Part shown: positions 1-64,000 of the stretch, piece by piece | How positions within the stretch are numbered: the stretch's first letter is position 1 | How the letters are laid out: every line of letters starts with the position of its first letter | Source of the DNA: Sporomusa sphaeroides DSM 2875 | Lineage (GTDB): Bacteria; Bacillota; Negativicutes; Sporomusales; Sporomusaceae | Reading direction: 5' to 3' | NCBI RefSeq assembly: GCF_001941975.2 | Contig: NZ_CP146991.1 | Coordinates: forward strand, 2,218,524-2,282,523 | DNA: 64,000 nt | Translations under genes and position numbers: made by a program | Notes under the pieces: model-generated | What the model was told of the DNA's origin: nothing | Databases searched by the model: none | Seen by the model: the letters and a program-made list of their open reading frames with translations, nothing else

Positions 1-470
1 TTGAGATTATGGAGAATAAGTGGACCAAAGACCTGCAGCCGGCATTAGCAACCCGGTCCGAGAGCCGTCCGGATGATATTTTACACGCAGCCAATCATGT
101 TGTCGATAAAAGGGAACAATTAGCCCGTGATATCTACAAACGGGATTTGGCCAAGCAAATTAGGGCAACAGTACTGGCTATTGACGGGGTTGCTGACGCC
201 AAAGTGACAGTAGACTTAGATAGCACTGACGAGCAAGGCAGCAAAGGTAAAAGTATCGGGAGGATTAAAAATGTAGTGATTTATATTGAACCGGGAATTA
301 CTGCCGATGAACGAAAGATTGAAAAAATAACCGTTGGTGGTCCGGCTATCCGCGAAACATCAAAAAAACCGGAACAATTATCTACAGCAGTAACTGACAA
401 GGTTAAACGGACAGTGTCTGAGCTATATCAGCTTAAGACCGGTCAAATTGGGGTTAAACGCTTACATTAA
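1..470 (+). CDS. spoIIIAF: Stage III sporulation protein AF, C-terminal part
   Basis: The reading frame is open to the window edge, so only the C-terminal part of the protein is present. The visible segment contains the KRDLAKQIRATV stretch and the beta-rich VIYIEPGI region seen in SpoIIIAF C-terminal domains. SpoIIIAF belongs to the SpoIIIA-SpoIIQ channel that joins mother cell and forespore; its N-terminal membrane segments lie outside the window. The next operon genes, spoIIIAG and spoIIIAH, follow only after about 1.6 kb of inserted IS110 DNA, which is unusual because these genes are normally adjacent. The identification rests mainly on gene order with spoIIIAG and spoIIIAH plus the domain pattern. 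Confidence 0.85.
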   Translation, partial: EIMENKWTKDLQPALATRSESRPDDILHAANHVVDKREQLARDIYKRDLAKQIRATVLAIDGVADAKVTVDLDSTDEQGSKGKSIGRIKNVVIYIEPGITADERKIEKITVGGPAIRETSKKPEQLSTAVTDKVKRTVSELYQLKTGQIGVKRLH

Positions 471-582
471 GCCTGCAAAGTAAAAGTCAAGTGGTGAATT
501 GAAAAAGAAATGAGCCAGTAAAAATATGCACCACAAACAAGCCACCGCAAAAAGCGCTGGCTGACAAGTGAATTGCAGGGGA

Positions 583-1794
583 CTATTCGGTTGTAGTAAG
601 CGAAGCCAAGTATTCCTTCACTTTCCCATAGTAAATACGTAGAAACTTGTTAGCCCCGGCGGTCATGTAGACGAAGTACGGTTTACCTTCGGCACGCTTC
701 TTGTCCATGAAGCAAAACACCGGGTCGTCAGACGGAGCTTTCTTAATAAGCACATCCATCACCAGAAAAAGCGTTTTCCGTAGCTCCGGGGAGCCGTGTT
801 TAGAAACGGAGCTGCTCTTGGCCTCGTATCTACCGGACTGGTTTGCACCAGGGTCAACGCCGGCAAAGGCGGTTAAAGAGTTGCGGCGCTCGAAGCGCAT
901 CACATCGCCAATTTCGGCCATGAGTTGTGGCCCAAGCGACTCTCCAACGCCGTACAGTGACATTACGACAGGATATTCAGGAAGTTGCTGAGCCAGCCGC
1001 TTCATTTCTGTGCGAAGCAATTCAACCGTTCTAGCTGTGACGTTTAGCTGATCAATAGCTTGCCGAAGCAGTAGCTTGGTCAAGGAATCCTTGGGGAGCA
1101 TGGCAATTAAGTTCTTCGCTTGCGTATGGATTTCAGAGGCTTTCACAGAGTTGAAATTGTACCCATGCCGCTGGCACCATGTATGGTAACGCTTAATAAA
1201 TGCAGTCTGTCCCATACACCGAACACAGTCCACATGCCAGAAAGACGCAGCAAAGTCCACCCACTTCTGGCTGCCATCCTCACGGGTGGGGCTGGAGAAA
1301 AGTGCATTAGCTCCAGGATAGGTCTGATCAAGAAGGGCAATGAGGTTATTCTTCATAGCAATCTTGCTCTTGTTGTATAGACCATATTGCCGGTTCATAG
1401 TTTTCAGTTGGTAACGAATCGTATCCATAGGAGTATGTTGACGTAGTTCTATCCAGTTGTCAAGACCATACCGAGCGATCTTCATGGAGTCGGCTTTATC
1501 CGTTTTGACACGCCGGAGGGAGTTGTTGCCGTAATCCTTAATGAGCTTCGGATTGACTGCGCAGACAAAGATTCCTGAGTTATGGAGTATCTGAGCTACT
1601 GGTTCGTAATATCGCCCCGTATGCTCTAGAATGGCCCTTGTTTCACCGTCCAGGCTTTTCAGGTAGCCTGCCAGTTTACGGAGTTCACTGGTGGTGTGAG
1701 GCACCTCATACGGTTTAACGACCACTTCTCCAAAGGGACGGACAACAGCAATCATGCTCTTACCTTTGGAAACATCAATTCCTACTGCGTTCAT
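583..1794 (-). CDS. IS110-family transposase (DEDD RuvC-like plus serine domain)
   Basis: The product of about 403 residues has the IS110 architecture. The N-terminal RuvC-like DEDD domain shows GIDVSK near the start, the acidic EHTGRYYEP motif and RRVKTDKADS. The C-terminal Transposase_20 domain shows the GVGESLGPQLMAEIG and FAGVDPGANQSG motifs followed by SKHGSPELRK. IS110 enzymes recombine DNA through a RuvC-like fold plus a catalytic serine and are guided by an element-encoded bridge RNA. The ATG of MNAVGIDVSK is preferred over the ATG five codons upstream because GGGAG lies eight bases before it. The frame is intact, so the copy may be active. Confidence 0.93.
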   Translation of the reverse strand: MNAVGIDVSKGKSMIAVVRPFGEVVVKPYEVPHTTSELRKLAGYLKSLDGETRAILEHTGRYYEPVAQILHNSGIFVCAVNPKLIKDYGNNSLRRVKTDKADSMKIARYGLDNWIELRQHTPMDTIRYQLKTMNRQYGLYNKSKIAMKNNLIALLDQTYPGANALFSSPTREDGSQKWVDFAASFWHVDCVRCMGQTAFIKRYHTWCQRHGYNFNSVKASEIHTQAKNLIAMLPKDSLTKLLLRQAIDQLNVTARTVELLRTEMKRLAQQLPEYPVVMSLYGVGESLGPQLMAEIGDVMRFERRNSLTAFAGVDPGANQSGRYEAKSSSVSKHGSPELRKTLFLVMDVLIKKAPSDDPVFCFMDKKRAEGKPYFVYMTAGANKFLRIYYGKVKEYLASLTTTE

Positions 1795-1809
1795 CAAACA
1801 CGCTCCCAT

Positions 1810-2050
1810 TACAGATTAACAATTGGCAGGCCAGCCTTCTATCATTGCCGATTCTATCTGTTTGATGACACGGACGCACTGGTTGACAGTGGTTCTACCT
1901 GCATAAATCGAACGCTGCGAATGAGAGGCTGGCTGACTGACTTAAATACGGACGTGGTTAGTCCTTGGAGGTTTCCGTCAGACCCATTGCTCTTTCATTC
2001 TATCAGCTTAGGCAACAATGTGGCGAAAACATGGCTGGTTGTCATGTTTT
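1810..2050 (-). ncRNA. Candidate IS110 bridge RNA region
   Basis: This non-coding stretch lies just upstream of the transposase on the same strand. In IS621-like IS110 elements that is where the bridge RNA, which pairs with donor and target DNA, is encoded. The sequence has short complementary segments compatible with stem-loops, for example CCACTG with CAGTGG around 1890. Individual guide loops could not be assigned because the element ends are not defined. Support comes from position, element family and foldability only; no transcript evidence exists. Confidence 0.45.
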
Positions 2051-2086
2051 AGTCCCTAAATCTATAGTAACAGGAGGTTACATGGT

Positions 2087-2701
2087 ATGACTGCATTAAA
2101 AATATCTCTTAAAGAATGGCTGGCAGGAGTAAAAAAAACCATACCCAGTCAAATTGTAAAAGCCGGAGCGGTAAATGCCAGACTGATCTGGCTGGGACTA
2201 CTCGGAGTTATGCTGCTGGTTGTTGGTGGAGTTTATGAGCCATTTAGCGCGCCTGCACCCGCGGTGCCCTTAGAAACACCTAAGACTACTCCGGCTGTAA
2301 GCCGCAGTTATGAAGAAGCTCTTGAAAGTAAACTTGCCAATCTTCTGGCCCAGGTCAGAGGAGCCGGTTCCGTTTCGGTAAGTATTATCCTTGAAACCGG
2401 CGGTATGCAGGAGCATGCCAAAAACATTACCAAAGAAACTAAAACCGTACAGGAAAAAGATAATACAGGTGGTCTGCGTACGACAACAGAAATTAAAGAG
2501 ACAGAGCAAGTATTGTTAAGCAGGGAAAATGGTGCCGACAAAGCGGTAATGGTACGGGAATTTAAACCGGTAATTAAGGGGGTTCTGGTCGTGGCCGAAG
2601 GTGCATATGATTCAACCGTAAAAGCCAACCTTACCAAAGCTGTCGAATCAGGTTTGGGGATTCCATCCTATAAAATTACAGTTATGCCCCAAAGAAAGTG
2701 A
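2087..2701 (+). CDS. spoIIIAG: Stage III sporulation protein AG
   Basis: The 204-residue protein has one membrane segment near residues 25-50 (LIWLGLLGVMLLVVGGVY) followed by a proline-rich linker and an alpha/beta domain. SYEEALESKLANLLAQVRGAGSVSVSIILE and the later GVLVVAEGA match SpoIIIAG, which forms a large ring in the SpoIIIA-SpoIIQ channel. The ribosome site AGGAGG lies shortly before the ATG. It sits directly upstream of spoIIIAH and is separated from spoIIIAF by the IS110 insertion, so its transcription may depend on read-through or on a promoter near the element end. Confidence 0.93.
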   Translation: MTALKISLKEWLAGVKKTIPSQIVKAGAVNARLIWLGLLGVMLLVVGGVYEPFSAPAPAVPLETPKTTPAVSRSYEEALESKLANLLAQVRGAGSVSVSIILETGGMQEHAKNITKETKTVQEKDNTGGLRTTTEIKETEQVLLSRENGADKAVMVREFKPVIKGVLVVAEGAYDSTVKANLTKAVESGLGIPSYKITVMPQRK

Positions 2702-2711
2702 GGTGAGAGGG

Positions 2712-3254
2712 ATGAAAATAATATCGGTATTTTCTGTGAACAGGCTGGGGAAGATGGCTATTTTTGTAGTAGTAATCGGTATTTTTTCCCTGCTGCTCAG
2801 TGGTGCCTGGAATTATATTCAGGATACGTATCAGGTCAGGGCTGACAGATCGAATGCTATGCAAGTTACCAGGCCAATACTATCAGAGCAAGTCGTACCT
2901 GTTATGGCTCCGGATTTTTTTACCGAATACCGGTTAGAACGGGATAAAATCAGGAGTGAAAGGTCAGACCTTTTGCGGGAGATTATTAAAAATGCTGCAG
3001 CTGAAGATACTAAGCATCAGGCGCAAGAAACCATTTTAAAAATGACTCTGGAAAAACAGCGTGAGGCTGAAATGGAAAACCTGATCAAAGCAAAAGGGTT
3101 TACCGATGCCCTTGTATTTATCAGTGACAATTCAGTAAGCGCAGTAGTAAAGACCACGGCGCTTACCCAGGAAGAAGTTGTGCAAGTGGCAGAAGTGATC
3201 AGCCGCCTTGCCGGAGTTAAGCCTGAAGATATAACGGTTAGTGCCAAACCCTGA
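2712..3254 (+). CDS. spoIIIAH: Stage III sporulation protein AH
   Basis: The 180-residue protein has an N-terminal membrane anchor (residues about 12-30, MAIFVVVIGIFSLLLSGAW) and a charged helix region. It ends in a compact domain with KAKGFTDALVFISDNSVSAVVK and GVKPEDITVSAKP. These are features of the SpoIIIAH YscJ/FliF-like domain that binds SpoIIQ across the intermembrane space of the engulfed forespore. The ATG with GAGGTGAGAGG before it is chosen over the GTG three codons upstream. It follows spoIIIAG by ten bases, so they are cotranscribed. Confidence 0.92.
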   Translation: MKIISVFSVNRLGKMAIFVVVIGIFSLLLSGAWNYIQDTYQVRADRSNAMQVTRPILSEQVVPVMAPDFFTEYRLERDKIRSERSDLLREIIKNAAAEDTKHQAQETILKMTLEKQREAEMENLIKAKGFTDALVFISDNSVSAVVKTTALTQEEVVQVAEVISRLAGVKPEDITVSAKP

Positions 3255-3334
3255 GTGGAGTTGTAGCTTTGCTTACTTTTTCGCATCATCTTTATAAAAG
3301 CTCAGCACAAGTTGTGTTTTCTTTATTGCTTAAA

Positions 3335-3363
3335 TTGTAAAAATGGAAAAAGCTTGGTATAAT
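3335..3363 (+). promoter_or_regulatory. Promoter upstream of asp23
   Basis: TTGTAA is followed after exactly 17 bases by TATAAT, a good vegetative sigma-A match. It lies about 190 bp before asp23, and the folded repeat at 3407-3512 would be part of the resulting 5' leader. Confidence 0.6.
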
Positions 3364-3406
3364 AATATAAATATAATACCTGTATGCAGTAAGGCAGCAT
3401 TAACTT

Positions 3407-3512
3407 TAGGGCGGGGTTTTTACTCCAGCTAAGGTTAATCGCCCAACTTCCAGGGATCCTCCTAAACTCCTATTTAAAGCAAATGGGAGTCTTAGAGCGG
3501 GTTGGTCATCAG
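3407..3512 (+). repeat. Dispersed repeat family B, copy 1
   Basis: This stretch resembles the reverse complement of 39679-39792 over about 100 bp. Shared blocks are GGGGTTTT, AAGGTTA.TCGCCC, TCCAGGGA, GGGAGT and TTAGAGCG.GTT.GTCATC. Complementary blocks inside each copy suggest folding, clearer in copy 2. It lies between the asp23 promoter and gene, so it is probably transcribed. Confidence 0.65.
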
Positions 3513-3556
3513 ATAATTTGGTATTTAGATTCAGGATTTTGAGGGGGAGGATTAGA

Positions 3557-3952
3557 ATGGATAATCGACAGGAAAGAACAGAACAAACTGATGTAGGTTC
3601 GATTCGGATAGCTGATGAAGTGGTTGGCATTATTGCCGGACTGGCAGCAACCGAAGTACCCGGTGTTGCCGGAATGAGCGCCGGTTTGGTGGGTGGCATT
3701 GCCGAAATGCTGGGTAAGAAAAATCTCTCTAAAGGTGTTAAGGTTGAAGTTGGAGAGAAGGAAGCCGCGGTAGATTTATATATAATTGTTGAATATGGTG
3801 TACGTATACCTGATGTTGCACTGCGAGTCCAGGAGAATGTTAAACGGGGAATTGAGTCAATGACCGGTCTGGATGTTGTTGAAGTCAATATTCATGTTCA
3901 AGGCGTAGGCTTTGCTCAGGACGTTAAAGAAGACGATATTAGGGTAAGATAA
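3557..3952 (+). CDS. Asp23/Gls24 family envelope stress protein
   Basis: The 131-residue protein carries the Asp23 pattern IRIADEVVGIIAGLAATEVPGVAGM, a glycine-rich GLVGGIAEMLGKK segment and the VDLYIIVEYGVRIPDVALRVQENVK region. Asp23 proteins are abundant and bind the cytoplasmic membrane through AmaP, whose gene follows here. The GGGGGAGG site eight bases before the ATG fixes the start and rules out the longer upstream reading. The stop codon overlaps the first bases of a family A repeat. Confidence 0.9.
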   Translation: MDNRQERTEQTDVGSIRIADEVVGIIAGLAATEVPGVAGMSAGLVGGIAEMLGKKNLSKGVKVEVGEKEAAVDLYIIVEYGVRIPDVALRVQENVKRGIESMTGLDVVEVNIHVQGVGFAQDVKEDDIRVR

Positions 3953-4057
3953 AGAAAACACGGCTTGCGCCGAGCCTTTGGCGACAGCGCAAACCGATGT
4001 TGCCCTTATCCTGCTTTTAAGAAAGTCATACTTTCTGTTAGGATAAAGAAAACACGG
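3951..4057 (+). repeat. Dispersed repeat family A, copy 1
   Basis: The unit is bounded by the direct repeats AAAGAAAACACGG at 3951 and 4045. Between them are two stem-forming parts, CGGCTTGCGC with GCGCAAACCG and AGAAAGT with ACTTTCT. Related copies lie at 30009-30100, 60764-60858 (reverse) and, as a half unit, 56654-56698 (reverse). It begins inside the asp23 stop codon. Confidence 0.75.
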
Positions 4058-4142
4058 TAAACCAGTAGTCCGCCAAGTTTCAAACCATGGGATGGATTTG
4101 GGCTTGGCGGGACTGCCAGGTAAGGCAAAGAAAGGAGACGCT

Positions 4143-4682
4143 ATGGGGATCATTGACCGCATTATGTTATCTATTTACACATTTTTCTTGGCGTTTTTAT
4201 CGGTTGTCGTTATTCTCCTGTCTTTACGCCTTATTCCTTTGGAATTGGCGTGGACAAGTCTTGCTTATGTGTATGGTCAATGGGAAGCTTCGCTGGTTGG
4301 CGCTGTTTTTTTTCTCGTAAGCATCAGATTGCTGTTAGCCGGTCTCCGTTCCCGCAGAGTGAAGAATACCATTGTTCATCATAATGACATGGGAGATGTG
4401 CATATTTCTCTTATGGCTGTGGAAAATCTGGTGGAGAAAGTTGCCAGACATATTCGCGGTGTACGTGACATTAAAGTAGATGTTTCAATGGCCCATGAGA
4501 ACATTATTGTTCGGATGAAAGTCAAAATCAGTCCGGAAAGTCATGTGCCGACCGTAGCTGCGGAGATTCAAAACCGTGTTCATGAATATGTAAAAAATAC
4601 CGTGGGCATAGAATTAGCTGATGTTCAGGTTATGGTCGAAACCATTAGCAATGACTTCAAAACGAAACAGCGTGTTGAATAG
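4143..4682 (+). CDS. amaP: Alkaline shock response membrane anchor protein AmaP
   Basis: The 179-residue protein has two N-terminal membrane segments (about residues 5-27 and 43-65) and a soluble C-terminal part with MAVENLVEKVARHIRGVRDIKV. That pattern and the position after asp23 fit AmaP, the anchor that recruits Asp23 to the membrane. The ATG of MGIIDRIML follows AAAGGAGA by six bases, so the extra N-terminal residues of the longer frame are discarded. It is followed within a few bases by a small membrane protein gene, the usual amaP neighbour. Confidence 0.88.
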   Translation: MGIIDRIMLSIYTFFLAFLSVVVILLSLRLIPLELAWTSLAYVYGQWEASLVGAVFFLVSIRLLLAGLRSRRVKNTIVHHNDMGDVHISLMAVENLVEKVARHIRGVRDIKVDVSMAHENIIVRMKVKISPESHVPTVAAEIQNRVHEYVKNTVGIELADVQVMVETISNDFKTKQRVE

Positions 4683-4693
4683 GGGTGGCAGCA

Positions 4694-4921
4694 TTGAACT
4701 CCAAATTGTTGGCAGAAATCTGGCAGAACCATAGCGGAAAAATGATTGGTGTTCTAGTGGGATTTGTCATCGGTATTCTCATCTTAATTTTTGGCTTTTT
4801 CCAGACATTATTTGTTGCTTTATGCGCTGCGGCCGGCTATGTAGTTGGCAAGCGAATTGATCAAAAAGAAGACATTATGGAAATATTGGACAAACTGCTG
4901 CCACCGGGTTACAACCGGTAG
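4694..4921 (+). CDS. Small membrane protein, DUF2273 type
   Basis: The product of about 75 residues has one hydrophobic stretch (VLVGFVIGILILIFGFFQTLFVALCAAAGYVVG) and a short acidic C-terminus. DUF2273 proteins commonly follow Asp23 family genes in Firmicutes; their exact role is not known. A TTG start is preferred because AGGGGTGG lies six bases before it, although a GTG three codons upstream is possible. nusB follows 22 bp later. Confidence 0.75.
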   Translation: MNSKLLAEIWQNHSGKMIGVLVGFVIGILILIFGFFQTLFVALCAAAGYVVGKRIDQKEDIMEILDKLLPPGYNR

Positions 4922-4943
4922 CTGCTTTGGAAAGAGGGACATT

Positions 4944-5363
4944 ATGAGTCGCAGAAAGGCCCGTGAAATGGCTGTTCAAGCATTATTTCAACTTGATTTT
5001 AACGCCGGTGTTACCAGTGAAGAGGCACTTACCGCCGTCTTTAGCGAGCGTGAGGGAGCAATTAGCGAAACTACCAAAAGCTACGCAAAATCATTGGTGG
5101 AAGGCACCCAGAGCAACTTAGCCGCAATTGATAATTATATATCTGACCTATCACGGGAATGGAAAATTGACCGTATGGCCGGAGTCGACCGCAATATCGC
5201 CCGGATGGCTATTTATGAAATGAAATATAGTGAAGAACGCCTCCAGCCAGGTGTTGCGATTAACGAAGCCGTAGAACTGGCAAAAACTTTTGGAACCGAA
5301 GACTCAAGCCGTTTTATTAACGGAATTTTAGGGTCAATTGTAAAAAATAAGCAGTTATCATGA
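4944..5363 (+). CDS. nusB: Transcription antitermination factor NusB
   Basis: The 139-residue protein is all-helical with the NusB pattern SRRKAREMAVQALFQLDFN at the N-terminus and the conserved RMAIYEMKY, VAINEAVELAKTFGTEDSSRFINGILG at the C-terminus. NusB binds the boxA RNA of rRNA leaders with NusE (S10) and promotes antitermination. The ATG preceded by AGAGGG is used. The stop overlaps the start of the downstream TsaD-like gene by four bases (ATGA), which suggests translational coupling. Confidence 0.96.
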   Translation: MSRRKAREMAVQALFQLDFNAGVTSEEALTAVFSEREGAISETTKSYAKSLVEGTQSNLAAIDNYISDLSREWKIDRMAGVDRNIARMAIYEMKYSEERLQPGVAINEAVELAKTFGTEDSSRFINGILGSIVKNKQLS

Positions 5364-6322
5364 AGTATGTATTGGGAATAGACACTAGTTGTTATACTAC
5401 TTCTGTTGCTATATTAGATGAGCAGGGAACGCCGGTTGCCGATTGCCGGCGCATTCTGGAGGTAAAAGCAGGTTCCCGGGGACTTCAGCAATCTGAAATG
5501 GTATTTCAGCATACACGTAATCTGCCGGATCTTTTTGCCCAGGCCTGTTTACCTGTCGGGAAACCTGTGAACTTCAGCGCTATCGGAGTGTCGGCTTTCC
5601 CCCGGCCTTTGTCAGACTCCTATATGCCGGCTTTTCTGGTGGGAGAAGGATATGCGAAAGTACTGGCTCTTAGTCAGGCTGTGCCCCTGCAGCGTATTAG
5701 TCATCAGGAAAACCATATTTTTGCCGGAATACGTTCAGCCGGCGGGCCTAAAACCGGCAGTTTTTTAGCTGTGCATCTATCTGGCGGAACAACCGAGATT
5801 GTTCGGGTATCACCTGCTGTATGTCCGTCTGCTGCCGGGCGGCTGAATATTGAAATTCTGGGTGGCAGTCTGGATATTCATGCAGGACAACTGGTTGACC
5901 GTATTGGCGTTCTGCTGGGCTTGACCTTTCCGGCCGGTCCCCAACTGGAGGCTTTGGCAGCCGCAGCCGGCGAGCCGGCTATCTATATCCCGGTGACTGT
6001 TCGTGGTGCCTCGGTTAGTTTTGCCGGGCCTGAGACCTATGTTCGCAGGCTGGTAGGCCAGGGCGCAGACAAAAGGGTAATTGCCGCCGGTGTTGAACTG
6101 TGTATTGCCCGTGCGGTCACTGCCATGATAAAATATGCTGTTGCCAATACCGGTTTAAACGATGTACTGCTTGTTGGCGGAGTAATGGCAAATAAGTGTA
6201 TCCGGCAATATCTTGTCACCCAATTGGCAGACACCAATATAGCTCAATTATATTTTCCTGATATTATATATAGTCCGGACAATGCTACCGGGGCTGCTTA
6301 TTTTGCTTTAAATTGCCGGTAG
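5360..6322 (+). CDS. TsaD/Kae1-family paralogue
   Basis: The 320-residue protein has the Kae1/TsaD actin-like fold: GIDTSCYTTSVAI at the N-terminus, the metal motif HQENHIFA (H-x3-H), LSGGTTEIV and a C-terminal VGGVMANKCIR. Authentic TsaD, with TsaB and TsaE, makes the t6A base of tRNA. This protein is more divergent than true TsaD, and no tsaB or tsaE is nearby, so it is best treated as a paralogue of unknown role. The start overlaps the nusB stop. A hairpin and terminator follow. Confidence 0.8.
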   Translation: MKYVLGIDTSCYTTSVAILDEQGTPVADCRRILEVKAGSRGLQQSEMVFQHTRNLPDLFAQACLPVGKPVNFSAIGVSAFPRPLSDSYMPAFLVGEGYAKVLALSQAVPLQRISHQENHIFAGIRSAGGPKTGSFLAVHLSGGTTEIVRVSPAVCPSAAGRLNIEILGGSLDIHAGQLVDRIGVLLGLTFPAGPQLEALAAAAGEPAIYIPVTVRGASVSFAGPETYVRRLVGQGADKRVIAAGVELCIARAVTAMIKYAVANTGLNDVLLVGGVMANKCIRQYLVTQLADTNIAQLYFPDIIYSPDNATGAAYFALNCR

Positions 6323-6337
6323 CTGCTCATGAATCCA

Positions 6338-6361
6338 CCAATGCACTTTCCTGTGCATTGG
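6338..6361 (+). other. Hairpin after the TsaD paralogue
   Basis: CCAATGCAC and GTGCATTGG form a perfect nine-base stem with a six-base loop. No T run follows, so it may protect the mRNA end rather than terminate it; a proper terminator lies 50 bp downstream. Confidence 0.5.
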
Positions 6362-6410
6362 ATCAAAAAGTATATGCCAGGAAGTGGCACCCTGGTACAA
6401 AATTCTTTAC

Positions 6411-6434
6411 CCAGACTTATGTCTGGTTTTTTTT
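6411..6434 (+). terminator. Intrinsic terminator of the asp23-nusB-tsaD-like block
   Basis: CCAGAC-TTAT-GTCTGG is followed directly by eight T residues. It separates the upstream block from xseA. Confidence 0.85.
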
Positions 6435-6460
6435 ACAATTATAAGTTATTATTATTAACA

Positions 6461-6484
6461 GTATGGTAACAGCTGTTACCATAC
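6461..6484. promoter_or_regulatory. Perfect 24-bp palindrome, possible operator
   Basis: GTATGGTAACAG is followed immediately by its exact reverse complement, with no spacer. It lies between the terminator and xseA, where a repressor or activator would act on the xseA-xseB-ispA-dxs operon. The sequence itself gives no identity for the binding protein. Confidence 0.5.
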
Positions 6485-6516
6485 AATAAATAAATTTGAT
6501 GCCAGGTGGAATACAA

Positions 6517-7731
6517 ATGAGTAATATATATACCGTTAGCGACCTGACAAAATATATCAAAAACTTGCTTGACCGGGATACCAGACTGATGTCAGTGTTT
6601 ATCAAAGGTGAACTGTCTAATTTTAAAGCCCATTATTCAGGCCATTGTTATTTCACGCTTAAAGATGCCGGGTCCCAAATTAAAGGCGTCATGTTTAAAA
6701 GCCGCGCGCAATTTTTGAAATTTGAGCCGCGTGACGGACTTAAAGTTGTGGCCTATGGTCAGGTAACCGTGTTTGAACGGGACGGGCAATATCAACTCTA
6801 TGCCGATCAGTTAATACCGGACGGGGTGGGGGAGCTGAGTCTTGCCTTCAATCAATTGAAAGAAAAATTGGCTGCAGAAGGACTCTTTGACGAAAGCCGC
6901 AAGCAACAACTGCCACTCATTCCGCAGGCTATTGGCGTAATAACGTCACCCACCGGAGCGGCGCTTAGAGACATTATCACGGTAGCCAAACGCCGTCACC
7001 CCGGCATACCGCTTATTTTGTATCCTGTGCAGGTTCAGGGGCTGGAAGCTCCCGGACAAATAGTAGAAGCAATCCGCGCGTTTAATCGTTTGCAGAATGT
7101 AGAGGTTATCATTGCCGGCCGGGGTGGTGGCTCCATTGAGGAGCTATGGGCGTTCAATGACGAACAAGTGGTGCGGGCCATTGCCGCATCAAGTATTCCC
7201 ATAGTGTCGGCAGTCGGACACCAAACCGATTATACTTTGGCTGATTTTGCCGCCGACTCCCGGGCAGCAACCCCTTCCCAGGCGGCCGAAATGGTTGTTC
7301 CCGACGTTTATGAGTTGAAAAGGTATATCCAAACGCTGCAAACCATGCTGGAAAATACTATGCGGACATATATTAAACAAAGGCGGCAAGCCGTCTGTCA
7401 GTTGCGGGATAACAGAGTATTTACTCAACCGGAAAAATTGCTTGCCGAGCACCGTCAGCTGGTTGATTCCTATGTAGAACGGTTGGAACAGGCAGCGCGT
7501 AATAGTATCCTGACAAAACAGCAGCAGTTGAAACTACATGCGGAAAAATTAGCGGTATTAAACCCGCTTGCGGTACTTGCCCGCGGTTTCAGCCTGACGC
7601 GTACCCCGGCGGGACAAGTTATCAGTGCTGCCAATCAGGTAAAACCGGGACAACAATTAGAAATTATTTTAAATCATGGACGGCTTGAGGTTGAAGTCGC
7701 CTGTGTAAGGGAGAGCAAAAATGGCTACTAA
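6517..7731 (+). CDS. xseA: Exodeoxyribonuclease VII large subunit
   Basis: The 404-residue protein starts with an OB-fold domain (IYTVSDLTKYIKNLLDRD to DGQYQLYADQL) and continues with the catalytic domain, including GVITSPTGAALRDI, GRGGGSIEELWAFNDE and SAVGHQTDYTLADFAADSRAATPSQAAE. A coiled-coil part and the LARGFSLTR end follow. Exo VII degrades single-stranded DNA from both ends. ATG with GGTGG upstream is preferred over an ATG seven codons earlier. It overlaps xseB by 11 bases. Confidence 0.96.
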   Translation: MSNIYTVSDLTKYIKNLLDRDTRLMSVFIKGELSNFKAHYSGHCYFTLKDAGSQIKGVMFKSRAQFLKFEPRDGLKVVAYGQVTVFERDGQYQLYADQLIPDGVGELSLAFNQLKEKLAAEGLFDESRKQQLPLIPQAIGVITSPTGAALRDIITVAKRRHPGIPLILYPVQVQGLEAPGQIVEAIRAFNRLQNVEVIIAGRGGGSIEELWAFNDEQVVRAIAASSIPIVSAVGHQTDYTLADFAADSRAATPSQAAEMVVPDVYELKRYIQTLQTMLENTMRTYIKQRRQAVCQLRDNRVFTQPEKLLAEHRQLVDSYVERLEQAARNSILTKQQQLKLHAEKLAVLNPLAVLARGFSLTRTPAGQVISAANQVKPGQQLEIILNHGRLEVEVACVRESKNGY

Positions 7732-7975
7732 AAGTAATAAGCAAAATAATGTATGTTTTGAAGATGCTCTTGGAAAATTAGAAGTAATTGTAAAAGAGTT
7801 GGAAGCAGGTGAATTGCCTCTGGAAGAAGCTTTGGATAAGTTCAGCCAAGGCATGTCCTATGCCAAGCTATGTTTTGAGCGCCTCAGCGCGGCCGAAAAG
7901 CAGGTTGATAAAATTCTGCAGCAGGAACAAGGGCGGTTAGTTGAGCAGCCACTTAATTTAGCGGAGGGGAATTAA
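7721..7975 (+). CDS. xseB: Exodeoxyribonuclease VII small subunit
   Basis: The 84-residue helical protein has FEDALGKLEVIVKELEAGELPLEEALDKFSQGMSYAK, the XseB signature. Several copies wrap the coiled coil of XseA to make the active nuclease. Overlap with xseA indicates coupled translation, and ispA begins two bases after the stop. Confidence 0.95.
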   Translation: MATKSNKQNNVCFEDALGKLEVIVKELEAGELPLEEALDKFSQGMSYAKLCFERLSAAEKQVDKILQQEQGRLVEQPLNLAEGN

Positions 7976-7977
7976 TT

Positions 7978-8865
7978 ATGGGAAAAGCCACACTTGCTGA
8001 ATATTGTCAGGTTAAAATCAGCCTGATAGATGAAGCCCTTTCGCAATATCTTCCTGCTGAAACCTATCCACCCATTATATACGAAGCGATGCGTTACAGC
8101 CTGTTTGCCGGCGGCAAGCGGCTCAGGCCGATCATGCTTATGGCAGCCGCTGATGCTGTTGGCGGCGATGGTAATGATTTTTTGCCGGTGGCTTGCGCTC
8201 TCGAGATGATACACACTTATTCGCTGGTTCACGATGATTTGCCAGCTATGGATAATGACGATTACCGTCGCGGCAAACTTACTAATCACAAGATATATGG
8301 CGAAGGTATGGCGATTTTAGCCGGCGATGGCTTGCTAACAGCCGCTTTTGCCATGATGGTTTCGCAAACCAAAGTTGATCCGGCTGTTTTGGTTACCGTG
8401 GTCGGTGAAATCGCAGCCGCTGCCGGTGCTGCCGGTATGATCGGCGGTCAAGCCGTTGATCTCATTTCTGAGGGGAAAACCATTGATGCCGCTACTTTGG
8501 AATTTATGCATCAGGCTAAAACCGGAGCTCTGTTCAAAGCGGCCCTGAGGGCCGGAGCTATGTTAGCCGGAGGCAGTAAAGCGCAAATTGATGCACTATC
8601 GCAGTATGCTGAACAATTTGGTTTGGCGTTTCAAATTACCGATGATATTCTTGATGTGGTTGGTACTCAGGAAAAAATCGGCAAGCCTGTGGGCAGTGAC
8701 ATAAGAAATCATAAAGCAACATATGTCACCTTGCATACCTTGGACGGGGCTAAACAACTGGCACAGCAGGCAGTGGACAATGCACTGACAAGTTTGGACA
8801 AATTTGGCCCGGAGGCCCATATACTGCGTGAACTGGTAATTTACTTAATAACTCGAGAAGCCTGA
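7978..8865 (+). CDS. ispA: Polyprenyl (farnesyl) diphosphate synthase
   Basis: The 295-residue trans-isoprenyl synthase has both aspartate-rich motifs: the first within HDDLPAMDND, the second in ITDDILDVVG, with the GGKRLRP substrate loop near the start. It condenses dimethylallyl and isopentenyl diphosphates into short-chain prenyl diphosphates, mainly farnesyl diphosphate. The position between xseB and dxs is the usual Firmicute order and links it to the MEP pathway gene downstream. Product chain length cannot be decided from the sequence alone. Confidence 0.94.
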   Translation: MGKATLAEYCQVKISLIDEALSQYLPAETYPPIIYEAMRYSLFAGGKRLRPIMLMAAADAVGGDGNDFLPVACALEMIHTYSLVHDDLPAMDNDDYRRGKLTNHKIYGEGMAILAGDGLLTAAFAMMVSQTKVDPAVLVTVVGEIAAAAGAAGMIGGQAVDLISEGKTIDAATLEFMHQAKTGALFKAALRAGAMLAGGSKAQIDALSQYAEQFGLAFQITDDILDVVGTQEKIGKPVGSDIRNHKATYVTLHTLDGAKQLAQQAVDNALTSLDKFGPEAHILRELVIYLITREA

Positions 8866-8875
8866 GGTGTAGACA

Positions 8876-9334
8876 ATGGCCGAATTCCTGGCTGGAATAG
8901 GAAAAAACGTTATTTTAATGACAGCTATAACCGCCTGGTTTACGGCACAAGTGCTAAAAACGATAACAGCATATTGGCGGCATGGTGCTTTTAATGCCGA
9001 GCGCCTTGTCGGAGCCGGCGGCATGCCCAGCTCTCACACTGCGCTGGTAGTAAGTTTAGCCGTCGGGCTTGCACTCAGGGAAGGGCTTGAATCAGACTTG
9101 TTTGCCGTTTCAGTAATCTTAGCCGGCATAGTCATGTATGATGCTGCCGGGGTGCGCCGGGCGGCAGGCAAACAGGCCAAGGTTATCAACAAACTGGTAC
9201 GTGAAATGCGGGTTGAGCATACCGTCCGGGAAACCAGGCTTAAAGAACTGTTAGGGCATACGCCGCTTGAGGTTTTGGGCGGAGCTGTGCACGGCTTTGT
9301 TATTGCCTATGCGTTTTATATATTTTATAGATGA
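8876..9334 (+). CDS. Divergent PAP2-family membrane protein (DUF212, YuiD-like)
   Basis: The 152-residue protein has several hydrophobic helices, the AGGMPSSHTALV motif of the DUF212 family, and MYDAAGVRRAAGKQA. DUF212 is a divergent relative of acid phosphatase/PAP2 phosphatases; the enzyme activity is not established. Position between ispA and dxs suggests, but does not show, a role with prenyl phosphates. Confidence 0.85.
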   Translation: MAEFLAGIGKNVILMTAITAWFTAQVLKTITAYWRHGAFNAERLVGAGGMPSSHTALVVSLAVGLALREGLESDLFAVSVILAGIVMYDAAGVRRAAGKQAKVINKLVREMRVEHTVRETRLKELLGHTPLEVLGGAVHGFVIAYAFYIFYR

Positions 9335-9349
9335 ATGTTGATTAGATAT

Positions 9350-9357
9350 GCTATAAT
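9350..9357 (+). promoter_or_regulatory. Extended -10 promoter before dxs
   Basis: TG-C-TATAAT forms an extended -10 box about 85 bp before the preferred dxs start. No good -35 box is visible, as expected for extended -10 promoters. dxs may therefore be transcribed both from here and from the upstream operon. Confidence 0.45.
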
Positions 9358-9441
9358 ATGTTTGGTAAAGATAACTACCATTAGGTGTCATTTGACAAAA
9401 TTGACTTGTTTGACGCCAGTAAGGGAAAGCGGGGAACCAGT

Positions 9442-11334
9442 TTGAGTAAACTGCTTAACGGTATTAATGGGCCACAAGATCTTAAACACCTGTCTGTGCT
9501 CCAATTAGAAAAGCTCGCCGGGGAAATCCGCGAGCTTCTTATACATACGGTAGCGAACAATGGTGGACATCTGGCCCCCAATTTAGGGGTTGTCGAACTA
9601 ACGTTGGCGCTCCATAAAATGTTTGACAGCCCCAGAGACAAATTTATCTGGGATGTCGGACATCAGGCATATGTACATAAAATTTTAACAGGCCGGCGGG
9701 AAACCTTCTCCACCTTACGGACAAGCGGGGGGATTTGCGGATTTCCTAAACGGAGTGAAAGCCAGCACGACGCTTTTGGTTCCGGACATTCCAGCACCTC
9801 GATATCTGCTGCTCTCGGAATTGCGCTGGCCCGCGACATGTCGGGCGCAAAAGGCAATGTGGTTGCCATTATCGGGGACGGTTCGCTGACAGGCGGACAA
9901 GCATATGAAGCACTTAACCATGCAGGGCATTTGGCGATAAATCTCACAGTGATTTTGAATGATAACGAAATGTCTATTGCCAAAAATGTTGGCGCCATGT
10001 CCGAATATTTGGCTAAAATGCGTACAGCGCCGACCTACTCAAAAGTCAAGCATGATATTGAGTATCTACTAAGGCGGATTCCGGCTATTGGCGATAGTGT
10101 GGCCAATACTGCTGAACGGGTAAAAGACAGTTTGAAATATCTGTTAGTTCCCGGCATGTTGTTTGAAGAATTGGGATTCACTTATTTTGGCCCCATTGAT
10201 GGTCATAACATTCCCTTGCTTTTGGATGTGCTGGATAAAACGAAAAGTGTTAAAGGGCCTGTGCTGATCCATTTATTAACCCAGAAAGGCAAGGGGTATG
10301 CGCCGGCCGAACGCAATGCCGATAAGTTTCATGGTGTCGGTCCTTTCTGTATTGAGACAGGCGAAATTCAAAAGAATGCAACCAGCGCACCATCCTATAC
10401 CCAGGTATTTGGCGATACTATCGTCAAATTGGCGGAACAAAACCCTGATATTGTTGCAATAACCGCCGCCATGCCTGACGGTACAGGTCTTAAAAAATTT
10501 GCCGCAACCTTTCCTAAGCGTTTTTTTGATGTGGGTATTGCCGAGCAGCATGCCATTACTTTGGCCGCCGGTATGGCTACCCAGGGAAAACGTCCTGTTG
10601 TCGCAATATACTCTACTTTTATCCAGCGTGCTTATGACCAGATTCTCCATGACGTATGCCTGCAGAATCTGCCGGTTATCTTTATGCTGGACAGGGCCGG
10701 TATTGTTGGCGAAGATGGGCCAACCCATCATGGTGTTTTCGATTATTCCTTATTACGGCATATTCCCAATATGGTAATCATGACTCCTAAGGATGAAGAC
10801 GAACTTCGTCATATGCTGTATACTGCCACCGAACTAAATGCGCCGGTTGCTATTCGATATCCGCGCGGTAACGGCGTCGGGGTTAAGCTGCAAGACTGTT
10901 TTACTAAGCTGGAAACAGGTAAGGCTGAACAATTAATTTTGGGGAAAGATGTGGTTTTACTGGCCACAGGCGCTATGGTTGAACCATGTAAAAGTGCGGC
11001 AGCGATATTAGCCGGGAAAGAAATTTCCGCCAGTGTAATCAATGCCAGATATATAAAACCGTTGGACGAGCAGGCTATCCGTCAATTGGCGCGTGACACC
11101 GGGATTATTGTCACTGTTGAAGATAATATGTTAGCCGGAGGGTTTGGCTCGGCTGTGCTTGAGTATATAAACTCACAGAACCTTAACTGGGTTAAAGTAT
11201 TACGTCTGGGACTGCCTGATAAGTTCATTGAGCATGGCCAGCGAGGTCAGCTGTTAACTCAGCATGGCCTGGATGATCAAGGCATAGCCACTAGTGTTGA
11301 AACCTTTATCCGGCAGTTTGGAGCGCGCAAATGA
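9442..11334 (+). CDS. dxs: 1-deoxy-D-xylulose-5-phosphate synthase
   Basis: The enzyme of about 630 residues joins pyruvate and glyceraldehyde 3-phosphate to open the MEP isoprenoid pathway, using thiamine diphosphate. Motifs are GHQAYVHKILTGR, GHSSTSISAALGIA, the cofactor motif IIGDGSLTGG through LNDNEMSI, and the transketolase C-terminal part DRAGIVGEDGPTHHG and RYPRG. A TTG start with GGGGAA upstream matches the family N-terminus (LLNGINGPQDLKHLS). A GTG 19 codons earlier is also in frame. Stop overlaps the tlyA start. Confidence 0.95.
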   Translation: MSKLLNGINGPQDLKHLSVLQLEKLAGEIRELLIHTVANNGGHLAPNLGVVELTLALHKMFDSPRDKFIWDVGHQAYVHKILTGRRETFSTLRTSGGICGFPKRSESQHDAFGSGHSSTSISAALGIALARDMSGAKGNVVAIIGDGSLTGGQAYEALNHAGHLAINLTVILNDNEMSIAKNVGAMSEYLAKMRTAPTYSKVKHDIEYLLRRIPAIGDSVANTAERVKDSLKYLLVPGMLFEELGFTYFGPIDGHNIPLLLDVLDKTKSVKGPVLIHLLTQKGKGYAPAERNADKFHGVGPFCIETGEIQKNATSAPSYTQVFGDTIVKLAEQNPDIVAITAAMPDGTGLKKFAATFPKRFFDVGIAEQHAITLAAGMATQGKRPVVAIYSTFIQRAYDQILHDVCLQNLPVIFMLDRAGIVGEDGPTHHGVFDYSLLRHIPNMVIMTPKDEDELRHMLYTATELNAPVAIRYPRGNGVGVKLQDCFTKLETGKAEQLILGKDVVLLATGAMVEPCKSAAAILAGKEISASVINARYIKPLDEQAIRQLARDTGIIVTVEDNMLAGGFGSAVLEYINSQNLNWVKVLRLGLPDKFIEHGQRGQLLTQHGLDDQGIATSVETFIRQFGARK

Positions 11335-12149
11335 CAGGACAACGGACAAAAGAGCGTCTTGATGTATTATTAGTGGAACAGGGATTGGCTGCAAGCCGTG
11401 AACGGGCTAAAGCCTATATTATGGCCGGAATTGTTACTGTTGACGGCCAAAAAACAGACAAAGCCGGAACCGTTGTCCCCGTTTCTGCTCATATTGCCGT
11501 TCATGGCGACAGTATTGGTTATGTCAGCCGGGGCGGCCTTAAGCTTGCCAAGGCGCTGGCCTATTTTAATCTGGACCTGACCGGCAAGGTTATGGCTGAT
11601 GTTGGCGCATCGACCGGAGGCTTCACCGATTGCGCTCTTAAGAATGGCGCCGCGAAAGTCTATGCGATTGACGTCGGTTATGGACAACTTGCCTGGTCGT
11701 TACGGACAGATGACCGGGTAGTCAATATGGAGCGAACCAATATTCGCAATATAAGGCCTGAAGATTTAGCTGAACCATTGGACTTTGTTTCCATAGATGT
11801 TGCCTTTATCTCGTTGGATAAAGTATTGCCGGTAGTAAAAACACTGCTTACCTCCCAAGGGGCAGTAATAGCACTCATCAAACCGCAATTTGAAGCAGGG
11901 CGGGATAAGGTGGGGAAAAAAGGTGTAGTACGAGATCCGGCCATCCATCGTGAAGTTATTAACAATATAGTAAACATTTCCAGGCTATTGGCACTATCGC
12001 CATTAGGACTCACTTATTCACCGGTAAAAGGCCCGGAAGGCAATATCGAGTACTTATTATATCTTACTAATGCAGCCAGTGAATCAATAGTGGATGAACC
12101 AACAATCGCTGCTGTAGTTGCTGACGCCCATGCCAATTTAACCGGATAA
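11331..12149 (+). CDS. tlyA: TlyA-family rRNA 2'-O-methyltransferase
   Basis: The 272-residue protein combines an N-terminal S4 RNA-binding domain (ERLDVLLVEQGLAASRERAKAYIMAGIV) with an FtsJ/RrmJ-like methyltransferase domain (MADVGASTGGFTDCALKNGAAKVYAIDVGYGQL, and ALIKPQFEAG). TlyA methylates cytidine 2'-hydroxyls in ribosomal RNA in mycobacteria; Firmicute members are assumed to act similarly. It overlaps dxs by four bases and nadK by one, so the genes form one operon. Confidence 0.92.
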   Translation: MTGQRTKERLDVLLVEQGLAASRERAKAYIMAGIVTVDGQKTDKAGTVVPVSAHIAVHGDSIGYVSRGGLKLAKALAYFNLDLTGKVMADVGASTGGFTDCALKNGAAKVYAIDVGYGQLAWSLRTDDRVVNMERTNIRNIRPEDLAEPLDFVSIDVAFISLDKVLPVVKTLLTSQGAVIALIKPQFEAGRDKVGKKGVVRDPAIHREVINNIVNISRLLALSPLGLTYSPVKGPEGNIEYLLYLTNAASESIVDEPTIAAVVADAHANLTG

Positions 12150-13033
12150 TGGAGGATATAGGTTTGTTGACTGTAGGCTTGTTTCCCAACACGAAAAAAC
12201 AGAGTATTGGTACAGTGTTGGGCTGGATTATACAATATTTTAAAGAACGCAATATTCAAGTGGTTATGCCGGAAGATGCGGCATTAGAGCTTAAATGCTC
12301 CCACTTGGCCGGTAAACTGGAATGTGTTAGAAAGGACATTACGTTTGGCATTACTTTAGGAGGTGACGGAACACTCTTAAACACTGCCAGAGAAATTGCA
12401 CCTTTTGGTATCCCGGTTTGCGGAGTAAATATGGGAAATCTGGGCTTTTTAACAGAGATTGAGCTGCCTGATTTAAGCACTGCATTAGAGAGACTGGTTA
12501 AAGGTGACTATTATATAGAGGAACGGCTCATGTTAGATGCTGTTGTCATCCGTGATGGCAGTCCCATTTACATTTCGCCGGCGCTAAATGACATTGTTAT
12601 TGCCAAAGGCGGCTTCTCCCGCATGATAAAACTAAAATTATATATTGATGAAGAGCTTACCGCTGACTATCCTGCAGATGGACTTATTATTGCTACTTCT
12701 ACCGGCTCAACCGGTTACTCATTATCTTCCGGCGGACCTATTGTCAATCCGAAGCTAAAAGTAATTGTTATTACCCCAATCTGTCCGCATACACTTCATT
12801 CCCGAGCTCTGGTTATCTCCGAACGGGAAGAGATAAAAGTCCGGATGCAGGCTACCCATGATGATATTGTGCTTACCGTAGATGGGCAATCGGTTTATAG
12901 CCTACTGCCCAATGATATCGTGGTTGTCCGGCGGTCGCCGTTCCGGGCGCGCTTTATCAAATTTACCGGCAAAAGCTATTACGAAACTCTGCGGACCAAG
13001 TTAAGGAGAGGCGACAGGGATGGCAGTTGCTAA
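12149..13033 (+). CDS. nadK: NAD kinase
   Basis: The 294-residue enzyme phosphorylates NAD to NADP. The catalytic GGDGT motif is near residue 70, followed by GVNMGNLGFLTE, the ADGLIIATSTGSTGYSLSSGGPIV motif and ITPICPHTLHSRALVI. It sits between tlyA and mnmM in the conserved Firmicute tlyA-nadK-argR-recN block. The next frame overlaps its end by 14 bases. Confidence 0.96.
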   Translation: MEDIGLLTVGLFPNTKKQSIGTVLGWIIQYFKERNIQVVMPEDAALELKCSHLAGKLECVRKDITFGITLGGDGTLLNTAREIAPFGIPVCGVNMGNLGFLTEIELPDLSTALERLVKGDYYIEERLMLDAVVIRDGSPIYISPALNDIVIAKGGFSRMIKLKLYIDEELTADYPADGLIIATSTGSTGYSLSSGGPIVNPKLKVIVITPICPHTLHSRALVISEREEIKVRMQATHDDIVLTVDGQSVYSLLPNDIVVVRRSPFRARFIKFTGKSYYETLRTKLRRGDRDGSC

Positions 13034-13595
13034 CGCGGTACTGATGGCCCACCGGCTTTTGCGCCCCAAGCTGGCAGCAGCCGGCCAGGTAGTTGATGCT
13101 ACCGCCGGCAACGGCAGGGATACGTTATTCTTGGCAGAAAATACCCCCAATGAGGCCGTTGTCTGGGCATTTGATATTCAGCAGCAGGCATTGACTAAAA
13201 CCAAGCAGCTGCTTACCAAGCAGTTGCTGATTGACAAAGTCAGACTAGTGTTGGACAGTCATGCCAATATTCTGAGCTATCTACATCAGCCGGTAGATGC
13301 TGTTATGTTTAATCTGGGCTATTTGCCGGGAGGCGACCGGCAAATAAATACTTGCCCTGATACTACCATAAAGGCCATAACTTACAGCTTACAGCTGCTG
13401 GCGGTGGGGGGACTGATGACTATTGCTGCCTATCCCGGTTATGAACACGGCAGACAGGAATGCCAGTCTGTACAGGAATACCTGGCAAGCTTAAAACAAG
13501 AGACATTTGCCATTGCTTGCTGGTCAATGGTAAATCAAAGAAACAACCCACCTGTTTTGTATATAATCGAAAAGATGAAGGAGCAAACAGATTGA
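13020..13595 (+). CDS. mnmM: tRNA modification methyltransferase MnmM (YtqB family)
   Basis: The 191-residue Rossmann-fold methyltransferase has the AdoMet motif VVDATAGNGRDTLFLAE, the second-strand motif VWAFDIQQQAL and the NLGYLPGGD catalytic segment of the YtqB family. YtqB of Bacillus (MnmM) makes the final methylation of the mnm5(s2)U wobble base of tRNA. The function is inferred from family membership. It overlaps nadK and shares the TTGA start-stop overlap with argR. Confidence 0.85.
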   Translation: MAVANAVLMAHRLLRPKLAAAGQVVDATAGNGRDTLFLAENTPNEAVVWAFDIQQQALTKTKQLLTKQLLIDKVRLVLDSHANILSYLHQPVDAVMFNLGYLPGGDRQINTCPDTTIKAITYSLQLLAVGGLMTIAAYPGYEHGRQECQSVQEYLASLKQETFAIACWSMVNQRNNPPVLYIIEKMKEQTD

Positions 13596-14053
13596 AGACG
13601 TTACGTCATTCAAAGATTAAAGAAATTGTCGAGCGTTATGTAATTGAAACCCAAGAGGATTTAGCTGACGCGCTTAGCAAACAAGGCATTGATATTACAC
13701 AAGCCACTGTTTCCCGCGACATAAAAGAACTCATGTTAATTAAAGTACCGACAGGCGACGGGCGGTATCGTTATGCTTTTCCGCCTGAGCAAAATATTGT
13801 TTTGTCGCAAGCCCGTATGGAGCGCACTTTTCATGATTCAATAGTCACTATTGATTATAGCCAGAATATTGTTGTTCTGCGGACACTGCCGGGCACCGCT
13901 CAGGCAGTCGCCTATACTATTGACTATGTAAAGTGGCCTGAAATTATCGGCACAGTGGCCGGTGATGATACCATCTTCGTACTGGTAAAGCCTGTTGAAG
14001 CTGTTCCGCAAGTCATAGCAAAATTCCAATCGCTGATGGGGCGGGGAATGTAG
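13592..14053 (+). CDS. argR: Arginine repressor ArgR
   Basis: The 153-residue protein has the N-terminal winged-helix domain (SKIKEIVERYVIETQEDLADALSKQGIDITQATVSRDIKEL) and the C-terminal arginine-binding hexamer domain with the LPGTAQAVAYTID and GDDTIFVLVK motifs. ArgR senses arginine and controls its synthesis and breakdown. The TTG start with GAAGGAG upstream is used; the longer open frame upstream overlaps mnmM and lacks family similarity. The argR-recN pair is standard in Firmicutes. Confidence 0.95.
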   Translation: MKTLRHSKIKEIVERYVIETQEDLADALSKQGIDITQATVSRDIKELMLIKVPTGDGRYRYAFPPEQNIVLSQARMERTFHDSIVTIDYSQNIVVLRTLPGTAQAVAYTIDYVKWPEIIGTVAGDDTIFVLVKPVEAVPQVIAKFQSLMGRGM

Positions 14054-14075
14054 CGTGTTTTGAGGGGAGATACAT

Positions 14076-15785
14076 ATGCTGAAATCACTGACTGTCGTCA
14101 ATTTTGCGCTTATTGACAGAGCTCATATTGAATTTGTCCCTGGCCTAACCATTTTGACAGGGGAAACCGGAGCAGGCAAATCTATTTTAATTGATGCATT
14201 ATCAGCTATCATTGGTGGCAAAGCTTCGTCAGATTCTATCCGTACCGGGGCTGATGACTTCCGGGTGGAAGCGGTATTCGATATAGCTGGTATTCATTCC
14301 CTGGATAGCATCCTTGATGAGCAAGGGATTGTGCCGGAAGATGATGGCAGCTTGATTATCGCCAGACGTTTGACCAGACATGGGAAAAATTCCATTCATG
14401 TCAACGGCTGTCAGGTAACCCTGGCTATTCTCCGGAAAATTGGCGAAAAACTTGTTGATATGCATGGGCAGCATGAGAACCAGGCCCTGTTAAAACCTGA
14501 GGTTCATTTGGCTCTTACTGATACTTTTGCCGCCGATATCAAGCCCAAATTAGATGAATACCGCCAAACTTACAAAAAGTGGCTAAAACTTAAAACAGAG
14601 CTTACCGGGCTTACACAAGATTCGCGGGAACGCTTGCAGCGTGAAGAAATGCTAGCCTGGCAAACCCAGGAGATTGCTGCCGCCGCTCTGGTTTCCGGTG
14701 AAGAAGAAAAACTGGAAAGTCAAGTCAAGGTTTTGGCTAACGCCGAAAAAATTACTAAGGCCATATCGCGTTCCTATATGCTGTTAAGCCAGGGAAATAA
14801 AGGCTTTAGCGGCATAGTTTCCTGTCTGGCCGATATCAAACAGGAGCTTGAATTGGCTGCACGCTATGATCAGGCTATTGAGCAGCAATTAGCTGTTGTA
14901 ACCGAATCGCTGTACCAACTGGAAGAAACAATGAGTGAATTAAGAAATTACCAGGAAAATATAGACTTTAACCCAGCTAAACTGGCTAAGTTGGAAGACC
15001 GTCTTGACATAATTTATAAACTTAAGAAAAAGTACGGAGCAACGGTTGACGACATATTGCAATACTATGAGCAGGCCAGCAGTGAGCTTACTGCCATAAC
15101 TAATTATGATGAACGGCTTAGTCAGCTTGAACAGGAAGAACACAGCCTCTCGCTTAAGGTGGAGCAATTGGCTGACGAGCTTGACAGTCGGCGCCGGGCA
15201 GCCGGTCTGGAGCTGGCAAAGCAGATATCAGTCCATTTAGCTGATTTAGGTATGCCAAAAGCACAATTACTGGTTGCCGTCAAGCGAAACCAGCAATATA
15301 CTGCCAATGGTGCCAATGACGTATATTTCCTGTTTTCAGCAAATCCGGGTGAAGAGCCTAAGGTATTGCATAAAATTGCGTCAGGCGGCGAATTATCACG
15401 GATAGCGTTAGCTATCAAAACAGTATGCTCCGAACGGGATGAAACCGCTACTATGGTTTTTGACGAAGTTGATGCCGGTATTGGTGGACAGACAGCCCAA
15501 AAAGTAGCTGAGAAAATTGCCAGAATTGCCGCTTTCGACAAACAAGTATTGTGTATAACTCATCTGCCGCAAATTGCTTCCATGGCCGACTGTCATATTT
15601 ATATCGAAAAAATTGTTGAAGAGGAACGAACAAGAACACAGGTTACTACCCTTAATCCGGACGCTCAAATTACCGAATTGGCCAGAATGGCATCTGGTGA
15701 GATAACAAAATTATCTATGGATAATGCAGCTCAAATGCTCGAAAATTCTAAGAAAAAAAAAGAAAACTGGAAAAATAAAGCGTAA
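14076..15785 (+). CDS. recN: DNA repair protein RecN
   Basis: The 569-residue SMC-like ATPase has Walker A GETGAGKS at residues 29-36, long coiled-coil arms in the middle, and the ABC signature ASGGELSRIALAIK followed by Walker B TMVFDEVDAGIGG near residue 470. RecN gathers broken DNA ends and assists recombinational repair. ATG is preceded by GAGGGGAG. The stop codon overlaps the stem of a terminator. Confidence 0.96.
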   Translation: MLKSLTVVNFALIDRAHIEFVPGLTILTGETGAGKSILIDALSAIIGGKASSDSIRTGADDFRVEAVFDIAGIHSLDSILDEQGIVPEDDGSLIIARRLTRHGKNSIHVNGCQVTLAILRKIGEKLVDMHGQHENQALLKPEVHLALTDTFAADIKPKLDEYRQTYKKWLKLKTELTGLTQDSRERLQREEMLAWQTQEIAAAALVSGEEEKLESQVKVLANAEKITKAISRSYMLLSQGNKGFSGIVSCLADIKQELELAARYDQAIEQQLAVVTESLYQLEETMSELRNYQENIDFNPAKLAKLEDRLDIIYKLKKKYGATVDDILQYYEQASSELTAITNYDERLSQLEQEEHSLSLKVEQLADELDSRRRAAGLELAKQISVHLADLGMPKAQLLVAVKRNQQYTANGANDVYFLFSANPGEEPKVLHKIASGGELSRIALAIKTVCSERDETATMVFDEVDAGIGGQTAQKVAEKIARIAAFDKQVLCITHLPQIASMADCHIYIEKIVEEERTRTQVTTLNPDAQITELARMASGEITKLSMDNAAQMLENSKKKKENWKNKA

Positions 15786-15808
15786 GCGCAAGCTTGCGCT
15801 ATTTTTAT
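15785..15808 (+). terminator. Intrinsic terminator of recN
   Basis: AGCGCAAG and CTTGCGCT form an eight-base stem followed by ATTTTTATT. The stem shares its first base with the recN stop codon. spoIVB, under its own sporulation control in other species, starts 160 bp later. Confidence 0.75.
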
Positions 15809-15967
15809 TGAAAAAATGCCGCAAATTCAGCTGCCAAGGCAATAAATAGCAATAACTCCGGAATAATCCTCTTTGCATTCGGGAAATTCTAAGTTTGCAG
15901 CCGGTTGAAAACAAAAAAATGAGGTGAAGGTAAAGTGGAAATTTTGGGAAGAATGTAATAGGGAGTG

Positions 15968-17383
15968 ATGGAAGAAAACATGACAAGATTTAATCGTTTA
16001 CTGAACAGCAGGTTAATTTTGGCAATGTTGATTATCAGCACAATCTTTGCATTTTGTTTTTCTCCCCAATTCCGGAATATTTACGGTCTTCCCATGCATA
16101 TTAGGGTCATTGAGGGTGAGACAGCGCTGTTTGATGTAAATTTTCCACTTACCGTCAGGGTTAAGCAGGATGGTGGCAGCATTCGTATACAAGCACCGGA
16201 GTTATTGCCAACAATGGCGTTATCCCGGCCGGTCTCGCTCGAACCTGTCAAGCTTGGGCAATCGACTATCGAGTTTAAATTATTCGGTATAATACCGTTT
16301 CGAACCGTCAAAGTAGATGTATTGCCGCCCATAAAACTTGTTCCCGGAGGGCACTCCATCGGCGTGGTGCTTCGTTCCCAAGGGGTTATCGTTGTTGGTA
16401 ACTCACCCGTATTAACCATGCAGGGGCAATATGTTACTCCGGCAAAAGATGCTGGCATTGCCGTAGGTGATGTAATTATCAGCATTAACGGAACACCTGT
16501 GCAAAGTGATGCCCAAGTAGCCGAAATTATTGACGAGAGCGGTAAAAACAAACGAAATATTGATGTTTTGCTTAAACGTACCGAAGGTCAGCAACATGTT
16601 ACTGTATCGCCAGTACTATGTCATGATACCAAACGTTACCGCATTGGTTTATTTGTACGGGATAGTGCGGCAGGAGTCGGGACACTGTCTTTTTATGAAT
16701 CAGAGTCAAAAATCTACGGCGCTTTAGGGCACATAATTACTGACAGTGATACTAATCAGCCCATAGATTGCGAACAGGGTAAAATTGTACTTGCCACAGT
16801 ATCAGGCATTCAGCATGGAAAAAGGGGTCATCCGGGAGAAAAAATAGGTGTTTTCATTGAAGAAGATCACTTGCTAGGCAATATTAGCAAGAATACCCAG
16901 TTCGGAATTTATGGTGAATTGAATGCACGACTTGTAAATGAAAAATATCCTGAAGCTATCCCGGTGGCGTCTATGAGCCAGATTCAACTGGGTCCTGCTG
17001 AAATGCTGACAGTGGTCGACGGACAAACCATTGAGCAATTTGCTATTGAAATTCAAAAAATTAATTTGCAGGAAGCTCCTGAAAGCAAGGGCTTGGTTGT
17101 TAAAGTTACTGACCAACGACTGATAGAAAAGACCGGGGGGATTGTGCAGGGCATGAGCGGCAGCCCCATTATTCAAAACGGTAAACTCGTAGGTGCAATA
17201 ACTCATGTATTTGTTCATGACCCAACCAGCGGTTATGGTTGTTTTGTGGATTGGATGCTGATGGAAAGCGGGATAATTCCTAAAAATGAACGCCAGTCTG
17301 CCAGAAAATTATTTAGTTTTCTGGCAGACTTTTGTGTTCCTGCCAGTAATCACCTTTTGCTGCTCATAACGTATACTATATAG
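15968..17383 (+). CDS. spoIVB: SpoIVB serine protease (PDZ, S55 peptidase)
   Basis: The protein has an N-terminal membrane segment (about residues 10-30), a PDZ domain (PAKDAGIAVGDVIISINGTPV) and an S55 peptidase domain with the catalytic serine in GMSGSPII near residue 398, then VTHVFVHDPTSGYG. SpoIVB is secreted by the forespore into the intermembrane space, where it cleaves SpoIVFA to start pro-sigma-K processing. The ATG at 15968 or at 15980 could be the start. The C-terminus is unusual: after IPKNERQ the frame runs through a 14-bp stem before stopping, adding about 30 residues of atypical sequence. Confidence 0.93.
   Translation: MEENMTRFNRLLNSRLILAMLIISTIFAFCFSPQFRNIYGLPMHIRVIEGETALFDVNFPLTVRVKQDGGSIRIQAPELLPTMALSRPVSLEPVKLGQSTIEFKLFGIIPFRTVKVDVLPPIKLVPGGHSIGVVLRSQGVIVVGNSPVLTMQGQYVTPAKDAGIAVGDVIISINGTPVQSDAQVAEIIDESGKNKRNIDVLLKRTEGQQHVTVSPVLCHDTKRYRIGLFVRDSAAGVGTLSFYESESKIYGALGHIITDSDTNQPIDCEQGKIVLATVSGIQHGKRGHPGEKIGVFIEEDHLLGNISKNTQFGIYGELNARLVNEKYPEAIPVASMSQIQLGPAEMLTVVDGQTIEQFAIEIQKINLQEAPESKGLVVKVTDQRLIEKTGGIVQGMSGSPIIQNGKLVGAITHVFVHDPTSGYGCFVDWMLMESGIIPKNERQSARKLFSFLADFCVPASNHLLLLITYTI
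17295..17330 (+). terminator. Terminator-like hairpin inside the spoIVB 3' end
   Basis: AGTCTGCCAGAAAA and TTTTCTGGCAGACT form a perfect 14-base stem with an eight-base loop, followed by TTTG. It lies inside the reading frame, 53 bases before the stop, which suggests that the annotated stop is downstream of the ancestral one. Confidence 0.6.
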
Positions 17384-17476
17384 CACGAAGCCCAGTACGT
17401 CTGCGCTGAAAGCGTAGACGGAAAAGTTTCATGAAGTCATTATGATTTTGGTATAGACGGGTAGTGGGGTGAGAGT

Positions 17477-18034
17477 ATGGCTTATCTATGCCCTGAAGAA
17501 GTATTAGCTGCTATTGGAACAGGGGAATTATCACCAATAGAAGCATTTAAAAAACTACGTGAAATTGAAACTAGTACTGGCGGTGATTTTGCCAGTGCTC
17601 AGTCCAATGTAGAGGAACGGATTGAAAAAATTCTCCATGAGCTTGATAATCTTATCGGCTTATCTGAGGTAAAAAAGCTGGTCAGAGAGATATACGCATT
17701 TATTGAAATTCAAAAACGCCGGGAAAAAGAGCGTTTAAATACTGAACCGTTGGTACTGCACATGATTTTCAAAGGTAACCCCGGTACAGGCAAAACTACA
17801 GTGGCCAGGATTATGGGCAAGGTATTCCGGGAAATGGGAGTATTGTCACGCGGGCATCTTATTGAAGTGGAACGGGCAGATCTGGTTGGCGAATATATTG
17901 GTCATACCGCCCAAAAGACAAGAGAACAACTCAAAAAAGCTTATGGGGGTATCTTGTTTATTGACGAAGCCTATTCATTAGCCAGAGGCGGTGAGAAGGA
18001 TTTTGGCAAAGAAGCCATCGATTGTATGGTGAAA
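17477..18034 (+). CDS. spoVK: SpoVK, N-terminal part (gene interrupted)
   Basis: 186 codons encode the start and AAA+ core of stage V sporulation protein K: Walker [10 protein letters not shown] at residues 100-108, Walker [16 protein letters not shown] near 158-172 and the [11 protein letters not shown] segment at the break. Unexcised, the frame continues seven codons into foreign DNA (ending in PWKQSSR) and stops at 18058. That truncated protein lacks sensor 1 and the arginine finger. Joined to codons from 21004 on, it makes a 321-residue protein close in length to Bacillus SpoVK. SpoVK is a mother-cell ATPase needed for spore maturation. Confidence 0.93.
18029..18034 (+). other. attL crossover core (GTGAAA)
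   Basis: The hexamer at the left spoVK break is identical to the one at the right break. Serine recombinases exchange strands at a central dinucleotide within such a shared core; the exact two bases within this hexamer cannot be chosen by eye. Confidence 0.8.
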
Positions 18035-18077
18035 CCGTGGAAGCAAAGCAGCAGATGAACCGGCTGGCGTGCAGGAT

Positions 18078-19601
18078 TCATTTTAATTTGAGCATAACAT
18101 TGATTTCAGGCCGGCTGCCACGGCCGCGGGTATTATCTATTCGTTCAACAATAATGCTGTCGATTATGGCTCGTAAGGCGGCTTTTTTTTCAGTTATAGT
18201 GAACTCGGTTTCCTGTATTTTAAGGTCAATTTTTTCAATAACTTCGTTTAGCGAAGGCGTCTGAGGGATAGCGGCTAATTCAGTTTCATAGGATTTTTTC
18301 AGGTGCAAAATGGTGCTGAGTTGTTGCCTAATGTCTTGTAATTGAGTTTCGACTTCCACCTCTGACAATATCTTTTGGTGAAACCAGCGAAGCACAGCAG
18401 TTTTTTGTTTTGTCAGCTCCTTTTCAGCTTTGGTTAGTTGCTCTAATGCCATTTCATACTTCTGAAGGTCTTTACGACCGGCAAATTCCTGAATATATTC
18501 GCCGATCTTAACCGGATTATAATAGTGTTCCAGCAAATACTTGAACACATAGGTATCTAGTACTTCGGTAGGAATCTGCCTGGCTATACAGGATTTCCGG
18601 CCGGAACAAGCATAGGATGCACTTTTCCGGCTAATGCAGGCATAATAACTGTGCTCTTTGCCGCCGGAACGGGAGATTACCATGGCTCGCCCGCATTTCG
18701 CACAGCTGACAAGACCCTGTAAGAGATAATTGTGCTTTAGATTGCGTTTGGCAAGGTTCTTATTTTCCCGGAGCTGCTGTTGTGCGGCCTGCCAGGTCAT
18801 TTCATCAATAATTGCCGGAACAAATACAGGTATCCACTCCGACTCCGGTCGCAGAGTTCGTCTTTTCTGTTTCAAGCCGATTTTTTCATAGCGATATTTC
18901 ATGGAATACAAAACACCTTTATACAGGGTATTGGTCAGTATCCTATGTACGCTGGAAACAATCCAGGCGTTTTTAGTGCGGGGAGAAGGGATACCCCGGG
19001 CATTAAGCTCTTTGCAGATTTTGGCTGTCCCCATTTTTTCTTTAACCATAAAGTCAAAGATCAAACAGACTATTTCGGCCTCTTTCTTATTAATAACATA
19101 AGTGCTGTTTTGGGGATCAAAGGTGTAACCAAATGGTTTAGTATCACTAATCACCAGCCCTTTAGCTGCTTTGCCACGTTTACCGCGCATGGTACGCTCT
19201 TTGATTTTTTCCTTTTCAAGTTCTGCCAATAAACCGCGGATCCCAAACATAAACTTACCGTCTGCTGATTGATCGTAATTTACCACTACAAACTTCAGTT
19301 CAGCACCAGACTTGTCAATTTCTTCGGCAATGATCAGCTGATGCAGCAAATTTCTGGCCATCCTGTCCGGGTCATAGAAGATAACTGCAGCAAACTGCTT
19401 AGCTTTTACTGCTGCACGTAAGCGGGTAAGGGCCGGACGTTCGATAAACTCTGCCGAATAGCCGTCATCAACGAACTCTTCCACCGTAACAGCCCGCAGT
19501 TCATCGGCATATTTTCGGCAAGCTTCAAGCTGAGTCTCGATGGAGTAGCCTTTTTCTGCCTGTTGATCGGTTGAGACACGGGCGTAAATAGCTACTTTCA
19601 T
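18078..19601 (-). CDS. Large serine recombinase (site-specific)
   Basis: The 507-residue protein has the resolvase catalytic domain at residues 1-140, with the nucleophile in YARVST (Ser10) and the arginines of DPDRMARN. It continues with the Recombinase domain (KRGKAAKGLVISDTKPFGYT onward), a zinc ribbon near residues 298-335 (CAKC, later YYAC and YACSGRKSC) and a coiled coil near 370-460. This is the family of SpoIVCA and SprA, which excise skin elements. Its stop lies 43 bp from the left junction, with AAGGGGTG before the ATG. It should catalyse attL x attR exchange to repair spoVK. Confidence 0.95.
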   Translation of the reverse strand: MKVAIYARVSTDQQAEKGYSIETQLEACRKYADELRAVTVEEFVDDGYSAEFIERPALTRLRAAVKAKQFAAVIFYDPDRMARNLLHQLIIAEEIDKSGAELKFVVVNYDQSADGKFMFGIRGLLAELEKEKIKERTMRGKRGKAAKGLVISDTKPFGYTFDPQNSTYVINKKEAEIVCLIFDFMVKEKMGTAKICKELNARGIPSPRTKNAWIVSSVHRILTNTLYKGVLYSMKYRYEKIGLKQKRRTLRPESEWIPVFVPAIIDEMTWQAAQQQLRENKNLAKRNLKHNYLLQGLVSCAKCGRAMVISRSGGKEHSYYACISRKSASYACSGRKSCIARQIPTEVLDTYVFKYLLEHYYNPVKIGEYIQEFAGRKDLQKYEMALEQLTKAEKELTKQKTAVLRWFHQKILSEVEVETQLQDIRQQLSTILHLKKSYETELAAIPQTPSLNEVIEKIDLKIQETEFTITEKKAALRAIIDSIIVERIDNTRGRGSRPEINVMLKLK

Positions 19602-19622
19602 TTTTTCACCCCTTGCCTGCGG

Positions 19623-19781
19623 CTACTCAGCTTGGGACAACTGAAGGCGTTGCAGTAACCCTGCAACAAGCGGTGACATAAATATCTTACTATACTCATC
19701 ATGCTTATTAGGATTTTCATTTACTATTATTATTTTAATAGCGGCATTTATCGCTTTTTTCGATGTATCATGCTCTCTCAT
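19623..19781 (-). CDS. Small protein, candidate recombination directionality factor
   Basis: The 52-residue frame begins MREHDTSKKAINAAIKIIIV and ends LLQRLQLSQAE. It has a strong ribosome site (GAGGTGATG) six bases before its ATG and ends 21 bases before the recombinase start, so the two are probably cotranscribed. Large serine integrases need a small partner to excise DNA; in skin-like systems that factor is a protein of about 55-70 residues encoded on the element (SprB, CD1234). No sequence match is claimed. The role is inferred from size and place. Confidence 0.6.
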   Translation of the reverse strand: MREHDTSKKAINAAIKIIIVNENPNKHDEYSKIFMSPLVAGLLQRLQLSQAE

Positions 19782-19899
19782 AGTTCATCACCTCAGTTAA
19801 TCCTATGCCAGAGCTGGTTGTCTGTTTGCCAGGATTTTCAACCATAACTTCAGCAATGAGGCAGGCAGAGGCTGATATGGCACAATTAAATAAACTCAT
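19768..19899 (-). CDS. Possible 43-residue leader ORF
   Basis: The frame begins MSLFNCAISASACLIAEVMV and ends across the start of the 52-residue gene (stop inside its fourth and fifth codons). No good ribosome site is visible before its ATG, which lies inside the first palindrome. It might be a translated leader or chance. I see no known family. Confidence 0.25.
   Translation of the reverse strand: MSLFNCAISASACLIAEVMVENPGKQTTSSGIGLTEVMNYERA
19800..19827 (-). promoter_or_regulatory. Weak sigma-K/sigma-E-like promoter for the small ORF and recombinase
   Basis: Reading the minus strand, AAAC is followed after 16 bases by CATAGGATT, close to the mother-cell sigma-K pattern (AC, 16-17 bases, CATA-N3-TA) with one mismatch. 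Transcription from here would start just before the GAGGTG ribosome site of the 52-residue gene. Mother-cell expression is what a skin-like recombinase would need, but the match is imperfect. Confidence 0.3.
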
Positions 19900-20009
19900 A
19901 ATTTTATTGTGAGTTTAGAAAAAACATGCTACAATAAACTCATATAACAGTAGTGAGTTTATTGATTTTGCTGGATTAACTACTCACTGTTTATGTGTGA
20001 GTAGTTAAT
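19891..20009. promoter_or_regulatory. Three inverted repeats (operator array) in the divergent region
   Basis: Two repeats have the form TAAACTCA-N11-TGAGTTTA (19891-19917 and, with longer arms, 19932-19964). The third has 13-base arms ATTAACTACTCAC and its complement around a nine-base spacer (19975-20009). All share the ACTCA/TGAGT half-site, and the first two have the same 11-base spacer, as expected for one dimeric regulator. They overlap the promoter of the 170-residue gene. Confidence 0.65.
19907..19935 (+). promoter_or_regulatory. Promoter of the 170-residue orphan gene
   Basis: TTGTGA and TACAAT are separated by exactly 17 bases. The -35 box lies in the right arm of the first palindrome and the -10 box touches the second, so a protein bound there would block RNA polymerase. 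Confidence 0.6.
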
Positions 20010-20047
20010 AGTGGCGGGAAAGAAATGAATTGGAGAGGTAGCTAACC

Positions 20048-20560
20048 ATGCACATTGAGGTACGGAAAAACGGAACGTTTTATTTAAAAGACAGCACCTA
20101 CAACCGTGAAACAAAACTTCCAAAAAACACATCAATTTATCTTGGGTCAAATCCCATACAGGCAAGAAGTAAGCTTAAAACACTTACCGATGATTTGGCG
20201 CTGCTTAAACAAATACCTGATACCTTGTTATACGAGATAGAGCTTGATAAAGCCATCAAAAATCTGCAAAAACTGAATCATTTACAGACTGCCGGTGTAG
20301 CCCGGCTGATTAAGGAGTATTTACAGGAGCTTCTGCAGTCCAAACAATTTATTACTAAAGCAAGGGAGGGAGTTCTTGCTCCCACTGCCGATTGCCCGGA
20401 TTGCCGCTTTAAACAGGCAAACCATTGTGACCACTTTCACCAAAATTTTATAACAGGCAATATTAAATATAGGGACAAGTCTTTACGTTGTCCGGCTTAT
20501 GAGCCTGGACAAATAAAATCTCCCATAGGTTCAATTAAGCTGCCACGTGATTTCAGATAG
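20048..20560 (+). CDS. Orphan Cys/His protein of the spoVK element
   Basis: The 170-residue protein is not recognised. Residues 1-45 (HIEVRKNGTFYLKDS, then SIYLGSNPIQARSKL) look like a three-stranded beta unit with a helix, a shape seen in arm-type DNA-binding domains of recombinases and transposases. The middle is helical. The C-terminal third has CPDC, NHCDHFH and RCPAY, a likely zinc site. GGAGAGG lies 12 bases before the ATG. It could be a regulator of the element, the owner of the operators upstream, or a second recombination factor. Confidence 0.7.
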   Translation: MHIEVRKNGTFYLKDSTYNRETKLPKNTSIYLGSNPIQARSKLKTLTDDLALLKQIPDTLLYEIELDKAIKNLQKLNHLQTAGVARLIKEYLQELLQSKQFITKAREGVLAPTADCPDCRFKQANHCDHFHQNFITGNIKYRDKSLRCPAYEPGQIKSPIGSIKLPRDFR

Positions 20561-20561
20561 T

Positions 20562-20598
20562 AACATTACAAATATTTCCTGGAAATATTTGTAATGTT
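20562..20598. other. Near-perfect palindrome with 18-base arms
   Basis: The arms (left arm AACATTACAAATATTTCC) flank a single central base and start two bases after the orphan gene's stop. No T run follows, so it is not a standard terminator. It may form a very stable RNA hairpin that ends or protects the transcript, or be a DNA-level palindrome. Confidence 0.7.
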
Positions 20599-20627
20599 GG
20601 CGTGTTTATGAAGCTCATCCTTTATAT

Positions 20628-20905
20628 CGTGTTTATAAGTTTTGCGTGCCAACACAAGACCCGGCACGGGCGACTGTCATCTGATAACTCCCGTAACCCT
20701 CCGGCCATTGCCGGAAAAAGTGTTCCGTAGGAGAAACGCCGGGCGGTATTCTGTTAAGAAATCCGTACTGTTTGAGCGCAGTGAGTTTACGGATTTTAGG
20801 AATGCCGCCTGGCTTTTCAGCTTTTGGAGGCTTCGGACCTAGACCTTAGCTAAAGGAAGTTCCGCGCTTCGCTTGGAACTAAGCGATTCACACAAGTTCT
20901 AGCGT
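20628..20905. other. Folded non-coding segment at the right end of the element
   Basis: Several stems can be drawn. GCCGGGCGGTATTC (20738) pairs with GAATGCCGCCTGGC (20800) over 14 positions with two G-U pairs. Inside it, AAATCCGTA pairs with TACGGATTT. Smaller hairpins are TCCGGC-CATT-GCCGGA and AGTTCC with GGAACT. No convincing reading frame fills it. The inner AAATCCGTA hairpin resembles short REP-like repeats, so part of the segment may be a repeat rather than a functional RNA. No known RNA family is recognised. Confidence 0.5.
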
Positions 20906-20997
20906 CGCGTTGCTCCTAATAGCTTGGTTTTCTGCTTATGGAGCGATGCCAAAAGTAAAACATATCTCTTTTTATGCCTGTTTGTATCCTGAGTCTC

Positions 20998-21003
20998 GTG
21001 AAA
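20998..21003 (+). other. attR crossover core (GTGAAA)
   Basis: The second copy of the junction hexamer. To its right the spoVK frame resumes with ACTATGGAAGATCAT (TMEDH). Confidence 0.8.
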
Positions 21004-21411
21004 ACTATGGAAGATCATAAAGATGAGATTATTCTTATCTTAGCCGGTTATCAGCAAGAAATGGAAAAATTTATGCAGACTAATCCGGGACTGCATTCCC
21101 GGTTTCCGATTCACATTGATTTTCCCGATTACAATAGACAGGAATTGCTGCAAATTGCCGAACAGTTATGTGCAAAACGCCAGTATCAGCTTACTGTTCA
21201 GGCAAAAAGTGCGTTATTACATTCGCTAAATCCGCCGGCAAACAATAGTGATGATAAATTCGGCAATGCACGCACGGTAAGGAACATTATTGAGAAAGCG
21301 ATAAGGCGGCAGGCTGTGCGCCTTATCAGTAAGCATTCTACCACCAGAGAAGAATTGATGGTCATAGAACCAAGGGATATTACGGGGGTGGAGCCATGCG
21401 AGAATGTGTAA
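21004..21411 (+). CDS. spoVK: SpoVK, C-terminal part (gene interrupted)
   Basis: 135 residues plus stop carry the rest of the AAA+ ATPase: TMEDHKDEIILILAGYQQEM (sensor 1), the arginine-finger segment NPGLHSRFPI and the small helical lid domain with a NARTVRNIIEKAIRRQ helix (sensor 2 region). No ribosome site precedes it, and the local upstream frame is element DNA, so it is probably expressed only after excision. It overlaps the start of the GTPase gene by 16 bases, which ties downstream translation to spoVK. Confidence 0.92.
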   Translation, partial: TMEDHKDEIILILAGYQQEMEKFMQTNPGLHSRFPIHIDFPDYNRQELLQIAEQLCAKRQYQLTVQAKSALLHSLNPPANNSDDKFGNARTVRNIIEKAIRRQAVRLISKHSTTREELMVIEPRDITGVEPCENV

Positions 21412-22001
21412 TTATTGGTCGGCCTAATTCAGGCAAAACTATGTTTGCCCTTAATTTTGCCGGCTATCTTGGCGCCAAAAGTGTTGATGTAACTTTTCGC
21501 ACCTACGATGATTTAATGACCTGCCGGCATTTTTCGCTCGAAGAAGGAAAGCGGGAATTATGCGGTATGGCCCTACATAAAACGCGATCTTTGCAATCCG
21601 TGGTTTTACGGATGACAGTAGGCAAGACGGCGGTAAATTTTAAACTTACTGATACTTGTGGCGTTAGTGAACAAATACACCAGGATGGAACCATTCGTAA
21701 AGGGATGGCGCAGACCATTGCCTTACTGCGTTCTGCCGACCTTATTTTGCATATGGTAGATTTATCTCTTATCGGCAAAAATCTTATAAATAATACGTCT
21801 ACTATTGACCATGAGTTTTATAACTATGGTATTGTTCGCAAATCATATTTGTTGCTAGGCAACAAATATGATTTGCATTCAGCTAAAGACAACTTAGTGC
21901 ATTTGACAGCCGCTTTTCCTAAGGCTACAGTTATTCCCATATCTGCACTGTATAGTCAGGGATTTAAAGAGGTGAAAGCCTGTGTGGCTAGAAATATTTG
22001 A
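21396..22001 (+). CDS. Small Era-like GTPase
   Basis: The 201-residue protein has a P-loop GRPNSGKT at residues 8-15, the G3 motif DTCG, the G4 motif NKYD and an ISAL G5-like segment. It is a single G domain without an added RNA-binding domain. The gene overlaps spoVK upstream and a membrane protein gene downstream, which suggests a sporulation link, but no partner can be named. A G2 threonine cannot be fixed by eye. Confidence 0.8.
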   Translation: MRECVIIGRPNSGKTMFALNFAGYLGAKSVDVTFRTYDDLMTCRHFSLEEGKRELCGMALHKTRSLQSVVLRMTVGKTAVNFKLTDTCGVSEQIHQDGTIRKGMAQTIALLRSADLILHMVDLSLIGKNLINNTSTIDHEFYNYGIVRKSYLLLGNKYDLHSAKDNLVHLTAAFPKATVIPISALYSQGFKEVKACVARNI

Positions 22002-22569
22002 GTTTTTGTCTACAGTAATGGCGGTGGTATGCTGCTCCGCTGCCGTAAAATTGGCTGATGACTATTTAGATAAGGACTATGATGCGGTTGTCGGGAAACC
22101 TAATTGGGCTAGAATATTAGAGCAGGGTACTATGTTATATGCTATGTTTTTGCTGGCCCTGGCTGCCGGTATTAATGCATCGCTAAGTCTGTCTTTGTTT
22201 TTTGCCAGCTATATTATTGGGATGTTCGGCAGTATGCATGAGCGGTTTCCCAGCCGGTTAACCGGTTTTCAGGAGTCATTTCTGGCATGTATTGCGGGGA
22301 TAATCTTATTTGGCTGGAGCAATATGTTGTTTGCCGTTAGTTTTGTATTGGCAGTCCAGTTATTCGATGACTATATTGATGCCCGGAGTGATCAGATGGC
22401 CGGGCAGCGTAATTTGGCAAACCGGTTTGGCAGAATGGAGTGCATCATTGTATGTTTAGCATGTATAATGATTGCCTGGAGAGTGAATGATTACCTGTTT
22501 CTTCCTGTATTTACCGGTACGGCAATTATTTATTTGTTATCTTTTCGTTACGAGCGGGTACGTATATGA
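21982..22569 (+). CDS. Membrane protein with UbiA-like aspartate motifs
   Basis: The 195-residue protein has about six hydrophobic segments and two acidic motifs: DDYLDKDYD near residue 26 and DDYIDARSDQMAGQRN near 130. These resemble the two aspartate motifs of UbiA prenyltransferases, but the protein is about 100 residues shorter than usual members. It overlaps both neighbours, so it is translated with the GTPase and the next small gene. Substrates and function are unknown; it may be an incomplete relative that has lost activity. Confidence 0.6.
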   Translation: MWLEIFEFLSTVMAVVCCSAAVKLADDYLDKDYDAVVGKPNWARILEQGTMLYAMFLLALAAGINASLSLSLFFASYIIGMFGSMHERFPSRLTGFQESFLACIAGIILFGWSNMLFAVSFVLAVQLFDDYIDARSDQMAGQRNLANRFGRMECIIVCLACIMIAWRVNDYLFLPVFTGTAIIYLLSFRYERVRI

Positions 22570-22787
22570 TATTCTATATTATTATTGGCAGTCTGTTTGC
22601 CTTTTTGCTAGGCTATTGTATGGGAAAACGGCAAGGATGGAAATCGGGCTATCGTGAAGCGGAAGTCCTGATGCCGTTAAAACTGCGTCAAGACTCATTG
22701 GAAGCAGGAAAGTGCGTTATCTGTGATGAAAATTGGGTAAAAGCGTCACAATGCGAAATTTTTAGCAGGGGTGTGGATACTTTATAA
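22566..22787 (+). CDS. Small membrane-anchored protein of unknown function
   Basis: The 73-residue protein has one N-terminal membrane segment (IIIGSLFAFLLGYCMG), a basic patch and a C-terminal CVICDE. The start overlaps the stop of the membrane protein gene by four bases, so the spoVK-GTPase-membrane-small gene string behaves as one operon. No family is recognised. Confidence 0.65.
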   Translation: MIFYIIIGSLFAFLLGYCMGKRQGWKSGYREAEVLMPLKLRQDSLEAGKCVICDENWVKASQCEIFSRGVDTL

Positions 22788-22856
22788 CAAAAATGGTGTA
22801 AAGTATAATGTGGATATTATCTAAACTAAGACAGAGAAGTTAGGGGTGTTTGATAA

Positions 22857-24650
22857 TTGCCTGAAGTGCATGGAGAAAAGGACGGCTTAAAGAAAGTACT
22901 TATAGATAGCCTGGAGCAGTTATACCAATATACGGTTCCGTTTGGGCAGACAATTACAACTGAGTTGGCACAAGCTATGGCGGCTATCGCCGAGCAATTA
23001 AACCGTGAAATAGCCGTATATATTAACCGGCGGGGAATCGTTGTGCAGGTGGCGGTTGGCGATACTAAGACAGTAACTCTGCCGGCAACAGACGGCAGAC
23101 GGTCGCCGGGCCGCCTGAGCGGCATCCGGTGCATACATACCCATCCGGGCGGCGATAGCCGGTTAAGCAGTATCGATGTGGCATCACTTAAAAAGCTGCG
23201 GTTTGATATTATGGCCGCCATTGGTATTAAAAACGGTATTCATGAGATTAGTTTTGGTTTTATTTCAGGCCATACTGCTGACGAATATGATGTACGAACA
23301 GTAGGCCCAATATCACTTAAGGAGTTTATCCAAATTGATTTGGGTTACCTAACCAATCAGCTTGAACGTTTGTTGGACAGCAAAGAGGCTGTTTCCACTA
23401 TGGCTCAATCAGAAAAAGCGCTGCTTGTAGGTGTTGATCGGCAAGGTGACTGGGATGTCAGCCACTCACTCAGTGAACTGGCCCAGTTAACGGAAACGGC
23501 TGGTGCTGAAGTTGTCGGGTCTGTTTGGCAGAAACGCAGTCGTATGGATGCCGCCTATTTTATAGGACGTGGTAAGGTGCAGGAGATTAGCCTTGTGCGG
23601 CAGGAACTGGGTGCCAATATCATCATTTTTGACGATGAGCTTTCGCCTGCACAGCAACGTAACTTGGAACAGGCTCTGGGGATTAAGGTGATTGATCGTC
23701 CGGCGCTAATTTTGGATATATTTGCTCAAAGAGCACAGTCACATGAAGGTAAACTTCAGGTTGAACTGGCTCAGCTCAAATATAATCTTCCGCGCCTGGG
23801 CGGACAGGGTCTGGTATTGTCACGCTTAGGCGGCGGCATCGGTACCCGCGGACCTGGAGAAACCAAACTGGAAGTAGACCGGCGGCGCATACGGTCAAGA
23901 ATTAATGATATTGAGCAGGAAATTGAAAATCTGAAGAAACACCGTGCTTTACACCGTGAGCGTCGCCAGGCGGCGAGAGTGCCTACAACCGCTTTGATTG
24001 GCTATACCAATGCCGGTAAATCAACCTTGCTTAATAAGCTGACTGCTGCCGGGGTACTGGCAGAGGACAAGCTGTTTGCGACTTTGGACTCAACCACCAG
24101 GAGAAGCATATTGCCGGGCGGCAAGGAATTTTTGCTGACAGATACGGTAGGTTTTATCCAAAAGCTTCCGCACCAGTTAATCGCGGCTTTTCGCGGCACA
24201 CTGGAAGAGGTGGTGCAAGCTGATCTACTGCTGCATATTATTGATGCCAGCCATCCTCAGTATGAACAGCATATTCAGGCTGTGTATCAAGTGCTGAGGG
24301 AATTAGGGGCTGAAACTAAGCCGGTTATTACTGTGTTCAACAAAATGGATAAACTTGATAACCCGCACATTACCGGGCGTATGCTGCGGGAACCGAATAC
24401 TATTGCGGTATCTGCAGAAAACGGCACAAATCTTGATAAACTGCTGGTGATGATCGAGGATAATCTAAAAGCAACCACAGTGGATGCAACATTGCTGATA
24501 CCTTATGACCAAAGCGGTTTAATCGCAAAACTATATGATTTGGCGACAGTGTATTCGGTAGCCTATGAAGAGGCCGGTATTGCAGTTGCTGTTTCTTTAC
24601 CGCCAGAGCAATTTGAGCGTTATAAAAAATATATACCAGGAGAGGAATAA
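22857..24650 (+). CDS. hflX: GTPase HflX with N-terminal extension
   Basis: The 597-residue protein has an extra N-terminal domain of about 180 residues (with CIHTHPGGDSRLSSIDVASL), followed by the HflX GTP-binding domain with the GGRGxG-like sequence LGGGIGTRGPGETKLE, a coiled coil, then a G domain with P-loop GYTNAGKS near residue 381, DTVGF and NKMD. HflX binds the ribosomal 50S subunit and splits stalled ribosomes. A TTG start with AGGGGTG upstream is used. Long forms of this kind are common in Clostridia and Negativicutes. Confidence 0.93.
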   Translation: MPEVHGEKDGLKKVLIDSLEQLYQYTVPFGQTITTELAQAMAAIAEQLNREIAVYINRRGIVVQVAVGDTKTVTLPATDGRRSPGRLSGIRCIHTHPGGDSRLSSIDVASLKKLRFDIMAAIGIKNGIHEISFGFISGHTADEYDVRTVGPISLKEFIQIDLGYLTNQLERLLDSKEAVSTMAQSEKALLVGVDRQGDWDVSHSLSELAQLTETAGAEVVGSVWQKRSRMDAAYFIGRGKVQEISLVRQELGANIIIFDDELSPAQQRNLEQALGIKVIDRPALILDIFAQRAQSHEGKLQVELAQLKYNLPRLGGQGLVLSRLGGGIGTRGPGETKLEVDRRRIRSRINDIEQEIENLKKHRALHRERRQAARVPTTALIGYTNAGKSTLLNKLTAAGVLAEDKLFATLDSTTRRSILPGGKEFLLTDTVGFIQKLPHQLIAAFRGTLEEVVQADLLLHIIDASHPQYEQHIQAVYQVLRELGAETKPVITVFNKMDKLDNPHITGRMLREPNTIAVSAENGTNLDKLLVMIEDNLKATTVDATLLIPYDQSGLIAKLYDLATVYSVAYEEAGIAVAVSLPPEQFERYKKYIPGEE

Positions 24651-24653
24651 CTC

Positions 24654-25895
24654 ATGAACTTATTTCCCAGTAACATTGCCGCCCTTAAAATCAAAGCACT
24701 GGAAACGGCACGCCCGCTGTTCGCAGCGGTAGATGATATTGCCGAACAAAATACCGCTAAAGTACTGAAGGCTTTTCGTAATCACCAGGTTTCCGAATAC
24801 CTTTTCCGGACAACAACCGGTTATGGCTATGGGGACAGCGGGAGGGAACGCCTGGAAGCAGTTTGGGCTGAGCTAGGCGGTGCCGAAAAGGCGTTGGTAC
24901 GCACTCAGTTTGTATCAGGCACCCATGCCTTGGCCTGTGTGCTATTCGGTTTATTGCGTCCGGGGGATGAATTGCTGGCAGTTACCGGCGCGCCCTATGA
25001 CACCATGCAAACCGTCATCGGCTACAAGGTTCATACGCCCGGCTCCTTAAAAGAATGCGGTATTGGCTACCGCGAGTTGCCGATGAATCCGGAGGGGGTT
25101 AATATTGCGGCTATTGCCGGACATATGCGCAAGAACACTAGAATAGCGCTTATCCAACGCTCACGTGGGTATAGTCTGAGAAAACCGCTTTCTATCGCTG
25201 AAATTAAAGTCGTATGTGCTGAAATAAAGCGGCATAATCCTGAATGCATCTGCTTTGTGGACAACTGTTATGGCGAATTTGTCGATACCCTGGAACCGAC
25301 TGCCGTGGGAGCTGACATTATGGCCGGGTCGCTGATTAAAAATCCTGGAGGCGGAATCGCGCCTTCCGGCGGCTATATTGCAGGCAAAGATGATTTGGTT
25401 GATATGGCCGCCTATCGTTTAACAGCACCCGGATTGGGAGGGGAACTGGGGGCCAGTCTGGCTGACAGCCGCTTATTATATCAGGGATTATTCTTAGCAC
25501 CGCATGTTGTGGCCCAGTCTCTCAAAGGCGCAATCTTTGCGGCTGTGTTGTTTGATTTACTGGGGTATAAAACACTGCCGCAAGCTGATGATATACGCAG
25601 TGATATTATTCAAGCCATTGAATTAGGGTCGCCGGAAAAAATGATTGCTTTTTGTCAGGGATTACAGCAATATTCGCCGGTAGATGCGCATGTGCACCCT
25701 GTGCCTGGGCCGATGCCGGGATATACAGACCAGGTAATTATGGCAGGCGGCACTTTTATTCAGGGGTCATCTATTGAACTTAGCGCCGATGGTCCGCTGC
25801 GTCCGCCGTACATTGTCTATTTGCAAGGCGGATTAACCTTTGAACATGCTATGCTGGGTATTTTAGGAGCGGCCAGCGCTATTGCTGAGCTATAA
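24654..25895 (+). CDS. Methionine gamma-lyase family PLP enzyme (YnbB type)
   Basis: The 413-residue protein belongs to the Met_gamma_lyase (aluminium-resistance, YnbB) family of fold-type I PLP enzymes. Visible features are TTGYGYGDSGRERLEAVWAELGGAEKALVRTQFVSGTHAL at the start, FVDNCYGEFV and the PLP lysine region AGSLIKNPGGGIAPSGGYIAG. The family pairs with hflX in many Firmicutes. Activity of YnbB itself is not settled, and the lyase name is from homology. ATG with GGAGAGG upstream. Confidence 0.88.
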   Translation: MNLFPSNIAALKIKALETARPLFAAVDDIAEQNTAKVLKAFRNHQVSEYLFRTTTGYGYGDSGRERLEAVWAELGGAEKALVRTQFVSGTHALACVLFGLLRPGDELLAVTGAPYDTMQTVIGYKVHTPGSLKECGIGYRELPMNPEGVNIAAIAGHMRKNTRIALIQRSRGYSLRKPLSIAEIKVVCAEIKRHNPECICFVDNCYGEFVDTLEPTAVGADIMAGSLIKNPGGGIAPSGGYIAGKDDLVDMAAYRLTAPGLGGELGASLADSRLLYQGLFLAPHVVAQSLKGAIFAAVLFDLLGYKTLPQADDIRSDIIQAIELGSPEKMIAFCQGLQQYSPVDAHVHPVPGPMPGYTDQVIMAGGTFIQGSSIELSADGPLRPPYIVYLQGGLTFEHAMLGILGAASAIAEL

Positions 25896-26018
25896 CCTGA
25901 CATTTCTTACATATTTCTTAAACCTGGGTAATTTTGCGACAGGAAAAAGTGTAAAAGCGTCGAATACAGCAGAAGTATGGCTGCTTGTAGCTAAAAATAT
26001 GCTGTTTGGTGGTTTAGT

Positions 26019-27629
26019 GTGGAATATATCATTGCCAGTTTGATTGCTATTCTTGCGGCAACTTTGATTGTATATAAGTTGGCTAACAATATCTTCGGGC
26101 TGGGTTTGCGATTGCGGCCGCTGCTCTTGTGTGCGGTATGCTCGATGTTTATTAGCTTAGTCCTGCCCAAAATCGTTGTTGGTTTCGCCGGTCTGCCAGG
26201 TACCTTGGCTGTATTGGCAATTTTTGCTGTTGTTTTTGCGTATTTTGTTGCCAAATGTGAAGACGAGCCTTCCCCTCGGGGAAGCGAGGTTGAAACCGCG
26301 GCAACATGTTCGCTTGCAGTTGCATCTGATGGAATCGTTCAAACTGTTACTAACGAATCCCACCCGGAAAGTGACACTCTTTTTGCAAGTAAGCTAGTGG
26401 ACGAAGCGGCGGCAAGTGATGTATTGCAGCAGGAAGAGAGTTTTTTCAGCAGCAATGCCTCCGGGCAATTTCTCCCGGAGTCTGAAGCCGTCTTACCAGC
26501 AACAGATGACGTTATTTTGCCGACAGTTAATGAGGCTGATCTGGAAGAGCAAACTGTAACTGGACCATTTGGTGATTATGTTGATAATCAGGTTAGCGCA
26601 GAAGCTGCACTGTCTGACGAAACCTGGGAAGATGAGATAACTGAGCCTGTAGCTGTATTGGAACAACCTGTTGCACAAGAGGATGGCTTAATACAGGCAG
26701 TAACAGATGATGCCGGGAACTTTGACGAAACTGGGGAAGAAGAGGTAATTGAGCCTGTAGCTGTATTAGAACAACCTGTTGTACAAGAGGATGGTTTAGT
26801 ACCGGCAGTAGCAGATGATGCTGAGACCTTTGACGATGTTCAGGAAGAAGAGGTAGCTGAGCTTGTAGCTGTATTAGAACAACCTGTTGCACAAGAGGAA
26901 GGTTCAGTGCCGGCAGTAGAAGATACTGAGAATTTAGATGAGGTTGGGGAAGAAGAGGTAACTGAGTTTACACCTGAATGGGAGCAACCCCTTGCACCGG
27001 AAGAAGAATTACCGGTAGAATTGCCTGGAGCATTAGACCAAGCGGAAGAGCTCGCAGAACTCCCTGGAACTGCAGCAACAGAAGTATGGCAACCAATGTC
27101 TGACGAGATAACCGGCCAAGACGAACCAGAGCAAGAAAGTTTTCTGGAAATGCCAGAATCGTCATTTGTGCAGGAGGCTGATAACTTGATCATGGATTAC
27201 AATCATCCGGCAGGAGCAGCAATGCAGTTTGAATCTGAAGAATTAGATGATTTGCTTGAGTTTGCTTTTATAAGTAAAGAAAGCCATGACTATACCGCCG
27301 CATTTAATGCTTTTAACCGGGCCTTAACCTTATACCCTGCTAGTGAAGCGGCTCCTTTTCTCACCGTTGAAATTGGCAACATCCTGAAAAATAGGGGAGC
27401 TTATGATGACGCTATAAAAGTATTTTTGGATGGTCGGAATCTCTCGCAAACGAGGCAAGACAAGATGATGGAGCAAGAGTTTATTAGTACCATTGCCTAT
27501 TTGCGTATTACTAAAAATGTTTTAGTGCAAAACCGTTTGGGTGATATTCCTTTTTGTGAGATTCCGCCACATATACTGGATCAAATAGATGAAGAATTTA
27601 GAGAGTGGCGTAATGTAGGTAATATCTAA
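26019..27629 (+). CDS. Membrane-anchored protein with Glu-rich tandem repeats and TPR
   Basis: The 536-residue protein has two or three N-terminal hydrophobic helices (residues 1-75), a long acidic low-complexity region with four tandem units of 35-36 residues (residues about 200-327; EPVAVLEQPV is the core), and a C-terminal TPR-like part (DYTAAFNAFNRALTLYPAS, AYDDAIKVFLDGRNL). A GTG start with GGTGG upstream is used. It may act as a scaffold at the membrane. The function is unknown, and the repeats make assembly errors possible. Confidence 0.7.
   Translation: MEYIIASLIAILAATLIVYKLANNIFGLGLRLRPLLLCAVCSMFISLVLPKIVVGFAGLPGTLAVLAIFAVVFAYFVAKCEDEPSPRGSEVETAATCSLAVASDGIVQTVTNESHPESDTLFASKLVDEAAASDVLQQEESFFSSNASGQFLPESEAVLPATDDVILPTVNEADLEEQTVTGPFGDYVDNQVSAEAALSDETWEDEITEPVAVLEQPVAQEDGLIQAVTDDAGNFDETGEEEVIEPVAVLEQPVVQEDGLVPAVADDAETFDDVQEEEVAELVAVLEQPVAQEEGSVPAVEDTENLDEVGEEEVTEFTPEWEQPLAPEEELPVELPGALDQAEELAELPGTAATEVWQPMSDEITGQDEPEQESFLEMPESSFVQEADNLIMDYNHPAGAAMQFESEELDDLLEFAFISKESHDYTAAFNAFNRALTLYPASEAAPFLTVEIGNILKNRGAYDDAIKVFLDGRNLSQTRQDKMMEQEFISTIAYLRITKNVLVQNRLGDIPFCEIPPHILDQIDEEFREWRNVGNI
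26616..27000 (+). repeat. Tandem repeats inside the acidic protein
   Basis: Four in-frame units begin near 26616, 26724, 26832 and 26940, with the core GAGCCTGTAGCTGTATT recurring at 26643, 26751 and (one change) 26859. Spacings are 108, 108 and 105 bp, and the fourth unit is the most degenerate. Such repeats can vary in number between strains. Confidence 0.85.
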
Positions 27630-27660
27630 TTTACTTAAGAGAATATATGGGGGTTATAAA

Positions 27661-28482
27661 ATGAAGAAAAGTGTAGAAATTGTTGGCCAACCAATTATTA
27701 GCATTACCGAAGGTAAGGAATTTGGGCATGTTAGAGAGCTTCTTATTAATTATACTAATGGTACGGTTGCGGCCTTAGTTATTGATGATGGCAAATGGTA
27801 TCAAGGAGCCAAGCTGTTGCCTTTTGAGGCTATTGCCGGTTTGGGTGAATATGCTGTTACTATTAATAACAGCCAGGATATCCTAACCCTTGCTGACCGC
27901 CCCGAATTTGAAGCATTCTTTGCCGCCGGTGTGAAGATTATCGGCACCAAGGTGCTTACCAAAGGTGGCAAAATTGAGGGCAAGATTAATGAGTTTACCA
28001 TTGATAATTCCGGTAAAATCAACATTTGTGAACTTGAAAAAACCGAAGGTGAAATTGTTGACCTTGCAGCACAAAACATCGTTACTTTTGGCAAAGAAGT
28101 ACTCATTATTTCTGATGAAAAGGTAACTAACGCAGCGCCTGTGGTTAACCAGGTGGAGATTCCTGTTGTGGCAGCTCAACCTGTTGAGCCTGAACCGGTA
28201 GTAGTCACACCGGTTGAGGAGAATATTCCGGCTCCTCAGGTCGAAGTGCCAGCAGCACCTGTGGAAGTTGTCAAAGAAAAAGAGCAGCAACCGGCCGACG
28301 ATTCTGCTAAAAAATTCGATGATAAACATCGTAAATTTTTGCTTGGTAAAAAAGTCGCCCGGCGTATCGAAACCGATAATGGCGCAGTAATTATAGAACA
28401 GGGTGGTGAAGTTACCGAAGAAGTTTTGCAAAAAGCCAAACTTGCCGGCAAATTTGTTGAGTTATCGATGAATATTCAATAA
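27661..28482 (+). CDS. PRC-barrel domain protein
   Basis: The 273-residue protein has two PRC-barrel domains (VGQPIISITEGKEFGHVRELLINYTNGTVAALVIDDGKW near the start and GTKVLTKGGKIEGKINEFTID near residue 95). A proline- and valine-rich linker and a charged C-terminal domain (KFLLGKKVARRIETDNGAVIIEQGG) follow. PRC barrels bind RNA or proteins in diverse processes; no partner is evident here. GGGGG before ATG. Followed by a terminator. Confidence 0.78.
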   Translation: MKKSVEIVGQPIISITEGKEFGHVRELLINYTNGTVAALVIDDGKWYQGAKLLPFEAIAGLGEYAVTINNSQDILTLADRPEFEAFFAAGVKIIGTKVLTKGGKIEGKINEFTIDNSGKINICELEKTEGEIVDLAAQNIVTFGKEVLIISDEKVTNAAPVVNQVEIPVVAAQPVEPEPVVVTPVEENIPAPQVEVPAAPVEVVKEKEQQPADDSAKKFDDKHRKFLLGKKVARRIETDNGAVIIEQGGEVTEEVLQKAKLAGKFVELSMNIQ

Positions 28483-28520
28483 TATTCAATTACGTACGCG
28501 TTAAAGTTAAAATGGAAATA

Positions 28521-28551
28521 AAGTCCCCGCTGTCCTGGCGGGGGCTTGCTT
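28521..28551 (+). terminator. Terminator after the PRC-barrel gene
   Basis: AAGTCCCCGC and GCGGGGGCTT form a GC-rich stem followed by TGCTTTACC. The T run is short, so confidence is moderate. Confidence 0.6.
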
Positions 28552-28613
28552 TACCTTTGAAAGTTTGCTTTATTACCAGCACTTAACGCAATGAAAGGAT
28601 TAAGTGTATTCCT

Positions 28614-29993
28614 GTGCAGACTGTAACATCTAGAAAGACAAAGATAATTTTATTTTTAATTATAATCATACTGTTTAGTGCAGTCAGCTTGCTTGCAGCT
28701 AATACTGCATTTATGGTAACAAATAATATTTACCAGGGAGTTAGTGTGGGAGATATTCATGTCGGTGGCTTATCCGCAGCAGAAGCTGAGCGAAAGATTT
28801 CCACCGTCTTTAGTGAACGTACCAAACATAACCCATTTATTACAGCCGTCTATAACGAAAAAAAGTGGGTCATCTCTGCACAAGACATTGCGCTTACTAT
28901 TGAAGCTGACAAATTGGCGCAGCAGGCATATGAGGTAGGCCGGAAAGGCAATATCATACATCAGCTGCAGGAACGGTATATAGCGATAAACAAGGGACAT
29001 AGTCTGGCCCTGACAGTCCAATATAATAATGATAAGCTATATGATATTATTGCAGCCATTGCTAAGAGCATAGACCGGCAACCGCATAATTCCCGGATAA
29101 AACTAATCGGTACTTCAACTATTGAAATAGTTCCGGAAGTAACAGGCCGTAAGGTTAATATCGCCGGAACTTTGGCTGAAGCTACTGCGACGCTTAATAC
29201 CAAGCTTAGCTTTGTGCTTCCTGTAATTGTAGAAGAAATTGTACCGCCAATTGTGTCTCAAGATCTGGTACACATTGATGGAATAATTGCTTCCTATACT
29301 ACTCAGTTTGACCCTAAGGATTATAATCGTACACAAAACGTCTTACTGGCTGCCAAAAGCATTAACGGTACTTTGCTTAGAACAGGGGATGTATTTTCCT
29401 TTAATACTATTGTAGGTTTACGCTTATCTAAATTCGGTTATAAAGAAGCCCCTGTATATATTAACGGCATGCTGGTTCCTGACTGGGGAGGCGGCGTATG
29501 CCAGGTCAGCAGTACTCTTTATAATGCTATCTTGTTAGCCGACCTGGGTATTGAAGAGCGAACTTCCCATTTTCGGCCACCCGCCTATGTACCTTTAGGA
29601 CAAGATGCTACTGTGGCGGATAATCAATTGGATTTCAAGTTTAGAAACACACTTTCCCAAAATATTTATATTACCAGTGAAGTTATTGGTAATCAGCTTG
29701 TTGTGAACGTTTTTGGTAAACGCAAGGAGAATTCTCCTGAAATTTATATAGCGGTTAAAGATAAAAAGGCTTTGGAACCTCGCACTTTTATTAAGCAAGA
29801 TCCTGAATTGGAGCTGGGCAAAGAAATCATCGAAGTAGAAGGACAAAAAGGATTCATAGTATCGACTTATCGTATTAAAAAGGTAGATGGCAAGATTGTC
29901 AGCCAGGAGTTTTTAGGATCAGATGAATTTATACCAGTAGATAAGATAGTACGGATTGGCAGTAAAATTCCGCCAGAGCAGCCTCAAAAATAG
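28614..29993 (+). CDS. VanW-family protein with peptidoglycan-binding fold
   Basis: The 459-residue protein has an N-terminal membrane anchor, one PG-binding_4-like domain (SVGDIHVGGLSAAEAERKI), the VanW domain (TGDVFSFNTIVGLR, NGMLVPDWGGGVCQVSSTLYNAIL) and a beta-rich C-terminal tail like the G5-type region. VanW proteins occur near cell-wall genes in Firmicutes; the molecular role is not established. GTG start is used, but the spacing from AAGGAT is long. Confidence 0.85.
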   Translation: MQTVTSRKTKIILFLIIIILFSAVSLLAANTAFMVTNNIYQGVSVGDIHVGGLSAAEAERKISTVFSERTKHNPFITAVYNEKKWVISAQDIALTIEADKLAQQAYEVGRKGNIIHQLQERYIAINKGHSLALTVQYNNDKLYDIIAAIAKSIDRQPHNSRIKLIGTSTIEIVPEVTGRKVNIAGTLAEATATLNTKLSFVLPVIVEEIVPPIVSQDLVHIDGIIASYTTQFDPKDYNRTQNVLLAAKSINGTLLRTGDVFSFNTIVGLRLSKFGYKEAPVYINGMLVPDWGGGVCQVSSTLYNAILLADLGIEERTSHFRPPAYVPLGQDATVADNQLDFKFRNTLSQNIYITSEVIGNQLVVNVFGKRKENSPEIYIAVKDKKALEPRTFIKQDPELELGKEIIEVEGQKGFIVSTYRIKKVDGKIVSQEFLGSDEFIPVDKIVRIGSKIPPEQPQK

Positions 29994-30008
29994 GACTTAT
30001 ATGTTTAT

Positions 30009-30100
30009 AAAGAAAACACGGCTTGCGCCGAGCCTTCGGCGACGGCACAAGCCGATGTTGATCCTGCTCTTAAGAAAGTTATACTTTTTGTTGGAATAAT
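30009..30100 (+). repeat. Dispersed repeat family A, copy 2
   Basis: AAAGAAAACACGGCTTGCGC opens the copy, followed by CGAGCC-TTCGGCGAC and AAGAAAGT with ACTTTTTG. It matches copy 1 base for base over most of the first 60 bp. It ends where the lexA terminator begins. Confidence 0.75.
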
Positions 30101-30134
30101 AAAAAGCAGCTTCACTAATAGTGAGCTGCTTTTT
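30101..30134. terminator. Bidirectional terminator between the VanW gene and lexA
   Basis: AAAAAGCAGC and GCTGCTTTTT flank TTCACTAATAGTGA. A T or A run flanks both sides, so it can end the VanW transcript and the lexA transcript. Confidence 0.85.
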
Positions 30135-30151
30135 CATATAGGTAAATATAA

Positions 30152-30778
30152 TTATTGAAGACGACGGAATACCCCGATCACTTTACCCAATATAGTGACC
30201 TGGCGTGAATAGATGGGTTCCATAGCAGGGTTTTCCGGTTGTAAGCGGATACAGTCCTTTTCTTTAAAAAAGCGTTTTACAGTGGCTTCTTCTTCATCAA
30301 TAAGCGCAACTATAATGTCACCGTTCCGTGCAGTATTTTGGCTGCGGATAAGAATATAATCACCATCCAGAATTCCAGCTTCAATCATACTATCACCTTG
30401 AACAGTGAGCATAAAAACATCATCATTGCCTACTAGTTCAGTAGGGAGGGGATACGTTTCCTCAATATTTTCCACAGCTAAAATAGGCGTACCGGCTGTT
30501 ACCCGTCCTACCAACGGTACCGGAGTAATATTTTTCTGACGCCAGGGAGCTTCATCTAATACATCAATGGCGCGTGGTTTTGTTGGATCTCTGCGAATAA
30601 AACCCAATGCCTCAAGTTTAGACAAATAACTATGTACAGTTGAACTGGAACTTAATCCGACAGCTTCGCCAATTTCCCGTACTGAAGGCGGGTAGCCTTT
30701 AGTGCGAAGAGTTTCTTTAATATATTTTAATATCTGTTTTTGCCGGGTATTAAGTAAGGTTTCTTTATTAACAGTCAT
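30152..30778 (-). CDS. lexA: SOS repressor LexA
   Basis: The 208-residue repressor has a winged-helix DNA-binding domain (residues 1-70), the self-cleavage site Ala95-Gly96 (in VTAGTPI) and the catalytic Ser130 (VQGDSM) and Lys168 (ATVKRFF). When RecA filaments form on damaged DNA, LexA cuts itself and SOS genes turn on. The gene is divergent from yneA, and the shared region contains three LexA boxes, which implies autoregulation. Confidence 0.96.
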
Positions 30779-30811
30779 TGGAACACCACCAAGTAATAAT
30801 TATCTATTACT

Positions 30812-30840
30812 ATTATAACATTATAATCATAAAATGCAAA
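30812..30840 (-). promoter_or_regulatory. lexA promoter
   Basis: On the minus strand TTTGCA and TATAAT are separated by 17 bases. The LexA box at 30838-30849 overlaps the -35 box. Confidence 0.7.
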
Positions 30841-30849
30841 CATTCGTTC
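30838..30849. promoter_or_regulatory. LexA box 1
   Basis: AAACATTCGTTC fits the Firmicute LexA consensus GAAC-N4-GTTC with one change. It overlaps the lexA -35 box. Confidence 0.65.
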
Positions 30850-30869
30850 GTTTTTTTTAGATGGTGATA

Positions 30870-30898
30870 TTGACCAGAACATATGTGCGTGCTATAAT
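30870..30898 (+). promoter_or_regulatory. yneA promoter
   Basis: TTGACC and TATAAT are separated by exactly 17 bases. A LexA box fills the spacer. Confidence 0.8.
30877..30888. promoter_or_regulatory. LexA box 2
   Basis: GAACATATGTGC differs from GAAC-N4-GTTC by one base and lies between the yneA -35 and -10 boxes, an ideal place for repression. Confidence 0.75.
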
Positions 30899-30903
30899 AA
30901 AGC

Positions 30904-30915
30904 AAACATATGTTC
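30904..30915. promoter_or_regulatory. LexA box 3
   Basis: AAACATATGTTC differs from consensus by one base and lies at the expected yneA transcription start. Confidence 0.75.
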
Positions 30916-30930
30916 TGGAGAGTGATATTT

Positions 30931-31254
30931 ATGAAAAACTTTCATTTTATTGCTATGGTTGTTGGTATCATGTTGTTGGTTTTCGTTTGGAATAATTATT
31001 CCGCGGCATCAGCAAATTCAAAATCAATAAGTTATCAGACCGTATCTGTCAAACCAGGTGATTCGGTATGGAGTATCGCAGCAAATTTCACTACACCGAA
31101 AGATGATATCCGCAATGTCATTATAGATATAAAGAAAATTAACGGTCTTAGCAATGATGTAGCTATATATCCGGGTCAAACATTGAAGATTCCCGTAAAA
31201 GCAACCAATACAATTATTGAAACTAATGATGTCCGGGTCACTAAAGCACGCTAG
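30931..31254 (+). CDS. yneA: YneA-like SOS cell-division inhibitor (LysM)
   Basis: The 107-residue protein has an N-terminal membrane segment and a LysM domain (YQTVSVKPGDSVWSIAANFT, YPGQTLKIPV). Bacillus YneA has this architecture, is divergent from lexA and blocks division during SOS. The arrangement and the three LexA boxes make the assignment strong. The ATG of MKNFHF is preferred; an ATG seven codons upstream would overlap LexA box 3. Confidence 0.85.
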   Translation: MKNFHFIAMVVGIMLLVFVWNNYSAASANSKSISYQTVSVKPGDSVWSIAANFTTPKDDIRNVIIDIKKINGLSNDVAIYPGQTLKIPVKATNTIIETNDVRVTKAR

Positions 31255-31673
31255 TGTCCCGCTTTTTTTATAAAATTTTATGTCCGATAATATCTATTAT
31301 GTTAAGTTAAGGCTGAGGGAGTGGCAAAAAGCTTTCTTTTGGTGATCTCGCTTTTTGCGTTTGCTATGAAAATATAAATTTTTTGCCGGAAAACGTATGA
31401 TCGCTATTCTTGCGTTTTAGTTGCGGTCATAATCGCAACTAATCTTTATGAGTAACCATATGTAAACGAATGCATTAAACTAATCAATACACCGTAGATG
31501 GTGTTATTACATCATATTATTTATCATGCGAACACCTGTTTGCTAATCTGTGGCAATCAGGCGATCACAGGAATACATTCCCAGACATATGTGCCTTTTA
31601 TTCTGAATAATAGACTCTTATAAAGAAAAAACTAGAATGAAATTACATATCTAACAAATTGGAGGTGAAGAAA
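31255..31673. other. Intergenic region between yneA and the coat genes
   Basis: No gene is evident. A hairpin with nine-base arms (GCAAAAAGC and GCTTTTTGC near 31327-31359) is the only clear fold and may end yneA transcription. The rest is AT-rich leader of the coat gene. I did not find a convincing sigma-K or sigma-G promoter. Confidence 0.4.
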
Positions 31674-31910
31674 TTGGCATATTACGGCAACAATTACTCC
31701 CAGAAACTTACTCAAAAAGAAAAAATGTACTTGGAAGATGCTCTGCAAATGGAAAATCTGGCATTTGCCAAGTATAGCGCCTATGCAGATCAATGCCAGG
31801 ATAATGAGTTGAAAAACTTATTATTTAGCATTTCTATGAATAAGAGCCATCATGCCGATAGGTTGAAACAACTGATGGGAAGATCTTTCTCATCCCAGCA
31901 ATATCAGTAA
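31674..31910 (+). CDS. Small spore coat-like protein
   Basis: The 78-residue helical protein (MAYYGNNYSQKLTQKEKMYLEDALQME) has the ferritin-like two-helix look of CotF-family fragments (LEDALQMENLAFAKYSAYADQCQDNELKNLLFSISMNKSHHADRLK). A TTG start is chosen because GGAGGTG lies six bases before it. The gene is next to a CotF-type gene on the same strand. The coat role is inferred. Confidence 0.7.
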   Translation: MAYYGNNYSQKLTQKEKMYLEDALQMENLAFAKYSAYADQCQDNELKNLLFSISMNKSHHADRLKQLMGRSFSSQQYQ

Positions 31911-31934
31911 TTAATTTTGAAACGAGGTGAATCT

Positions 31935-32318
31935 GTGGGCACTAAGAGACGTTATAACAATAATAATAATTATACCCCAAACAATCGCGGCAGACTTTCT
32001 GACCGTGATATGATGCTTGACTTGCTTAATATGGAGAAACATCTTTCCCATTTGTATGAGCATGCCATAATGGAATCCTCTAATATCACGGTTCATAATG
32101 CGATGGAGGAATTCCAGCAGGATGAGCACGAAAACGCCTATACTCTATTTTCCGTTATGCAGGAAAAGGGTTGGTATAATCCTGCTGAGCAAGAACAAAG
32201 ACTCCAGTCGAAAAAAAACTTTCATGTAAAATCGAAGAAAAGAAAATATCAGGATGATAACCATAATTATTATGGTTATCACTCTAAATCACATAACAAC
32301 GAGTATCCGTACGCATAA
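31935..32318 (+). CDS. CotF-family spore coat protein
   Basis: The 127-residue protein has a CotF-like helical core (LSDRDMMLDLLNMEKHLSHLYEHAIMESSNITVHNAMEEFQQDEHENAYTLFSVMQEKGWY) between an Asn-rich N-terminus and a Lys/His/Tyr-rich tail, a composition typical of coat proteins. A GTG start follows GAGGTG. It is cotranscribed with the small gene 24 bp upstream and ends in a terminator. Confidence 0.82.
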   Translation: MGTKRRYNNNNNYTPNNRGRLSDRDMMLDLLNMEKHLSHLYEHAIMESSNITVHNAMEEFQQDEHENAYTLFSVMQEKGWYNPAEQEQRLQSKKNFHVKSKKRKYQDDNHNYYGYHSKSHNNEYPYA

Positions 32319-32337
32319 TCGAATAGCTGCATGCTGA

Positions 32338-32362
32338 AAAACCAGGAGTTTATCCTGGTTTT
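32338..32362. terminator. Terminator after the coat genes
   Basis: AAAACCAGGA-GTTTA-TCCTGGTTTT is symmetric and can work in both directions; the minus-strand gene at 32417 ends facing it. Confidence 0.8.
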
Positions 32363-32416
32363 CTTATTTATAAGATAAGCTGGTAGTCCTTTTTGTTTTA
32401 CTATATTTATTTTTAA

Positions 32417-33430
32417 TTAAAAAGTTACATTAAGTGCTTCCAGCACATGCTCAATTTTATTGAGCATGGTTGCCTGTTCGGACCCGGCAAATAATAAGCC
32501 TACTGCATAATTGTCGTCAGTCAAAATTAATGCCCCGCTATCACCAGGCATACTCATCGGTCCGGCTAATATCTGATCAGTAAATACGCCGTATTCATAG
32601 TTATTCATGCCCACTTTGAGTGTCACATCTGTGGCTATGATTTGACTATGTGTTATACCGGTAGTTCGGCCGCTCTTTTTAATCGCCAGGCCCAGTGTGG
32701 GTTGTTTAATACCGGCTATCAAGCCAAACTCTAATATTTCCGCACTAATGTCTTCTGCATTTAGCGGAGCTGCTACCGCACAATCGACCAGATTTAACTT
32801 TTCGCTGTTACGCATAAGCTGCACCTGATAGTTAGGCCGAACGATGCGAAGACAATGATTAAGTAACACTTCAAAGGTTCGGGCAATTCTGCATTGCGGA
32901 CATGATTTTTCACGGTATATAGGTACAAAATGGCGTAAATGAGCAATAATAGAGTCTGCTACTTTACCGCCGTCATAGGTTCCGGGCTGGATAATCGGAT
33001 CACCGATGCTGGCGCGCTTGTCAATTCCGTTGGTAATATTCGCTAACACGTGATTATTTGATAATATCAGAGGCTCGCCGGTAATTTTATCTTTGACAAC
33101 AGCGCCAAAGGTGCCTGCTGAAATTTTATAATGGCCAAGACTTATTCCCGGCTGGGCTGGACGGCAAAACCCGGTTCGCTGGTTTAATAGCCGGATTTCC
33201 CCTACTTCTATTATATCGGTAGCTACACCAGCCATTATTTTAGGTAATATGGCATTGCGCTGTAAGTCCGATTTGGGATATTTTTTTCTGACAAGGATTG
33301 TTAGTGCCTCTTTTCCTGTGTTTTCACCACGGATAAATTTGTGGCCCTGACCAACCCCCACTAGGTTATCTTGCAGATTGTGAGATTTGAAAAGCTCGCG
33401 AAATAGTACAGGTATATCTGGTTTATTCAT
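32417..33430 (-). CDS. Trypsin-like serine peptidase-like protein with Cys-pair insertion
   Basis: The 337-residue protein has the trypsin-fold pattern: histidine in SNNHVLA, aspartate in LVDCAVAAPL and serine in MPGDSGALIL, in the right order. A segment between histidine and aspartate adds CPQCRI and a conserved cysteine later, possibly a metal site. There is no signal peptide, so it may act inside the cell or spore. The ATG follows GGAGG by seven bases. The substrate is unknown. Confidence 0.72.
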   Translation of the reverse strand: MNKPDIPVLFRELFKSHNLQDNLVGVGQGHKFIRGENTGKEALTILVRKKYPKSDLQRNAILPKIMAGVATDIIEVGEIRLLNQRTGFCRPAQPGISLGHYKISAGTFGAVVKDKITGEPLILSNNHVLANITNGIDKRASIGDPIIQPGTYDGGKVADSIIAHLRHFVPIYREKSCPQCRIARTFEVLLNHCLRIVRPNYQVQLMRNSEKLNLVDCAVAAPLNAEDISAEILEFGLIAGIKQPTLGLAIKKSGRTTGITHSQIIATDVTLKVGMNNYEYGVFTDQILAGPMSMPGDSGALILTDDNYAVGLLFAGSEQATMLNKIEHVLEALNVTF

Positions 33431-33509
33431 TCCCCTGCCTCCCTGCTCTGGCTTTTCGGAAGCCAACTTAATGTATGATATGCAGGGGAAAATGAACAAG
33501 AAACTGTAA

Positions 33510-34433
33510 TCAGCCTGATAGCATGCCTTTAATTTCCTTTATTTTTTCAAGTGTTGCCAGGTAACCGCGTTTAATAAATTCCTGGGACTGTTTAAAATCC
33601 TTATGGTTTAAATCGTAGGTCTGAGGTCTGATAATAACATCAGCATATTGTTCAGATTTTATTAGGGTAACTTCTCTGCCCATAATCTCAATACATTGCA
33701 TTAGTATTTCACCTACGGAATTAATTTCATGATTTGTCTGACCATTATAGCCTAAGTCGACGCCGATAATCTTATCAGCACCCATATGATTCAAAATATC
33801 TGTAGGCAGGTTGTTTTTTACAGCTCCATCAACCAGTGTCATTCCGCGATATTTTTTCGGATAAAATACTCCTGGTATGGAAATGCTGGCTCTGACGGCT
33901 TCACACAGCAGTGCATTATGATAATATCTGGCATTAAGGATAGCTCGATTTGGGGGTAACGGTGATGTGAAAAAAACGGTATCGGCAGAATGTATGTCAA
34001 CGGCAGTTACGGCAAGCGGTATTTTAGTATCGCGAACAGTTTTCTGCTGCCATAAGTTTGTAAAAAACTTTTCAATCTTTTCTCCTTTGAGCAGGCCTGT
34101 AGGCAATACTGACCAAAAACGAAATTTGCCGTGCACCAGCCATTTGAATCCATGCTTGAACAAATCAGAAGTAGTAATTTTTAAATCTACCAAATCAGGA
34201 ACATTAATACTCTGAATAATGGACTGCATTTGCTGCGGTGAATAACCGCAAGCATACATGCTGGCAACGATGGCCCCGGCGCTGGTTCCGGAAATATAGT
34301 CAATCGGTATGTTATGATCATGTAAGGCTTTAAGCACACCGATATGTGAAGTGCCTCTTAGCCCGCCGCCGCTTAAAGCAACTCCTACCGTGGGACGGGA
34401 GCCTCGTGGAAGGTTATTAATAGTGATAATCAT
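33510..34433 (-). CDS. Patatin-like phospholipase
   Basis: The 307-residue protein has the patatin signatures: the oxyanion-hole loop GGGLRGTSHIGVL near the start, the nucleophile elbow GTSAGA and the DGA motif (LVDGAVKNNLPTD). Catalysis uses a Ser-Asp dyad on lipid esters. It has the RssA-like layout without a membrane segment. It shares the strand with the peptidase-like gene but ends 80 bp before it, so an operon is likely. Confidence 0.9.
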   Translation of the reverse strand: MIITINNLPRGSRPTVGVALSGGGLRGTSHIGVLKALHDHNIPIDYISGTSAGAIVASMYACGYSPQQMQSIIQSINVPDLVDLKITTSDLFKHGFKWLVHGKFRFWSVLPTGLLKGEKIEKFFTNLWQQKTVRDTKIPLAVTAVDIHSADTVFFTSPLPPNRAILNARYYHNALLCEAVRASISIPGVFYPKKYRGMTLVDGAVKNNLPTDILNHMGADKIIGVDLGYNGQTNHEINSVGEILMQCIEIMGREVTLIKSEQYADVIIRPQTYDLNHKDFKQSQEFIKRGYLATLEKIKEIKGMLSG

Positions 34434-34507
34434 TGGCGCTCACCTCGCATATTTCCCTTCTCTATTATGTTATGAGAAAGCAGCGAGACTGTGATATGGA
34501 TAAACAG

Positions 34508-34535
34508 TAAAAAACAGAGGCTTACATAGCCTCTG
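34508..34535 (-). terminator. Terminator of the methyltransferase gene
   Basis: On the minus strand CAGAGGC-TATGTAA-GCCTCTG is followed by TTTTTT. Confidence 0.8.
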
Positions 34536-34544
34536 CTCTGCTGT

Positions 34545-35270
34545 CTAAGGTATTTTTTTCGCGAGAATTATCATACGCGGAGTTTCAGAACTGTAGGCGC
34601 GGCCGTCAAAACCTCCGTAAGTTGCTATAACGGAAAGACCGCAATAGCTGAATATATCAGCCATTTCAGGCAGTGAGTAGGCTCTTAAAACAAATTCATA
34701 CTGAGTTTTGGCACCGGTAACTTGATTAATTAACTGACGCTTCATGGTAGCAATACCCTTTTCCAGCTCGACCTTATAGGAGAGTACATATTCGCCGCTT
34801 GGGTGCCGCCAATAGCGGTTTAAACTGTTGCGAAGCATCCAGTCTTTATTCAGTAAATCAATTAGAAACAGGCCTTCTGGCTGGAGTGCCTTGGCGACTA
34901 ATTTGATAATATTGGCATTTTCATCATCGGTAAAGTAGCCAAAAGCTGCAAACATATTGATTACGGCGGCGAACTGTTGTTCGTAGTCGAGGTCTCGCAT
35001 GTCCTTCTGTTCGAAGGCCATATTTACGTTGGCTTCTTTGGCTTTTTGTGCAGCTATATCTAAAAAATCTTTGGTAGCGTCTACTCCGGTTACCACAAAA
35101 CCTTGTTTAGCCAATTCTATTGCATGGCGGCCATAGCCGCAGTATAAATCCAGGATGGATTGACCAGGATTTAAGTTTAACACATCGGTAATAAAGCGTA
35201 CCTCCCGGTCTGTGCCAGCTAAGGAATATGCCTTATAATCGCCTATCACTTCACGAGTCACTCTTGACAC
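34545..35270 (-). CDS. Class I SAM-dependent methyltransferase
   Basis: The 241-residue Rossmann methyltransferase has the AdoMet motif ILDLYCGYGRHAIELAKQGF, VTGVDATKDFL (acidic ribose contact) and KDMRDLDYEQQFAAVINMFAAFGYFTDDENANI. The DUF-type family is wide and the substrate cannot be named. Divided from its neighbours by a terminator and a promoter-sized gap. Confidence 0.85.
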   Translation of the reverse strand: MSRVTREVIGDYKAYSLAGTDREVRFITDVLNLNPGQSILDLYCGYGRHAIELAKQGFVVTGVDATKDFLDIAAQKAKEANVNMAFEQKDMRDLDYEQQFAAVINMFAAFGYFTDDENANIIKLVAKALQPEGLFLIDLLNKDWMLRNSLNRYWRHPSGEYVLSYKVELEKGIATMKRQLINQVTGAKTQYEFVLRAYSLPEMADIFSYCGLSVIATYGGFDGRAYSSETPRMIILAKKIP

Positions 35271-35323
35271 ACCACCAGTACATACTTTTCATTTGTAACC
35301 TTTCTTTGGCTGCAGTTGTGCAG

Positions 35324-36793
35324 CTAAGGCTGGTCACTATATAAGCAACTACGGTTTCTATCAGCACGTTTTACGGAATACAACGCGGCATCGGCGCAAG
35401 CTATGAGCTCCATTTCACTGTACGCATCATTAGGATAGCCGGCTATGCCAATACTAACCGTGAGTGCCCCACCAGGCTGGGCTTTGCCGTTTTGAAATGG
35501 ATATCCGGCAATCTCTTGCCGGATTCGCTCAGCAATGATGTGAGCTTGCGTTACAATGGTTTCCGGCAGCAGCACCACAAATTCTTCCCCGCCATAACGA
35601 AATACAAAGTCAGTATCCCGGCAATGCTGACGAATAAGGTCTGCAACAGCCTTAAGAGCATCGTCACCCTGCAAATGCCCATTAAGATCATTATAGTGCT
35701 TAAAATGATCGATATCAATCATCAGCAAAGAAAGCGGGCGCTGGTAGCGGGTTGCCCTTTTAAATTCCTGATTAAAGATGTTGCGGAAGTGACGGTAATT
35801 ATATACATTGGTTAAGCCGTCAGTTGAAGCCTCTACGCAAGCTTTGGTTACATGGCTTGCATGAGCGATAGTCATGGCTATCTGACTGGCTAAGGAACGC
35901 AGCAAGTTAAGGTCATACTCTTTAAGAATGTGATCTTCCGAGGCTTCAACATCAAGGACGCCAATTACCTGGTCACCAACTATCAGCGGAATAGCTATTT
36001 CGCTAAAACCGTTTGAAGTGCCGGGAATATAGCGCGGTTCGAGCTTGGTATTCGGAACATAAATAAGTTCACGGGATAATGCGGCATTACCAATGATTCC
36101 CTGCCCCACCATAATACGCACTTGATCATTATAATAGCCACGATGGGCTTTATTTACTAATTCTTGTGAGGTAGGATCAAGTAAAAATATTGCAGCATTG
36201 GCAAATCCCAGTTCGCGGGTTATACCGACTACTATTTCTTCCAGAACTTCTTTTTCATTAACGGTTTTTTGAACAATGGACGTTATCCGGTATAGCGCCG
36301 ACAATTTTTTATGCGCCTGCTCTAAATCCATTAACTGAAAATCAAGATTAGCCATAGCTATACATAGATCCTGGTTCAGGGTTTCATGCTGTTCCGCAAT
36401 ACTGCAAAACTCTTCTTGAAATAATACATTCTCAGTGACCTTTTGAAAAAGCACTACAACCTGTTGTTCAGGGGCCGGAGCAAAACTACAGTTAAAATAC
36501 TCGGCTAAATGTTTTCCGGTAATGTGTTTTAATTGAGAAATGGTAGTTTGCTGCTGGGAAAGCCGGCAAGTGTTAATGGTATGGCAAAGAAGTTTAGTGG
36601 TTTTTAAACCAAATATAAGCCGGAGCAGTTTTGCAAAGTTTTTGCCGATCAAAAATGCTAGTGAGGCTTGTGATCGTTCTGTCATGTAAATATGTGAAAT
36701 AGTACCGGCAGCATCAAGTGTTACAAGTACTGACGGTTGTGCATTAACAATAGTATTTAACATGGCTGTATATATTTGACCATTCACTAGCAA
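35324..36793 (-). CDS. GAF-GGDEF diguanylate cyclase
   Basis: The 489-residue protein has an N-terminal PAS-like part (about residues 1-130), a coiled helix, a GAF domain near residues 165-320 (LGFANAAIFLLDPTSQELV) and a C-terminal GGDEF domain with the active GGEEF in RYGGEEFVVLLPE. An RxxD inhibitory-site motif (RDTD) precedes it. It should make cyclic di-GMP with product inhibition. No EAL domain is present. Confidence 0.92.
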   Translation of the reverse strand: MLVNGQIYTAMLNTIVNAQPSVLVTLDAAGTISHIYMTERSQASLAFLIGKNFAKLLRLIFGLKTTKLLCHTINTCRLSQQQTTISQLKHITGKHLAEYFNCSFAPAPEQQVVVLFQKVTENVLFQEEFCSIAEQHETLNQDLCIAMANLDFQLMDLEQAHKKLSALYRITSIVQKTVNEKEVLEEIVVGITRELGFANAAIFLLDPTSQELVNKAHRGYYNDQVRIMVGQGIIGNAALSRELIYVPNTKLEPRYIPGTSNGFSEIAIPLIVGDQVIGVLDVEASEDHILKEYDLNLLRSLASQIAMTIAHASHVTKACVEASTDGLTNVYNYRHFRNIFNQEFKRATRYQRPLSLLMIDIDHFKHYNDLNGHLQGDDALKAVADLIRQHCRDTDFVFRYGGEEFVVLLPETIVTQAHIIAERIRQEIAGYPFQNGKAQPGGALTVSIGIAGYPNDAYSEMELIACADAALYSVKRADRNRSCLYSDQP

Positions 36794-36889
36794 TCATCTC
36801 ACTCATTCTAATTATTTACTAAAGTTTCGCTATTTACTGTAAAAAATCCTCCCCTGTTTTAATGGAATTATGGTAATAAAGAATAGAAG

Positions 36890-36959
36890 AAATAAAGAAC
36901 TGCCCAGTGGAATGAAAGGACGAGGGTTCATTTCATTTTTTCAAGGCAGTTCTTTATTT
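36890..36959 (-). terminator. Long hairpin after the kor operon
   Basis: AAATAAAGAACTGCC and GGCAGTTCTTTATTT make a perfect 15-base outer stem; an inner stem TGGAATGAA/TTCATTTCA adds nine pairs with one G-U. It lies 14 bp past the last kor gene and probably ends its transcript. Confidence 0.65.
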
Positions 36960-36972
36960 ATATATATAATAG

Positions 36973-37509
36973 TTAGCGGTGTATATATTCCATACCCCGG
37001 TGAATAGCCTGCTCATTAATCGCTAATAATTCAGGTTTTTGAGCAAACATTTTGGCAAAGGCTTTTAATACGGCATCATCGGATACTACTTTGCTGGCAG
37101 CAATAATTGCTCCGACAATCACCATGTTTGCGGTCCTGGAATTGCCAAGCTCGGCAGCTATATCATTAGCCGGCACCGGATATACTTTGATATCGGTTCT
37201 TTTGGCCGCCTGCTCAATGAGAGAGCTATTGATTATTAATATGCCGCCCGGCTGCAGCATTGGCTCAAATTTATCCAGTGAAGGTAAATTCATTGCCACT
37301 ACCAAATTTGGTTCAGATACTATCGGGGCACCTATTGGTTCTTCGGAGACAATTACTGAGCAATTGGCTGTGCCGCCTCGCATTTCAGGACCATAGGAAG
37401 GAATCCAGGATACCTGTTTGTTTTCAATCATGCCGGCATAAGTCAAAATTTGCCCCATAAGCATGACACCTTGACCACCAAATCCGGCTAGTATTATTTC
37501 ATGAGTCAT
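36973..37509 (-). CDS. korC: 2-oxoacid:ferredoxin oxidoreductase, gamma subunit
   Basis: The 178-residue subunit has the N-terminal GFGGQGVMLMGQIL motif and SWIPSYGPEMRGGTANCSVIVSE of gamma subunits. In four-subunit enzymes this unit packs against the thiamine-binding beta subunit. The ATG overlaps the korB stop by four bases. The complex oxidises 2-oxoacids to acyl-CoA with ferredoxin, or runs in reverse; the substrate may be 2-oxoglutarate or branched-chain oxoacids. Confidence 0.9.
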   Translation of the reverse strand: MTHEIILAGFGGQGVMLMGQILTYAGMIENKQVSWIPSYGPEMRGGTANCSVIVSEEPIGAPIVSEPNLVVAMNLPSLDKFEPMLQPGGILIINSSLIEQAAKRTDIKVYPVPANDIAAELGNSRTANMVIVGAIIAASKVVSDDAVLKAFAKMFAQKPELLAINEQAIHRGMEYIHR

Positions 37510-38258
37510 TTTGCTGCCCCCTCTGCAGTTTTGTATACACCCAGGGGGTAATAGGAGATTAGATTTTGTTCCAGCCATTTAGCCGCTTCCACCGGGCTCA
37601 TGCCCCAGTTGGTCGGACAGGTTGACAGTATTTCAACTAAAGCAAACCCTTCGCCGCGGATTTGTACCTCAAAGGCTTTTTTCATGGCTGCCTTGGCTTT
37701 TGCCATGTTACCAGGAGTATTAACGGCCACGCGGGAGATGAATTTTGCTCCATCAAGAGTAGCCAGCATTTCAGAAACTCTTATCGGATGGCCTGTAGAG
37801 TCGGCATTTCTGCCATAAGGTGAAGTATTGGTCACTTGCCCTACGAGGGTTGTTGGTGCCATTTGGCCGCCAGTCATACCGTAAATGGCGTTATTGACAA
37901 AAATGGTAGTAATTTTTTCACCTCTGGCAGCGGCGTGAACAATTTCGGCACACCCAATGGCTGCCAGATCTCCATCACCTTGATAGGTAAAGACAATGGC
38001 ATCCGGATGGACGCGTTTCACCCCGGTAGCAACCGCAGGTGCACGGCCGTGAGCGGCTTCAAATGCATCAAAGTTAAAGTATTCATACGCTAATACTGAG
38101 CAGCCAACAGGAGCTACGCCAATAGCTTTATCACGTACATCCAGTTCATCCAGCACTTCAGCAACCAGCCGGTGAATAATGCCGTGATGGCAGCCCGGGC
38201 AGTAGTGAAAAGCAACGTCTTTTAGTCCTTGAGGCCTGGAAAAAATTTTTTCGGCCAT
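37506..38258 (-). CDS. korB: 2-oxoacid:ferredoxin oxidoreductase, beta subunit
   Basis: The 250-residue thiamine diphosphate subunit has FHYCPGCHHGIIH near the start, the cofactor motif TYQGDGDLAAIG and the VNNAIYGMTGGQMAPTT segment that binds thiamine diphosphate. It overlaps korA by 37 bases and korC by four, typical of this operon. Confidence 0.92.
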   Translation of the reverse strand: MAEKIFSRPQGLKDVAFHYCPGCHHGIIHRLVAEVLDELDVRDKAIGVAPVGCSVLAYEYFNFDAFEAAHGRAPAVATGVKRVHPDAIVFTYQGDGDLAAIGCAEIVHAAARGEKITTIFVNNAIYGMTGGQMAPTTLVGQVTNTSPYGRNADSTGHPIRVSEMLATLDGAKFISRVAVNTPGNMAKAKAAMKKAFEVQIRGEGFALVEILSTCPTNWGMSPVEAAKWLEQNLISYYPLGVYKTAEGAAK

Positions 38259-39325
38259 TTATCTCCCCTCCTTACCGTGAAGATATTGACAATCTGCTCA
38301 TAGACTGCTTTAGGACTGGGGATCATACCACCGGTACGTCCATAGAAGTATACCGGTTTAGCTCCGTTAACAGCTAAACGTACGTCTTCAATCATTTGAC
38401 CAGCGCTTAATTCCAGTGTCAGGAAAGCGGTTGCCTTCTTTGCTGCTATTGCGAAGGGCTCTGCGGGGAAAGGCCATAGGGTAATTGGGCGCAGCATGCC
38501 TACTTTCAGACCTTCATTCCTGGCTTTTTCCATTGCTGAACGGGCAATGCGTGAGGTAATTCCATAGGCCACCAGTACCAGTTCGGCATCTTCTGTATAT
38601 AATTCTTCATACCGTACTTCGTTGGCGCTGACTTGAGCGTATTTGTTCTGGAGATGGATGTTATGCTGCTCCAGCTTTTCAGGCTGCAGATGCAGTGAGT
38701 TAATGATATTAGGGGTGGTGCGGCCTCTTAGTCCGGTTGCTGCCCAGGGTTTAACAACAGGTTTTGCTTCACTGACATTGAAAGCAACCGGCTCCATCAT
38801 TTGGCCCAGTGCACCATCACCTAACAGCATAACCGGATTACGGTATTTGTCAGCGAGATCAAACGCCAGTATTGTCATATCCACCATTTCTTGAACTGAA
38901 TTAGGTGCAAGCACTATATTCCGGTAATCGCCGTGACCGCCGCCTTTCGTAGCCTGAAAGTAGTCTGACTGTGCCGGCTGGATACCGCCTAAACCGGGAC
39001 CGCCACGGACAATGTTGACAATAACACAAGGAAGTTCAGCACCGGCAATATAGGAAATCCCCTCCATCTTTAAGCTTATTCCCGGACTGGATGAAGATGT
39101 CATTACCCTGGCGCCGGCGCCGGCAGCACCATATACCATATTAATGGCAGCCACTTCACTTTCTGCTTGCAGAAAAACGCCATTAATCTGCGGCATTCTT
39201 TTGGACATGTATTCAGTCAACTCGGTTTGCGGTGTTATCGGATAGCCAAAGTAATGGCGGCAACCGGCAACAATAGCGGCTTCCGCAATGGCCTCATTAC
39301 CTTTCATTAATACTTTTTCTGCCAC
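38222..39325 (-). CDS. korA: 2-oxoacid:ferredoxin oxidoreductase, alpha subunit
   Basis: The 367-residue subunit has the pyruvate-ferredoxin oxidoreductase pyrimidine-binding domain (GNEAIAEAAIVAGCRHYFGYPITPQTELTEYMSKRMP) and MTSSSSPGISLKMEGISYIAGAELPCVIVNIVRGGPGLG, as in KorA and VorB. A GTG start with GGAGGAG upstream is used. The small ferredoxin gene precedes it. Confidence 0.92.
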   Translation of the reverse strand: MAEKVLMKGNEAIAEAAIVAGCRHYFGYPITPQTELTEYMSKRMPQINGVFLQAESEVAAINMVYGAAGAGARVMTSSSSPGISLKMEGISYIAGAELPCVIVNIVRGGPGLGGIQPAQSDYFQATKGGGHGDYRNIVLAPNSVQEMVDMTILAFDLADKYRNPVMLLGDGALGQMMEPVAFNVSEAKPVVKPWAATGLRGRTTPNIINSLHLQPEKLEQHNIHLQNKYAQVSANEVRYEELYTEDAELVLVAYGITSRIARSAMEKARNEGLKVGMLRPITLWPFPAEPFAIAAKKATAFLTLELSAGQMIEDVRLAVNGAKPVYFYGRTGGMIPSPKAVYEQIVNIFTVRRGDKWPKKFFPGLKD

Positions 39326-39331
39326 TTACAA

Positions 39332-39553
39332 TCACTCCTCCTTGTCTTTATCTTTATGAATCTCAATGACAATATCCGGGCAGGTTTTGGCGCAGAGAGC
39401 GCACCCCACACATTTGGCTTCATCAATACAGGTGGCTGGCCGGTAACCTTTGCTGTTAAACCGGTCGGCAAGAACTATAATCTTATGGGGGCATGCTACC
39501 GTGCATAGTTCACAGCCCTTGCATCTTTCTTCGTTAAATACGGGTTTTGGCAT
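39332..39553 (-). CDS. korD: 2Fe4S-type ferredoxin subunit (two 4Fe-4S clusters)
   Basis: The 73-residue protein has two CxxCxxCxxxCP clusters: CKGCELCTVACP and CVGCALCAKTCP. It is the electron-carrying delta subunit of the oxidoreductase and the first gene of the operon. The ATG follows AAGGAGGG; the longer frame upstream is not coding by context. A hairpin with a U-rich 3' side lies in the leader. Confidence 0.9.
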   Translation of the reverse strand: MPKPVFNEERCKGCELCTVACPHKIIVLADRFNSKGYRPATCIDEAKCVGCALCAKTCPDIVIEIHKDKDKEE

Positions 39554-39607
39554 ATGGTTCCCTCCTTTTACGCAAGTTTCTCCAATGTATGTATCTTGTA
39601 CACACAT

Positions 39608-39646
39608 AAAAATTTTAAACCCCATGTCGTTTGTACAACACGGGGT
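39608..39646 (-). terminator. Terminator or attenuator-like hairpin before korD
   Basis: On the minus strand ACCCCGTGTTGT-ACAA-ACGACATGGGGT makes a 12-pair stem with two G-U pairs, followed by TTTAAAATTTTT. It could end the pduL transcript that comes from upstream, or attenuate the kor operon. Confidence 0.6.
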
Positions 39647-39678
39647 AATTTTACCTGTGAATCCGTTCTATTTTATCC

Positions 39679-39792
39679 GATGACTAACTCGCTCTAAACT
39701 CCCAACTCTCCAAGTGGGAGTAAGAGCGACTAAGTCCCTGGATAAGGGCGACTAACCTTCAATCGGGGTTAAAACCCCACTTGAAGGTAGTC
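39679..39792 (-). repeat. Dispersed repeat family B, copy 2
   Basis: The minus strand matches 3407-3512 over about 100 bp. The folds are clearer here: ACCTTCAA with TTGAAGGT, GGGGTT with AACCCC inside it, and ACTCCCA with TGGGAGT flanked by GCTCT and AGAGC. The unit ends at the pduL stop. Confidence 0.75.
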
Positions 39793-40364
39793 TACTTTAT
39801 AATTTCAACCGTGTCGCCAGTATTGATCTTGGCTGCGTTGCCTTCATCGGTGTCAAGATGACATTCAAGCTGGAAACTATCACTTACTCTGGCTAAAACA
39901 TTATCGAATATGAGACCACGTTCGCCACCACAGCGAACTTTAACAATATCTTTATCCTTTAGGCCATACTCAGCAGCATCAGCGGTAGTCATGTGAATAT
40001 GACGACATGCCGCAATAGCGCCTTCAGGCAGTTTTACTTCACCTTTAGGCCCTACCAGTGTAATTCCCGGTGAACCTTTTAAGTCGCCTGAATCACGAAC
40101 AGGAGGTTTGATACCAAGTTTTAGCGCATCTGTAAGGGCAATTTCAACTTGCGTTTGCTTACGCTCAGGACCAAGGATACGAACTTTTTTGAAAGTTCCT
40201 TTTTCAGTAACCAAATCGACTTGCTCTTCACAGGCAAATTGGCCGGGTTGCGACAGATCCTTTTTTACTGTCAGCTGATATCCCTCACCAAACAGGACAT
40301 CAAGGTCTTCACGTGATACATGCACGTGGCGGGCTGAAATACCCACAGGAATTGGTTTAGACAT
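39792..40364 (-). CDS. pduL: Phosphate propanoyltransferase PduL
   Basis: The 190-residue protein has the PduL zinc-binding histidines in ISARHVHVS and AACRHIHMT and the closing CHLDTDEGNAA. PduL is an acyl-CoA phosphotransacylase unrelated to Pta. In acetogens such as Moorella it works as the acetate-pathway phosphotransacetylase, and no microcompartment shell genes lie nearby, so a role in acetyl-CoA to acetyl phosphate conversion is plausible. Confidence 0.92.
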   Translation of the reverse strand: MSKPIPVGISARHVHVSREDLDVLFGEGYQLTVKKDLSQPGQFACEEQVDLVTEKGTFKKVRILGPERKQTQVEIALTDALKLGIKPPVRDSGDLKGSPGITLVGPKGEVKLPEGAIAACRHIHMTTADAAEYGLKDKDIVKVRCGGERGLIFDNVLARVSDSFQLECHLDTDEGNAAKINTGDTVEIIK

Positions 40365-40404
40365 AAAGAATGCACTCCTCTTTTATGAAATTATATTATA
40401 CCTG

Positions 40405-40752
40405 CTATTCGATGATTTCGGAAAAATATACTACGGTTACAATATCACTAGTACTTAATGCTTTATCATAAATAGATCGTAAAAATACCAGTAAATCATC
40501 GATGCTGGCAATATCCGGATTTTCGCCTTGTAAATCATCTGCTGTCAATTGGGCAATCGGTTTCACTAAAACACGGTCAATCGCTGCTGTAAAGATTCTC
40601 TTTTTTTGGGAAAAGCGTTTGCCGACGGTGACCCATACAATATCGCCTTCCGAATATTTGTTGGTTTTATCGCCAAGTCTGATTGTGCATATTTTGCGGC
40701 GGCAAACCAACTGACTATGATAGTTAGACGAATAAAAATTCAATACCCTCAT
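40405..40752 (-). CDS. ASCH/PUA-like domain protein
   Basis: The 115-residue protein has the pattern RRKICTIRLGDKTNKYSEGDIVWVTVGKRF followed by FTAAIDRVLVKPIAQLTADDL, resembling ASCH domains (PUA-like beta barrels that may bind RNA or modified nucleosides). Function is unknown. ATG preceded by GGAGGA. Confidence 0.65.
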   Translation of the reverse strand: MRVLNFYSSNYHSQLVCRRKICTIRLGDKTNKYSEGDIVWVTVGKRFSQKKRIFTAAIDRVLVKPIAQLTADDLQGENPDIASIDDLLVFLRSIYDKALSTSDIVTVVYFSEIIE

Positions 40753-40771
40753 CCCAAAATCCTCCTACTCT

Positions 40772-41938
40772 CTACGGCTTTAGCCATTTAGTTATTCTGT
40801 CTACAGCTTCCTCCAAGCGGCTTTCGGGTTGAACCAGCGCTATACGCACATATCCTTCACCATAGGCGCCAAATGCGCTGCCAGGGATAACTGCCACTCC
40901 CGTATTTTTTAGCAGTGACACCGTAAAGTCAAAGGATGATTGTTTTGTGGGCACAGGGGCCCACACGTACATGGAAGCCTGCGGGCGATTTACCTGCCAG
41001 CCAAGTTCATTAAATCCATTAACAATAATATCGCGGCGTCTTTGATACCTTGCCGCTGTTTCCCCGACACAATCCTGGGACCCAGTCAGTGCAGCTATTG
41101 CGGCTTGCTGGATGGGATAAAAGATTCCATAGTCAAAATTAGATTTTAACCGCCCTAAAATCGATATTACTTTAGCATTACCAACAACATAACCAACCCT
41201 GCAGCCAGCCATATTATAGGTTTTGGATAAAGAATTAAATTCTATGGCAATATCTTTAGCGCCAGGGATGGACAGGAAGCTGTCAGGACGATACCCGTCA
41301 AATACTAAGTCGCTGTAGGCAAAATCATAGCAAACCAGAATATTATGCCGTTTGGCAAAGGCAACTACTTCTTCCAGAAAACTGCGGGGTGCGATAGCAG
41401 CCAGCGGATTGTTAGGATAATTTAAAATCATGATTTTTGCCCGCTTCAACACGGTTTCATCAATGGCTGTCAAATCAGGCAGATAATTGTTCTCAGGCGT
41501 TAGCGGCATCCGGTGGAGCTCAGCTCCGGCAACAAGCGGGCCGGAGCTGAATATCGGATAACCTGGGTCGGGTACGAGTACGACGTCGCCGGGATTAATA
41601 AGACATAAAGCGATGTGCGCCAATCCTTCCTGTGAGCCAATCAGCGAATGCACTTCAGTTGCAGGGTCCAGTTCGACGTCAAATTTGGCCTGGTACCAGT
41701 TGGCAATCGCCGTTAATAATTCAGGTACCCCTCTGGATAATGTATATCCATAATTCATGCGGCCATCAATAGAATTTTTTAATGCTTCGATAATGTGTGG
41801 TGCCGGTGCCATGTCAGGACTGCCTATACTTAAAGTAATAACATCTTTTCCCGCGGCGACTTCGGCTTTGCGCATATCGTCAATTTGCGTAAAGATTGCC
41901 GAAGTTAATGCCTTCATCCGATCGGCTTGCTCAAACAT
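40772..41938 (-). CDS. Class I/II aminotransferase (LL-diaminopimelate-like or methionine)
   Basis: The 388-residue PLP enzyme has a fold-type I aminotransferase layout: YGYTLSRGVPELL, IGSQEGLAHIALCLINPGDVVLVPDPGYPIF, NYPNNPLAA, and the PLP lysine in EFNSLSKTYNMAGCRVGY. Sequence patterns resemble LL-diaminopimelate aminotransferase. Position before the methionine-salvage cluster on the same strand would also fit the transaminase of 4-methylthio-2-oxobutyrate (MtnE type). The substrate is not decided by sequence. Confidence 0.85.
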   Translation of the reverse strand: MFEQADRMKALTSAIFTQIDDMRKAEVAAGKDVITLSIGSPDMAPAPHIIEALKNSIDGRMNYGYTLSRGVPELLTAIANWYQAKFDVELDPATEVHSLIGSQEGLAHIALCLINPGDVVLVPDPGYPIFSSGPLVAGAELHRMPLTPENNYLPDLTAIDETVLKRAKIMILNYPNNPLAAIAPRSFLEEVVAFAKRHNILVCYDFAYSDLVFDGYRPDSFLSIPGAKDIAIEFNSLSKTYNMAGCRVGYVVGNAKVISILGRLKSNFDYGIFYPIQQAAIAALTGSQDCVGETAARYQRRRDIIVNGFNELGWQVNRPQASMYVWAPVPTKQSSFDFTVSLLKNTGVAVIPGSAFGAYGEGYVRIALVQPESRLEEAVDRITKWLKP

Positions 41939-42051
41939 TGGTTGCCCTCCAGTAAACCGAGATAGTAATTCAATACCGTAACCTTATTAGTGTTATTATT
42001 CAAGATTATTATGACAAATCCTGTCGGCAGGCAGAAAAAAATATATTTATC

Positions 42052-43329
42052 TTACTTGTTAACTAATCGCATTCCTCGCCGGTCAGTCTCTGCCAGCAGA
42101 CGCTCTTCGTCAATGGTAGTGAGCCTGCGATTGTCAAGCAGTATGCTACCGTCAACAATAACCGTATGAACATCGCGGGAACTGGCGGCGTAAGTCAGGA
42201 GGGACAGACTGTCGTGACGCGGGTGCCAGTGTGGTTCCTGTCTGTCGAAGATCGTTATATCGGCTTTATAAGAGGTTGCCAATTTGCCGGTTATTGTCTC
42301 TAACCCCAAAGCCGCTGCACCCTGAACGGTAGCCATATCTACTGCAGTTTTTGCCGGAATGGCCAGCGGGTCAAGCCGATGAACCTTATGCAGTAAAGCA
42401 GCCAGCCGCAACTCTTCCAGCATATCTGAATTGTTGTTGCTGGCGGCACCGTCGGTGCCCAAGCTAACACAAATTCCGGCTGCAAGCAGATCAGGAACCG
42501 GCGCAACGCCGCTGGCCAGTTTCATATTGCTGCCAGGATTATGGGCTACCCGTACTTGTTTTTCCTTCATAATAGCAATATCTTCCGGTGACAGATGCAC
42601 GCAGTGCGCTGCTAAAGCACCATGGTCGAAAATGCCAAGCTCGTTCATTAAGGCAATCGGTGATTTGCCGTATTGCTTTTGGCAATCAGCTACTTCGCCG
42701 GCTGTTTCCGATAGATGGATATGAATTTGTGCTCCCAGTTTTGTGGCTAATGCTGTTACCTTTTTGATAAAATCGGGCGGACAAGTATAGGGAGCATGTG
42801 GTCCAAGCATTACGGTAATGCGGCCATTAGCCGCATTATGCCATTCTTTGTAGAAATTCTCACTTTCGGCCAGTGCCTGATTGGCAGTAGGTGCGATGCC
42901 GGCCATACCTCGTGCTAAAACAGCACGAATGCCGCTTTCAGCTACGGCTCTGGCAACCTCAGGCATAAAGAAATACATATCGGCAAAACAGGTTGTGCCG
43001 CTTTTAAGCATTTCGGCTATGGCTAACTGTGTTCCCCAATATACATCCTCGGCAGTAAGATTTTCTTCCGCCGGCCAGATTTTCTTCTGCAGCCAGTCCA
43101 TGAGCATCATATCATCGGCATAACTGCGGAACAGTGTCATGGCTGCATGGGTGTGGGTGTTGACAAAACCGGGGATGATAAGTTTGTCACGGCAGTCGAT
43201 AACCTGTTCTGCCGATTCATCAATCTTTCCGATCTGCGTAATTACTGAACCGCTGACAGCAATATCTGTTTGCCGTATTTGACCATCGGCGCATAGAACA
43301 TCGCCGCCTTTTAGCAAGATATTTAACAT
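42052..43329 (-). CDS. mtaD: 5-methylthioadenosine/S-adenosylhomocysteine deaminase
   Basis: The 425-residue amidohydrolase has GFVNTHTHAAMTLFRSYADDMMLMDWL, the metal-binding HxH, GPHAPYTCPPD, IHIHLSETAGEVADC and LGTDGAASNNNSDMLEELR. It deaminates methylthioadenosine and S-adenosylhomocysteine to inosine derivatives. It sits directly downstream of ahcY, so it may feed S-inosylhomocysteine to the hydrolase. Confidence 0.93.
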   Translation of the reverse strand: MLNILLKGGDVLCADGQIRQTDIAVSGSVITQIGKIDESAEQVIDCRDKLIIPGFVNTHTHAAMTLFRSYADDMMLMDWLQKKIWPAEENLTAEDVYWGTQLAIAEMLKSGTTCFADMYFFMPEVARAVAESGIRAVLARGMAGIAPTANQALAESENFYKEWHNAANGRITVMLGPHAPYTCPPDFIKKVTALATKLGAQIHIHLSETAGEVADCQKQYGKSPIALMNELGIFDHGALAAHCVHLSPEDIAIMKEKQVRVAHNPGSNMKLASGVAPVPDLLAAGICVSLGTDGAASNNNSDMLEELRLAALLHKVHRLDPLAIPAKTAVDMATVQGAAALGLETITGKLATSYKADITIFDRQEPHWHPRHDSLSLLTYAASSRDVHTVIVDGSILLDNRRLTTIDEERLLAETDRRGMRLVNK

Positions 43330-43357
43330 GTATAGCTCCCCCCTATTATGCTCTGTC

Positions 43358-44599
43358 TTATGCTTTATGCAAGTAATCTTCCTGTTCAGGGGTCAGGCAG
43401 TCAATGCTGAAGCCCATGGCTTTAAGCTTGAGAGCGGCAACACGGTTATCCATTTCAGCAGTAACGGTATATACTTTTTTCTCGAGGGTGGCATGGTTGC
43501 CGGCAATGTGAAGAACGGCAAGTGTCTGCATAGCAAAAGACAAATCCATAATTTCCGTAGGATGGCCGTCACCTGCTGCCAGATTTACTAAACGGCCTTC
43601 TGCCAGAAGGTATATTTTGCGACCGTCAGCCATAGCGAATTCTTCGATATTTTTCCGTACCACTCTGCGGCTTTTAGCTAATGCGGCCAAATCTTCTTTA
43701 TTGATTTCCACATCAAAGTGGCCGGCATTGGACAGAATTGCCCCCGGCTTCATGACTTCCATATGTTCGCGGCGGATAACATCTTTGCAGCCTGTCAGGG
43801 TAACGAAAATATCGCCCTGGGAGGCTGCTGCCTGCATGGGCAATACCGTGAAGCCGTCAAACACGGCTTCGATGGCCTTAATCGGATCTATTTCGGTAAT
43901 AATTACATTAGCGCCCAGTCCTTTGGCCCGCATGGCCACGCCTTTGCCGCACCAGCCATAGCCGGCCACAACTACAGTTTTACCGGTAACGGTGAGATTC
44001 GTTGTCCGCATAATGCCGTCCCAGGTGGATTGGCCGGTGCCGTAACGGTTATCAAATAAATATTTACAATATGCATCATTTACCGCAATCATCGGGAATT
44101 GTAAGCGTCCTGAGTCGGCTAACGCTCTTAACCGCAGAACTCCTGTTGTTGTTTCTTCTGAGCCGCCGAGGATGTTTTTTGCCATTTCGCGGCGTTCACC
44201 GTGAAGCAGCGATACTAAATCACCACCGTCATCGACAATGATATCTGGTTTAGTATCAAGTGCCTTATGTAAAAATTCTTCATACTCTTCCGTTGTGGTA
44301 TTATACCAGGCAAATACTTTAACACCTTGGGAAGCCAGGGCAGCGGCAACATCATCCTGTGTGGACAGCGGATTACTGCCAGTCACAGCTACGTTGGCAC
44401 CGGCATTTTTGAGCACAAGTGCCAGATAAGCGGTTTTTGCTTCCAGGTGCATGGTGATTACCAGATTTTTGCCGGCTAACGGTTTGGTTTGAGACAGTTC
44501 CTCATTGAGAACATTGAGCACAGGCATAAATTCTTTAACCCAGTTAATCTTATCCATACCCTGAGGGGCTAAGTTAATATCACGAACCATTGATTCCAT
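43358..44599 (-). CDS. ahcY: Adenosylhomocysteinase-family protein
   Basis: The 413-residue enzyme has the SahH layout: HLEAKTAYL at the substrate site, NDAYCKYLFDNRYGTGQS, the NAD motif VVAGYGWCGKGVAMRAKGLGANVIITEIDP and a C-terminal LVNLAAGDGHPTEIMDLSFAMQ. It splits S-adenosylhomocysteine to adenosine and homocysteine, or its deaminated form in some organisms. AAGGAAGGAG precedes the chosen ATG. It lies between mtnA and mtaD. Confidence 0.9.
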   Translation of the reverse strand: MESMVRDINLAPQGMDKINWVKEFMPVLNVLNEELSQTKPLAGKNLVITMHLEAKTAYLALVLKNAGANVAVTGSNPLSTQDDVAAALASQGVKVFAWYNTTTEEYEEFLHKALDTKPDIIVDDGGDLVSLLHGERREMAKNILGGSEETTTGVLRLRALADSGRLQFPMIAVNDAYCKYLFDNRYGTGQSTWDGIMRTTNLTVTGKTVVVAGYGWCGKGVAMRAKGLGANVIITEIDPIKAIEAVFDGFTVLPMQAAASQGDIFVTLTGCKDVIRREHMEVMKPGAILSNAGHFDVEINKEDLAALAKSRRVVRKNIEEFAMADGRKIYLLAEGRLVNLAAGDGHPTEIMDLSFAMQTLAVLHIAGNHATLEKKVYTVTAEMDNRVAALKLKAMGFSIDCLTPEQEDYLHKA

Positions 44600-44616
44600 A
44601 GTAAAATCTCCTTCCT

Positions 44617-45669
44617 TTACTCGCATTGTTTAGACAGCTGGCTGATGGCTTGGTTATAGGGAGCCCGCAGTATGCCAAATTCGGTGATTATGGCAGTTAC
44701 CAGGGGGTGTGGAGTAACATCAAACGCGGGGTTGAACACCTCTACTCCCTGTGGTGCCACACAGTTGCCGCCCAAAGAGGTAACCTCGGTTGCGCAGCGT
44801 TCTTCAATAGGAATGTCGGCACCGCTGTGTATAGTGAAATCAAAAGTAGATGTTGGTGCGGCAACGTAAAACGGAATACCATGTTCTTTCGCCAGCACAG
44901 CCACACTATATGTTCCGATTTTGTTGGCAACATCACCATTTAGGGCAATCCGGTCAGCCCCGACGATAACCGCCTGAACCATATTATTTTTCATGACCCA
45001 GCCAGCCATATTGTCAGTAATTAAGGTGACAGGAATGCCAGCCTGCATCAATTCCCACGCCGTAAGTCTGGCACCTTGCAGCAGCGGTCTGGTTTCATCG
45101 GCAAAAACCCGGGTAATGTTGCCTTGCGACCAGGCTTCATGAATAACCCCGAGCGCCGTGCCAATAGCTACTGTTGCCAGAGCGCCGGCATTGCAATGGG
45201 TCAGCACGGAAACCGGAGACGTAAACAGCTTTGCCCCATGGACGGCCATTTTTTCATTAACAGCTTTATCTTCCTGGGCAATAGCAAGGGCTTGCTGTTC
45301 CAAAGCAGCAATAGCTGCCAGGGTATCAGCCTGTTCTGGCAGTTTTTGCAGTACGGACATCATCCGGTTAATAGCCCAAAACAAATTTACTGCCGTAGGT
45401 CTGGTCTGTTGCAAGGCTTCGGCAGTGTCAGCCAGTTTTTGCCTGAACTCAGGCATAGTAAGGCCGGCAATAGCTCTGGCGCCGAGCACCAGGGCAAAAG
45501 CCGCTGCCGCCCCGATGGCCGGAGCTCCGCGTACTTCCAGACGTTTTATGGCTTCTGCCGCCCGCTGCCAGTCATAGCAATCAATATATTCAACTTTAGC
45601 AGGCAATAAGGTTTGATTTAACAAGGTAAGGCAGTTATTTGACCAAACAACAGCATGCATATGACGCAT
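44617..45669 (-). CDS. mtnA: Methylthioribose-1-phosphate isomerase
   Basis: The 350-residue protein has the eIF2B-like fold with AAEAIKRLEVRGAPAIGAAAAFAL, ILTHCNAGALATVAIGTALGVI (catalytic cysteine), the ETRPLLQGARLTAWEL segment and VGADRIALNGDVANKIGTY (catalytic aspartate). It converts methylthioribose 1-phosphate to methylthioribulose 1-phosphate. It overlaps nothing and is followed by ahcY after 17 bp. Confidence 0.94.
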   Translation of the reverse strand: MRHMHAVVWSNNCLTLLNQTLLPAKVEYIDCYDWQRAAEAIKRLEVRGAPAIGAAAAFALVLGARAIAGLTMPEFRQKLADTAEALQQTRPTAVNLFWAINRMMSVLQKLPEQADTLAAIAALEQQALAIAQEDKAVNEKMAVHGAKLFTSPVSVLTHCNAGALATVAIGTALGVIHEAWSQGNITRVFADETRPLLQGARLTAWELMQAGIPVTLITDNMAGWVMKNNMVQAVIVGADRIALNGDVANKIGTYSVAVLAKEHGIPFYVAAPTSTFDFTIHSGADIPIEERCATEVTSLGGNCVAPQGVEVFNPAFDVTPHPLVTAIITEFGILRAPYNQAISQLSKQCE

Positions 45670-45675
45670 TACCCC

Positions 45676-46470
45676 CTATAGTTTAAAACCGCCATACTCT
45701 GCTAACGCGTGTTTGCATGCACAGTCAGTTTCCGGTTCTAAGCTTTCTATGGCTGACAGAATAAGTTTCTTTATATTCTCTGAATTAGCCGCCATGGCCT
45801 CCACAACTTCCTGATGGGTTAACGGCTGCGGTGATATACCGGCAGCGAAGTTGGTAACCATGGAAACAGTGGCATAACAAATTTCAGCTTCCCTGGCCAA
45901 AATAACTTCCGGGACGTTGGTCATACCAACAACATCACCGCCTAGTTTGGCAAACATTTTGATTTCCGCCGGTGTTTCGAAACGGGGTCCTTCGGTGCAG
46001 ACATAGGTTCCCTGCTGATGCAGGGCAATTCCCAGCCGGCTGGCGATTTCAGCCAATAAGCTGCGCACTGACGGGCAGTAGGGTGTTGTTACGTCAAGAT
46101 GTGCTACTCCCCGCTCGCCGCCTTCGTAAAATGTGGTTGTCCGGTTTTTGATGAAATCAAGAAACTGGTCTATGAGGACAAAATCGCCAGGTTTCATGGC
46201 CAGGTTAAGTGAGCCAACGGCTGTTGTGGCAATAATGTTTTGCACACCCACCTTTTTCATTGCCCAGATATTGGCCCGATAGTTAATTAAATGTGGCGGA
46301 ATAGAATGATTACTGCCGTGGCGGGGAAGAAAAGCAACTTCTTTGCCGGCGTATTCGCCGCTTTTAAAGCGCACCACGCCATAGGGAGTAGCAATTTCCT
46401 GATCGCGGATATTATTGAGAATTTGCGGATCATACACCCCTGTTCCACCGATAATTGCAATTTTCATCAT
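45676..46470 (-). CDS. mtnP: Methylthioadenosine phosphorylase
   Basis: The 264-residue enzyme has IAIIGGTGVYDP, FLPRHGSNHSIPPHLINYRANIWAMK, TAVGSLNLAMKPGDFVLIDQFLDF and YVCTEGPRFETPAEI, the PNP/MtnP pattern. It releases adenine or hypoxanthine from methylthioadenosine or related nucleosides and gives methylthioribose 1-phosphate for MtnA, whose gene is six bases downstream. Confidence 0.94.
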   Translation of the reverse strand: MMKIAIIGGTGVYDPQILNNIRDQEIATPYGVVRFKSGEYAGKEVAFLPRHGSNHSIPPHLINYRANIWAMKKVGVQNIIATTAVGSLNLAMKPGDFVLIDQFLDFIKNRTTTFYEGGERGVAHLDVTTPYCPSVRSLLAEIASRLGIALHQQGTYVCTEGPRFETPAEIKMFAKLGGDVVGMTNVPEVILAREAEICYATVSMVTNFAAGISPQPLTHQEVVEAMAANSENIKKLILSAIESLEPETDCACKHALAEYGGFKL

Positions 46471-46484
46471 ATGTCACCCTACCT

Positions 46485-47129
46485 TTATTTTTCTATTTCA
46501 CAGATAGTAAGCAAATCTTCGATTGTATGCAGGATATAATCAGGTTTTTCGGCCAATAGGCTATCCCAAGCGATTTCAGTCCAGCGGACTGCTGCAGTCT
46601 TAACTCCTGCCTCCCGTGCACTGATTAAATCGAAAGGACTGTCGCCGAGCATCAGGCAGTCAGCCGGTGCAAGGTTTAATCTTTCGAGGGCCAATAACAC
46701 CGGTTCCGGCTCAGGTTTATGCTTTTGACATTCTTCGTGACCAATAACAACAGAAAAATATTTATCCATGTCAAACAGTTTAAGTCCCCTGATAGCAGTA
46801 CTTTTGGTCTTTGAAGTCACTATTGCCATAAGAATACCCGCGTTATAGAGTGCTTTGATTGTCTCCGGTACCCCGGAAAATCCAGTGGTAAGCTGGTCAT
46901 GATGGGCTAAATTGAATTCACGATAGGTTTGGGTAAGTTCTTCCACTTTACCGGGGCCGTAATGTTCCAGAGCGGCTTTAAGCGGTTTGCCAAAAAAAGC
47001 ATAAATTTCTTCAGGTGTCAACGGGCGCCCATAATGCAAATTAAAGGTGTGTTGAAAGGAACGGATAATCAGGTTGGAAGTATCAATAAGCGTGCCGTCG
47101 AGGTCAAATAAAACGCCTTTAAATTTCAA
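46485..47129 (-). CDS. HAD-family hydrolase (PpaX/phosphoglycolate phosphatase-like)
   Basis: The 214-residue HAD phosphatase has the nucleophile motif LFDLDGTLIDT, the helical cap, the second motif VTSKTKSTAIRGL, and a late acidic LMLGDSPFDLISAREAG. Family members of this type (PpaX, Gph) cut pyrophosphate or phosphoglycolate. It is the first gene of the mtnP-mtnA-ahcY-mtaD string on the minus strand. Confidence 0.88.
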   Translation of the reverse strand: MKFKGVLFDLDGTLIDTSNLIIRSFQHTFNLHYGRPLTPEEIYAFFGKPLKAALEHYGPGKVEELTQTYREFNLAHHDQLTTGFSGVPETIKALYNAGILMAIVTSKTKSTAIRGLKLFDMDKYFSVVIGHEECQKHKPEPEPVLLALERLNLAPADCLMLGDSPFDLISAREAGVKTAAVRWTEIAWDSLLAEKPDYILHTIEDLLTICEIEK

Positions 47130-47149
47130 GTCGTATCCTCCTGGTAGGA

Positions 47150-47470
47150 ATTATGGTAATTAGAAGTTGGGGATCTGGCCCCTGACCAGCAGGCAGAAAG
47201 TATTTTGCCAATTGCAGTCAAAGTGGTATGCGAAAGGTTGTCTCAGTATTGCCTACAGGTATGCCGCGATTTTTACTTGTACTATCACGGCCGGTATACC
47301 TAAGCTGTAAGACTCTTCCCCATACAGGCGCGTCGGTTCAGATGGAGCAAAGTCTCCACCTGAACGCGGCGATGTTTTAACTTTGCTGAAACGAGTTCAC
47401 CAGAGTTAGGCATAAAGGCTCTTACAATAACATTCAAGCTTGTTAAAATAATCCCTGCTTATTCAGGTTA
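47150..47470 (-). ncRNA. Folded intergenic region, possible structured RNA
   Basis: About 320 bp without a gene. On the minus strand the fold has TGTAAGA and TCTTACA closing a roughly 120-base domain with the hairpin GTTCAGGTGGAG and CTCCATCTGAAC inside. A further stem pairs GGTAT-CCG with CGG-ATACC nearby. It lies upstream of the HAD-mtn genes and could be a leader regulatory RNA or a stand-alone RNA. No known family is recognised; SAM and SAH riboswitch consensus boxes were not seen. Confidence 0.45.
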
Positions 47471-47477
47471 CTGTATT

Positions 47478-47894
47478 TTATAAATTTACGCCAATAAAAC
47501 CACCAAGTGCTCCTGCTAAGCTGCCTGCGGCAAATTTATTGCCCAGCATGAGCCAGGATACTTGGCTCTGCCCTAACTCAAGACCTATTCCTACGGAAAA
47601 CAGTACATAGATAACACCTACAGCACAACCGATGAGCAGGCCTTTGCCGGCAACTTGTTTTGCTGCATACATACTGCCGGCAAAAATGCTGGTCATAGTT
47701 ACCGCAACCATTATATATTCAATATAGCTATCAATAAATCTACTGTCAGACAGCAGGCTAATTAGGGAAAGGCATACGGCGCAAAAAAGCGAGATAGCAA
47801 TGCTAACGGCTACTCCTTTAAAGACAGCCATCGGCATATTTGTATTGCGCGGAGTCTGGGGATAATTTTTTGCACGCCGGGACAGTTTGGCCAT
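47478..47894 (-). CDS. TIGR04086/YrzE-type membrane protein
   Basis: The 138-residue protein has four hydrophobic helices, from MPMAVFKGVAVSIAISLFCAVCLSLISLL to GNKFAAGSLAGALGGFIGVNL, the pattern of the YrzE/TIGR04086 family. Function is unknown. The ATG follows GGAGG; the longer frame upstream is not used. Confidence 0.75.
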   Translation of the reverse strand: MAKLSRRAKNYPQTPRNTNMPMAVFKGVAVSIAISLFCAVCLSLISLLSDSRFIDSYIEYIMVAVTMTSIFAGSMYAAKQVAGKGLLIGCAVGVIYVLFSVGIGLELGQSQVSWLMLGNKFAAGSLAGALGGFIGVNL

Positions 47895-47970
47895 AGTACT
47901 CCCTCCTGAAAAATCTTTTACTGTAAATTTATGCAAATAACGGCCAAATATACCGAACTGAGCAGCAAGA

Positions 47971-48735
47971 TTATAACTCCCATTTCTCCAAGAGCTTCAT
48001 TATTCCATAGTTTGTTAAATCAAAGTGTATCGGGGTAACTGATATTTTACCGTTTTTAACGGCAGTAATATCGCTGTCCGGGTCATTTTCAGTTTCAGAT
48101 ACATGACCACTCATCCAGTAATACGTGCGGCCACGCGGGTCCAGACGGCGTTCAAATGTATTTTCGTAACTGCGAACCCCCAGCTTAGTTATCATTAAAT
48201 CTTTAAGCTGATTTTCCGGTAATGCCGGTACATTGACATTCAGCAGTGTATTTGGCGGCAATTTTTTGTCAACCATGGTTTCAACTATTCTTCTGGCCGC
48301 TTTGGCCGCAGGGCTGAAATCACACGCCTGCCAACTGTCCAATGACATGGCAATAGCCGGCAGGCCGTGCAATGCCCCTTCAATAGCGGCACTGACAGTG
48401 CCTGAGTATAAGACATCTGTTCCTAAATTTGAGCCTTGGTTGATGCCGGAAACGATAACATCAGGGAGGTCATGTGTCAGCAGGGATTCTAAAGCAACTT
48501 TGACACAATCGGTAGGAGTACCGCCAACCCGCCAAGCGCTGATATTCTGGCTGTCAATAGGATGTTTGTCTACCCATATAGGGTGATGTACAGTAATTGC
48601 CTGGCTGGAAGCACTTTTTTCACTGTCTGGTGCGACAACAGTAATTCTGGCAATTTGCGCCAGTTCTTGCCATAGTGCTCTTATCCCGGGCGCAAGTATT
48701 CCGTCATCATTGGTTAACAGTATATGCAAGAACAC
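47971..48735 (-). CDS. surE: 5'/3'-nucleotidase SurE
   Basis: The 254-residue enzyme has LTNDDGILAPGIRALW, APDSEKSASSQAITVHHPI, GGTPTDCVKVAL and SGINQGSNLGTDVLYSGTVSAAIEGALHG, the SurE active-site and metal-binding motifs. It removes phosphates from nucleoside monophosphates in the stationary phase. TTG or ATG starts are possible. Confidence 0.95.
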   Translation of the reverse strand: MFLHILLTNDDGILAPGIRALWQELAQIARITVVAPDSEKSASSQAITVHHPIWVDKHPIDSQNISAWRVGGTPTDCVKVALESLLTHDLPDVIVSGINQGSNLGTDVLYSGTVSAAIEGALHGLPAIAMSLDSWQACDFSPAAKAARRIVETMVDKKLPPNTLLNVNVPALPENQLKDLMITKLGVRSYENTFERRLDPRGRTYYWMSGHVSETENDPDSDITAVKNGKISVTPIHFDLTNYGIMKLLEKWEL

Positions 48736-48747
48736 AACCTCCCTATA

Positions 48748-49473
48748 TTATAATTGTCCCATTAACTTATGGGTTTGGGGAATTACACGAACATTTTTAA
48801 GTAAAGCTAATGCTTGCGCTTGATAGGCCAGCATATTGTCAGGCGAGACGGCTTCGCAGCCGTTCACCGGTGTTACCGGCTGTAAAATTACCGGAATGGT
48901 ATCATCAATGCCGGCCACCAGGTTAAAAGCCTGGTGAATCTCCTCTTTACTGCTCTGAGCGGCAATTACTATTTTGACGAAAACCTCTTTAGCTGCTGCC
49001 AGACGCAAAAATTCATGATGTTCTTGCCAGTAATGCTTGCCGGAAGTACCTGGCAATTTGATATCCATACTAACAATATCTATATACGGCAATACCACAG
49101 CCAACTGCTCAAATAAGGTGCCATTGGTTTCAAGATATAGCGGAGCATTAAGTTTTGGTGCCAATTCGGCGAGCATTTTCGCCTGACACAGTGGCTCACC
49201 GCCGGTAAGACTGATCGAATGGTGTCTTATTGTCAACAGGGAATTAATCATTTGGGCCACAGAATCAATAGCCACCGGATTGGCTATCCGGATAAAATCA
49301 CGTTCTCCCGGAGTGCGCTCTACTAAAGCTTGGCCAGAAAACTGGCGGGAATCCGGTGTGTCACAATAGGTACAGGTTAAATTGCAGCCGGCAAAGCGCA
49401 CAAATATTTGTCTTGTGCCAACATATAATCCTTCACCCTGGATCGAAGAAAAGATTTCAACAAGATTAAGCAT
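48748..49473 (-). CDS. queE: 7-carboxy-7-deazaguanine synthase QueE
   Basis: The 241-residue radical SAM protein has EIFSSIQGEGLYVGTRQIFVRFAGCNLTCTYCDTPDSR with the CxxxCxxC cluster motif (CNLTCTYC), then SLTGGEPLCQ. It converts 6-carboxy-tetrahydropterin to 7-carboxy-7-deazaguanine in queuosine synthesis. AGGGG before the ATG fixes the start. queD is directly upstream; queC is not in the window. Confidence 0.93.
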   Translation of the reverse strand: MLNLVEIFSSIQGEGLYVGTRQIFVRFAGCNLTCTYCDTPDSRQFSGQALVERTPGERDFIRIANPVAIDSVAQMINSLLTIRHHSISLTGGEPLCQAKMLAELAPKLNAPLYLETNGTLFEQLAVVLPYIDIVSMDIKLPGTSGKHYWQEHHEFLRLAAAKEVFVKIVIAAQSSKEEIHQAFNLVAGIDDTIPVILQPVTPVNGCEAVSPDNMLAYQAQALALLKNVRVIPQTHKLMGQL

Positions 49474-49475
49474 AA

Positions 49476-49853
49476 TTACCCCTGTGGACAATATTTGACA
49501 GCCGACCTCGGTGACTCCCAGACCTGAATGCAGCGAACTTTAACATTCTGTTGGAATACCGGATTTTCGGCCAGTGTGTCATATATGTATTTTGCTATAT
49601 TTTCTGCAGTTGGATTAATTGTTTTAAAAACCGGCAGATCATTAAGGTAATAGTGATCCAGGCTGTCTATTACTTTATTAACTTCTGCTTTGAGGTCTTT
49701 AAAATCCATAACCATTCCCAGGTGATTAAGCTCATGGCCGGTAACGGTAACTTCCACCTTCCAGTTGTGTCCATGCAAACGGCGGCATTTACCTGGATAA
49801 TCGGGCAATTGGTGGGCCGCTTCGAATTCAGCAATAATGGTTAAATCGTACAT
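49476..49853 (-). CDS. queD: 6-carboxytetrahydropterin synthase QueD
   Basis: The 125-residue protein has the zinc histidines FEAAHQLPDYPGKCRRLHGHNWKVEV (His14-like, HGH) and the LDHYYLNDLP segment. QueD makes 6-carboxy-tetrahydropterin from dihydroneopterin triphosphate, the substrate of QueE, whose gene follows after two bases. Confidence 0.94.
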   Translation of the reverse strand: MYDLTIIAEFEAAHQLPDYPGKCRRLHGHNWKVEVTVTGHELNHLGMVMDFKDLKAEVNKVIDSLDHYYLNDLPVFKTINPTAENIAKYIYDTLAENPVFQQNVKVRCIQVWESPRSAVKYCPQG

Positions 49854-49936
49854 GTCAACGCCTCCTCAAAAATAGGTTTTATCAGTTATATTATTCTGGC
49901 TGTTAGGACAAAAAAAGATGAGCATCCACTCACCTT

Positions 49937-51220
49937 TTATTTGATCGCTTGCTTACTTAAGAGGTTTTCTTTGGAGAACTCGTTAGAATTACTTAGTATT
50001 ATCTCATGGTAACTAAGACTGCGGGTATGCGGGGTATGACTCCAGCTGCGGTCATTACGGTGCAGAAACCCTAAGAAGGTAATGGGTATCCAACTATATA
50101 CAAATAGTGGATAGAAAATGGAGTAAACCCAGGTTTTCCAGCTAGCCCTAATCTTAGCCAAGACAATAATGGGAAACAGATACTGACCAATAGCAATGAT
50201 TCGCCATACTTCTATCGGCAGAACCATGAACAAAATATTGGTATAAAAAGGTGTAATATAATAAACATAGTTTAGCAAAACAAAGGTTGTGGACAAGAGC
50301 AGAAAATGCGGTTGAACCAAATGAATAACGCCATCCAGCAGTCGTATATCCCGCCGTTTTATCCCTTCAGTGATTAATTTGGGGATATAGCGGCTGGCAA
50401 CATCAAAGTGACCTTGAGCCCAGCGTTTGCGTTGTTTCCAGGACTGCATAAAAGTGAGCGGCTTTTCATCATATACGATGGCATCATGAGCCCAAGTGGT
50501 GCGGATTCCAATTAACAGCGTTTTCATGGTAAATTCCATGTCTTCGGTAAGACAGGTTGCTCCCCAGCCAAACCGCTTTAATATATCTGTTGAAATACAC
50601 ATACCGGTGCCACCAAGTACACTGGACAAGCCCAAATTATATTTTGCCAAATGCCATATATGGTTTACTACCCAGAACGAAATGGCAAAAGTACCGGAAA
50701 TCCAGGTGTCATTAGGATTTTTAGCATCAAGATACCCTTGAATGACTTTTTCGCCTTTACATAAACGACTATTCATTTCCAGCAGAAAATTGGTATCTAC
50801 TAAATTATCAGCGTCAAAAACAACAACAGCATCATATTGCTTCGGTTGCTCGAATAACTTTTCGAACATCCATTCCATCGCATAACCTTTGCCCCGTTGT
50901 TCCGAGTTAAAGCGCTCATATACGATTGCACCAGCGTTTTTAGCAATATGTGCCGTTTTATCTTTACAGTTATCAGCCACAACATAAATATCATAAAGTT
51001 CCCGGGGATACTTCAGCACATGCAAATTTTCCACCAATTGCCCGATTACCTGCTCTTCATTATGGGCAGCAACAATTACTGCAAAGGTATGTTTTGGTGT
51101 CAGTATTTTTTCTTCATGCCGTTTAACGATTCCGAAAAATGCAATGAAAAAATAATACAAGGTGAAAAACACAATAATAAGCTGCATGGGAATCATTATG
51201 TAATCAAAAATGTAATTCAT
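49937..51220 (-). CDS. GT2 glycosyltransferase (cellulose synthase-like membrane enzyme)
   Basis: The 427-residue protein has N-terminal and C-terminal membrane segments and the GT2 motifs VIVAAHNEEQVIGQLV, VVVFDADNLVDTNFLLE (DxD), the TED motif in CLTEDMEF and QRKRW (Q-x-x-R-W). It is an inner-membrane processive or simple transferase; the sugar cannot be told. It stands apart from its neighbours. Confidence 0.88.
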   Translation of the reverse strand: MNYIFDYIMIPMQLIIVFFTLYYFFIAFFGIVKRHEEKILTPKHTFAVIVAAHNEEQVIGQLVENLHVLKYPRELYDIYVVADNCKDKTAHIAKNAGAIVYERFNSEQRGKGYAMEWMFEKLFEQPKQYDAVVVFDADNLVDTNFLLEMNSRLCKGEKVIQGYLDAKNPNDTWISGTFAISFWVVNHIWHLAKYNLGLSSVLGGTGMCISTDILKRFGWGATCLTEDMEFTMKTLLIGIRTTWAHDAIVYDEKPLTFMQSWKQRKRWAQGHFDVASRYIPKLITEGIKRRDIRLLDGVIHLVQPHFLLLSTTFVLLNYVYYITPFYTNILFMVLPIEVWRIIAIGQYLFPIIVLAKIRASWKTWVYSIFYPLFVYSWIPITFLGFLHRNDRSWSHTPHTRSLSYHEIILSNSNEFSKENLLSKQAIK

Positions 51221-51375
51221 GGATTATTCTCCTTACAAAACCCTGTTCTCCATCTAATGGACCATGACGTAACAAGATTTATAACGGTTATCTGAAAATA
51301 TTCATCAGTAAATCATATGCGGCAAAATCAGCTAAATGCATTTTTTCTAATTGGTATCTGGCAGACAAATCCGGC

Positions 51376-52059
51376 TTACTGCACAGAACGGCCGTCAAAT
51401 AAGCCAAATATTGTATTTAAGATACCGAACAAGGCAAAAGCAAAAAACGGGACAAACAAAATGGCACCGAAGGTCAGGTTCAGGTATAGTATATACGCTC
51501 CCACCAGGAGGGTTATAATCACCGGAATTATGCGTATAGGCTCCCCTTCTTTACCTTTAAAATCAGGATACCTGACAGTGCTGATCATTAGATAGGCAAA
51601 AACTGCCACCATCAGAGCAAATATCCAGCCGGATGGCTTGATACCAATCAAAATAAAAGTGGCAATAACACAGCCGGCAGCCGGAATAGGTAAACCCATA
51701 AAATAGCCTTTTACTTTGCCGGTATTAACATTAAATCTGGCAAGCCTCAGAGCACCGCAAGTGGCAAATGCCGCAGCAATAAGAGCACCGCCGGAGAAGT
51801 CTTTTAGCATATAAGCATAGGCCATGATCGCAGGAGCTACACCAAAAGATACTAAATCGCATAAAGAATCAAGCTCTTTGCCAAAATCGCTGCTTACGCC
51901 AAAATATCGTGCCACCCGTCCGTCCAAGCCATCAGCCACCATCGCAGCCACAACAAAAAAAGCTGCATAGGCAAATTCACCTTGGAGCGTAAAGATGATA
52001 GCAAACATGCCTAACACAAGATTGACCGCAGTTACTATATTAGGAATAGCGTTTCTCAC
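51376..52059 (-). CDS. pssA: CDP-diacylglycerol--serine O-phosphatidyltransferase
   Basis: The 227-residue integral membrane enzyme has DGLDGRVARYFGVSSDFGKELDSLCDLV, the CDP-alcohol phosphatidyltransferase motif (DGx2ARx8Gx3Dx3D). It makes phosphatidylserine. The start overlaps the psd stop by four bases. Confidence 0.94.
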   Translation of the reverse strand: MRNAIPNIVTAVNLVLGMFAIIFTLQGEFAYAAFFVVAAMVADGLDGRVARYFGVSSDFGKELDSLCDLVSFGVAPAIMAYAYMLKDFSGGALIAAAFATCGALRLARFNVNTGKVKGYFMGLPIPAAGCVIATFILIGIKPSGWIFALMVAVFAYLMISTVRYPDFKGKEGEPIRIIPVIITLLVGAYILYLNLTFGAILFVPFFAFALFGILNTIFGLFDGRSVQ

Positions 52060-52697
52060 TTTTCCATTAACCTCCCTATTACCGTTTTTCCTCCTTTTAC
52101 TCTATCCCCCTTTTTTACCAGTACTTCCACCGTTGTTGGTACAATAAGCTCTGTACAAGAACCAAACTTAATAAGCCCATACCGTTCACCCTGTTCAAGC
52201 ACAGTACCCAGAGTAACCCAGGATACAATGCGCCGGGCCAGAATGCCGGCAATTTGTGTGACTAATACACGCATCTTGCCATTTTCCAGTCCAATAGCAT
52301 GACGCTCATTTTCACAAGCTGCCGATTCTTTATAGGCTGGTTTAAATCTGCCGCAAGTATATTGCTGGAATTTGATTTCCCCCTGGACAGGACTGCGATT
52401 GACATGAACATCAAATACCGACAAAAAGATAGTTACCTTTAATCCTTTATCGTTAAGAAACTGATCATCATATACTTCCGTAACGCTCATAACTTTGCCA
52501 TCGGCAGGCGATACAATCAAAGTATCATCAGCAGGCACCTCGCGCTTGGGGTTACGGAAAAAGAAAGTAATAAAAGCTGTCAGCACTCCGGGGAAAATAG
52601 CCCAATAACCACCCAGAGTTAAGGCAGTGATAACAGTGATCAGTCCAAGTACAATAATATAAATATAACCTTCTTTAACAACCGGATTTTGTACCAC
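52056..52697 (-). CDS. psd: Phosphatidylserine decarboxylase
   Basis: The 213-residue proenzyme has two N-terminal membrane segments, SPADGKVMSVTEV, HVNRSPVQGEI and the FGS self-cleavage site in LIKFGSCTELIVP (an FGS variant of LGST). The decarboxylase converts phosphatidylserine to phosphatidylethanolamine. A GTG start with GGGAGG upstream is used. Linked to pssA. Confidence 0.92.
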   Translation of the reverse strand: MVQNPVVKEGYIYIIVLGLITVITALTLGGYWAIFPGVLTAFITFFFRNPKREVPADDTLIVSPADGKVMSVTEVYDDQFLNDKGLKVTIFLSVFDVHVNRSPVQGEIKFQQYTCGRFKPAYKESAACENERHAIGLENGKMRVLVTQIAGILARRIVSWVTLGTVLEQGERYGLIKFGSCTELIVPTTVEVLVKKGDRVKGGKTVIGRLMEK

Positions 52698-52785
52698 CTA
52701 TCCACCTCCCTAGTAAATCATCTTGATAACATGCAAACCAAAAGCAAGTTCAGTATATCAGTATAATACACTTAGTTTACTTTGT

Positions 52786-53514
52786 CTAACCTTTTTTGCC
52801 CAGCATTACTTTGACGGCAAACCGCGGCAAAGCCAGCATTCTAAGCGCACGCTGCGGTTGCCGGACTAACCGGAATAACCATTCCAGGCCTGTGCGCTGC
52901 ATCCATAACGGGGCGCGTTTAACAGCTCCTGCCATTACATCGAAGGTACCGCCTACTCCCATACATACAGGGACGTTAAGTTTAGCCAGATTTCGGGCCA
53001 GCCATTTTTCCTGTTTGGGTACACCCAAAGCTGCCAGTAAAATATCAGGTTTGGCCGCCGTTATCTGCTGCATAATCTCCGGCTCATCCTCTTTGCCGAA
53101 AAAACCATGTCTTGTACCGACAATTGTGAGGCCAGGATAACGTTCTAGAGCAGCTTGTCTGGCTTTGCTGATAATATCCGGGTGGCTGCCAAACATAAAC
53201 ACACTATAGCCTTTCTGCGCAGCCTGAGCTAATAAGTTCTGAGCCAAATCATAACCTGCCACGCGTTCAGGGATAGTATATCCCTGATGTCTTGCCGCCC
53301 ATACCACGCCGGCACCGTCCGGCACCACCAGCTGGCATTGGGCAAGAATCGCCGCCAGGTCCCTGTCTTCCTGTGCCAGCATAACCATTTCGGCATTAGC
53401 GGTAGCAATTAAATGCGGCTTTCGCTTGAGAATAAACTCTTCCAGCCTGGCTACTGCTTCAGCCATTGTTACAATGTCAATTGGAACCTGCAAGACCGTT
53501 GCTTTAATACCCAC
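52786..53514 (-). CDS. WecG/TagA/CpsF-family glycosyltransferase
   Basis: The protein of about 242 residues has LIATANAEMVMLAQED, VVPDGAGVVWAARHQGYTIPERVAGYDL and GVPKQEKWLARNLAKL, the GT26 pattern. Family enzymes add N-acetylmannosaminuronate or N-acetylmannosamine to lipid-linked sugars. The GTG at VGIKATVL is preferred; the longer upstream frame has no family similarity. It is 65 bp after the PBP gene on the same strand. Confidence 0.88.
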   Translation of the reverse strand: MGIKATVLQVPIDIVTMAEAVARLEEFILKRKPHLIATANAEMVMLAQEDRDLAAILAQCQLVVPDGAGVVWAARHQGYTIPERVAGYDLAQNLLAQAAQKGYSVFMFGSHPDIISKARQAALERYPGLTIVGTRHGFFGKEDEPEIMQQITAAKPDILLAALGVPKQEKWLARNLAKLNVPVCMGVGGTFDVMAGAVKRAPLWMQRTGLEWLFRLVRQPQRALRMLALPRFAVKVMLGKKG

Positions 53515-53578
53515 TGAAAACCATTTTCTCCTTAGATTTTGTTTTAATTTTACTATCCTAACACATTGTACCATAAGT

Positions 53579-55555
53579 TTAAAATGACGGCAATCTCGAC
53601 CAAGGCCACTTCCAGAAAGGCTGCTCTCTTTCTTTTTCCTGTGGCTGCTCAGCATCAGGATTTAACCACTCTTTCAGGCGATTTTCCCAGCGTGGCGCTA
53701 TGGGCTGAGTTCCTTGGATAAAAGCACTGTACTCAGTTTCTTTGCAGCTGCTTCCCGCCAATTTTCCCGTATTTGTGCAAATGGGAATATTGACGACAAC
53801 ATTGGCCGGAATGGAAAATTCACTCGGCGGCGTGTCGGCTACGATCTTATAAACCATCTTTCCCCATAGTGCCGAAACTTCGGTACCGGAAATGCCTATG
53901 GGCTTACGATTGTCGTTACCTGCATAAATACCTACCAGCAGATCCGGAGTATAACCCACAAACCAAGCGGTTTCATAATTGTCGGTGGTACCTGTTTTTC
54001 CGGCGGCCGGCCGGCCAAGGTTAGCCGGTGTCGCCGTACCGTCCTGTAATACACCTTGCAGCATGTTTGTTACTATATACGCAATTTCCGGTTTCAATAC
54101 CGCTTGCTGGACAATGTTATTTTCTTCAAGTATTTGGTCATTTTCATCAAGCACTTTCAGGATGGCTACCGGTTTTGACACTATACCGCCATTGGCAAAG
54201 GCGGTATAGGCTGAGGTCATCTCCCACAGATTTACGCCCTGTGTCAGGCCGCCCAACGCGGAAGATAAAACATAATCATCAGGCACAATGGTGCTAATTC
54301 CCAGAGATTTGGCTAATTCCAACGCTTTATCAATACCTATTTGATTGGCCAGTTTCACGGCCGGAACATTGACCGACCAACGCAAAGCCTTGTGCAAGGT
54401 CACCGGTCCGCGATATTTTTTGTCATAATTGACAGGCGCATAGCCATTGAAGTTGATAGGTTCATCAACAATAATCGCATTGGCAGCCAAGCCTTGATTG
54501 AGAGCAGCCGCATACAAAAAGGGTTTAAAGGCAGAACCAGGCTGCCGTACCTCGGTAAAAACCCGGTTTATCTGGCTTTCCTCATAATTACGTCCACCAA
54601 CCATAGCCTTGACATATCCAGTCTTCGGGTCAAGGGCCAGGACGGCTCCCTGCAATTGTCCCAAGACGGCTTCGGCTGCCTGCTGCTGGCTGATATCTAA
54701 GGTAGTATAGACCTTGAGGCCCCCCTTATAAACCCTGTTGGCGCCATAACGGCCTACCAGTTCATTAGCAACATAATCAAGGAAATAGGATGCCTGTACT
54801 ACCCTCTTTTTTTTGCCGGCAAGGGCAATTGCTTCTGCCTTAGCCTGTTCGGCTTCTTCTGTACTTATATAACCTTCTTTGACCATACCTGCCAGCACAA
54901 CTGCCCGGCGCTCCATGGCGGCTTTCATGTCAATATACGGTGAGTAAATATTAGGACCGCGCGGCAGCCCTGCCAAGAGGGCGCTTTCTGCCAAAGAAAG
55001 TTCTTTGGCATGTTTGCCGAAATACATTTGGGCAGCAGCTTCGATGCCGTAGGCTCCTTCACCAAAATAAATCTGGTTTAAATATGCTTGCAGAATTTCC
55101 TGCTTGGAAAACTTATAATCAATAATTAAAGCCAAGACTGCTTCCTTCAGCTTGCGCGTTATCGTACGTTCCTGGGTGAGAAACATATTTTTTGCTAATT
55201 GCTGAGTAATTGTGCTGCCTCCTTCCACCAAACCTCCCTGGCGAATATTTACCACTACAGCGCGAAAAATACCAATCAGATCGATGCCAAAATGCTTATA
55301 AAAGCGAGTGTCTTCATTGGCGATAATGGCTTGTTGGACATATGGCGATATATTGTTAATTGTTACCACAATCCTGTTTTCTTCGAAAAGTTTTGAAATT
55401 AACTGTCCGTTTATGTCAAATACCTGAGTGGCAGATACCAGATTGAGGTTTTCGAGACTATTAGTTCCAGGCAATCCCCAAAAACCATAACCAACGTTGG
55501 TACACATCATCAACAGGATTGTACAGGCAACTACTTTTATTAGCTTAGTCGGCAT
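53579..55555 (-). CDS. Penicillin-binding protein 1A family (transglycosylase and transpeptidase)
   Basis: The 658-residue protein has an N-terminal membrane anchor, the GT51 domain (ANEDTRFYKHFGIDLIG, GGSTITQQLAKN, LNQIYFGEGAYGIEAAA) and the transpeptidase domain with RQPGSAFKPF (SxxK serine), RWSVN (SxN) and KTGTTDNYETAWFVGYTP (KTG). It builds and cross-links peptidoglycan outside the inner membrane. Length fits PBP1A without extra C-terminal domains. Confidence 0.93.
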   Translation of the reverse strand: MPTKLIKVVACTILLMMCTNVGYGFWGLPGTNSLENLNLVSATQVFDINGQLISKLFEENRIVVTINNISPYVQQAIIANEDTRFYKHFGIDLIGIFRAVVVNIRQGGLVEGGSTITQQLAKNMFLTQERTITRKLKEAVLALIIDYKFSKQEILQAYLNQIYFGEGAYGIEAAAQMYFGKHAKELSLAESALLAGLPRGPNIYSPYIDMKAAMERRAVVLAGMVKEGYISTEEAEQAKAEAIALAGKKKRVVQASYFLDYVANELVGRYGANRVYKGGLKVYTTLDISQQQAAEAVLGQLQGAVLALDPKTGYVKAMVGGRNYEESQINRVFTEVRQPGSAFKPFLYAAALNQGLAANAIIVDEPINFNGYAPVNYDKKYRGPVTLHKALRWSVNVPAVKLANQIGIDKALELAKSLGISTIVPDDYVLSSALGGLTQGVNLWEMTSAYTAFANGGIVSKPVAILKVLDENDQILEENNIVQQAVLKPEIAYIVTNMLQGVLQDGTATPANLGRPAAGKTGTTDNYETAWFVGYTPDLLVGIYAGNDNRKPIGISGTEVSALWGKMVYKIVADTPPSEFSIPANVVVNIPICTNTGKLAGSSCKETEYSAFIQGTQPIAPRWENRLKEWLNPDAEQPQEKEREQPFWKWPWSRLPSF

Positions 55556-55684
55556 TATTTACACACTCCTCGCAAGAATAGTATCCCCAGCTGTATAACT
55601 TTTACATGCAGGAATCATCAACCAGGTTAGAGAATATACGAAAATTAGACACCATACATCAAATTATTTAAGCAGGAGCAAATA

Positions 55685-56611
55685 ATGAAAAATAAGCCGG
55701 GATTCTTTCTGATAGTTTGTGGATTAAGTGCTGTTTGTCTAATCATCTTAGCGTCATCGCCACTGGCATTACTGGCGTTTTCTAATAACGACACCGCAGC
55801 GGCAGTAGGTTTGCCTGCCCATCAGGAATCTTTCCCGGCAGAAAGCAACTATACTTTGCCCAATGATGCTGTTGACGCTTATTATCTGAATGAAAACCCG
55901 GAGTACCTGCCGGCAGGCAACAAACCGGTTTATGATGTGTTTACCGTCACAGAGCGCCAGCACCAAGGACTGGCTTTGGGACTGCCGCCGGTTACCCCGT
56001 ATTATGGAACAAAAGTAGTATACCTTACTTTTGATGACGGTCCTGACTTGGAAAATACCCCGCCTATTCTTGATATTTTGAAAAAGCATAATATCAAGGC
56101 AACTTTCTTTGTTGTTGGCAGTCAGATTGAAAAGCATCCGGAAATCCTGCGTCGCATTTATCAGGAAGGCCATGCTATCGGCAATCATTCTTACAATCAC
56201 GTATATCGTGAACTGTATCAATCCGCTAATTCCTATGTATCCCAATTGCGTCATACCGATGAAATTATAAAGCAAGTAACTGGTGTAAGATCGCGTATTT
56301 CCCGGGCTCCCGGTGGTTCGGCAGGCAGTTTTACCAAAGAATACTGGGAAACATTATCCCGTCTGGGCTATGTGGAAATAGGCTGGAACATAAGTTCCGG
56401 CGACGCTTCCCGGGAGAAGGCCGGCCAGATTATGCGCAACATCGCTTTTCAAATGGAAAGCAAACATTTATGGAGCCATGCCATTGTACTTATGCATGAT
56501 GGACGCGGCCATAGCGAGACGGTGAAAGCGCTGCCTGCTATTATCAAGTTTTATCAGGACCGTCACTTCGAATTTCGTGTAGTTAATTTTGAGACACCGC
56601 CACCGTGGTAA
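55685..56611 (+). CDS. Polysaccharide deacetylase (NodB domain)
   Basis: The 308-residue protein has a signal/anchor segment, a linker and a NodB domain: VYLTFDDGPDLENTPPILDIL, HAIGNHSYNHVY (HxxxH), RAPGG and LMHDGRGH. It deacetylates sugars of peptidoglycan or chitin-like polymers. Sporulating bacteria use similar proteins (PdaA, PdaB) for cortex modification; assignment to one is not possible here. A good terminator follows. Confidence 0.9.
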   Translation: MKNKPGFFLIVCGLSAVCLIILASSPLALLAFSNNDTAAAVGLPAHQESFPAESNYTLPNDAVDAYYLNENPEYLPAGNKPVYDVFTVTERQHQGLALGLPPVTPYYGTKVVYLTFDDGPDLENTPPILDILKKHNIKATFFVVGSQIEKHPEILRRIYQEGHAIGNHSYNHVYRELYQSANSYVSQLRHTDEIIKQVTGVRSRISRAPGGSAGSFTKEYWETLSRLGYVEIGWNISSGDASREKAGQIMRNIAFQMESKHLWSHAIVLMHDGRGHSETVKALPAIIKFYQDRHFEFRVVNFETPPPW

Positions 56612-56617
56612 ATATGT

Positions 56618-56653
56618 AAAAATGCTTTGGACTATTGTCCAAAGCATTTTTTT
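56618..56653. terminator. Terminator between the deacetylase and guaB
   Basis: AAAAATGCTTTGGAC-TATT-GTCCAAAGCATTTTT has a 15-base perfect stem and T runs on both sides, so it should stop transcription from both directions. Confidence 0.88.
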
Positions 56654-56697
56654 CGGCTTCCCTTCCCAGCGGTCCGGCACAAGCCGTGTTTTCTTTA

Positions 56698-56698
<1 letters not shown>
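56654..56698 (-). repeat. Dispersed repeat family A, copy 3 (half unit)
   Basis: On the minus strand it opens with TAAAGAAAACACGGCTTG and keeps about 20 bp of the family A start, then diverges. It ends at the guaB stop. Confidence 0.55.
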
Positions 56699-58768
<2,070 letters not shown>

Positions 58769-58790
58769 TGTAAAACACCCCTTTCTAAAT

Positions 58791-58905
58791 GCCTACGAGG
58801 TTAGCTGACGGGTTCGGGACAAAGGGAAATCCCTACCGCTTGTTAGCGGATTCACCCCGGAAATGGTTCCCCCGTTTTCCTTTTTCTCTGGAAATTCGGC
58901 ATGGC
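58791..58905 (-). ncRNA. c-di-AMP riboswitch (ydaO/yuaA type)
   Basis: On the minus strand the leader reads GCCGAATTTCC, GGGGGAACCATT, GGGGTGAATCCGC, GCGGTAGGG and CCCGAACCCGTCAGCTAACC, ending TCGTAGGC. These blocks and their order are those of the ydaO riboswitch. It lies directly between its promoter and the 3D-domain gene. In this family c-di-AMP binding usually turns gene expression off. Confidence 0.93.
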
Positions 58906-58909
58906 CTAT

Positions 58910-58938
58910 ATATTACAGAATATCCGCCGGTTAGGCAA
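58910..58938 (-). promoter_or_regulatory. Promoter of the riboswitch-3D transcript
   Basis: On the minus strand TTGCCT and TAATAT are 17 bases apart; transcription would start about at the first base of the riboswitch. Confidence 0.6.
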
Positions 58939-58949
58939 GCATGTTTAGA

Positions 58950-59145
58950 AGTAGTTATCCGGCGATATTGATTATTAGCCGGGCTTTTCCTTGGTTATGC
59001 TTGTCCGGACGCATAAATAAATGTCAACTTAGAACTAGCGTAAGTCCGGCCGCTGAAACCGCAATATAGCTACATAATTAAATGAGACTACCAGCACGGC
59101 AGCCCCATCAGAATTATTATTATGTTACCTTGAAATTTGCGTCAC
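58950..59145. other. Intergenic DNA before the hypothetical gene
   Basis: No gene or strong repeat is seen. It contains a weak minus-strand TTGACA near 59015 but no paired -10 at good spacing. Confidence 0.3.
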
Positions 59146-59646
59146 CTAGTCTTTTCCTAAAATAAACGGCGCAAACCCTAACTCTCCCCAATAATAATTG
59201 TAGTAAATCTGAATAATGCCATCAAGCCTTCTGCGCAGAATTTTTTTTACATGACTAAGCGAGCTAAAAAACAGCCGTGCCTGAGGCTGTGCGCTGTTTA
59301 CAGCCGCCTGCTGGTAAAACTGCACACATTTGTCGATGGTAATGTAAATCGACCAAAGAGCAGTAAGCTCCTGCAGACAGGCATTAGCAGCAGTTGTATT
59401 TTGGGTAGCTTGCTGCCAGACCGCGTCTGATCCCAGCAATTGGGTCTCCGTTACCGCCGGGTATCGAACGCTGTCGCTCTCGCCGGTATTAAGTGCTGAT
59501 AAAAGTTTTAAAAACTCCGTCTGAGAGTTTTTGATAAGCCCCAATACCGGTATTGGCACAGTGCCGGTGGTGGCAGTGTCATGTAATGTCTCTATTTGTC
59601 TGCTTAACGAAGTTTCAAGCTCAAACGCAAATTGTATGGGTCTCAT
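59146..59646 (-). CDS. Hypothetical helical protein
   Basis: The 166-residue protein has no recognised domain. It is rich in alpha helix, with a repeated aromatic pattern at the end (IQIYYNYYWGELGFAPFILGKD). It may be a four-helix bundle related to spore-coat-like or ferritin-like folds, but no residues support a metal site. Minus strand, just downstream of the tautomerase gene. Confidence 0.55.
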   Translation of the reverse strand: MRPIQFAFELETSLSRQIETLHDTATTGTVPIPVLGLIKNSQTEFLKLLSALNTGESDSVRYPAVTETQLLGSDAVWQQATQNTTAANACLQELTALWSIYITIDKCVQFYQQAAVNSAQPQARLFFSSLSHVKKILRRRLDGIIQIYYNYYWGELGFAPFILGKD

Positions 59647-59705
59647 CGGAGAAGCGCCACCTTTCTAAAATTGAAACCATTTCGCAAGCGAAATGGCTTC
59701 AATAA

Positions 59706-59891
59706 TTATTTATCAGATACTAGTTTACCGGCTTTGCCGATATGCTGGGGAGAAGCCTCGCGTACTACTATAGTTACGGCTTCAGGCGGGCATTTGGCTG
59801 TTTCTACAATAGCTTCGGTTACTTTTTTTACCATTTCACGTTTTTGCTCTAGTGAACGTCCTTCAATCAGGTCAATTTGTACAATTGGCAT
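59706..59891 (-). CDS. 4-oxalocrotonate tautomerase-like protein
   Basis: The 61-residue protein starts with the catalytic proline (MPIVQIDLIEGRSLEQKREMVKKVTEAI), as in the 4-OT family. It is a short beta-alpha-beta monomer that assembles into hexamers. The natural substrate is not known. Confidence 0.88.
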   Translation of the reverse strand: MPIVQIDLIEGRSLEQKREMVKKVTEAIVETAKCPPEAVTIVVREASPQHIGKAGKLVSDK

Positions 59892-60040
59892 AGGTATTCC
59901 CTCCTTGAAATGATTTTCTCTCTATCTATCATCTTCGTTGCCCAAGGTAATAATCCCTGCATATGTAAAATAGGAACAAACATTTTTCTGGTCTGTACTG
60001 CGGTTACCTGTTCCTATCCTGTTTGACATGATGTGGGAGT

Positions 60041-60069
60041 AACACTTTTATTATATGGCTCATACAGTA
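60041..60069 (+). promoter_or_regulatory. Sigma-K-like promoter before the duplicated-domain gene
   Basis: AACA is followed after 16 bases by CATACAGTA, matching the sigma-K pattern CATA-N3-TA exactly. A vegetative-like TTGACA with a weak -10 lies just upstream. The gene start is 48 bp downstream, so mother-cell late expression is plausible. Confidence 0.55.
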
Positions 60070-60116
60070 TAGTAAACACACCTTGTGATTTTAGATATTG
60101 AAGGGGGTCCATACTT

Positions 60117-60698
60117 ATGAGCATATTCAGAGAGCTCCGCAACGAGTGCTTGATTAGGGAGCTTCAGCGTGAGTTAAACACCGACGTATTATTGTTTGGC
60201 TTCGACGGAATCGTTTACTTTGGTAATCTGCAAAAAATTGATGACTGCCGGGTCGCCTTTTTAACGCCAGCCATTGAAGCAGAGTCAAACGCAGAAATTC
60301 TTTCTCCTGGCGGAGAAGTTGTGGATGCAAAATTTATTCATGTTGATCTTTGGCAAATCGTTGCAAAAGCTACAGGAGTAAGGACTAATCCGTTTAGTAA
60401 TGATTATTGTCCCGGTGCTGACGGTGTATCACAAAGAACCGAAACCAACGAACGGCAAGAGAGCCGTGAGTTGATTTGCATTCTAAGACGCATGATTGGT
60501 GATAATGTGGTAATTACAACCCTTGGCGGTTTCATATTTCAAGGAACCCTTGGCAATGTCGACGATGAATTGGCTTTTATCTCGGTTGATGAAATATTCG
60601 GGCCGGCCACCTCTTCGGGAATTTCTGATGATACAGTAAGTACTGCCGTTATTAATCTCGCAGCTATAGCATCTGCGTCCAGATCCACCGAATGCTAA
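60117..60698 (+). CDS. Duplicated small-barrel protein, likely spore coat
   Basis: The 193-residue protein has two similar halves: LQRELNTDVLLFGFDGIVYFGNLQKIDDCRVAFLTPA and LRRMIGDNVVITTLGGFIFQGTLGNVDDELAFISVDE. Each looks like a small SH3/Sm-like beta barrel. A Gly- and Ser-rich tail follows. No database family can be named. A sigma-K-like promoter suggests it is made in the mother cell and deposited in the spore coat. Confidence 0.6.
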   Translation: MSIFRELRNECLIRELQRELNTDVLLFGFDGIVYFGNLQKIDDCRVAFLTPAIEAESNAEILSPGGEVVDAKFIHVDLWQIVAKATGVRTNPFSNDYCPGADGVSQRTETNERQESRELICILRRMIGDNVVITTLGGFIFQGTLGNVDDELAFISVDEIFGPATSSGISDDTVSTAVINLAAIASASRSTEC

Positions 60699-60720
60699 TT
60701 TAACTTTTGCTGTGATGTGA

Positions 60721-60766
60721 ACCGAGTCAAGGTAATGCAATGCTAAGGTAGGACTCGGTAAATTTT
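60721..60766 (+). terminator. Terminator after the duplicated-barrel gene
   Basis: ACCGAGTC and GACTCGGT form an eight-base stem with a 23-base loop, followed by AAATTTTT. Confidence 0.6.
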
Positions 60767-60858
60767 TATCCTGATAGAAGCTATAACTTTCGCCTGGATA
60801 AGAGCAACACCGTCTTGCGCTTTCGCCATAGGCTCAGCGCAAGCCGTGTTTTCTTTAC
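60764..60858 (-). repeat. Dispersed repeat family A, copy 4
   Basis: On the minus strand it begins AAAGAAAACACGGCTTGCGC and keeps the GCC-GGCG hairpin and the TTATCC...GAAAG end. It lies between the terminator and the HipA-like gene, in reverse orientation to copies 1 and 2. Confidence 0.72.
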
Positions 60859-60887
60859 CGGGTCTTTTTTTCGGGGAGGCTGACAGT

Positions 60888-61688
60888 ATGCTAATGGCTA
60901 CAGAATACTTGGGCGAAGTGGGCGTCGGGGTTACTGCACCCCAGTTTTTTCGTGCGCAGGATGGTAATATCTATGTAGTCAAATTCCAAAACCATCGATT
61001 TGGCTCACGGGTATTGGCAAGCGAATTTTTTGCAGCCAAGCTTGGTGCGATAATGAATTTGTGCTTTCCTCCAAGCGATATAATTGAAATTGATGAACAA
61101 ATGCTCAATTCCCATCCCTGCCTTTTGGAGTTAGGCTTGGAACCCGGCCCCCATTTTGGCTCCCGCTATCTGGAACATGCGGAATATATCGGGAAAAATC
61201 GATTGCACAAGGCTGTCAATGTACCGGAAATGGCCGGCATTATATTGTTCGACCATATGTTTCACAATGCAGACCGTGCTAAAAATCAAAAAAACCTATT
61301 ACTTCATCTCGAGAATGACCAATATAAAATTTACGCAATAGATAATTCGCATTTGTTTAGATCCAGCCGCTGGACGATTGACTCATTTGAAAAACTTGGT
61401 ACAAAAATAAAAACGTATTATTTCCAGCATTATAGAATTTTGCTTAAGGACCTGCTTACTGCACAAGACTTTATTCCATACCTTGAGGTAGTGAACAAGC
61501 TGAGTAATGAGCAGCTTGACTGTATAGTGAGAGAAATCCCCAATGAATGGCTGCCGGATGAAGCAGAACGTTCGGCTTTGGCAGACTATACCAAACTCCG
61601 GCGGGATATGGTGGGGCCGATCTGGGAGAAACTCTGCCGGCTTATACCGCGCAGCCGGGGTGGACGACGCTGGCTGTTTGCCAAGTAA
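60888..61688 (+). CDS. HipA-like kinase domain protein
   Basis: The 266-residue protein has a kinase-like layout: NIYVVKFQNHRFGSRVLASEFFAAKL (putative ATP-binding lysine), later DHMFHNADRAKNQKNLL (H/D-N pattern) and KIYAIDNSHLF, as in HipA_2-type families. No HipB partner is next to it. ATG with GGGGAGG upstream is preferred over the longer frame. Substrate and toxicity are unknown. Confidence 0.65.
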   Translation: MLMATEYLGEVGVGVTAPQFFRAQDGNIYVVKFQNHRFGSRVLASEFFAAKLGAIMNLCFPPSDIIEIDEQMLNSHPCLLELGLEPGPHFGSRYLEHAEYIGKNRLHKAVNVPEMAGIILFDHMFHNADRAKNQKNLLLHLENDQYKIYAIDNSHLFRSSRWTIDSFEKLGTKIKTYYFQHYRILLKDLLTAQDFIPYLEVVNKLSNEQLDCIVREIPNEWLPDEAERSALADYTKLRRDMVGPIWEKLCRLIPRSRGGRRWLFAK

Positions 61689-61695
61689 TTGTTGT

Positions 61696-62367
61696 TTATG
61701 CTTGGCTTTTCTGCTTTTTTTTACGCCACCACAAAATACTGTATACAAGGATTACCAACACGGTAACAACTATCAACCGGCCTAAATTTTCTCCGGCAAA
61801 AACAATATCATGGCCGATTATTACTTTTATAATTACCGGCGGCAGCTTTCCGAGGACAGTTGCCAATAAAAAGTCTTTAAACGAAATCTTACTAATAGCC
61901 GCTACCGCGGTGATGATGCCTGAGGGTGCCAGTGGCAGAAGCCTGGCAAGTAATAAGGCTTTAAACCCATTAGTGGCACTGTAGTTGTCAACCTGTTTTA
62001 AATACCGGCTTTTAACTATCCAGCCTTCTACCGCCTGACGGAAAAAGTATCTGGCAAAGATAAACATAACTAAAGCGCCAATTACTTCTCCTGCCCAGGA
62101 AATGATTACTCCCCAAAATAGGCCATAAACAATACCGGCTGCACCGGATAGAATCATAAATGGGAAAACAATGGTAAAAGTCATGACCACAAATAAAATA
62201 ATTGTGACAAGTATAGAAGCCGGACCAAAAGATCTTAAGTATTCGGCTAAAGCGGCAATATCGCCTTTCTCGATAATCGCATAAGCATTATGAAAGAACT
62301 CCGGCTGCCACATATAGGATAAACCAATAATAATAATAATAGCCAGCCAGCCCAGTAATTTATTCAT
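61696..62367 (-). CDS. TVP38/TMEM64 family membrane protein
   Basis: The 223-residue integral membrane protein has about five hydrophobic segments and the DedA/VTT-type motif FPFMILSGAAGIVYGLFWGVIISWAGEVIGALVMFIFAR. Such proteins take part in lipid scrambling or membrane stress. Function here is not known. Confidence 0.85.
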   Translation of the reverse strand: MNKLLGWLAIIIIIGLSYMWQPEFFHNAYAIIEKGDIAALAEYLRSFGPASILVTIILFVVMTFTIVFPFMILSGAAGIVYGLFWGVIISWAGEVIGALVMFIFARYFFRQAVEGWIVKSRYLKQVDNYSATNGFKALLLARLLPLAPSGIITAVAAISKISFKDFLLATVLGKLPPVIIKVIIGHDIVFAGENLGRLIVVTVLVILVYSILWWRKKKQKSQA

Positions 62368-62387
62368 GTGATACCTTCCTATTCCCT

Positions 62388-62416
62388 CAAAAACAGCGCT
62401 GTATCACAGCGCTGTT
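62388..62416 (-). terminator. Terminator of the small gene at 62422
   Basis: On the minus strand AACAGCGCTG-TGATA-CAGCGCTGTT is followed by TTTG. Confidence 0.7.
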
Positions 62417-62421
62417 CAAGA

Positions 62422-62625
62422 TTATTTCCATTGAAGGATTTCCTGCTTAAAAATGCCGCAGGCACCATCTAACCAGTGAACGCAGTCAGTGCAACGCCTG
62501 ACATAGTCGTCTTCCGCTACATTCAGGAGAGAATAACCATAACCCATAGCGGCAATAATATGTTCAAATTTCTGACATTCCCCAGCAATACCCTGTAGTT
62601 GTTTTTCCGTATATTTTTTGTCCAT
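62422..62625 (-). CDS. Small Cys-containing protein of unknown function
   Basis: The 67-residue frame has CTDCVHWLDGACGIF, a possible metal or redox site of three cysteines, and ends before a terminator. Good GGAGTG ribosome site upstream. Not recognised. Confidence 0.6.
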   Translation of the reverse strand: MDKKYTEKQLQGIAGECQKFEHIIAAMGYGYSLLNVAEDDYVRRCTDCVHWLDGACGIFKQEILQWK

Positions 62626-62773
62626 GCTGCCACTCCTTGCAGTTATTTGCTAATAGTGTGCGCGCAGCAGCAAAAAAAAACAAAAAATATTTTAGAAAAA
62701 TTGAACCAAGTATGTATAAAACTGGTCTGGAATGTCAATATTAGTAATGTAAATTTTCTCCTCTCCCATAATT

Positions 62774-62800
62774 GGCGGCCTTCGGGCCGCCGCTTTTTTT
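62774..62800 (+). terminator. Plus-strand-oriented terminator after recG
   Basis: GGCGGCC-TTCG-GGCCGCC is followed by GC and seven T on the plus strand. The only gene reaching it (recG) is on the minus strand, so its direction is unexplained unless an unseen plus-strand RNA exists. Confidence 0.55.
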
Positions 62801-62806
62801 GCTTTC

Positions 62807-64000
62807 CTAGCGGCAAAATATCATACTGAATTTTTCGCCATACCAGTTTTGCAAGGATTGCCATACTTTGTCCAAATATTTGGGTGAACAAACTGTCTGC
62901 TGGGCCGCCCGGCGAGCCTCAAGCAAAATATCGGTATCTCTGACAATATCGGCAATTTTAAAATCAGGCATACCGTGCTGATGGGTGCCGAAAAACTGAC
63001 CAGGCCCTCTTAGCAGCAAATCTTTTTCAGCAAGGATAAAGCCATCATTTACCTCAGTCATGATTTTTAGTCGTTCCATCGTCTCTTCACTGGTGCTGTC
63101 AGATAACAGAATGCAATAGGATTTATGCCGTCCCCGGCCTACACGGCCGCGCAGCTGGTGCAATTGTGCCAAACCAAAGCGTTCGGCACCCTCTATAACC
63201 ATGACCGTGGCATTAGGCACATTAACGCCAACCTCAATTACAGTGGTTGCAATTAATGCTTTAATTTCACCCTTGGCAAAAGCCTCCATAACTGCATCCT
63301 TTTCCTGTGATTTCATTTTCCCGTGCAGTAGGCCGCAAGGAATGTTGCTTAAGCAAGTGGTGGATAGTTCATTATATAATTTTACCGCCGATTGGGTTTC
63401 AATCTTTTCTGATTCTTCAACCAGCGGGCAAACTACGTAAATTTGCCTGCCGGCTCTAATTTGGTCGACGGCAAACGCATAGATCTTATTACGGCGGTCA
63501 TTACTGCGTGAAAAAGTAGCAATAGGAATACGTCCTGGCGGAAGTTCGCGTATGACGGAAACATCCAGATCGCCATAGACAGTAAGCGCCATTGTCCGGG
63601 GAATTGGCGTTGCAGTCATTATGAGTACATCGGGCTGTTTTCCCTTAGCTTCTAACCGGGCCCGCTGGCGTACGCCAAAGCGGTGCTGTTCATCGGTCAC
63701 CACCAGGCCAAGATGCTTGAACTCCACATCGTCCTGAATCAGCGCATGGGTGCCGACAACGATGTCAATGATGCCCTCTTGTATTTGCTGCAGCAGTTCG
63801 TCTCTTACTCTGCGGGTAAGCTTGCCTGTCAGCACCGCCAGGCGGATACCCTGTGGTGCCAGCAGCTTGGCCAGTGTATGATAATGCTGCTCTGCCAGTA
63901 TTTCGGTAGGTGCCATCATGGCCCCCTGATAGCCATTTTCCACGGTTTTGGCAAGAGCTATGGCAGCAATAACTGTTTTACCTGAGCCAACATCGCCTTG
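62807..64000 (-). CDS. recG: ATP-dependent DNA helicase RecG, C-terminal part
   Basis: The visible 397 residues start at the window edge within the helicase core and include Walker A GDVGSGKT, then DEQHRFGVRQRARLEAKGKQPDVLIMTATPIPRTMALTVYGDLDVS (DEQH box) and the late QLHQLRGRVGRG motif. RecG remodels stalled replication forks. The gene extends beyond the window in the minus direction. Confidence 0.96.
   Translation of the reverse strand, partial: QGDVGSGKTVIAAIALAKTVENGYQGAMMAPTEILAEQHYHTLAKLLAPQGIRLAVLTGKLTRRVRDELLQQIQEGIIDIVVGTHALIQDDVEFKHLGLVVTDEQHRFGVRQRARLEAKGKQPDVLIMTATPIPRTMALTVYGDLDVSVIRELPPGRIPIATFSRSNDRRNKIYAFAVDQIRAGRQIYVVCPLVEESEKIETQSAVKLYNELSTTCLSNIPCGLLHGKMKSQEKDAVMEAFAKGEIKALIATTVIEVGVNVPNATVMVIEGAERFGLAQLHQLRGRVGRGRHKSYCILLSDSTSEETMERLKIMTEVNDGFILAEKDLLLRGPGQFFGTHQHGMPDFKIADIVRDTDILLEARRAAQQTVCSPKYLDKVWQSLQNWYGEKFSMIFCR

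Follow-up and report, generated by a model that had tools for sequence, protein, structure and literature searches.

A small recombinase-bearing element interrupting spoVK in Sporomusa sphaeroides and relatives, predicted to be excised during sporulation

The window, a 64,000-nucleotide stretch of the Sporomusa sphaeroides DSM 2875 genome, contains spoVK in two parts, located on the ORFs at 17477–18058 and 20974–21411. The gene is broken at 18029/20998 with a gap of 2,969 bp, and the hexamer GTGAAA is found at both breaks (18029–18034 and 20998–21003), 2,969 bp separating the two copies. These coordinates agree with the first-pass annotation, which had described the same split and the same repeat. 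Past the break, the left ORF adds a few foreign residues before a stop at 18056–18058. The features of the locus are listed below.

17477–18028, plus strand: spoVK 5' part, residues 1–184, with Walker A and Walker B; the ORF continues to the stop at 18056–18058
18004–18055, plus strand: attL, predicted exchange at GT 18029–18030 within GTGAAA; its right half, CCGTGGAAGCAAAGCAG, agrees with the attP arm found in relatives
18078–19601, minus strand: large serine recombinase, 507 aa, with Resolvase, Recombinase and zinc-ribbon domains; ARVSTDQQ, catalytic Ser10
19623–19781, minus strand: 52-aa ORF adjoining the recombinase, kept in 17/17 elements; candidate recombination directionality factor
19786–19824, minus strand: conserved promoter-like block preceding the 52-aa ORF, CAGACAACC..GCATAGGATTAACTGAGGTGATG, from an alignment of seven elements
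19892–20004, no strand: a sigma-A-like promoter in front of the 170-aa ORF, surrounded by three 25-bp palindromes (likely an operator array)
20048–20560, plus strand: 170-aa ORF without assigned function, present in 4/17 elements
20972–21022, plus strand: attR, with P arm CCTGTTTGTATCCTGAGTCTC followed by GTGAAA at 20998–21003
20998–21411, plus strand: spoVK 3' part, from VKTMEDHK to the stop, with sensor 1, arginine finger and AAA lid

Fusion of the two parts in silico at GTGAAA yields 321 codons and a stop with no residue changed, as the first-pass annotation had claimed, and the fused product passes the curated cut-off of the NCBIfam model for stage V sporulation protein K (TIGR02881; 423.8 bits against 422.95). 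The left half carries Walker A (GNPGTGKT) and Walker B (ILFIDEA), and the right half contains the AAA lid domain identified by Pfam, together with sensor 1 and the arginine finger, identified by motif; the earlier assignment of these motifs to the two halves is thus borne out. An intact second spoVK, which that annotation had regarded as incompatible with its reading, is absent from the genome (5.0 Mb, 2 contigs, 99.99% complete), where the top match among other AAA proteins has an E-value of 9e-5. The gene immediately upstream resembles spoIVB by eye, and the neighbourhood therefore looks like a sporulation locus.

The element encodes the 507-aa large serine recombinase on the minus strand, the 52-aa ORF located 21 bp upstream of it, and the 170-aa ORF on the plus strand. 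With its Resolvase, Recombinase and zinc-ribbon domains, the recombinase belongs to the large serine integrases, and it matches the PHROG 95 integrase with an E-value of 5e-111. Assignment to the SCC cassette recombinases (CcrA/B/C) was rejected at 141.5 bits, compared to a cut-off of 900 for the CcrB/CcrC model. A phage origin was likewise not adopted, as the best phage records share 28–33% identity and viral contigs gave one weak match, so that no close relative was found. The element in the window contains no phage structural or replication genes; the recombinase is accompanied only by the two ORFs, neither of which has a convincing named family in Pfam, NCBIfam or PHROGs. It is also the smallest of the elements surveyed. 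The three palindromes (19892–19916, 19936–19960 and 19980–20004) are of the type ACTCA-N-TGAGT and are likely operators of a repressor; similar ones are found in S. ovata.

The attP site deduced from the two ends reads CTGATTTGtATCCtgGGTTTTGTGAAACCgtGGAAgCAAATCAG, an imperfect 44-bp palindrome centred on GT. This GT is the dinucleotide identical across 16 attL and 16 attR sites. Given the mismatches in genomes G003 and G009, no other dinucleotide within the repeat can serve as the exchange point for all sites. In family f7, the valine codon is free to differ between attL and attR at its wobble position (GTG, GTA, GTC, GTT), with GT constant. The crossover point is therefore predicted to be GT, narrower than the shared GTGAAA. 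In f1-type elements, the element side of the att sites retains 1.2–1.7 bits per base over about 25–30 bp and then drops to about 0.3 bits. The half-sites are thus kept next to DNA that is turning over, which indicates that selection maintains them for the recombinase.

In a survey of the order (28 genomes; recombinase orthologs at E ≤ 1e-120), spoVK is cut at the same codon in 14 genomes. The orthologous recombinase is found in exactly these 14, each time within the gap. Comparison with uninterrupted orthologues, which the first-pass annotation had proposed as a check, gave 11 genomes of the order with a continuous spoVK, all of them lacking the recombinase. The 14 split genomes are related and do not represent 14 independent events; the six from f7, for example, form one clade. 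Two genomes with spoVK broken between contigs (G415 and G366) were left out of the split count. Within the same family as S. sphaeroides, the gene is split at this codon in 6 of the 11 spoVK-bearing genomes. The recombinase lies beside a spoVK half in Sporomusa ovata DSM 2662, S. silvacetica DSM 10669 and S. acidovorans Mol, as well as in Propionispora sp. 2/2-37, a Pelosinus MAG and a Selenomonadales MAG. The recombinase and the small ORF (50–63 aa) occur together in all 17 elements. The earlier reading of the locus as a skin-like element in spoVK is supported by its anatomy, by selection (see below) and by this co-occurrence; its scope has to be widened, since the interruption recurs throughout the order and is no one-off.

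Across a sample of 399 genomes from the phylum, nearly all spoVK matches are single and uninterrupted. In G139, from another family, spoVK is cut at the same codon by an insert of about 75 kb with a different recombinase (27% identity); judged by its sequence, this insert is an independent second origin at the same codon. In G415, two contigs (L092 end, L093 start) stop precisely at the spoVK site and overlap by 18 bp, ATAGTCAAAGCCATGGAA; no element is seen, but the pattern is what an insert that is mixed or was left unassembled would produce. G366 was rejected as an interrupted gene because its contig break lies elsewhere than the site. An otherwise continuous spoVK in G012 (L094) has a frameshift near Walker B, which could be either a sequencing error or a real loss.

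A different arrangement is found in S. ovata (G005), where the spoVK halves share a contig but are separated by about 290 kb and lie on opposite strands, and the att sites are inverted. The complete genome G007, from a relative, has an intact spoVK and, about 254 kb away, a counterpart of the S. ovata recombinase module (93% identity), in which the recombinase has internal deletions, the small ORF is lost and two attP sites are present. The right arm of the second attP runs into DNA of the S. ovata attL side. Flanking anchors place an inversion of this interval (about 254–290 kb) between G007 and S. ovata, with its ends at the att sites. Recombination at the spoVK site thus appears to have restored the gene in nature, by inversion in one lineage. 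Tentatively, and with somewhat less than even confidence, spoVK of S. ovata may be restored in development not by excision but by an inversion of about 290 kb between the inverted att sites, G007 being a lineage locked in the flipped state with the gene intact. Its recombinase would then have decayed after spoVK was restored and it had ceased to be needed. If the G007-like state were ancestral and the recombinase disabled later, this would be the same reaction in reverse. The S. ovata arrangement may also be a draft assembly error, against which the complete G007 genome holds the matching product. Between the two chromosomal attP sites of G007 (L095:2269 and L095:4474), which are 2.2 kb apart, lies a small cassette of two short ORFs, a hint that cargo is acquired when integrations at att sites occur in tandem.

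The 2,969-bp insert is, very probably, a minimal, domesticated spoVK-intervening element whose excision restores spoVK in the mother cell during sporulation. From assemblies that depict the integrated state only, we infer the excision, its restriction to the mother cell and the role of the 52-aa ORF as directionality factor. In the proposed mechanism, a small factor encoded by the element, probably the 52-aa ORF, would turn the large serine recombinase towards excision, and the recombinase would join attL to attR at the central GT. In the sporulating mother cell, the insert would leave as a circle and the spoVK reading frame would be restored, and the forespore would retain and transmit the element. 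Because the mother cell is bound to die, the element would persist in the germ line.

Apart from the recombinase, the small ORF is the one gene shared by all 17 elements, and known systems need, besides a large serine recombinase, a small directionality factor produced in the mother cell; the small ORF is therefore the candidate for this role. It has no detectable similarity to known directionality factors in Pfam, NCBIfam, PHROGs or the PDB, and its structure model is a single helix of low confidence (pLDDT 72, pTM 0.38). In SPbeta, SprA and the 58-aa SprB suffice for excision in sporulation (PMC4191935), and the directionality factor of the C. difficile skin element, CD1234 (72 aa), is under sigma-E and SpoIIID (PMC5025042). 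Upstream of the small ORF, the block CAGACAACC-N(6-7)-GCATANNATTAA is present in 7/7 f1-type elements with few substitutions. Its −10 (like CATACAnT) resembles a sigma-E −10 and its GACAA a SpoIIID box, which would be compatible with expression under these regulators. The spoVK promoters lack this block, and a promoter element common to spoVK and the small ORF was looked for and not found.

Of the interrupted spoVK genes, 15 could be joined, and each yields a complete reading frame of the usual length, free of stops and frameshifts. The median dN/dS of the left/right halves is 0.019/0.055 for interrupted f1 genes, 0.016/0.048 for uninterrupted f1 genes and 0.040/0.061 for f7; these values are rough, as silent sites are saturated in many pairs, and pN is equally low in interrupted and intact genes. 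Although the right half lacks a conserved start, it is constrained to the same degree as in intact genes. Such values would not be expected of a dead gene; both spoVK halves are under strong purifying selection. The recombinase is constrained as well (dN/dS 0.08–0.10). The recombinase and SpoVK trees are congruent over f3 and f7, whose elements have cargo in common (an exonuclease and a secreted protein), and the split has therefore been inherited vertically in these families over a long time. Gain, loss or transfer in f1 would account for the partly discordant trees there, so that the element also moves horizontally.

That same partial congruence in f1, where interrupted and uninterrupted species are mixed, indicates that the element is or was mobile, and some spore-formers lack spoVK (PMC3533761). 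Both observations would suit an ordinary mobile element that inactivated spoVK, with the halves a recent pseudogene and excision an occasional mobility. Such an origin is improbable: the constraint on the halves matches that on uninterrupted genes with silent sites near saturation, none of the 15 interrupted genes has acquired a lesion, the split is kept with vertically inherited cargo in all six f7 and two f3 genomes, and the att half-sites are maintained despite turnover of the adjacent DNA. Excision could also be real but untimed, a low-level phase variation throughout growth, as is partly seen for yin in yabG, where some cells show excision whatever the stage of growth (PMC10747680). We regard this as unlikely, if less so than a pseudogene, because retention across family-level divergence better suits excision in a dying mother cell, random loss would leave empty sites within f7, and all seven f1-type elements have, ahead of the small ORF, the promoter-like block with its sigma-E-like −10.

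Least probable of all, SpoVK might function as a split protein made from two polypeptides, with DNA rearrangement unnecessary. The right half would be translatable in several elements from an in-frame ATG in the attR P arm (TATGCTGATTTG..), but this ATG is missing in S. ovata and the f7 elements, and the left halves carry unrelated foreign tails. Moreover, a split protein would not require conservation of the recombinase and its sites, and G007 retained an intact spoVK while losing its recombinase. Developmental excision is hence the preferred reading, and the element very likely acts like skin. The locus has the features of skin-like elements: a split whose joining restores the frame, a recombinase, attL and attR with core and half-sites, and no second copy of spoVK.

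Sporulation genes reported as interrupted are sigK, spsM, spoVFB, spoVR, gerE and yabG. Neither spoVK as an interrupted gene nor such an element in Negativicutes was found in the open literature, in line with the earlier suggestion that the target is new, although a previous report in subscription papers is possible. The skin element in sigK of B. subtilis and C. difficile (PMC5025042) is likewise an in-frame interruption of a mother-cell gene with a large serine recombinase; it is larger and prophage-derived, and the small factor of the spoVK element matches no solved or catalogued family. The gin element in gerE of Bacillus cereus ATCC 10987 is also non-prophage and in a mother-cell gene, which is restored in sporulation by a serine recombinase and an extra factor (PMC5595907). 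It is found in Bacilli and comprises 28.6 kb with three recombinases, compared to 3 kb and one recombinase for the spoVK element in Negativicutes. Having no phage structural genes, the element in the window appears to resemble gin more than a prophage.

SPbeta in spsM, with SprA (YokA) and SprB (YotN) (PMC4191935; PDB 9dxh, 9dxd), shares the recombinase family (51.7 bits to YokA), and the spoVK element is likened to its logic, in which a recombinase and a factor of about 58 aa are sufficient; SPbeta is, however, an active phage in another gene, and its recombinase is only distantly related. The yin element of C. botulinum V73, whose excision restores the late sporulation gene yabG (PMC10747680), is a prophage described as unique to its strain, whereas spoVK elements occur order-wide. 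The spoVK element appears to fit the sporulation gene-intervening class in every sequence-testable feature except the identity of its directionality factor. The nearest recombinases outside the order (42% identity) are in prophage-like elements of Desulfosporosinus metallidurans (L078) and Peptococcaceae CEB3 (L077). Each has a divergent 71–72-aa ORF beside it, possibly a directionality factor of the same type; the flanks lack spoVK, and the adjacent gene looks by eye like the 3' part of mntH/Nramp.

With this element, spoVK and, by the searchable literature, the class Negativicutes would join the short list of sporulation genes under DNA-rearrangement control. The unit is unusually small, consisting of one recombinase, one small ORF and two att sites. 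Annotation may wrongly label spoVK a pseudogene in these species. The relatives form a graded series, from the 3-kb element through stable 4.5-kb vertical lineages and 20-kb cargo carriers to the inverted form and the reverted form with a decaying recombinase, which opens questions on how such elements originate, are kept by selection on sporulation, gather cargo and die.

The cargo of several larger elements was noted by appearance. The 7.7-kb spoVK element of Propionispora sp. 2/2-37 (L079) has apparent thiS, thiG, thiH and thiE genes of thiamine synthesis, and the 20-kb element of G011 (L034/L035) an apparent BREX-like cluster (a large ATPase and methyltransferase-like proteins) with a RadC-like gene. 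The element of G009 (L033) has an apparent pyruvate:ferredoxin oxidoreductase, a phosphotransbutyrylase-like gene, a butyrate kinase and a sigma-54 regulator; with these identities, it would represent metabolic cargo within an excisable element.
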